DNA of 25,966 bases, taken from a virus. Position numbers and translations under genes: made by a program. Under the pieces are notes generated by a model. It ran no database searches and was not told the DNA's origin. It saw only the letters and a list, made by a program, of their open reading frames with translations. The stretch is taken from IMG/VR virus record IMGVR_UViG_3300035703_003863, positions 1 through 25,966 of that record; one strand, 5' to 3'. Shown piece by piece: positions 1 to 25,966 of this stretch (position 1 is its first letter; the number at the start of each line of letters is the position of its first letter).

Positions 1-11
1 CCGGATCTTTA

Positions 12-2705
12 ATGACGGCTATAGGCGATATTGGAGATGTTGCCGGCCAAGCTACAATGGATAATTCACTTCCAGTAGTTATTGCAAGCAACCAAAGTAC
101 GCTGCCCGTTTCTGCTGCAAGCCTTCCACTTCCAACTGGTGCTGCAACATCGGCAATTCAAACTGATGGCACCCAAAGAACAAAAATTACAGACGGAACA
201 AATAACGTAGCCGTTAGCAGTTCTACTCCAGCTGGGACCGAACAAGGTTTAATTGTTCGTAATATTCCTTCTGGTACGCAAACTGTATCTGGAACCGTTT
301 CCGTCAATACACTACCAGCCGGCGATAACAACATTGGTAACGTTGATGTTGTAACACTTCCAGCACCACTAAATGTTACTGGTGCTGGTGCTGCAGCCAG
401 CGCATTGCGCGTTCAGCTTTCAGATGAATCGCTATCTGCCCTTGAAAATATCAGTGTCACCGTTTCTAATACAGCTGTAGAAATTACAAACGATGCTGGT
501 AATCCAATTCCAGTTTCAGGAACAGTCACTGCTAACGCAGGAGCTGGGACATTTGCTATTTCTGCATCTTCTCTTCCGTTACCTGACGGCGCGGCGACAG
601 AGTCTACGCTTTCCGGCTTAAATACTAAAGTTGTAACAACTGCAAATGGTATTAAGGTTGATGGTAGTGCGGTCACTCAGCCGGTTAGTGGTTCGGTTTC
701 TATCACCGGTACGCCAAGCGTGTCTGTTTCTAACTTTCCCGCTACACAAACTGTTACGGGTACAGTTGCTGCAACACAATCTGGCACTTGGAATATTGGA
801 TCAATTTCTACATTACCCTCAATTCCCGCCGGAAATAACAACATTGGTGATGTTGATGTAGCCTCCTTGCCAGCTCCATTAAACGTAACTGGTTCTGGGG
901 CAGCGGCTTCTTCGCTTCGCGTTCAGCTTGCGGACGAATCGTTGTCTGCACTTGAAAATACGACGGCTACTGTGGTTAATCCAGTATCTGGTGGAGAACC
1001 TGTTGCGCTTCAGACAAAAACTTATGATCTTGATAATGACTGGATTAGCGTTAAAACATGGTCAACAGATACTGTTATTCCAACATTAAATGCAAGACCA
1101 ACGTCTGGTGAGTTTGTAACAATCACTGGATTAACGCCTAACTCACAAGTTTTACACGCATTACCAAAATTTAAAACAACTCCGTCTTTGAACGTAGGAC
1201 AGTATATTTGGGTTGATGATGGTGTAGAAGTTTACCTTGCCGGTGCAACAACTTACGCCGCAAAAGGAAACGGTATTTCTGGGCTCGATACAAATACTGC
1301 ATATGATGGTGCAACATTTACTGCAATAACTTTAAACAGGTACACACCGACAATTAAAGTTGGAGCGAGTGTTATTTCGGCTCCCGCTACTATTACATAC
1401 ACAGTAAACGGCACAAATACTGCGACGTTAACTGCACCGGCGGGTATTTTAAACGTAGGTTTTACTGGCGGAGAGCAAGTAAGATTAACAACTGCCGGCC
1501 AATTACCCCTTGGTTTAGCAGGCACATTTAGCTCGATAGATACAGCGGCGGACACTTTTACGCTGGAAGACGTCCAATTCGCAGACGGAGAAGAAGTAAG
1601 AATAAACTTAACGCAACTCGCAAGCACAGCTATTCCGCCTCTAGGAATCGCTGGGTTAGGACGCTGTAATAATATCGACGTAGTCGATAACTGGCTTATT
1701 CTTGATGCGGGTTATTCTCTTAATTTACAACCGGGTGATGTTGTTCGATTTAGAGGTGGAGCAAACTCTACTTTACCTTCTTTGGCAGGTACTGCTATTG
1801 CCACAACCGCTTCATATGTAGTAACAGAAGTTTCTGGACAAAAATTCAAACTCACAACGTCTACACACGGAAGCGCGACCTTAACAGTCACTTCACCGGG
1901 CGCTGGTATTTTTTACGTATTTAAATATCCATACGTTGACTTTTTTGCTAAGGGTTCAAACCAATTAAGTTTAACTTCTGGCGGTGCTGCGATTGATTTC
2001 AAATTGCTACATAATAACGCTTCTGTCACTGTAACTCCGGGTACGGCTGCGACTATTACTCATAATGCGCACCCGTTTGTAAATGGCCAAGAGGTGTTGT
2101 TAACAGCCACAACTGTTCCTGGAGGATCTTTCCAAGGCCAGAAATTTTATGTAAAAAATGCAGCTTTGAATTCGTACAACTTGGCCTCTACTGCTGGTGG
2201 ACCTTCTGTGGCGTTTACCACGGCTGGTACTGCTGTTCAGATTGTTGACCCAGTTGCCGGAACCGCTGCTAGCGTAACTGTTACTGCAGGAACACCTGGT
2301 TCAATCACTTTGCCAACCCATTATCTTGGCAGTGGTTCTGATTTTACTTTGAGCGGTACAACCGTTCCGTCTGATTATACTCCGGGCAAGGTTTTATATG
2401 TATTGACTCCAACCCAAAACACATTCACCTTCAGCGAGAATAAAATCACCCCAACGGTACTAGCAGATGCCGGAACCGGAGTTACATTGTCTACCATTCC
2501 TGGAAGAAATAGTGATGTGATGTTAGAAAGAAGGACCGTTTACATAGCAAGTTCGCCAGCCCCGACAGATAGTACACTTTCGTTTGCATATACATCTGGT
2601 GGAGCTGCAATCACTTTAGCCGGCGGTTCTGGGGCGCAGACATTTGCTGCAACAGTTGCGCCAACAATGAAATCTGGTTCTTATATTAAAGTTAGAGCAA
2701 TCTAA
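12..2705 (+). CDS. Large repetitive tail-fibre/adhesin-like virion protein (5' end probably cut)
   Basis: No enzyme motif is visible. The protein is low in Cys and rich in Thr, Ser, Ala, Val and Gly, as in beta-structured phage fibres. The first third has repeats around LPLPTGAATSAIQTDGTQ and PVSGSVSITGTPSVSVSNFP, which are common in phage fibre and baseplate-associated proteins, plus two copies of a 46-residue unit (nt 312-449 and 822-959). From about residue 420 it has several copies of a beta-domain of the form 'GEQVRLTTAGQLP...F...D.FTLED', best seen near nt 1380-1590, 2020-2240 and 2270-2480. That domain is frequent in phage tail and receptor-binding proteins. The ATG at 12 has no room for a clear SD, and the frame stays open to the window edge, so the true start may lie upstream. 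A short gene with a good SD follows after 11 nt. The virion role is inferred from composition and repeats; the exact position (tail fibre or head fibre) is unknown. Confidence 0.75.
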   Translation: MTAIGDIGDVAGQATMDNSLPVVIASNQSTLPVSAASLPLPTGAATSAIQTDGTQRTKITDGTNNVAVSSSTPAGTEQGLIVRNIPSGTQTVSGTVSVNTLPAGDNNIGNVDVVTLPAPLNVTGAGAAASALRVQLSDESLSALENISVTVSNTAVEITNDAGNPIPVSGTVTANAGAGTFAISASSLPLPDGAATESTLSGLNTKVVTTANGIKVDGSAVTQPVSGSVSITGTPSVSVSNFPATQTVTGTVAATQSGTWNIGSISTLPSIPAGNNNIGDVDVASLPAPLNVTGSGAAASSLRVQLADESLSALENTTATVVNPVSGGEPVALQTKTYDLDNDWISVKTWSTDTVIPTLNARPTSGEFVTITGLTPNSQVLHALPKFKTTPSLNVGQYIWVDDGVEVYLAGATTYAAKGNGISGLDTNTAYDGATFTAITLNRYTPTIKVGASVISAPATITYTVNGTNTATLTAPAGILNVGFTGGEQVRLTTAGQLPLGLAGTFSSIDTAADTFTLEDVQFADGEEVRINLTQLASTAIPPLGIAGLGRCNNIDVVDNWLILDAGYSLNLQPGDVVRFRGGANSTLPSLAGTAIATTASYVVTEVSGQKFKLTTSTHGSATLTVTSPGAGIFYVFKYPYVDFFAKGSNQLSLTSGGAAIDFKLLHNNASVTVTPGTAATITHNAHPFVNGQEVLLTATTVPGGSFQGQKFYVKNAALNSYNLASTAGGPSVAFTTAGTAVQIVDPVAGTAASVTVTAGTPGSITLPTHYLGSGSDFTLSGTTVPSDYTPGKVLYVLTPTQNTFTFSENKITPTVLADAGTGVTLSTIPGRNSDVMLERRTVYIASSPAPTDSTLSFAYTSGGAAITLAGGSGAQTFAATVAPTMKSGSYIKVRAI
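312..449 (+). repeat. Intragenic repeat copy A (138 bp)
   Basis: This encodes LPAGDNNIGNVDV through SLSALEN. It pairs with copy B at 822-959, which has the same length (46 codons) and nearly the same protein, but with many synonymous changes. That points to an old in-frame duplication held by protein-level selection. Confidence 0.9.
822..959 (+). repeat. Intragenic repeat copy B (138 bp)
   Basis: This is the second copy of the 46-codon unit, encoding IPAGNNNIGDVDV through SLSALEN. It keeps the same end residues as copy A with no indels. Most differences are at third codon positions. Confidence 0.9.
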
Positions 2706-2716
2706 TAGGAGTTTAT

Positions 2717-2857
2717 ATGTCTAAAATAGAACAGCTTTCTTCTCCGTTGGATAACACGAAACTAGAAGAAATGAATGATAAGGGATATAAATGCATCCAG
2801 ATATTTACAGATGGAACAAACTGGTTTGGTCTATTTGAATTAAAACCATCAGTGTAA
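2717..2857 (+). CDS. Small protein of unknown function (46 aa)
   Basis: The ATG at 2717 follows the SD TAGGAG (2706-2711) with about 5 nt spacing, and the frame is open for 46 codons to TAA. The product starts MSKIEQLSSPLD and ends FGLFELKPSV. It is charged in the middle and has no membrane segment or known motif. It sits 11 nt after the fibre gene and 12 nt before the next gene, so all three are probably one transcript. The C-terminal part (IQIFTDGTNWFGLFEL) could form a small beta-hairpin. A role as a small virion or assembly accessory is only a guess from position. The good SD and tight spacing are the main support for it being real. Confidence 0.65.
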   Translation: MSKIEQLSSPLDNTKLEEMNDKGYKCIQIFTDGTNWFGLFELKPSV

Positions 2858-2869
2858 TAGGAATTGGCA

Positions 2870-3277
2870 ATGAAATTTGGAATTCAGCCCATCGAGTATT
2901 TTGGCAATATTAATGATTTTACTATTGTCAAAAATTGGGAAATATCGAGCGGCAGCCCTACAACTCTCTATTTTATTTTAACTAAAACAGATGGTTTGGG
3001 AACTAAACGCTTTATTATTGACAATTCTACTACTGTTAATTTGAATTTTTTACGTTCTAGGCCAGCAAAAAGCGGAGAAACGGCTAAAACTATTTCTAAA
3101 ACAGCAGTTATTGTTTCGCAAAATGACAGATCGCTTTTCCATGTAAGTCTATCTGCGGATGACGCGACAACAATTTTGTCCGGATCTGTTCAATTGATTG
3201 TAACCATAAGTGGTACTCAAAATAAAAGCAGCGTGCCATATGTTGTGAAAAAGAATATTTCTTCCCCAGGTTTTTAG
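2870..3277 (+). CDS. Unknown, probable virion protein (135 aa)
   Basis: The ATG at 2870 is preferred over the in-frame TTG at 2864 because the SD-like TAGGAA (2858-2863) is then properly spaced. The product is mainly predicted beta: alternating hydrophobic stretches such as TLYFILTKTD, FIIDNSTTVNLNF, TAVIVSQ and SVQLIVTISG. It has no Cys and no catalytic motif. It lies between the fibre-like gene and a gene with its own promoter, so it is the last member of the first transcription unit. A beta-sandwich head, neck, baseplate or fibre-accessory protein is plausible from shape and position. I do not recognise the family. Confidence 0.75.
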   Translation: MKFGIQPIEYFGNINDFTIVKNWEISSGSPTTLYFILTKTDGLGTKRFIIDNSTTVNLNFLRSRPAKSGETAKTISKTAVIVSQNDRSLFHVSLSADDATTILSGSVQLIVTISGTQNKSSVPYVVKKNISSPGF

Positions 3278-3292
3278 TGTATAATTTCTATA
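3277..3292 (+). promoter_or_regulatory. Candidate late promoter, TGTATAATTTCTA element
   Basis: TATAAT at 3280-3285 lies about 43 nt before the ATG at 3328, in a short gap after a stop codon. The surrounding GTGTATAATTnCTnTA is shared with the element at 12012-12026 before the capsid gene. No convincing -35 box is visible at 16-18 nt upstream, which would fit a phage-specific late promoter or an activator-dependent one. Confidence 0.55.
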
Positions 3293-3327
3293 GTTTTTAA
3301 CACTCTTTTTTTACAGAGGTATTTATT

Positions 3328-3855
3328 ATGGCTAGTCCACGTTTTTCTAAAGTTGTTAAACAGCTCGAAGATAACCTAAAGAATCTCGGCTATTCAAAAG
3401 CTAAGGCTAAGGTTGTTTCTGTTGACTCAGCAGGCAATGTTATTGGTTGGCTTAACCTTTCTTCTGCTGGCTCAGCTGCTGGTGATCTTCAGTGCTTCCT
3501 TCGTTTCAAGGCATGGGAAGTTGCTGGCCTTCAATTCCCAGATTCAATGAAAACTCAACTTCATGCAGCTGGCCAATTTGCTGAAGGCGCTGCTCTTGTC
3601 GAGTTAATTATTGAATCTCCTGCAGCAACCCCTGCTGCTGGCGGACTTCACAAGTTCCTTCCAGATGTTATCCATGTTCTTCGCGGCCAAAACGGTGCAG
3701 TTGTTAAGCTAAAACAAACTGCTGCTGGATCTGCTCCTGCTCTAGCTCCAGCTGGTGCCCTTGCAACTGCTGCTGCTACATGGGATGCTGCAGGAGTTGA
3801 AGTTGGTGTGCTTATGCCTTATGGTCGTGGCACTGCTCCTGGTTCTTTGGCCTAA
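3328..3855 (+). CDS. Abundant-looking virion protein, Ala-rich (175 aa)
   Basis: The ATG at 3328 has the SD AGAGG at 3315-3319. The gene is a stand-alone unit: a TATAAT element upstream and a strong rho-independent terminator just after the stop. It uses a narrow codon set (GCT, CTT, GTT, AAG), like the capsid gene at 12100 and unlike most neighbours, which suggests very high expression. The N-terminus is basic (MASPRFSKVVKQLEDNLKNLGYSKAKAK), followed by a likely beta-rich body and an Ala/Pro/Gly-rich linker around residues 130-155. There are no catalytic motifs. The features fit a head decoration, head-fibre or other major structural protein; the specific role is inferred and not recognised by family. 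Confidence 0.8.
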   Translation: MASPRFSKVVKQLEDNLKNLGYSKAKAKVVSVDSAGNVIGWLNLSSAGSAAGDLQCFLRFKAWEVAGLQFPDSMKTQLHAAGQFAEGAALVELIIESPAATPAAGGLHKFLPDVIHVLRGQNGAVVKLKQTAAGSAPALAPAGALATAAATWDAAGVEVGVLMPYGRGTAPGSLA

Positions 3856-3860
3856 TCTAG

Positions 3861-3886
3861 TGGGCCGAAAGGCCCATTTATTTTTA
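3861..3886 (+). terminator. Rho-independent terminator
   Basis: Perfect stem TGGGCC/GGCCCA with a GAAA tetraloop (3861-3876), followed by TTTATTTTT. It begins 5 nt after the stop of the 175-aa gene and isolates it from the next gene. Confidence 0.9.
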
Positions 3887-3905
3887 AAACATGAGGTAAT
3901 TAAGC

Positions 3906-4193
3906 ATGGCTCTTTTAACCCCTGAAGTAAAAAAACTTCTAAATGATTTTTCAAAATCACAGCCTGCGCTAAATCTTCCCGGCCTTCCTGCAGATAAATC
4001 GGGCATCAAGCTTGGTGATCTAATTGAAGCTGCTGCGGCTGGTGAAGTAGCAGGAGAAGCAGCGGCAATTGCAGCTCTTCAAGCGGCAGTTCTTGCTCTC
4101 CAAGGTGCTGTAACTGCACTTCAAAGCGATGTAAGTGACCTAGAAACAGCGGTTGCTGATCACGAAGCTCGCATTACAGCTCTTGAACCGTAA
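3906..4193 (+). CDS. Small coiled-coil protein, probable virion or assembly factor (95 aa)
   Basis: The ATG at 3906 follows the SD TGAGGTAA at 3892-3899. The N-terminal third (LLTPEVKKLLNDFSKSQPALNLPGLPADKSG) is followed from about residue 40 by a regular heptad pattern (IAALQAAVLALQGAVTALQ, then SDVSDLETAVADHEARITAL), giving a strongly predicted coiled coil to the end of the protein. There is no Cys and no membrane segment. It sits right after a terminator, so it is either served by read-through or by a promoter I could not define. It is 13 nt before the acidic scaffold-like gene. Trimeric coiled-coil fibre or neck proteins look like this, but so do scaffold partners; function is not assigned. 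Confidence 0.8.
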   Translation: MALLTPEVKKLLNDFSKSQPALNLPGLPADKSGIKLGDLIEAAAAGEVAGEAAAIAALQAAVLALQGAVTALQSDVSDLETAVADHEARITALEP

Positions 4194-4206
4194 GAAGAGG
4201 TGGTAG

Positions 4207-5124
4207 ATGAAAAAAAGTGAACTGTTTCAGAACATTGATACGTTAATGACTGAAGTTTTGGATCTCAAGAAATCTTGGGATGAAAAAATGGAAAAGGCAG
4301 AGGACGAAGAAGATAAGCCTAGTGACGCAGCAGACGACGCTGTTCACATGGCAGATCATGGCGCAGATGAAGAAACTTTGGAAGATTATGCTAAAAAGCT
4401 TTCCGACGAAGAACTTCATGACCTAATTTCTTCTCTCGTTCAAGAAGCCGAAGGCCGTAGCGGCGGTGAAGGTGAAGGCGAAGAGTCGGAAATGGATGAT
4501 TCGGAAGAACAACCTGGAATGGAAAAAGCTGAAGATCAAATGCCAGAAATGGATGATTCTTCGGTGGAATTGCCAGAACAAGATGCAGATGCTGAGCAAC
4601 CAGAACAAGAGGGCGGCGATCTAGCTTCTAAGATTTCTGAACTTTCAGATGAAGAAATCCAAACGCTTCAAGCTGCTATCCAATCCGAACTTGGAAACAG
4701 AAGCGGCGGTGGCGGAATGAGCGGCGGCGGAATGGCTCAAAAGTCCATGGATGTTGCGTCATCTGCTGACGAATCAATGATGAAGAGCCTAAAAGCTGCT
4801 CTTAAAAAGATTGATACTCTCAGCGCACAGATTGAATCTTTAAAAAAGAGCCAATCTAAGAAAGTTGAGCGTAAAGAATCTATGCCTACGCAAAAATATG
4901 CAGATCCTAAGATTACTGTTCTTGAAAAATCATCTTCCGATGATTCTAAGGTAGTAATGACTGGCGCAACTTTGGCTAACTGGCTTATCAGCGAACAAGC
5001 TTCTGGCAACAAGAAGGTTAACTCTGATCTTGTTACTAAAGCTAACCTTGCTAAGTCTGTCGAAGACGCTAGCGAGTTCTACAAAGAGCTCGAAAGAATT
5101 GGTATCAAAGCACCTCGCTCATAA
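4207..5124 (+). CDS. Highly acidic, helical protein; candidate head scaffold/core protein (305 aa)
   Basis: The ATG at 4207 has the SD AGAGGTGG upstream. Residues 1-165 are extremely Glu/Asp-rich (for example EKAEDEEDKPSDAADD), with short helical repeats such as KKLSDEELHDLISSL and SKISELSDEEIQTLQAAI. A Gly/Ser/Met linker follows (SGGGGMSGGGMAQ, about residues 169-180), then a basic coiled coil (KAALKKIDTLSAQIESLKKSQSKK), and a mixed C-terminal part (about 225-305). Acidic helical proteins near capsid genes are typical of phage prohead scaffolds, where the C-terminus often contacts the shell. No HK97-type or T4-type prohead protease is in the window. The scaffold role is inferred from composition and context only. 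A strong terminator follows. Confidence 0.8.
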   Translation: MKKSELFQNIDTLMTEVLDLKKSWDEKMEKAEDEEDKPSDAADDAVHMADHGADEETLEDYAKKLSDEELHDLISSLVQEAEGRSGGEGEGEESEMDDSEEQPGMEKAEDQMPEMDDSSVELPEQDADAEQPEQEGGDLASKISELSDEEIQTLQAAIQSELGNRSGGGGMSGGGMAQKSMDVASSADESMMKSLKAALKKIDTLSAQIESLKKSQSKKVERKESMPTQKYADPKITVLEKSSSDDSKVVMTGATLANWLISEQASGNKKVNSDLVTKANLAKSVEDASEFYKELERIGIKAPRS

Positions 5125-5158
5125 CGCCTATCCCTCCCACTTATGAGCTGGGTTATTT

Positions 5159-5192
5159 AACCCCCAAGATTTTTTCTTGGGGGTTTTCTTTT
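5159..5192 (+). terminator. Strong rho-independent terminator
   Basis: An 11-bp stem AACCCCCAAGA/TCTTGGGGGTT (5159-5169 and 5175-5185) with a T-rich loop, followed by TTCTTTTTT. It ends the structural block and separates it from the replication block. Confidence 0.93.
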
Positions 5193-5229
5193 TTACTAAA
5201 TACGCTTACCATTATTGGCAGAGGTGTTT

Positions 5230-5502
5230 ATGGAACCGAAGCTCATACGTCTATTGTGCAAATCTTGCCGTCATATTTTGTTGTGTTGGGAAGATAAAAA
5301 ACCCATTAATTGCCCTAAGTGTGAGTCAACGCAATTAAAACCTGTTATTACTGCTGCCACTGTGCCAGTAACAACTGGGCATATGGTCGAATATGTGTAC
5401 GACAATGTAGATACAATAGACTCATTTGTTTCCGAGCAGGCTAGTATTGAAGAACAAGAGCGAGATCTGGACAAATTAGGGAAGGGACGACGAAATTCAT
5501 GA
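5230..5502 (+). CDS. Zinc-ribbon protein of unknown function (90 aa)
   Basis: The ATG at 5230 is preferred over the upstream TTG at 5215 because of the SD AGAGG (5220-5224). Two CxxC knuckles, C10-K-S-C13 and C28-P-K-C31, form a compact zinc ribbon at the N-terminus. The rest is acidic and probably helical (EQASIEEQERDLDKLGKG). The stop overlaps the helicase start (ATGA at 5499-5502), so the two are translationally coupled. Small zinc-ribbon proteins are often nucleic-acid binding or transcription accessory factors. Coupling to the helicase raises the idea of a replication helper, but no helicase-loader motif is visible and the function is unassigned. Confidence 0.85.
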   Translation: MEPKLIRLLCKSCRHILLCWEDKKPINCPKCESTQLKPVITAATVPVTTGHMVEYVYDNVDTIDSFVSEQASIEEQERDLDKLGKGRRNS

Positions 5503-6863
5503 GTACGGAAATTAAAGACAATATTGTTAATTTTGATGCCAGATTTCTTAAGGGTGCTGTGTTGCGTTTGGTACTTCAGCCGTCTTTGATTGATAAATAC
5601 CGAGAGTATCTATATCCAGAAATGTTCGATATTGGAGACGAACACCAATCGTTGTTTAGAATCGCTAAAGTGTTGCTAGATCGTTCTAAAACAGAACCCG
5701 TATCTGTAGAAGCTTTATTAGGCTGGCTAAACCTGCAGCCTTCTGGCGATGGACGGGACGCTAGCATGCAACTAGCTGAAAAAATGCGGCTAGACACAGA
5801 TCTGTATAAATTTGCACAAAACGATGGCTATTTTGCAGAATTTCTGCGGTACCTCAAGGCACAAACTTTTATTAACTCACACAAGTCGGTTACTAAAAAG
5901 TTTAAAAACACAGATTTTGATTCCGCTTATCGTGATCTAGAAGTTACACTCAGTAAAATTAAGTCAATTGGTACTGAAGAAGAAGAAACTGTAAATTGGG
6001 AAACTGCTCATAAGTTCTTGGAAGAAAACTCCCAAAAACGTTACAAGCGATTTAAAATTGGCATTACAGATTTTGATACCCTGGCTGGATTTGAAGAACA
6101 ATCTATGAATCTGTTTATTTCGACTTCCGGTGGTGGCAAAAGCATGATGTCAATTCATATTATTGTCCAGGCAGTTCGTCAGCAGAAGTATGTGCATGCA
6201 GTCTTTGTAGAAGATCGTCAGCCAACCATTTTACGGCGTTTGTTTGCTAATATGACCGGTATTCCAATCAACGAACTATCTAAATACGCAGATTTATCTC
6301 AAGATAAGAAAAATGCCATTCGTACCGCTGCTGCTGAATTGCAAAAATATGTCACAATGGATTTTATTTACCAAAATTCACCATCTTCTATTTTGCAAAA
6401 AATATCTGAAAAGAACCGCGAGCGAAGAAATCAAGGTTTGCCCGAAAATAAAGTTGTGATCATTGACTATATCCAGCATATTGGTCATATGGCAGCCGGA
6501 GACAGCATGCATGAAAAATTACATCGTTCTATGGCGGACCTTAAAGACTTTTGCTTAAAGCACCATATGATCGGTTTTACACACTTCCAGGTTAATCGTT
6601 CTGGTGCTGCAATGCTTCGTAATAATGATGAAAACCAATTAATTGATATGAGCATGATTTCTGGTTCATATAATGCTTGCTTTGTGGCCGATAATATTAT
6701 TTCTATTAATAGAACTCCACAAATGCGCATCGACAATGAAGCGGTGCTATACGTTATCAAAGGACGAGAAGGGTGTAATGAAAATAAATACAAAGTTAAA
6801 ACGGATTTTGCGTATGGCACCTATCGTATGGAAACTGCTGAAAAATTGGAAGATGTTCTCTGA
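5499..6863 (+). CDS. Replicative DNA helicase, DnaB/gp41-like (454 aa)
   Basis: This is a RecA-fold hexameric helicase that unwinds DNA at the phage replication fork. The N-terminal half (to about residue 165) is helical, as in DnaB N-domains. The Walker A is STSGGGKS (about 208-215). The Walker B is KVVIIDYIQHIG with catalytic-site Asp near 323. Motif H3 follows in MIGFTHFQVNRSG, and the C-terminal KGREG fits the usual arginine/lysine segment before the end of the fold. The length of 454 aa matches DnaB/T4 gp41 (about 450-475). It overlaps the zinc-ribbon gene by 4 nt and shares the plus-strand block with a separate primase (10202-11302), so priming and unwinding are not fused as in T7 gp4. 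No intein or frameshift is visible. Confidence 0.95.
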   Translation: MSTEIKDNIVNFDARFLKGAVLRLVLQPSLIDKYREYLYPEMFDIGDEHQSLFRIAKVLLDRSKTEPVSVEALLGWLNLQPSGDGRDASMQLAEKMRLDTDLYKFAQNDGYFAEFLRYLKAQTFINSHKSVTKKFKNTDFDSAYRDLEVTLSKIKSIGTEEEETVNWETAHKFLEENSQKRYKRFKIGITDFDTLAGFEEQSMNLFISTSGGGKSMMSIHIIVQAVRQQKYVHAVFVEDRQPTILRRLFANMTGIPINELSKYADLSQDKKNAIRTAAAELQKYVTMDFIYQNSPSSILQKISEKNRERRNQGLPENKVVIIDYIQHIGHMAAGDSMHEKLHRSMADLKDFCLKHHMIGFTHFQVNRSGAAMLRNNDENQLIDMSMISGSYNACFVADNIISINRTPQMRIDNEAVLYVIKGREGCNENKYKVKTDFAYGTYRMETAEKLEDVL

Positions 6864-6888
6864 AGCGTATTTGCATAATCAAAACAAT

Positions 6889-6923
6889 ATTTTAAATATT
6901 TAATCCTTAAAATTTTAAATATT
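6889..6923. repeat. Paired 12-bp AT direct repeats upstream of nrdB
   Basis: ATTTTAAATATT occurs at 6889-6900 and exactly again at 6912-6923, 23 bp apart start to start (about two helical turns). The first copy overlaps the palindrome TTAAATATTTA at 6892-6902. The 110-nt gap between helicase and nrdB is otherwise without an ORF. This spacing fits a protein-binding site or promoter element controlling nrdBA. Confidence 0.45.
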
Positions 6924-6973
6924 CGAGCGACAATAGAACTCTAGTCTAGATTTCTAATGGGAGCATTTTTTAG

Positions 6974-7954
6974 ATGCAAGCTTTGCCAAAAATTTTGCAG
7001 AAGCGGACGAACTTTAGACCCTTTGTGTATCCAACTGCCTTTGACATTTTTGAAAAACAACAGAAAGCACATTGGAATCCTTCAGAAGTTGAGATGGATG
7101 CTGACGTTCATCAGTACCACACTGAATTTTCCGAAAAAGAAAAACATGCAATCACTACTATCTTAAAAATTTTCACGCAAACAGAAAATATTGTGGCCGA
7201 TTATTGGACAAACGTTGTTGCTAAATGGTTTGTCCAACCAGAAATTTGCATGATGGCAAACACGTTTGCCTCGTTTGAAGCAATTCATGCTCAGGCATAT
7301 GACAAGCTTAATACAGCTCTTGGCCTCGATACAAAAGAATTTTATTTGTCGTTTCTTGATGATGAAAATCTAAAACATAAAACAGAATTCATTGAATCTA
7401 AAATGAAGATCAACAATGTAACTGACCTACCATTATCCCTTGCCGTTTTTTCTGGCTTTACTGAAGGCGTATCATTATTTAGCTCGTTTGCAATTCTATT
7501 AAATTTTCAACGTTTTAATAAATTAAAAGATGTGGCTAATATTATTAGTTGGTCTATTCGTGATGAAAGCTTGCATTCATCTGCTGGATGTTGGTTGTTC
7601 AGAACGCTTATCGCTGAGATGGATTATTCTAAAGAACAAATGGCTGTTCTTGAAGAACAAGTTAAAGCGGCTGCAGAGCATGTTCATGACATGGAAATGA
7701 TTTATATCGATAAAATCTTTTTAGAAGACGAACTCGAAGGATTGAAGAAAGACGATATGAAAAACTTTATCAAACATCGTATCAATCAAAAAATGCGCGA
7801 CCTTGGATTCAATGATATTTATGTTAATCTTCCAACAGATAAAGTCGGTTCGTGGTTTAATCCTCTAAACCAAGCCGTAGAATTTGTAGACTTCTTTGAA
7901 GCTCGATCTACAAATTATGTCAAAGGTTGGAATTTCGGCAACATTAGCTGGTAA
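6974..7954 (+). CDS. nrdB: Ribonucleoside-diphosphate reductase, class I small subunit (R2)
   Basis: R2 holds the metal centre and radical that start ribonucleotide reduction, working with NrdA encoded just downstream. The ferritin-like fold motifs are in order: T-E71-N, FE102AIH105AQAY109, GFTE164G and RDE198SLH201. Aligning without gaps from the EKH near residue 56 to the E. coli R2 EKH puts E71 at the place of Asp84, so the first ligand is Glu rather than Asp, while Y109 keeps the radical-tyrosine position. The C-terminal part keeps the FFEARSTNY segment that leads into the R1-binding tail. Length 326 aa is on the short side (E. coli 376). The ATG at 6974 has GGGAG about 10 nt upstream. 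It is separated from nrdA by 29 nt, so the two are probably one transcript. Confidence 0.96.
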   Translation: MQALPKILQKRTNFRPFVYPTAFDIFEKQQKAHWNPSEVEMDADVHQYHTEFSEKEKHAITTILKIFTQTENIVADYWTNVVAKWFVQPEICMMANTFASFEAIHAQAYDKLNTALGLDTKEFYLSFLDDENLKHKTEFIESKMKINNVTDLPLSLAVFSGFTEGVSLFSSFAILLNFQRFNKLKDVANIISWSIRDESLHSSAGCWLFRTLIAEMDYSKEQMAVLEEQVKAAAEHVHDMEMIYIDKIFLEDELEGLKKDDMKNFIKHRINQKMRDLGFNDIYVNLPTDKVGSWFNPLNQAVEFVDFFEARSTNYVKGWNFGNISW

Positions 7955-7983
7955 GCGTCACCCCTAAAAGAGAATACAAAACC

Positions 7984-9651
7984 ATGAAACTAAAAGACCT
8001 GAAGTCTTCCCTCGAAGCTCCCCAATGGCTTACCGAAGAAGGATTTATCACTCTCTCCAAGGGGTATTTGCTTCCTGGTGAAACCCCAAAAAGCATGTAC
8101 AGACGGGTTGCTAAAACTGCCGCATCGTATTTGCCTAATAATCAAAAAAAATGGGAAGAAGATTTCTTTAACGTTATTTGGAATAATTGGCTGTGCCTTG
8201 CCACCCCAGTTGCATCTAACTTTGGCGCTGACCGGGGACTACCAATCAGCTGTTTTGGTAGCTATGTTGATGACAGTATCTATTCTATCTTCGACAAAAA
8301 CCTTGAAGTCGCAGTCCTAAGTAAGCATGGCGGTGGTACTTCTAGCTTCCTTGGTGACGTGCGTGGGCGAGGCTCTCTGATTAACGGTGGTGGTTCTAGC
8401 AACGGCACCACCAGTTGGGTCGAAGTGTTGCGCACAACTGTTAATCAAGTATCACAAAACGGTATTCGTCGTGGCCAACATGCCACATATATTCCAATCG
8501 ATCACGATGATTTTGATGAATTTGTTGATGTACGTAAACATTTGGATGGCATTCATCTTGGTGTAACTGTTAGTGATGCTTTCTTGCAAAAATGCGAAAA
8601 TGGAGACCAAGAATCGCTTCGCCGTTGGTTCAAATTGTTGAAGGCACGGATGGAAACTGGTGAACCGTACATTTTATTTATTGACAGAGTCAACAAACAA
8701 AATCCTGCAATGTATGCAAAAAACAATCTAAGTGTTAAAGCCAGCAATCTTTGTTCGGAAATCGTTTTGCATTCCGACGCGGATCATTCTTTTGTTTGTT
8801 GTTTGTCGTCCATGAACCTAGCTAAGTGGGATGAGTGGAAAGACACAAACGCTGTATTCGTTGCCACTGTGTTTCTTGATTGCGTAATGGAAGAATTTAT
8901 TCGCAAGGCATCTAAAATTCGTGGTATCGAAGCTGCTGTGCGTTTTGCGCAGAAGTCAAGAGCGCTTGGGCTTGGTGTGTTGGGATACCACACATATCTG
9001 CAGCACAATATGATTCCATTCGACAGCCTCCAAGCAAGAATCTTCAACCACACTTGGGCTAAATACATCAAAAACGAGGCACAAAAAGCTACGGAGTGGA
9101 TGGCACAAGAGCTTGGCGAGCCTGAATGGTGTGAAGGGTTTGGTGTTCGCAATACACATCTGCTGGCAATCGCGCCAACAACGTCTAATGCAATTATTTC
9201 TGGTGGTGTTTCGCAGGGTATCGAACCAATTGTAGCTAATGCTTATGTACAAAAAACAGCCAAAGGTACCTTCATTAGAAAAAACCCTACTCTCGAGCAA
9301 TATCTAGATAAATTAGGATTAAATACTGATGATATTTGGGAAAAAATTATCGATAATAACGGTAGCATTTCAGATATCATTGGTATTAGCGAAGAAGCTA
9401 AAGAAGTGTTTAAAACTGCTTATGAAATTAACCAAAAAGAAATTATTTTTCAGGCTAATCAAAGGCAGAAGTATATTTGTCAGGCTCAGTCCTTGAATTT
9501 ATTCTTTGATGCTAATGAAAGTCCAGAGTGGATTCATAAAATCCACAAAGAGGCTGCTTTAATGCCAAACATTAAATCTTTATATTATGTAAGATCGATG
9601 GCCGGTATTAAAGCTGAAAAAGCTGAGGCTTGCAAAAGTTGCGAGGGTTAG
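7984..9651 (+). CDS. nrdA: Ribonucleoside-diphosphate reductase, class I large subunit (R1), no ATP cone
   Basis: This is the catalytic subunit that converts ribonucleotides to deoxyribonucleotides for phage DNA synthesis. Visible sites: C90 in LPISCFG and C272 in FVCCLSS (the redox Cys pair), N255-L-C257-S-E259 (the thiyl radical Cys with its Asn and Glu), the substrate loop GVSQGIEP, the APTTSNA segment, the Tyr pair Y534-Y535 in SLYYVRS on the radical path, and a C-terminal C550-K-S-C553 that re-reduces the active site. The N-terminus begins close to the catalytic barrel and has no ATP-cone domain, so the classic dATP off-switch is missing. Its 555 residues are well below the ~760 of E. 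coli NrdA. It follows nrdB by 29 nt. Confidence 0.96.
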   Translation: MKLKDLKSSLEAPQWLTEEGFITLSKGYLLPGETPKSMYRRVAKTAASYLPNNQKKWEEDFFNVIWNNWLCLATPVASNFGADRGLPISCFGSYVDDSIYSIFDKNLEVAVLSKHGGGTSSFLGDVRGRGSLINGGGSSNGTTSWVEVLRTTVNQVSQNGIRRGQHATYIPIDHDDFDEFVDVRKHLDGIHLGVTVSDAFLQKCENGDQESLRRWFKLLKARMETGEPYILFIDRVNKQNPAMYAKNNLSVKASNLCSEIVLHSDADHSFVCCLSSMNLAKWDEWKDTNAVFVATVFLDCVMEEFIRKASKIRGIEAAVRFAQKSRALGLGVLGYHTYLQHNMIPFDSLQARIFNHTWAKYIKNEAQKATEWMAQELGEPEWCEGFGVRNTHLLAIAPTTSNAIISGGVSQGIEPIVANAYVQKTAKGTFIRKNPTLEQYLDKLGLNTDDIWEKIIDNNGSISDIIGISEEAKEVFKTAYEINQKEIIFQANQRQKYICQAQSLNLFFDANESPEWIHKIHKEAALMPNIKSLYYVRSMAGIKAEKAEACKSCEG

Positions 9652-9665
9652 TCATAATACCCTCG
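9642..9665 (+). promoter_or_regulatory. Hairpin at the end of nrdA, possible attenuator
   Basis: CGAGGGT (9642-9648) pairs with ACCCTCG (9659-9665) around a 10-nt loop that contains the nrdA stop. It is followed by ATTTGGCATT rather than a T-run, so it is not a good rho-independent terminator. It may trim or stabilise mRNA ends or attenuate the next gene. Confidence 0.4.
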
Positions 9666-9693
9666 ATTTGGCATTATTGTCGTGGAGGGTCTT

Positions 9694-10221
9694 ATGAATT
9701 TATTTGTGATTGGTAATCAAAAAGAAAGCGCTCAAGCCCTTGATGACCGTCGTTTGGTAAAAATGACGGTTGAAACTTTACAGTTGTTTGCATATGCAAT
9801 GAACAACTTGGAAATCCCAGACTCGTTTTATCCAATTTCAAAAGAAACTGGCCTGCCATATAAATCAAAAAACTCCCACACTAAACATCCGGTAACCTTG
9901 TGGTTACAAAAATCTGTCGGAAACTTTGACTGGATGTTTATTTATCTGCAAGAAATGATGGCAGAGTATGAGCATCGCTTTAATAAGCCTTCGTTTGTTG
10001 ATCCTATTAACTTAGAGCGCATCCAATCTGCTAGAAACTTGTGGCCAGTCGGTGAGCTTACGCCTTTTGCAAACTGTTCACTGCACCAAGATATCGAAGA
10101 TACTCTAGTTGCCTATAAGAAAACACTAATGGACAAGTGGAAAAAAGGCGAACTTTCTACTAAGACTATTCCACGGTGGACTAGGCGGGAGCGACCAAAC
10201 TTTGAGCTCACATCATACTGA
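9694..10221 (+). CDS. Conserved phage protein of unknown function (175 aa)
   Basis: The ATG at 9694 is chosen over the GTG at 9682 because GGAGGG (9684-9689) is its SD. The protein starts MNLFVIGNQKESAQALDDRR and then has LVKMTVETLQL, a KHPVTLWLQKS segment, and ends with AYKKTLMDKWKK...IPRWTRRERPNF. I recognise this overall pattern (N-terminal 'NIFVLD..P...A...D.HVVKM..E..Q', central 'HPC.LW', C-terminal 'AYR..Y...K....W..R..P.W') from a family that recurs in T4-like and other phages without an established function. Automated pipelines sometimes give it DNA-glycosylase-type names, which I cannot support from the residues. It sits between nrdA and primase and overlaps the primase start by 20 nt, suggesting a DNA-metabolism role. 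Confidence 0.85.
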   Translation: MNLFVIGNQKESAQALDDRRLVKMTVETLQLFAYAMNNLEIPDSFYPISKETGLPYKSKNSHTKHPVTLWLQKSVGNFDWMFIYLQEMMAEYEHRFNKPSFVDPINLERIQSARNLWPVGELTPFANCSLHQDIEDTLVAYKKTLMDKWKKGELSTKTIPRWTRRERPNFELTSY

Positions 10222-11302
10222 AACAGCAATTATCAATATTCTAGACAAATATGCGATTGATTATAAAGCCAATCGCAGATCTTTGATTTTGAAGTTTTGC
10301 CCTAGTTGCGGTAAAAGCAAGTATTCTGTTTGGTTGCTAAAACCTGAAGACGACGAGACTAAAGTATTTGGTCAATGCTGGGTTTGCGGTGCGAAGTTCT
10401 CCCTACTTAAGTATCTTGTTGATTGTGGTGCCGATAGTTATAAAAAAATTCGTTCAGAGTTATTTGGACGACAAATATCCAAGCCAAATGCGGGCATGTT
10501 TGACCTTGAACAGCCCATGCCGCATACACCAATTAACCAACCGCACGAAACTTTAAAACTACAGCACTGCTCGGTTCCAGAAACATTTCATAAAGTATAT
10601 GATTGGCCGAGTAATCCGGCGTCTATTTATGCTAGAAAACGTGGCGTAATTGGTGATTTAACGCACGAAGTATTCATTGATCCATTTGCCAGAGCTGTTG
10701 CATTTCCTATTTATTGTTTTGATACTTTGGTGGGTTTCCAAAAACGATTTATTTCACCAGATGCCAAAATTAAAGTCCATACCGATGCAAATCTGCCAAA
10801 AGCGCATGCATTTGTTAAGTTTGGGCAGGTAAGCGACCCGATCTGTGTTGTCGAAGGTCCGTTTGATGCTATTTCGGCAGTCTGGTTTGGTTATTACGGC
10901 GTAGCAACTATGGGCGCACAAATATCTGCATCCCAGGCTCGACAGATTGCGATGATGGCAATGGAACAAAATCCGGACAATCCTAAAGTGTATATTGGAC
11001 TTGATCCAGATGAAGCTGGCGAAAACGGCTCTTGCAAGCTTGCCAGGTTTTTAGATTTTTATGGTGTGAAGTATGAACGCGTAGTTCCGCTAGTTGAGAC
11101 CGAGGATTTTAACTCTATGTTAGTCAACTATTCTGGACTAAACCTTGAAACGCAAGATCGGTTGCTTAAAATCACAGGTTTGGTGGAATCTAAACACTGG
11201 TGGACGCCAAATATATTAAGAATAGATGATATTTTTGAGCAGCAAAAAGTAAAAAAAATGAATACAATGTTAAAAGATTTAACAGAGCAGGGTGAAAAAT
11301 GA
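10202..11302 (+). CDS. DNA primase, zinc-ribbon plus TOPRIM (366 aa)
   Basis: It makes RNA primers for the phage replication fork, presumably with the helicase at 5499-6863. The N-terminal zinc ribbon has C33-P-S-C36 and C59-W-V-C62. A TOPRIM domain follows: VVE218GPFDA carries the catalytic Glu, the GVATMGAQIS strand is next, and IGLD268PD270EAG is the DxD metal site. The length fits DnaG/T4 gp61-type primases without an attached helicase. The start is a TTG at 10202 with GCGGGAG about 10 nt upstream; there is no in-frame ATG before the zinc ribbon, so a non-ATG start is needed. The gene overlaps the previous one by 20 nt and the next by an ATGA. Confidence 0.93.
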   Translation: MSSHHTETAIINILDKYAIDYKANRRSLILKFCPSCGKSKYSVWLLKPEDDETKVFGQCWVCGAKFSLLKYLVDCGADSYKKIRSELFGRQISKPNAGMFDLEQPMPHTPINQPHETLKLQHCSVPETFHKVYDWPSNPASIYARKRGVIGDLTHEVFIDPFARAVAFPIYCFDTLVGFQKRFISPDAKIKVHTDANLPKAHAFVKFGQVSDPICVVEGPFDAISAVWFGYYGVATMGAQISASQARQIAMMAMEQNPDNPKVYIGLDPDEAGENGSCKLARFLDFYGVKYERVVPLVETEDFNSMLVNYSGLNLETQDRLLKITGLVESKHWWTPNILRIDDIFEQQKVKKMNTMLKDLTEQGEK

Positions 11303-11538
11303 ATGTGGCGCGTTTTATTTATCAAGTACGTAAAATTGATGCAGAGTTTTATATAGCAAGAATGGATTTATCGAGCAATTCTGCGCTACAAATGAAAAAA
11401 GTTGGCGATGGAGAATGGTTCACTGTATCGCCATGGGATGAACTGCCAAGTAAAACCCAATCAGTTAGCGATTGGCTTGGACAAAACGAAATAAAGAACT
11501 TTCTTTATAATCATAAGCTTCCAAACTCAATATCATGA
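11299..11538 (+). CDS. Small protein of unknown function (79 aa)
   Basis: It starts in the ATGA overlap with the primase stop, behind the SD-like CAGGGTG, and ends in an ATGA overlap with the next gene, so translation is likely coupled through three genes. The product begins MNVARFIYQVRKIDAEFYIARMDL and has a WFTVSPWDELPSK segment; no Cys, no transmembrane stretch, no known motif. It may be a small fold mixing a beta hairpin with a helix. Co-translation with primase suggests a role in early or replication functions, but no function can be assigned. Confidence 0.75.
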   Translation: MNVARFIYQVRKIDAEFYIARMDLSSNSALQMKKVGDGEWFTVSPWDELPSKTQSVSDWLGQNEIKNFLYNHKLPNSIS

Positions 11539-11828
11539 ATTATTTATATAAAGTTTATCAAAAATTAAATTTTAATAAAAGCACAAACGCATATGAAGTG
11601 GAGTCTTGGATGGTGCATAGACTTAATCCAGACACCCTTGAAATTTTTTATTTATCGGAGCTTTCAAGTACAATAGGCCGATTTGACCTCTGGCTTCCTG
11701 TTTATCCTTCTATGCTAGTTAATTTAGCGGCTATGACAGAAGACTTTCTTTCAATCGAAGATACTATCTATTTTTTAGAGAAAAATGAGCAAAAAAAGCT
11801 TTCTGCCAAGCTCATGAATCACATTTAA
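11535..11828 (+). CDS. Small protein of unknown function (97 aa)
   Basis: The ATG at 11535 overlaps the preceding stop by 4 nt. The product starts MNYLYKVYQKLNFNKSTNAYEVESWMVHRL and has a hydrophobic middle (DLWLPVYPSMLVNLAAMTEDFL), not long or clean enough for a confident membrane helix. A charged helix ends it (EKNEQKKLSAKLMNHI). Its opening (KVYQKLN...YEVESWMVHRL) loosely resembles the opening of the preceding 79-aa protein (YQVRKID...YIARMDL), so the pair may be distant duplicates; this is only a visual impression. It is the last gene of the replication block and is followed by the large promoter gap. Confidence 0.75.
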   Translation: MNYLYKVYQKLNFNKSTNAYEVESWMVHRLNPDTLEIFYLSELSSTIGRFDLWLPVYPSMLVNLAAMTEDFLSIEDTIYFLEKNEQKKLSAKLMNHI

Positions 11829-12011
11829 AGCTTATTTATCAACAATAAATATCACTCATGAATTATTTTTTTCTAGATAAATCAATCTTAATTTATAATT
11901 AAATATCGTCATAAATAGCAATTATATTAAATATTTATGGCGAAAGAACTTATTTAGTTAAAAAAAATAGGCATTTAATAAATTTGTCACTTTTTTTGTT
12001 TATGAATCTAT

Positions 12012-12026
12012 GTGTATAATTACTTT
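12012..12026 (+). promoter_or_regulatory. Candidate late promoter of the capsid gene
   Basis: GTGTATAATTACTTTA contains TATAAT at 12015-12020 and matches the element before 3328 (GTGTATAATTTCTATA) at almost every position. It lies about 80 nt before the capsid ATG. A TTGTCA at 11985-11990 is 24 nt upstream, too far for a standard -35. Confidence 0.55.
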
Positions 12027-12059
12027 AACTCCATGAGTTTAAGCTTTTTGGTGTAGAAT

Positions 12060-12067
12060 TGTATAAG
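12060..12067 (+). promoter_or_regulatory. Second TGTATAA element before the capsid gene
   Basis: TTGTATAAG lies about 33 nt upstream of the ATG at 12100, a usual distance for a start site giving a short leader. It shares TGTATAA with elements before the genes at 3328, 14037 and 15838 (minus). Confidence 0.4.
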
Positions 12068-12099
12068 AAATTTGTTTAACTCTTTAAGAGGTGTTATGT

Positions 12100-13605
12100 A
12101 TGTCAGGTTTTAGTCCACTTAATCAGCAAGAGCTTCAAATGATCGCTCAGAAGCTAGAGAGCCTTAACAAGTCTTTCGCTGCTGGCTTCCCTGGTCTCAA
12201 CAACGCAGGAAGAACTGGTACTTCTGCAATTGCTATTGATAGCCTTGAGCCTACCGTGCGTTCATTGACTCTTGAGGACGAAGACTTCCTCTTGACCAAA
12301 AACGTTCAAACTCTCAAAGCTACACAAACTACATATAGCTATGTAGTTAAGACAGCAATCCGTAGCGGTATCGACACATGGGGCGTCGAAACATTCCTTC
12401 CACAAGAAGATGTTTCACAATATATGCGCGTTGCTGAAGTCCTCCGCGTTCAAGGTATCCGTAAAACGATTACCCACCTTGCACAAACCGTTAACTCTGC
12501 TGGCGGCTATATGCTCGACCTCGAAGCAGAAAACGACAAGAACGCAGCTATGTCAATGGCTGAAGGTCTTGAGCGTGCAATGTATATCGGTGGCGATATG
12601 TATCTCGACCAAAACGGTGAGATTGACAGCACACTTGCTGCTAACCCCAACGCTCCTATGCGTATGCCACGCGGTATCCAAGCTCAAATCCGTGAAGGTA
12701 ACAAGTCTGCTCGCGGTATCATCGGCGACTTCGTTGGCTACGGTAACAATCGTGTAACTTTCGCTGATGCTAAGGGCCAAGTCCTTACCAGGGGCCAAGT
12801 TGACAAGCTTGTTTCTGCAGTTCGCGAAAACCGTGGTCGTATCGTTGAAGCTCACTGTACAGTTGACCAGCTCGTTCACTTCCGTGCTACATTCTTCCCA
12901 TTCGAGCGCGGTGATCTTGGCGCAGCTTACGCTATTCGCGGTGCAAACGTTGAAGCTGAAGCTAAGTCTGGTTTCCCACTCCAAACAGTTGTTGGTACAG
13001 TTGACTTCATTCCTTCTGTATTCAAATATACTCGCGCTTATCCAGAGCCTGTAATGAGCTCCAGCGGTACAATTGCAACTCCTGCTATTTCAGGAACTGC
13101 TCAAGTTGCTGGTAATACATCATTCAAAGCTGGCGATGTTGTTAAGTATGTTGTCCAAGCTGTTAATATCCACGGAATTTCAATGGCTTCGGCTGAAGTT
13201 TCTGTGACTATCGCTGCTGATGGTAACAAAGTTCAACTTACAATTGGTGCTGTTCCTGGCGCTGAAGAGTTCGCTCTATTCCGCACTGCGGTTGGTGGCG
13301 CTTCTGGTACATGGAAAGCTTGCGGTCGCGTAATCGCTGCTCGCGCTGGTGCAACTACTGCGGTTGATGCACAAGCTATCCTTCCTGGCCTCGACAGCGT
13401 TGTATTCCTACCAAAAGCTCAGTTCCGTGCTAAGCTTGCGGTTCTTGGCGAAATGCTTTCAAAGATGAAACTTGGCCTTCGCGGTCTTGTTGAAGAAACT
13501 CTTTATGTAAGCTACCTCGCAGTTGTTCTTGAGCATGTACGTCATCATGGCCTCCTTGATAACGTCTACCATGAGCTCAATGACGAGACCTACGGAAGCG
13601 TCTGA
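12100..13605 (+). CDS. Probable major capsid protein with inserted Ig/FN3-like domain (501 aa)
   Basis: The ATG at 12100 is used because AAGAGGTG (12086-12093) is the SD; the GTG at 12091 is inside the SD and an ATG at 12096 is out of frame. Residues 1-60 are helical and polar, followed by an alpha/beta body (to about 318) with features of phage shell proteins: ETFLPQEDVSQYMRVAEVLR, a long helix LEAENDKNAAMSMAEGLERAM, and TVDFIPSVFKYTRAYPEP. Residues about 322-435 look like an inserted Ig/fibronectin-type beta domain (AGDVVKYVVQAVNIHGIS, then AEEFALFRTAVGG), before a helical C-terminus. Codon use is strongly biased (CTT/CTC, CGT/CGC, AAG, AAC), unlike neighbours, and the gene has a large promoter region and its own terminator. 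The capsid assignment is inferred from these; an HK97 fold is likely but not proven. Confidence 0.82.
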   Translation: MSGFSPLNQQELQMIAQKLESLNKSFAAGFPGLNNAGRTGTSAIAIDSLEPTVRSLTLEDEDFLLTKNVQTLKATQTTYSYVVKTAIRSGIDTWGVETFLPQEDVSQYMRVAEVLRVQGIRKTITHLAQTVNSAGGYMLDLEAENDKNAAMSMAEGLERAMYIGGDMYLDQNGEIDSTLAANPNAPMRMPRGIQAQIREGNKSARGIIGDFVGYGNNRVTFADAKGQVLTRGQVDKLVSAVRENRGRIVEAHCTVDQLVHFRATFFPFERGDLGAAYAIRGANVEAEAKSGFPLQTVVGTVDFIPSVFKYTRAYPEPVMSSSGTIATPAISGTAQVAGNTSFKAGDVVKYVVQAVNIHGISMASAEVSVTIAADGNKVQLTIGAVPGAEEFALFRTAVGGASGTWKACGRVIAARAGATTAVDAQAILPGLDSVVFLPKAQFRAKLAVLGEMLSKMKLGLRGLVEETLYVSYLAVVLEHVRHHGLLDNVYHELNDETYGSV

Positions 13606-13622
13606 TAGGACGCTTTAACAAG

Positions 13623-13648
13623 AAGGCCGGGGAAACCCGGCCTTTTTT
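13623..13648 (+). terminator. Rho-independent terminator after the capsid gene
   Basis: Perfect 9-bp stem AAGGCCGGG/CCCGGCCTT with GAAA loop (13623-13644) and TTTTGTTG. The GAAA tetraloop matches that of the 3861 terminator. It could also stop minus-strand transcription from the gene ending at 13654, though the tail on that side is weaker. Confidence 0.92.
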
Positions 13649-13653
13649 GTTGT

Positions 13654-13998
13654 CTAAAGTTCCCCAGATAGAAAATCAACAATAAATTTATATTTTTTTC
13701 TTTTATCTTTAGATGAAGACAATAATTTAATTAAATCATCAAGACTATCCACAGCTTTTGTTCTATAGTAGTCATTTGTTTCGGCTGCAACCATCACAAC
13801 CCAGTGTGACAATTCCGCTTCGCTTAGAATGTAATCGTCCCAACGACATTTTTGTAAATGTTTATCGGTAAACAATTGTGCGTAATATATTTGCGTTGTA
13901 TGAAAATTTGGAACTACTTTCTTGTATATACGAATATCTCTATCGATAGATAACAATAAGTAATTATTTTTGTTATTTTTTATTTGTTGTGTTTCCAT
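13654..13998 (-). CDS. Unknown protein (114 aa)
   Basis: The frame extends up to 14106 with a GTG, but that would overlap the divergent plus-strand gene; the ATG at 13998 (METQQIKNNKNNYLLLSID) is the better start. No strong SD is seen at either. The product is mixed: YLLLSIDRDIRIYKKVVPNF, a WDDYILSEAELSHWVVMVAAE segment that may be a helix pair, and a basic C-terminal stretch SSSKDKRKKYKF. AT-rich codon use differs from the capsid gene next door. It converges on the capsid terminator. I do not recognise the family. Confidence 0.7.
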   Translation of the reverse strand: METQQIKNNKNNYLLLSIDRDIRIYKKVVPNFHTTQIYYAQLFTDKHLQKCRWDDYILSEAELSHWVVMVAAETNDYYRTKAVDSLDDLIKLLSSSKDKRKKYKFIVDFLSGEL

Positions 13999-14010
13999 AA
14001 CAATGTTATA

Positions 14011-14020
14011 TTTGTATAAA
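14011..14020 (+). promoter_or_regulatory. Candidate promoter, TTGTATAAA, in a divergent gap
   Basis: The 38-nt gap between 13998 (minus) and 14037 (plus) holds TATATTTGTATAAA. TGTATAA is at 14013-14019, about 18 nt before the plus-strand ATG, so the leader would be very short. The opposite strand reads TTTTTATACAAATATAAC, which could serve the minus gene. Confidence 0.35.
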
Positions 14021-14036
14021 AAATGGTAGACAACGT

Positions 14037-14270
14037 ATGGAATTTCAGGGAAAAGAACATAAAAAAAGAGTACGAGCCGCACTTCGCCAATATAACGAAG
14101 AGGCACGTAAACCCGTTTATTGTATTGATATGATTACTGGCGAAATAGAATCGTTTGAAAGCAAATATGACGCCGAAAAGGCAGGTTATAAACGTTATAG
14201 AATAGACCGTTGTTTAAATGGGGAACGGCGGAGCTACAAAGGTAGAATGTGGTATCAAGGCTCTCTTTGA
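14037..14270 (+). CDS. Solitary NUMOD1/IENR1-like DNA-binding protein (77 aa)
   Basis: After a basic N-terminus (residues 1-24, GKEHKKRVRAALRQ), residues 25-73 fit the modular DNA-binding repeat found beside GIY-YIG and HNH homing endonucleases: KPVYCIDMITGEIESFES, a short helix DAEKAGY, then RYRIDRCLNGERRSYKGRMWY, which matches the usual 'I..cLnGk.k..kG..W' ending. No nuclease domain is attached, so it is either a remnant of a homing endonuclease or a small regulator using the same fold. There is no clear SD at the ATG. Its 3' end overlaps the convergent minus-strand gene by 16 nt. The domain call comes from the motif pattern; the biological role is unknown. Confidence 0.75.
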   Translation: MEFQGKEHKKRVRAALRQYNEEARKPVYCIDMITGEIESFESKYDAEKAGYKRYRIDRCLNGERRSYKGRMWYQGSL

Positions 14271-15838
14271 TCTAAATCATGGTTAGATTTTATATCTTCT
14301 TCCTTAGCTTTTTTTGCAAAATATCTAATATTTTTCCAAGAACGATTAAGCTTTTGAATTGCCATTCTACCGTTTTTTAAATTTGGATGATTTATTGTGT
14401 TTAGATTTTTTTCAGAAACTTTATCCCAACTAATATTTTGATTTTTATCATTTATGGGATAATGATGATTTAAAAATGCGTCTCTGCTTTCTTTGTCGTG
14501 CAAAATTGTATGAAGCCACGGTAAAATTTCTTGAGAAATGGATTCAGAGCCAGAATACAGACCAGAATTTAATAAAAAATGACTAATTTGATTTTTTTGA
14601 TTTGTTGGAATTAATGAGTTTAGTTTTGCGTAAACGCTCCTGTCTTTATTATTAATTTTTTTTGCAATATTACTAATTGTTTGATGCATACCTTCATGAG
14701 CAGATATTGTTTCATTTTTTTCTGGATCAAAAGAAAATGATTTATCTGGTTCCATTAAATAAACACCTGAATGGGACTGTATGGTTTCTTTTGGAAAATA
14801 TTTAGTTTGATATTTTGGATCAAATAATTGTTTTACATTTTGCTCTGGTCTAGAATTTTTCGGCAAAATGTTTGGAAATACAAGATTACCTCTTGTTTTT
14901 AATAGACTTTTTTTAGTGGGATTTAGAATTTTAAGGTTTGGCATTTTTGCTTGTTGTTTATTTACAACATCTTCATGTCTTTTTTCTTGAATAATATGAT
15001 CTAAATGATAGATATCAGGATTATCTTGTAGAATCTTTAATCCATGCTCTATTCTATGGGCATAATCATTATTTTCTATACTATTACCCTTTTTTATTGT
15101 TTCTGGAGTGGCGTTATACATTTTAACGGCAAGTCGCCATTTATCCGCATCTGTTTCAGCGGGAATACCTTGTATTCTTTTATCATTACGATTGGCATAA
15201 ACTTTTACACGCCTAATATTATCGCGTAAATGAAGTGCAGCGGCATGTGCTGCGCTCATGGTATCTTTATATGCATCAACGCCATACGTGTCCAAAAATG
15301 ATTTTCTAGTTCCGGGCATAAATTGATACGTTCCACGAGCGCCGGCTTTTGATACATCGTTCCAATTAGAAAGTTCTCCAGCAACCCGGAGAGCAGTTAC
15401 GCTTCTGTGGGGAAGATTGTATTTTTGTTCAAAATGCTCTTCAATCGGAAGGTGGCGAGGGTCTTGATAATTTTTTAAAATTTCTCCAGGTTTTAATGGG
15501 TTTTTTGCCATTTGGGTTTTGTGCTCTGGAGATAACAACGGCGGTTTATTCTTCTGTTCATGAACAGAATATTCCGAATCTGGTGGAAAGAAATGGCTTT
15601 GTTTAGAAGTCTGTACTTCTGTTTTAGGTGCTTGAATTTCAGTTTTAGGCGCTTGAATTTCAGTTTTAGGCTGGCTAATCGAGTTTTCTGAGCGCATTGA
15701 AGGAACCAGCATAGTGGCTGCGCCTAATATACCAGTTTTCAGTCGATTTGAAATCGAAGCTTTTTCCATCATTTCGTTGATAGATTTTTTTAAAACCTGA
15801 ATTTCTTTTTCGATATTATGTAAATCATTATTTTTCAT
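14255..15838 (-). CDS. Lytic transglycosylase with C-terminal HExxH metallopeptidase-like domain (527 aa)
   Basis: Residues 1-30 form a coiled coil (IEKEIQVLKKSINEMMEK), then a mildly hydrophobic stretch (GILGAATMLVPS) and a linker with three tandem PKTE(I/V)Q(A/T) repeats (57-77). Residues about 145-245 are an SLT-type transglycosylase that cleaves peptidoglycan glycan strands: catalytic E155 (RVAGE155LSNW), the AGARGTYQFMPGT signature (165-177), and Y241-N-A. Residues about 315-450 carry H381-E-G-M-H385 with possible third ligands E432 or E437 (YSGSESISQEIL), a zincin-like pattern. Virion-associated lysozymes and internal virion proteins often combine such domains for DNA entry. The neighbour is a nuclease, not a holin. 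Codon use is very AT-rich. The zincin part is less certain than the transglycosylase. Confidence 0.85.
   Translation of the reverse strand: MKNNDLHNIEKEIQVLKKSINEMMEKASISNRLKTGILGAATMLVPSMRSENSISQPKTEIQAPKTEIQAPKTEVQTSKQSHFFPPDSEYSVHEQKNKPPLLSPEHKTQMAKNPLKPGEILKNYQDPRHLPIEEHFEQKYNLPHRSVTALRVAGELSNWNDVSKAGARGTYQFMPGTRKSFLDTYGVDAYKDTMSAAHAAALHLRDNIRRVKVYANRNDKRIQGIPAETDADKWRLAVKMYNATPETIKKGNSIENNDYAHRIEHGLKILQDNPDIYHLDHIIQEKRHEDVVNKQQAKMPNLKILNPTKKSLLKTRGNLVFPNILPKNSRPEQNVKQLFDPKYQTKYFPKETIQSHSGVYLMEPDKSFSFDPEKNETISAHEGMHQTISNIAKKINNKDRSVYAKLNSLIPTNQKNQISHFLLNSGLYSGSESISQEILPWLHTILHDKESRDAFLNHHYPINDKNQNISWDKVSEKNLNTINHPNLKNGRMAIQKLNRSWKNIRYFAKKAKEEDIKSNHDLDQREP
15608..15670 (-). repeat. Three tandem 21-bp repeats in the linker of the transglycosylase gene
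   Basis: Three in-frame units encode PKTEIQA, PKTEIQA and PKTEVQT. The first two units differ by only one or a few bases. The length is a multiple of three, so copy-number change would lengthen or shorten the linker without a frameshift. Confidence 0.85.
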
Positions 15839-15856
15839 AATACTATTATATTACGT

Positions 15857-15867
15857 GTTTTATACAA
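15857..15867 (-). promoter_or_regulatory. Candidate late promoter, TTGTATAAAAC
   Basis: It reads TTGTATAAAAC on the minus strand, about 19 nt before the ATG at 15838 and overlapping the end of the upstream exonuclease gene. A second AT-rich element, TATAAT, follows at about 15850-15845 on the same strand. It shares TGTATAA with the plus-strand candidates. Confidence 0.4.
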
Positions 15868-17206
15868 ACAGCCGTTTATTTAGGCTAGTTTTGATAATTT
15901 CACTTTCTGGTTTCTTTAGCCAAACCATATTTTTGATGTCAATTGCCGCAACTCCGGGAAGTTGAAGTAAAGTTCTAAAATCTACTCCATACCCTCTATT
16001 TGCAGTGATATTTTTAGCGTTGTGGTAGCCGTTTCCGTAATAACCCTTAGAAAGAGCAGATCTTAGCTCTTCATTATCGGTGTCGAGAATGAACAAATAG
16101 CTGGATTTATATCCATAAATTGCATAAATTTCTGTATTTTGATTTCCAGCCTGCCTAAATCCGCCAGCTTTAGAATTTCCTGTAGTAGAAGCGCCTTTAT
16201 GCATTTCAATAAATACATTGGGTGAATCAGTAACTTTACCTTCTTCGTTATAAACTTTATCCTGGCAGGCGGCATTGAAAATACCATCGCCTTTAACTTC
16301 TACGCGACCACCATTTGGTAATCCAATATCCATTGAAACGCGACGCTCATTTCCTCTAGCAAATGCGCCATCGACAAAGATGGGCAACAAAAGTGTTTCA
16401 AGTTTATTAGCTAATACGTATTTTTCTTTTTTAGACTCAGTTTTCTTTAAAAGCTCTGCTACCTTGTTAATTTCGGATACGTTAAGTTTAAGCTTTTCTG
16501 CTGTAATCTTGATAGTTTCAGTTTGAGAAAGTGCTGGATGCTTTTTGGAGGTTATTGTTGTCTTTTTAGGCCCGACGGGAACTACAGCAGGCTTAGAAAC
16601 TACTGTTGACTTTGCCGCTGTAAATTCTTTTTGGTTTCTTTGGAGGGCGAAGGAGAACGTTTTGAGCATTAAAATATTATCCTCATAAGCATTATGAGGA
16701 ACGATCTCGCTAATTCCACTACGCTCGGCACACACTTGCATAGAAGGGATGCCATATTTGTCTGAAGGCGTTGAAAACAGTATTCCAGGGTCAACGACTT
16801 GAAATGGGCTTACACACAGCACTTCTTTGATCTCGCGGGGAATAAAATGCCAGTCAAAAGACGGATTACGAATGAGAAATTTCCAATCTTTAGCCGATTT
16901 TGTATGGTCTTTAATAAATGCAATGCTGTATTTAGTCCATTCGTCCAGCGATACTACAGGAGATTCGGCATTTCCGGAACGAATCTTTTTCAAGAGTTCT
17001 ATTGTTTGCAATTTTTCGGTTAAGAGGGTGTCTAATTCGACTGTGTATTTGTCCTGCTTAATGTAAGCAGAATAGTGGGGCAGTTCTGTAAGCGGCGTGG
17101 ATAATTTAGTGGAATCGAAAACAACCCAAGACGCATTTATCAATGATTCTGGGGATCTATGGTTTAACGATGTAGTTTCGCAGTCGAAGGCTATATATAT
17201 AGTCAT
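15860..17206 (-). CDS. DnaQ-like DEDDh exonuclease fused to a PD-(D/E)xK-like domain (448 aa)
   Basis: Residues 1-185 are a 3'-5' exonuclease of the DnaQ type: FD8CE10TT (Exo I), NPSFD118WHF (Exo II) and H171NAYED176 (Exo III with the His of the DEDDh class). A Pro/Lys/Thr-rich linker (about 195-230) and a coiled, charged helical segment (about 230-270) follow. Residues 275-400 contain D293 and E303-V-K305 (GGRVEVKGDG), the spacing of a PD-(D/E)xK nuclease core, then FIEMHKG and a Gly-rich stretch. This suggests two nuclease activities in one protein, for example processing or degrading DNA during replication, recombination or host takeover. The ATG at 17206 has the SD AAGGAG at 5-6 nt. It is not proofreading-linked in cis to a polymerase in this window. 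The second domain is inferred from motif spacing. Confidence 0.85.
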   Translation of the reverse strand: MTIYIAFDCETTSLNHRSPESLINASWVVFDSTKLSTPLTELPHYSAYIKQDKYTVELDTLLTEKLQTIELLKKIRSGNAESPVVSLDEWTKYSIAFIKDHTKSAKDWKFLIRNPSFDWHFIPREIKEVLCVSPFQVVDPGILFSTPSDKYGIPSMQVCAERSGISEIVPHNAYEDNILMLKTFSFALQRNQKEFTAAKSTVVSKPAVVPVGPKKTTITSKKHPALSQTETIKITAEKLKLNVSEINKVAELLKKTESKKEKYVLANKLETLLLPIFVDGAFARGNERRVSMDIGLPNGGRVEVKGDGIFNAACQDKVYNEEGKVTDSPNVFIEMHKGASTTGNSKAGGFRQAGNQNTEIYAIYGYKSSYLFILDTDNEELRSALSKGYYGNGYHNAKNITANRGYGVDFRTLLQLPGVAAIDIKNMVWLKKPESEIIKTSLNKRLFV

Positions 17207-17234
17207 ATGTTCTCCTTATATGGAGAGTATCGCA

Positions 17235-17248
17235 ATTAAATATTTAAT
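17235..17248. repeat. Perfect 14-bp palindrome upstream of the exonuclease gene
   Basis: ATTAAATATTTAAT is a perfect inverted repeat in the 58-nt gap between 17206 and 17265. Its 11-bp core TTAAATATTTA (17236-17246) recurs at 6892-6902 and 11927-11937, both also in gaps. It may be an operator or promoter element. Confidence 0.45.
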
Positions 17249-17264
17249 GAATAGTTTTTTTTTA

Positions 17265-17594
17265 TTAAACATAATCGGCAAACATATCTAATAACATCTG
17301 TTTTCTAGTGTTTTCATCGACAGTAGCGCTTTTGCATAAAATGATTAATACTGGCAAACAGTCTAATACGTCATCGGATTCAAACAGCACCTCGTAATGT
17401 TTATATGTTGGCCTTTTTGGATATTGATTGGTAATCAGTCGTATTGAATCCCAAAATTTTAGCTTTAAAGCCCTGGCTATTTTGTATCTTTCGCGATAAG
17501 AAAAATACGAAATTGGTTCGTATATCACTTGTGTGTCGTTATATCTAACAATTATATGATTTTTGTCGTTTTGCCAATCTGTAAGTTTTGTCAT
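17265..17594 (-). CDS. Unknown protein (109-116 aa)
   Basis: The frame can start at the ATG at 17615 (MIIHFLLMTKL...) or the ATG at 17594 (MTKLTDWQNDKNHIIV). Neither has a clear SD; the second start removes an odd hydrophobic leader and is used here. The product has RYNDTQVIYEPISYFSYRERYKIARALKLKFWDSIRLITNQYPKRP, then a helical acidic/hydrophobic part (ESDDVLDCLPVLIILCKSA) and an acidic C-terminal helix. It could be a small DNA-binding or host-interaction protein, but no known motif is visible. It lies upstream of the exonuclease on the same strand, with a palindrome between them. Confidence 0.7.
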   Translation of the reverse strand: MTKLTDWQNDKNHIIVRYNDTQVIYEPISYFSYRERYKIARALKLKFWDSIRLITNQYPKRPTYKHYEVLFESDDVLDCLPVLIILCKSATVDENTRKQMLLDMFADYV

Positions 17595-17644
17595 AAGCAA
17601 GAAATGAATAATCATATAGTCAGCTATTGCGAATGTGAATTAAA

Positions 17645-17664
17645 TGTTTAGTATTAATTAAACA
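17645..17664. promoter_or_regulatory. Inverted repeat in divergent gap, possible operator
   Basis: TGTTTA (17645-17650) and TAAACA (17659-17664) flank 8 nt in the gap between the divergent genes at 17594/17615 and 17686. It lies directly before the strong SD of the plus-strand gene, so a bound protein or RNA stem could affect its expression. Confidence 0.35.
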
Positions 17665-17685
17665 CCTAAAGGAGGTTGGTTAGCA

Positions 17686-18195
17686 ATGGTAAAAAGTTTA
17701 GAATTGAAGGCAAGCGTAAAATCTTTTCTATCTAGCAGTGCTAAAGAGAAGCTAGTGAACGGAAGCGTTGATGAGGAAACTAATAAAGAGCTTTCTGCCG
17801 TGAAGGAATTCTTCAAAGTTTCCGAAGTAGATTCAGTCGTTAGCCTTCGTCTTTCACTAGAAAACATGCTTTGGCGCTTGTTTGAAAATGTGAAAGTTCC
17901 AGAAAGCCCATTGCGTTTGAAGGCACATGAACGCTTTTTAGGCCGAGTCGCTGAAAATCTTAAGGCAACCTTGGATACTGAAGAACTTCCTAAATTGGAA
18001 AAGAATGACCTAAAGCAAGTTCTTCATATGGTAGAAGATCCAGAAATTTTCTCGAAGCTGGAATTGCCGTTTGAATATACAGCAGAAGATGGCACTGTGC
18101 GTGTATTGCCTCTTCCTGCAACAAATATTCTGCAGAACGAAGAGTTTGTTTCTACGGTTGACGAACTGTTCGTTCCTTGTGTGGAGCAAAAATGA
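17686..18195 (+). CDS. Unknown protein, strong SD (169 aa)
   Basis: The ATG at 17686 follows a near-perfect AAAGGAGGT (17668-17676), the strongest SD in the window. The product is acidic to neutral and helical: repeated Leu/Lys/Glu segments such as LSAVKEFFKVSEVDS, SLRLSLENMLWRLFENVKV and LPKLEKNDLKQVLHMVEDPE, ending in a beta-like stretch (LELPFEYTAEDGTVRVLPLP). No Cys cluster or catalytic motif is visible, and only C165 near the end is present. It overlaps the next gene by an ATGA. I do not recognise it; good SD and codon use suggest substantial expression. Confidence 0.85.
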   Translation: MVKSLELKASVKSFLSSSAKEKLVNGSVDEETNKELSAVKEFFKVSEVDSVVSLRLSLENMLWRLFENVKVPESPLRLKAHERFLGRVAENLKATLDTEELPKLEKNDLKQVLHMVEDPEIFSKLELPFEYTAEDGTVRVLPLPATNILQNEEFVSTVDELFVPCVEQK

Positions 18196-18548
18196 CTGTA
18201 ATTGATTTTCAAGATTACTTGAAAAACAAAAAATCAATCATCAACAAACCGTTCCAAGATAACGAGCAGTATCTGCGGTCGGCTTTGTGCTCTCAATTGG
18301 AGGCCCTCCTGAAAAACGGGGGGTTTCCAAGCATAAGAGTTTTATATCACAACTCAATATATGTATTTATTCTAAATATTGGCCTATGGTCATTTTTTAA
18401 GATAAAAGCCCTTGAGTTTTTAGGGGTATTTTCGTGGCGAGGTGCTATGCTAACCTCAATCAGGAGTGTTGATCCTGGTGCTACTGATCTTAAAATGCTT
18501 CGGACATGGCCATCAGACAAAGAAATTTCTACAATTTTAAAATCTTAA
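18192..18548 (+). CDS. Unknown protein with a hydrophobic centre (118 aa)
   Basis: The ATG at 18192 overlaps the previous TGA and has GTGGAG (18181-18186) as SD; the in-frame ATG further upstream at 18177 is less likely. The N-terminus is MTVIDFQDYLKNKKSIINKPF. A hydrophobic stretch around residues 55-80 (HNSIYVFILNIGLWSFFKIKALEFLGVF) could be one membrane helix or a buried core; a single hydrophobic helix would fit a small inner-membrane protein. The end is polar (DLKMLRTWPSDKEISTILKS). It ends 2 nt from the stop of the convergent minus-strand gene. A holin role is not supported: no second helix or charged tail typical of holins. Confidence 0.75.
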   Translation: MTVIDFQDYLKNKKSIINKPFQDNEQYLRSALCSQLEALLKNGGFPSIRVLYHNSIYVFILNIGLWSFFKIKALEFLGVFSWRGAMLTSIRSVDPGATDLKMLRTWPSDKEISTILKS

Positions 18549-18550
18549 GC

Positions 18551-19111
18551 TTATTTCTTTTTCTTTGCCTTCTTTTTCGAAGTTCCAGAAATTTGTGATA
18601 TTAAAGATTCATCGATTTCTTCTTCAGAAGTAGAAGGCAAAAATCCTTCTGTGACAGAATTAACTGGAAAATATATATAATCATCATCGGTGTCTTCTGT
18701 TAGAATTCCACCATATTTTTTATGCGTATCCATTATTTCTTGGATGTTTTTCTGCTTTTTTAATTTTTCTATGCCAGATTCATACGCAGCTTTTACTTGT
18801 TCTTTTGTAATTCCAAGGCGTTTTGCAATATCAGATTCTGAAAACGACTCATTTTCATGATTGTTCATAAATTTAAAAAAACAATAACTTGATTCATCTT
18901 CGGAAATAATACCCCAAACACATCCACCAGAATTTATGTCTTCTGACATCATGTGTCCAGGATTATCTTTATACCATTGCGCTTTTTGCAGCCCGAGATT
19001 ACAAATACCGGTGGGGTAATCGTTCAGTTTAAGTGGACAACATTTTTTAAACCGGCTTTTATTATCATCCTCAGTCTGAGACTGGCATGATGATTTCTTG
19101 CTGTTGTCCAT
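18551..19111 (-). CDS. Cys-rich protein with sigma region 4-like HTH (186 aa)
   Basis: Residues 92-119 (SDIAKRLGITKEQVKAAYESGIEKLKK) match the helix-turn-helix of sigma-70 region 4 ('EIA..LgiT.e.Vr......al.kLr'). The N-terminal part has conserved-looking cysteines, C24, C25, C37, C64 and C77, in contexts CCPLKLNDYPTGIC and GGCVWGIISEDESSYCFFKF, which could bind zinc or an iron-sulphur cluster. The C-terminus is acidic then ends in a Lys tail (KKKAKKKK). The SD AGGAG lies 4 nt before the ATG. The start overlaps the 3' end of the previous gene by 41 nt. It may be a late sigma-like or HTH regulator that replaces promoter recognition by host sigma, or a DNA-packaging HTH protein, given its place after portal. 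Confidence 0.85.
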   Translation of the reverse strand: MDNSKKSSCQSQTEDDNKSRFKKCCPLKLNDYPTGICNLGLQKAQWYKDNPGHMMSEDINSGGCVWGIISEDESSYCFFKFMNNHENESFSESDIAKRLGITKEQVKAAYESGIEKLKKQKNIQEIMDTHKKYGGILTEDTDDDYIYFPVNSVTEGFLPSTSEEEIDESLISQISGTSKKKAKKKK

Positions 19112-19316
19112 TTTCTCCTGCCTTAGTTTCTTGTTGTGCTAGCGAGGCATTAAATGCTGCCATCCAATCTTTATCTTTAGATAAAAGATATGCTACTGCT
19201 TTTTCTACTTCTTCTAGTCGGGCGAATAGCTGATATGAATTGGCAATAAATTGATTTAAAGTATTAGAAAATTGTTCCGATAGCTGTTCTTGTGTTTCTT
19301 GAGTTTGATCAGACAT
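19071..19316 (-). CDS. Small Gln-rich helical protein (81 aa)
   Basis: The ATG at 19316 (MSDQTQETQEQLSEQ) is preferred over 19322 because AAGGAG lies 6 nt upstream. The product is helical with heptad-like spacing (LNQFIANSYQLFARLEEVEKAVAYLLSKDKDW) and a Gln/Glu-rich C-terminus, no Cys. It overlaps the previous gene by 8 nt and the next by 41 nt, inside the portal operon. A head-completion, scaffold-helper or packaging accessory role is plausible from position, not from motif. Confidence 0.78.
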   Translation of the reverse strand: MSDQTQETQEQLSEQFSNTLNQFIANSYQLFARLEEVEKAVAYLLSKDKDWMAAFNASLAQQETKAGENGQQQEIIMPVSD

Positions 19317-19773
19317 TCTCATCTCCTTTTTTATCTTCCAGAACGGTTTCTATATCGATTTTATTTAAATAATCCTGTATATCCATACCAGCATACGTTG
19401 TAAGGAAAATTTCTGCAATAACATCATGTTTCATGGCCTCAAACTGCTCAAGTTCAATATCTTGAAGAGAACCAATGAATGATATTTGCGATGTTAATGA
19501 TGCTGTTAACGCCTTAACCGCAAGAACGCTAAATTTTTTATCGTCTTCAGCTTTATCGGAATATTTAAGAACAATTTCATCGATCTCACGAATCATATCC
19601 GACAGCCAAACAATCCACTTAGCTGCTTGTGTTTTGTCTATTCCTAATTTGTCAATATTGCTTGAGAGTTCTTTATCAGTTTGGATCATTTGCTTTGCAA
19701 GACTGAGCTCATAACTTGAATCGTCTTCTTTTTTTGATTTATCTTTTTGCTTAAATTCAAAAATATTAGACAT
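19309..19773 (-). CDS. Unknown helical protein downstream of portal (154 aa)
   Basis: The ATG at 19773 follows the SD AAGAGGT at about 5 nt. After a charged N-terminus (FEFKQKDKSKKEDDSSYE), most of the protein is predicted helical: LSLAKQMIQTDKELSSNIDKL, AAKWIVWLSDMIREIDEIVLKY, VKALTASLTSQISFIGSLQ and FEAMKHDVIAEIFLTTYAGMD. It ends with an acidic tail. It starts 52 nt after the portal stop on the same strand and its stop overlaps the next start. Helical small proteins here in other phages include chaperones for portal or prohead assembly, but no family is recognised. Confidence 0.82.
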   Translation of the reverse strand: MSNIFEFKQKDKSKKEDDSSYELSLAKQMIQTDKELSSNIDKLGIDKTQAAKWIVWLSDMIREIDEIVLKYSDKAEDDKKFSVLAVKALTASLTSQISFIGSLQDIELEQFEAMKHDVIAEIFLTTYAGMDIQDYLNKIDIETVLEDKKGDENV

Positions 19774-19825
19774 ATATACCTCTTTTAAGTTTTTTAGCGA
19801 TAAAAGAGGAAATACGCAAGGTTAT

Positions 19826-21856
19826 TTAAGTTTTTGAAACTTCTTCAAGTAATTCGCGAATCGACTTACTGGTTTTACCCTTTGAATTTATATTCGATTT
19901 ATGTTTTTCTTCGGCATGTTTCATTTTTTGTTCGTGTTGTTCTTTTTTCATTTGCATTTCTTGCTCATGTTTTTCTTGCATTTGTTTTAGCTGTTCTTCG
20001 CTTGTTTGCTGCTTAGCATCGGCGCCTTGTTGTTCGCCTTGTTGCTGTTCTTGCTGTTGTTGTTGGCCTTGCTCTGCAGCTTGTTGCTGTTGCTGAGCCT
20101 GCATTTGAATTTGTTGTTCAGCTTGTTTGGTTTGTACTTCAAGCTGCTCGGTTTGGAGCTGCAATTGCTGTGCTTGTAGCTGTGGAATTTTGCCACGTTG
20201 TTTCTGGTATGCATCATTAATAGCAGGATCTATGAAAAAGTCTAAGCCAGGATCTTTGAGGGCTTTTTCGTCGTGAAAGAAATAATATCTAAACTCTGAC
20301 ATCTTCATGTATTTAGCTACGGATTGATGGAAAATTGGTGATGTTGGAACATCGCCACCAAATGGAAATACATCTAACCTTTCGCTATCAGACCAGATTT
20401 TGCCAAATGTACCGGAAGTTTGCAATTCTTCTTTGTAAATTGCAAGATCAGCTTCTTTAGTATTTTGTCCTAATCCGATAGCTTCTAGCTTAAGAATGTC
20501 TTTTGCTTGCGGAAAAGCATCGGCAGCTAAATCGTTTAACAGGTCAAACAGAGTTTCAATGAGCTGGCGTAAGCCTCGCTCTTCACCTTGAACAATCTGT
20601 TCTTGTTTTCCAGTGTCGCCCATCGTTGGTTTTGCTGAATCTAGTGCTCCAAACCCAATTTCTTGGGGAGAAATCTGGAATGCGCCACAAACAATCATCA
20701 AAACGCGTTGATAAAGATTGTTGAACTCTAGATCTTTTGCGGTAATATTCAATGGAACAAATTCAACAGCGATTGGGCCAGCTACAATCGGAATTGTGGC
20801 TGAATTATCGTTTCGAGCTACATAGTTACTAAAAAGTTTCCTAAAAGCTTCGGCTTGTTCAGGGCTTACAACGCCAGCTTCTTCGGTTTTTAGATTAATA
20901 ATTCCTTTTGTAGCTAGACCTTTGGTAAAAGAATTCTGCAAATACTGTTGAGCATAAAAATGCATTGAAACCGCATAAAAAGCTTTTTCGATTGGAGCCA
21001 TCGGATAGCCGTCTAAATTCTCATGCGCCTGTTTTTGCAAATACGTAACAACCAAATCATCTTCGGTAAAGAACGCAACATTTTTACCGTCCATTCTTTG
21101 GACATAAGCAATTGGTCTGCGACCTTTTTCGATGTTTTTGTAATCTTTTAGGTCTTCTTCAGACTGATCAGCAACATCTTTATCGTTTCCAGATAATGTA
21201 ATATCGGCCTGATCTAAAACACGGAATATAGTTTCAACTGGAACGGGCCTAAAAAGGACAGGAGTGCCTTCTTTAGAACGAATTATTTGTGTGGCGCACC
21301 TACCATAAATTAATAAATTTCTAGCCTGAGCACCTAAAAATTCCGATAGATTACATGTTTTAAACGTAGTATCAGATCCTTTAAATACATGATCCAAGAT
21401 TTTTTTATTTGGCGTACCGCAATTAAGAATGTATTTAATAATTAAATTGGATAATTCTGTTCTGAATTTAACTTCTTCAACTTTTTGCTCAGCTTCTATG
21501 GTTCCGTCTAATTGAACCGGGATTACTTCCCTGAGAATAAACCCTCTATCGTATTTATTTGAAGATTTACGACCAAAAGACATAGACTGATTTGCACGAG
21601 TATCAACAATCAATGAAATAATTGAATCATAGTAAGCCAGCTCTCGCAGTTCCTTATCGGACATGCGACCTTTTTTCTCAAAGAGAGAATTAGAGCTTGC
21701 GTTTCTAGACTCTAGACTAAAGACTGCCTTGCTTTGTTCTATTTTGTCTTTAATTAGTTCATTATCTTCAATCGGTTTTACAGACTTTGATAAGTCATCT
21801 ACATAAAAGGAGACTTCTCCTTTTTTATCTTTCTTCAAAAAGTCAAAAAGTCCCAT
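19826..21856 (-). CDS. Portal protein with long Gln-rich coiled-coil tail (676 aa)
   Basis: Portals form the dodecameric ring at one capsid vertex through which DNA is packed. The order next to terminase and the sequence support this: N-terminal helical region with ESRNASSNSLFEKKGRMSDKE, a core with GAQARNLLIYGRCATQIIR and FRPVPVETIFRV, a clip/wing part (FTEDDLVVTYLQKQ, FYAVSMHFYAQQYLQNSFTKG), and the helix segment FQISPQEIGFGAL typical of many portals. From about residue 558 to 630 the sequence is dominated by Gln, then a charged coiled coil (KHEQEMQMKKEQHEQKMKHAEEKHK) and a short C-terminal helix. The tail may extend into the capsid interior (barrel) or bind partners. The SD AGGTG precedes the ATG. 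It ends 52 nt before the next gene. Confidence 0.88.
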   Translation of the reverse strand: MGLFDFLKKDKKGEVSFYVDDLSKSVKPIEDNELIKDKIEQSKAVFSLESRNASSNSLFEKKGRMSDKELRELAYYDSIISLIVDTRANQSMSFGRKSSNKYDRGFILREVIPVQLDGTIEAEQKVEEVKFRTELSNLIIKYILNCGTPNKKILDHVFKGSDTTFKTCNLSEFLGAQARNLLIYGRCATQIIRSKEGTPVLFRPVPVETIFRVLDQADITLSGNDKDVADQSEEDLKDYKNIEKGRRPIAYVQRMDGKNVAFFTEDDLVVTYLQKQAHENLDGYPMAPIEKAFYAVSMHFYAQQYLQNSFTKGLATKGIINLKTEEAGVVSPEQAEAFRKLFSNYVARNDNSATIPIVAGPIAVEFVPLNITAKDLEFNNLYQRVLMIVCGAFQISPQEIGFGALDSAKPTMGDTGKQEQIVQGEERGLRQLIETLFDLLNDLAADAFPQAKDILKLEAIGLGQNTKEADLAIYKEELQTSGTFGKIWSDSERLDVFPFGGDVPTSPIFHQSVAKYMKMSEFRYYFFHDEKALKDPGLDFFIDPAINDAYQKQRGKIPQLQAQQLQLQTEQLEVQTKQAEQQIQMQAQQQQQAAEQGQQQQQEQQQGEQQGADAKQQTSEEQLKQMQEKHEQEMQMKKEQHEQKMKHAEEKHKSNINSKGKTSKSIRELLEEVSKT
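19990..20190 (-). repeat. Gln-codon-rich low-complexity segment in the portal gene
   Basis: The coding strand is a run of CAA/CAG codons mixed with GAA/GAG and a few Leu/Ala codons (around QAQQQQQAAEQGQQQQQEQQQ). Use of both CAA and CAG makes it an impure repeat. Such runs are prone to length change. Confidence 0.75.
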
Positions 21857-21867
21857 TTTAACACCTA

Positions 21868-22854
21868 TTATTCAATAGTGCAGCTCTGAACCGATACGGT
21901 GATTGGTTCAGAGTTTTTATTGGTAGCTGCAATACTAATCAAATTAGTTGTAGCTGAAAATAATGCAGAGCCTGTATTTCCATTAATAACTGGAAATTCA
22001 TTTCCTGAGTTATCAAAATCTAAGTAAATTGTGCTGTCCGCCTCAATACAGACAAAATTAATAAGCCGAGAATAAAATAAGAACGGAGTGGCAACCCCTG
22101 CAATTTTAGTTTCCGGGATGACTTGCGGATTATAAAAAATGATATCCCTATCAGTAACATCGATTACTTGGAAATCTTTAATTTTATTTTCAGAATTAAA
22201 CGCAGAATTTTTAGCAATCCTGATTTTATCACCTACTTGGACACCATCGGCAGAAAAAAATCTAATAACTGAAGCAAAATCTGCGCCTAAAGTAATGTTT
22301 AATTCCTCGGAAATCATTCCATTATCTCGAACAATAACAGAATTGTTGTCTTTAGACAGGATGGTATAGGTTCGGCCTACTGAAGACGGGTTAAGTGGAG
22401 AAGAAAATGAAGAATCGCTTTCTTGTAAATAAACCATATCTCCAATAAGTACAGAGCTTAAGTTAACTCCGCCATTTACAAGAGAAATTTGTACCGCTGA
22501 GGGACTTACTCTTACTGCTGAGTATTGCGTAGTAGCAGAATGGCTGGTGCTGCGTGCCGTCCTAAACCCTGGCGCTGAACCCACTCCTGTCCAACGTAGC
22601 CTAGCTAAATCAGCTCCCATTTTAGGGAGTGAAATAGAGAATTCAGAGGTTGTTAGGTTTGGTGCAATAGATCTTGCTGTTGATTGCAACAAAATAGTCT
22701 GACCAGGCAGGATAGAACGCGTTTCGCTAATTGGATTGGTAACCGATAAACCTTCTGTCGAAGACAAAAAGTCAAAGTTACGTTGTTTTGGGCTTTGCGA
22801 CGGATTAGCATCATTGTAGCAAAGTCTGGATACATAAAAGTTTAAAAGAGCCAT
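21868..22854 (-). CDS. Virion protein between terminase and portal (328 aa)
   Basis: The ATG at 22854 has SD AGGGG about 6 nt upstream and lies 8 nt after the terminase stop; the stop is 11 nt before the portal start. The protein is Ser/Thr/Asn-rich with predicted beta strands throughout: SILPGQTILLQSTARS, TSEFSISLPKMGADLARLRWTG, a domain with VLIGDMVYLQESDSSF...GRTYTILSKDNNSVIVRDNG, another with GVQVGDKIRIAKNSAF...FQVIDVTDRDIIFYN, and a C-terminal beta part. The 'GD.V.....' to 'Y.I.....N.V.V' units resemble the beta repeats in the fibre-like gene. A beta-rich virion protein such as a head fibre or decoration is likely. No enzyme motif is visible. Confidence 0.82.
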   Translation of the reverse strand: MALLNFYVSRLCYNDANPSQSPKQRNFDFLSSTEGLSVTNPISETRSILPGQTILLQSTARSIAPNLTTSEFSISLPKMGADLARLRWTGVGSAPGFRTARSTSHSATTQYSAVRVSPSAVQISLVNGGVNLSSVLIGDMVYLQESDSSFSSPLNPSSVGRTYTILSKDNNSVIVRDNGMISEELNITLGADFASVIRFFSADGVQVGDKIRIAKNSAFNSENKIKDFQVIDVTDRDIIFYNPQVIPETKIAGVATPFLFYSRLINFVCIEADSTIYLDFDNSGNEFPVINGNTGSALFSATTNLISIAATNKNSEPITVSVQSCTIE

Positions 22855-22862
22855 GATTGCCC

Positions 22863-24782
22863 CTAGAATAAAATAGTTGCACTACCCGATTTTAACATTT
22901 TTTCTTCGTCTTCTTGGTTCTTTTTCTTAATATCTACATTGTATTCAGCAGCGTAATGCATACGCAACGCTTCTTGCATGCCTTCTACAGTAGTAAAATT
23001 AGGCTTTTTAGTATAATCAAACTGATCGGCTTGAGAAGCCTGAATAACTGATGCGTTATTTGAAATAAACGGATCAATTGCATAGCGCAGGGCATCTGGA
23101 CCATGAGTAAAATCATCGTCGGCGAATCGGGAATAATCATATCCCATTGAGCCCTTAGCGTAGGTCCAATTTTCCATGCATTTAATCAGGAACAAATTCT
23201 TTGGATCATCTAAAATGATGAAATGAGCCTGTTGTTTCATGGCATTCCATAGTTTTGAACGAATCCAAGAAACTCCAGTGTCGATTGTTAGTGGTTTTTC
23301 GCCTCTAGCGGGCATGTTCATACTACCCGCAACGGATGTTGATGACTTATCGGCTGTATCGGGGCATAGTAGGTCAAACCCATATTTTAGGTATACGTTC
23401 TCTTTTACAAACGCCAGCCAGTCTGGATTGGCATAACCCGTTGAATTTTCTGTATGTAAAACAAGTATTTTATCGTCAGACTTTCTGTAGGCAATGAGAA
23501 CTGCAACAGCTGGGTCTATAAATCCAAAATCAACACCACAATGCAATCGCCAGCTATTTGCTCTTAGTTCTCTAACTAATTCATCTTTTGTAATATCGCG
23601 TATATTCCCAAACCGATCTGTTGGGTACGCGTTAAAAGCGAAAAACCAAGACTCTTGTAAAGATTTAACGTGTATATTACGATTAAATTTATTGAAAACG
23701 ATACCCGAAGACTCTGGCTTTAAGTTAAGAATCTGTGCATTAATTTTATCAGGATCTCCTGCATTAAGCAGAGTGTTCTTGACAAACCCTAAATCGCGCA
23801 ACATTTTAGATTTAGATTGTTGTTTTACTGATTTTGTTCTACAAATAGCAAAAACTGGACAGGTTTTACACCCTTCGTAGGCCAAAATAGATGAATAAAC
23901 CATTTTAGTTTCGGGATTAAGAGCATTGTAAGCCTGGTCTGGTAGGACTTCCAGCGTCTCAGGATGTAAGTGCAACATACTTTGTGGCAATTCGGGCTTA
24001 TGACGCTCTGGTGGACAGACTTGCATCCAATCTACAATAGACCATTTGTGCAGTCTGATGCCCGAATTTGGCATGTCTGCTTCGTCAATTTTCTGTTGGA
24101 TTGGTCCCGAACCAGATTTACGGGATGAAAGATAAATAAAAATAGGAGGCTTGCCTGATCGATCTGGGTCGGCAATAAAAGTTGCTTCGGAAAGAATATC
24201 TTTATCAATAAGGTCTAGCTCATCAAATATCAAGCAAGATGCACGTTGCGCGTTTGCCGACTTTTTAGTTGACACAACAACCTGTAGTTTACTGTATCCA
24301 ACTGGCCGATGAGGCGAAGGTGGTAACCTATTAAGTTCTTTAATACGTTTGCTGTCGGTTTTAGCAAAATTAGAAATAATTGGAAGAGCTAGATATTTAT
24401 CTAGGTAGCGAATTGCTGCTAGAGATTGGTCCAAAATAGCTGCCATGTGGACTATGTCTCGAGCAAAATGCACCATTAATAAAAATTCGATAATAGAAGA
24501 TGCTAATGTTTTTGCTGAGTTACGACTTGCCGCTACAACAAACGTAGTTCTGTTAGGGTCGCCGTCTTTGGCTGCCGAATAGACATCCCAAATAAAATCC
24601 ATTGGATTAGAGTTACTATTGTCGTCTACAGTAGAATCTGGCAGATCGATGTCTAAGAACGTTTTAATCCACTGTTTAAGTTGAACTTTACTTTCGCAAA
24701 CAGCAAAAAACTGCTCTTCATACAGCTGGTTTAGCGCTGCATTGAGCTGGTTTTCGTTTGTTAATTGCGATTTTTTGCTCAT
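22863..24782 (-). CDS. terL: Terminase large subunit, ATPase plus nuclease, with a Cys cluster (639 aa)
   Basis: It cuts concatemeric DNA and pumps it into the prohead through the portal. ATPase: Walker A VVAASRNSAKT (82-92, with K91), Walker B CLIFDELD (D187-E188), and the coupling motif IYLSSRKSG. Nuclease (RNase H-like): D418 in CGVDFG, D475 in LLCPDTAD and D563 in THGPDALRY. Length 639 aa is usual. Between the domains lie C256, then C305-K-T-C308 and C314 (CX2CX5C), an unusual cluster that may bind zinc or an iron-sulphur centre. The SD AGGA precedes the ATG; the upstream 2OG gene ends directly at the start. The virion gene and portal follow in the same operon. No split or intein is seen. 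A small terminase subunit is not identified. Confidence 0.95.
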   Translation of the reverse strand: MSKKSQLTNENQLNAALNQLYEEQFFAVCESKVQLKQWIKTFLDIDLPDSTVDDNSNSNPMDFIWDVYSAAKDGDPNRTTFVVAASRNSAKTLASSIIEFLLMVHFARDIVHMAAILDQSLAAIRYLDKYLALPIISNFAKTDSKRIKELNRLPPSPHRPVGYSKLQVVVSTKKSANAQRASCLIFDELDLIDKDILSEATFIADPDRSGKPPIFIYLSSRKSGSGPIQQKIDEADMPNSGIRLHKWSIVDWMQVCPPERHKPELPQSMLHLHPETLEVLPDQAYNALNPETKMVYSSILAYEGCKTCPVFAICRTKSVKQQSKSKMLRDLGFVKNTLLNAGDPDKINAQILNLKPESSGIVFNKFNRNIHVKSLQESWFFAFNAYPTDRFGNIRDITKDELVRELRANSWRLHCGVDFGFIDPAVAVLIAYRKSDDKILVLHTENSTGYANPDWLAFVKENVYLKYGFDLLCPDTADKSSTSVAGSMNMPARGEKPLTIDTGVSWIRSKLWNAMKQQAHFIILDDPKNLFLIKCMENWTYAKGSMGYDYSRFADDDFTHGPDALRYAIDPFISNNASVIQASQADQFDYTKKPNFTTVEGMQEALRMHYAAEYNVDIKKKNQEDEEKMLKSGSATILF

Positions 24783-25439
24783 TTATTTTCCTGTCGAAAA
24801 AAACCATGTGACAATACACATTTTTTGACCTTTAATAACGGGGTGAGCTCTGTGCTCATATGCATAATTAGACGGAAATAGAACAATTGAATTTTTCTTG
24901 GGTTTAATTTTTAAATTAAACTTAGTAAACTCAAGCTCTCCTCCTTCATAATCATCATTTAAATAAATAATACCTGAAACTTTTCTATATAAAAAATCTT
25001 CTCCGCCGTCAACATGGGCTTTATAAAAGCCTCCTTCGTTATATTTTACAACCTGGTAGCCTTCATCTGCACAAATAAAAACTGCATTATCTTTTTGATA
25101 AGACTGAATAGCCTTCTCAAAAACATTAAAAATATAATTATCTAGTAGTTGAAATTTTTTATCATTTTTACTTTGATCTGAAAGAAAAAATATTTCACAC
25201 TGCCTGGATATTGGTTTGTCAAAATGAGCTGCGCCTATTTTACCTTTTCCCCATAAATTACTTGGTATGTTTATAAGATCTTGCATGATTTTATTTAAAA
25301 CGTCTTCCTTTAAGACATACTCAGTGATACATGGACCAAGATTATTTTTTTCAAACGGATTGCCCGTAATACTTGCGGTTTCTTCCTTTTCCTTCAAGGA
25401 GACTACAATATTTTCTGAATTCACAGGCAATTCCTTCAA
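24783..25439 (-). CDS. 2-oxoglutarate/Fe(II)-dependent dioxygenase, prolyl-hydroxylase-like (218 aa)
   Basis: This double-stranded beta-helix oxygenase uses Fe(II) and 2-oxoglutarate to hydroxylate a substrate. Visible: H142-V-D144 in FYKAHVDGG, the strand GIIYLNDDYEGGELEF, VLFPSNYAYEH196R with the second metal His, and GQK206 where the usual Arg or Lys holds 2-oxoglutarate. The pattern matches the P4H/2OG-FeII_Oxy_3 group seen in many phages. Candidate substrates are a virion or host protein, or a modified DNA base. The start is uncertain: the TTG at 25439 gives the full frame but overlaps the upstream gene by 89 nt and has no clear SD, and the core fold only begins near residue 33. It ends directly at the terminase ATG, so the two are coupled. 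Confidence 0.88.
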   Translation of the reverse strand: MKELPVNSENIVVSLKEKEETASITGNPFEKNNLGPCITEYVLKEDVLNKIMQDLINIPSNLWGKGKIGAAHFDKPISRQCEIFFLSDQSKNDKKFQLLDNYIFNVFEKAIQSYQKDNAVFICADEGYQVVKYNEGGFYKAHVDGGEDFLYRKVSGIIYLNDDYEGGELEFTKFNLKIKPKKNSIVLFPSNYAYEHRAHPVIKGQKMCIVTWFFSTGK

Positions 25440-25965
25440 TGTTACACGTTGTAATTAATATCTTTTTATCATTAAGTGCCAGATAAGGAAAGCTTTCCAC
25501 TGGTTGGTGTTTCATCAATGTATATGCAACATCTTCTGTCTTAGCTTTTGGATTGAGTATCTTGCAAGTAGGGGCTGCGCCTCGACCCATTTCCAAATAT
25601 TTAAATTCGTCAATGTATTCAGGAAATTGGTAACCAAAATCCATCATAATTTCTGTCATATGGAATGGATTTTTAAACCCTAAAATTGCGTGAATACTGT
25701 TTGTAAGATGCTGGATGCTGTGTTTTTTATCAGACATCAATAAGTCGTAGATAGGATGAACAAGCTCTGGTAGTTTTTCGTATAAAAACTCTTCGCGATT
25801 TTTAGCACCAATAATTGATAATCCTGCTTGAGGAAACAAGTAAGCAGTATTAAATTTAGGCCCTTCAATAGCGGCAAACCTAGCTCGAGATTCTAAATTT
25901 TCAGATTTATCTAAACAAATATGACCCACAATTTCAAGAGTTTGGGGCAAATTAATATATCTAGC
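25351..25965 (-). CDS. Edge-truncated protein, possibly in the DNA-hypermodification glycosylase-like group
   Basis: The frame is open to the right edge; the TTG at 25950 is not a convincing start, so the N-terminus is missing. The visible part is helical: NTAYLFPQAGLSIIGAKNREEFLYEKLPELVHPIYDLLM, then HLTNSIHAILGFKNPFHMTEIMMDFGYQFPEYIDEFKYLEMGRGAAPTCKIL. The run 'LGfk.pF...ei..D..y.......f...G.GA' resembles the C-terminal half of phage base-modification proteins (alpha-glutamyl/putrescinyl-thymine pyrophosphorylase and amino acid:DNA transferase groups, which share a helical DNA-glycosylase-like fold with a GPGA-type ending). The end has C-X5-C (ACEFRKYC) and a basic tail. This match is by eye and could be wrong. 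It overlaps the 2OG gene by 89 nt. Confidence 0.6.
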   Translation of the reverse strand, partial: ARYINLPQTLEIVGHICLDKSENLESRARFAAIEGPKFNTAYLFPQAGLSIIGAKNREEFLYEKLPELVHPIYDLLMSDKKHSIQHLTNSIHAILGFKNPFHMTEIMMDFGYQFPEYIDEFKYLEMGRGAAPTCKILNPKAKTEDVAYTLMKHQPVESFPYLALNDKKILITTCNIEGIACEFRKYCSLLEGKGRNRKYYGQSV

Positions 25966-25966
25966 A

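Follow-up and report, generated by a model that had tools for sequence, protein, structure and literature searches.

The open frame that runs off the right edge of the window encodes, with a probability of about 0.8, the helical (DNA- or base-binding) component of a 5-hydroxymethylpyrimidine DNA kinase acting in a base-hypermodification route, while the 2-oxoglutarate (2OG) oxygenase gene beside it is a passenger. The window is the whole stretch of DNA analysed; it is the complete IMG/VR record G000, with a length of 25,966 bp, and covers only part of a larger phage genome. It carries just the truncated helical protein (HEL) and the passenger oxygenase (Table 1); none of the pathway partners lies within it.

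Layout of the right edge

About 105 N-terminal residues of HEL are located beyond the contig edge, the full-length protein having about 309 amino acids. An earlier reading of the letters alone (the sequence-only reading) had described a truncated helical protein at this edge with the motifs ILGFKNPF, MMDFGY and EFKYLEMGRGAAP, and all three were found in the frame. The 'GPGA' ending that it also mentioned holds in so far as the family glycine motif exists; however, the motif reads GRGA and is located about three quarters along the protein, not at its end. Both glycines of this GxGA motif are invariant across 29 sequences, and the HEL protein of the divergent contig L138 carries GPGA.

The next gene had been recognized correctly as an Fe(II)/2OG dioxygenase directly before terL, its stop codon abutting the TerL ATG at 24782. 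From the point where the upstream gene ends to residue 51 of the oxygenase frame there is no ATG, GTG or TTG, and hence translation begins inside HEL, at TTG 25439, GTG 25424 or similar (both candidates lie within HEL), or at a rare codon. The overlap of 89 nt given earlier is exact only if the mechanical TTG at 25439 is taken as the start.

Table 1 Features at the right edge of the window
Feature	Position	Strand	Remarks
HEL	25351..25965	minus	Open frame running off the right edge; C-terminal 204 aa of a PF18723 (HMUDK_hel, aGPT-PPlase1) protein
GRGA, variant of the family GxGA glycine motif	25576..25587	minus	GPGA in most members; alignments A1 and A2
2OG-Fe(II) oxygenase, prolyl-4-hydroxylase-like	24783..25439	minus	PF13640, 6.4e-19; optional neighbour, judged to be outside the pathway
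TerL (terminase large subunit)	22863..24782	minus	32% identity to the annotated TerL of Myxococcus phage Mx1

Family and fold of the helical protein

On its own, the HEL fragment matches PF18723 with E = 5e-4 and 19.9 bits. This is below the Pfam gathering cut-off of 25 bits because the fragment lacks about 105 residues. A scan of viral contigs yielded six near relatives in which the gene is whole (307-309 aa). These orthologues, which are 87-97% identical to the window fragment, match PF18723 ('5-hmdU DNA kinase, helical domain') with E = 1.6e-24 to 1.8e-21 and 77-87 bits over model positions 5-273 of 281; for the L002 protein, at 97% identity, E is 1.5e-22 over residues 36-293. The full-length versions also match phrog_2396, the family of PaMx11 gp50. 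In a nine-sequence alignment, all 13 of the family-invariant residues that fall within the fragment were kept, and R45, W60, D63, F71, R76 and D79 are kept in the full-length orthologues as well. By these profile matches, HEL is a member of the PF18723 HMUDK_hel family, and it was this family that the profile search proposed as a check in the sequence-only reading returned for the edge protein.

The AlphaFold model of HEL is nearly all-helical (pLDDT 88.4, pTM 0.87), and its nearest viral models are those of phiRSL1, the SP10 '5-hmdU DNA kinase' (637 aa) and PhiW-14, with E values down to 6e-9; proteins of these phages named 5-hmdU DNA kinase (helical domain) are among the best viral matches. 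The nearest solved structure is PaMx11 gp46, a 5-PmdU (5-phosphomethyl-deoxyuridine) glycinyltransferase (8z2n; probability 0.97), which at E = 0.086 is supportive only. The second was an 8-oxoguanine DNA glycosylase (probability 0.57), and in view of these two matches 'glycosylase-like helical protein', as HEL had been called, is a fair description of the fold. A sequence search of the PDB with the HEL, ADDT-like, flavoprotein and P-loop proteins gave no useful match, and among 20 pattern matches to HEL in GTDB genomes none was confirmed as a relative.

Probable pathway partners in related genomes

A thymidylate synthase (TS) homologue was found within 8 kb of the HEL gene in 71 of 74 distant relatives, as against none of 80 control loci chosen by oxygenase family. 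A pairing of TS with aGPT-PPlase1 has likewise been published for M6-like phages and for pelagiphages (PMC9599517, PMC9476957). The related genomes of the window lineage measure 104-169 kb (G003, 169 kb; G002, 105 kb). The close relatives (L223-L226; G003, G002) have one cluster encoding an ADDT-like protein, a flavoprotein, a P-loop protein and a deaminase, located about 40 kb from HEL in G003 and G002. The ADDT-like protein of these two genomes is homologous to the aGPT-Pplase2 proteins of phages Tonitrus and Wooper (hhalign probability 98.7%), and these actinophage homologues are its main support, the match to Pfam ADDT being 0.002 and below the cut-off. An amino acid:DNA transferase (ADDT, aGPT-PPlase2) is thus encoded in the genomes of relatives, outside the window. 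The flavoprotein is homologous to a protein of the Gordonia/Rhodococcus cassette (Tonitrus, Wooper; tblastn about 1e-24), and its GxGxxG motif is invariant.

The decisive evidence comes from three distant contigs (L227, L228 and L229), located solely via the flavoprotein, which carry ADDT, FAD, kinase, HEL (PF18723) and TS genes contiguously, the FAD protein being of the same family at 30-32% identity. Hence, parts that are dispersed in the window lineage form one cassette elsewhere, and the true partners of HEL are likely to be those encoded some 40 kb away and not the neighbouring oxygenase. The assignment of the helical protein to the phage DNA-hypermodification type in the sequence-only reading is borne out by the PF18723 match and by the TS, transferase and kinase-like partners; the TS homologues and base kinases that were to be sought have counterparts in related genomes, namely a TS homologue and a P-loop kinase-like gene.

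Several other genes were noted in these genomes. G003 encodes a Mom-family protein at 115262-115906 (PF25680, E = 3e-32; in L019, G003:97501-117500), and therefore this 169-kb relative may also modify adenine. On reading translations by eye, an IMP dehydrogenase/GMP reductase-like gene was seen at 67763-68788 in G003 and 73747-74805 in G002, and is missing at window positions 13605-14255. The G003 homologue of the window gene at 9682-10221 has a match to PF03013, a family of pyrimidine dimer DNA glycosylases, over its first 60 aa (E = 1.3e-5); this gene is located beside ribonucleotide reductase-like genes.

The P-loop protein and a possible split kinase

The profile phrog_800 has 511 positions and bears the PHROG label 'terminase small subunit'. 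Its first 210 positions are matched by the P-loop kinases of PaMx11, Sonora, Wooper, Tonitrus, Phelemich and Kozie, and the region near positions 293-470 is matched by PF18723 proteins, which suggests that the two are separable halves of a single enzyme. This is consistent with the SP10 protein of 637 aa, which is named as a 5-hmdU DNA kinase. The profile gives matches in every control genome; the P-loop protein of the lineage (212 aa, in the ADDT/FAD cluster) is the best-scoring one in each record. Its similarity to known 5-hmdU kinases is weak (whole-domain E = 2.7e-5 with Z = 1000; hhalign probability 53-64%), no match was obtained against phage records, and its assignment as a kinase comes mostly from its position in the cluster. 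In Klebsiella phage phi1_175010, a PF18723 protein (L222 2429-3637) is annotated as terminase small subunit, probably because the phrog_800 label covers both P-loop 5-hmdU-kinase-like and PF18723 sequences.

Proposed mechanism and the modified base

The enzymatic steps, partner binding, product and purpose outlined here are proposed from sequences and structure models. A hydroxymethylated pyrimidine would be placed in the phage DNA, and HEL, probably with the separate P-loop kinase encoded some 40 kb away, would phosphorylate its 5-hydroxymethyl group. The amino acid:DNA transferase would then swap the phosphate for an amino acid, probably glycine, which the flavoenzyme would trim; as in phage PaMx11, 5-aminomethyl-deoxyuridine is the probable outcome. 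The modified product may shield the phage DNA from host nucleases. The position of its gene in the terminase operon makes late expression of HEL, ahead of packaging, probable. The scheme draws on the hypermodification pathway chemistry reportedly described by Lee et al. in 2018 and in 2021/2022. Its chemistry is also based on the title of PDB entry 8z2n, the title of Wen et al. 2024 as it is cited in PMC11946847, and PMC6449724.

The only pyrimidine hydroxymethylase found is a TS homologue encoded at 149162-149869 of G003. It was found in a single genome, where its gene is inserted between tail genes, and hence may serve another purpose. At the specificity position (E. coli TS 177) it has the cytosine-type Asp, whereas the alignment of HEL-linked homologues shows 71 Asn, 3 Asp and 1 gap, i.e., Asp in 3 of 74 readable sequences; this Asn/Asp residue is the determinant of uracil versus cytosine selection (PMC8670742, PMC5175136). 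Among solved structures, the G003 enzyme is most similar to T4 dCMP hydroxymethylase and CMP hydroxymethylase. Given an Asp-type hydroxymethylase, the modified base would be either uracil, perhaps via the neighbouring deaminase, or cytosine.

The specificity residue and the structural neighbours together point towards a lineage that hypermodifies cytosine, in which 5-hmdCMP would come from the hydroxymethylase, and 5-hmdC in DNA would be the substrate of the kinase, transferase and flavoenzyme. We consider this unlikely: apart from the isolated occurrence of the hydroxymethylase, the deaminase beside the P-loop gene could convert 5-hmdCMP to 5-hmdUMP, and 5-HMUDK was reported to phosphorylate hmU and not hmC (PMC6457204). 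Slightly more doubtful is the corresponding split hydroxymethylpyrimidine DNA kinase, whose base-binding half in the terminase operon would act on 5-hydroxymethylcytosine to give an amino-acid-hypermodified cytosine just before packaging.

The neighbouring oxygenase

In the sequence-only reading, the oxygenase and the helical protein had been taken as a functional pair. Such a pair could work if the oxygenase hydroxylated DNA thymine to 5-hmdU and HEL acted on the product, comparable to the role thought to be played by a Tet/JBP-like gene in Gordonia and Rhodococcus phages. The two genes are adjacent and overlapping in the window, L002 and L005-L007, and the catalytic residues of the oxygenase are intact, with the HxD motif at 25008-25016, the distal His at 24843-24845 and a downstream Lys conserved. 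Moreover, actinophages carry a Tet/JBP-like gene, ADDT, a kinase and an FAD protein upstream of terL, and the L005 copy of the oxygenase has a weak Tet_JBP score (E = 1.5e-4), though far below the cut-off.

However, the oxygenase gene is missing between HEL and terL in L003, where HEL is 92% identical, and in L138, and only a decayed 198-bp remnant with internal stops is left at this place in L004 (4560-4757; alignment score 129 versus 45 for the best of 50 shuffles). No PF13640 gene was found throughout the L003, L138 and L139 records, two of which are fragments of 33-48 kb; HEL is kept. The L003 genome still has the ADDT/FAD/P-loop cluster, as does L225, which shares its sample of origin with L004. 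When genomes are compared, the identity of the oxygenase is 49-63%, as against 84-97% for HEL and 85-97% for TerL. The window copy does not match Tet_JBP (PF12851), and its nearest structures are the prolyl hydroxylases P4H and PHD2, which are secondary evidence because the model is moderate (pLDDT 71.6, three sequences). The oxygenase has hundreds of relatives in cyanophages. In the flanks of the best 80 family relatives elsewhere, TS, HEL, ADDT or kinase genes were found in none, and this oxygenase is found at none of the 74 distant HEL loci; the Tet/JBP-bearing actinophages, in turn, are without PF18723.

The functional pair was rejected on account of this absence and decay, the fast divergence, the lack of a Tet_JBP match in the window copy and the unlinked relatives, and we give thymine hydroxylation by this enzyme very little credence. 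Judged by these comparisons, the oxygenase is prolyl-hydroxylase-like and not TET/JBP-like, an acquired and dispensable passenger unrelated to hypermodification, and its predicted substrate is more likely a protein. Other 2OG-like proteins were seen by eye elsewhere in G003 and G002.

Placement in the terminase operon

The order terS-like, HEL, terL was found in L002-L007 and L138 and holds down to 54% TerL identity (L003, L138); in L003 and L138, both joints, terS-like/HEL and HEL/terL, are 4-nt overlaps. These three genes constitute the fixed unit. The gene upstream of HEL is labelled terS-like on account of its position, a probable HTH and a weak resemblance to the gene that precedes terL in Myxococcus phage Mx1; no family match was found for it. 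Mx1 (L221, 169.6 kb) has the closest TerL in the phage collection searched (32%); its terS-like gene directly precedes terL, without a helical gene between, and no PF18723 gene was found in it. The placement of HEL inside the terminase operon, and not beside TS as in most distant relatives, is thus unusual.

This conserved order with its short overlaps, together with the location of nearly all other relatives near TS instead, might indicate that HEL left biosynthesis and was recruited as a packaging factor, e.g., a terminase accessory recognising modified DNA, but we judge this to be highly improbable, since the family-invariant residues are all kept, the same genomes retain ADDT, FAD and kinase-like genes, the 169-kb record (G003) has no second PF18723 gene to supply the enzyme, and the modification cassettes of actinophages likewise adjoin terL.

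Comparison with known systems

As the predicted helical kinase component, HEL is comparable with the PF18723 proteins of PaMx11 (gp50), M6/SN1, ViI-like phages and phiW-14, and with the SP10 kinase, to which it is alike in full-length family, fold and invariant residues. It differs from these PF18723 proteins in being only about 19-29% identical, in having GRGA instead of GPGA, and in the position of its gene between terS-like and terL, theirs being beside TS. Unlike the 637-aa 5-hmdU DNA kinase of SP10, HEL is free-standing.

The PaMx11 cassette (gp46-gp51) encodes a PUGT glycinyltransferase, a flavoenzyme, an acetyltransferase, a kinase, HMUDK_hel and TS. The lineage has counterparts of gp46, 47, 49, 50 and 51 in its ADDT, FAD protein, P-loop protein, HEL and TS homologue; unlike in PaMx11, the set is dispersed, the hydroxymethylase is Asp-type and no acetyltransferase was identified. 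The FAD and ADDT proteins are nearer to the actinophage versions than to those of PaMx11, and are homologous to those of the Gordonia/Rhodococcus thymine-hypermodification cassettes (Wooper gp1-5, Tonitrus gp1-8). Like HEL, these cassettes adjoin or lie near the terminase; in contrast to the lineage, they rely on a Tet/JBP-like oxygenase, and the phages lack PF18723. The window oxygenase belongs with the prolyl-4-hydroxylase-like 2OG oxygenases of cyanophages (phrog_61), and an enzyme of this type beside HEL was found in the window lineage only.

Implications

The assignment of HEL to a hypermodification kinase would extend DNA hypermodification of the amino-acid type to an uncultured phage lineage represented by contigs of 104-169 kb; in the phage collection searched, Mx1 alone has a notably related TerL. 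It also calls for caution in pairing genes by adjacency, which can mislead; in this case, the adjacent gene is a passenger and the likely partners are 40 kb off. A pathway of this kind can be scattered around the genome with one component fixed in the packaging operon, and two questions are made testable, namely a possible timing of modification to packaging and a possible activity of the helical/P-loop kinase on cytosine.
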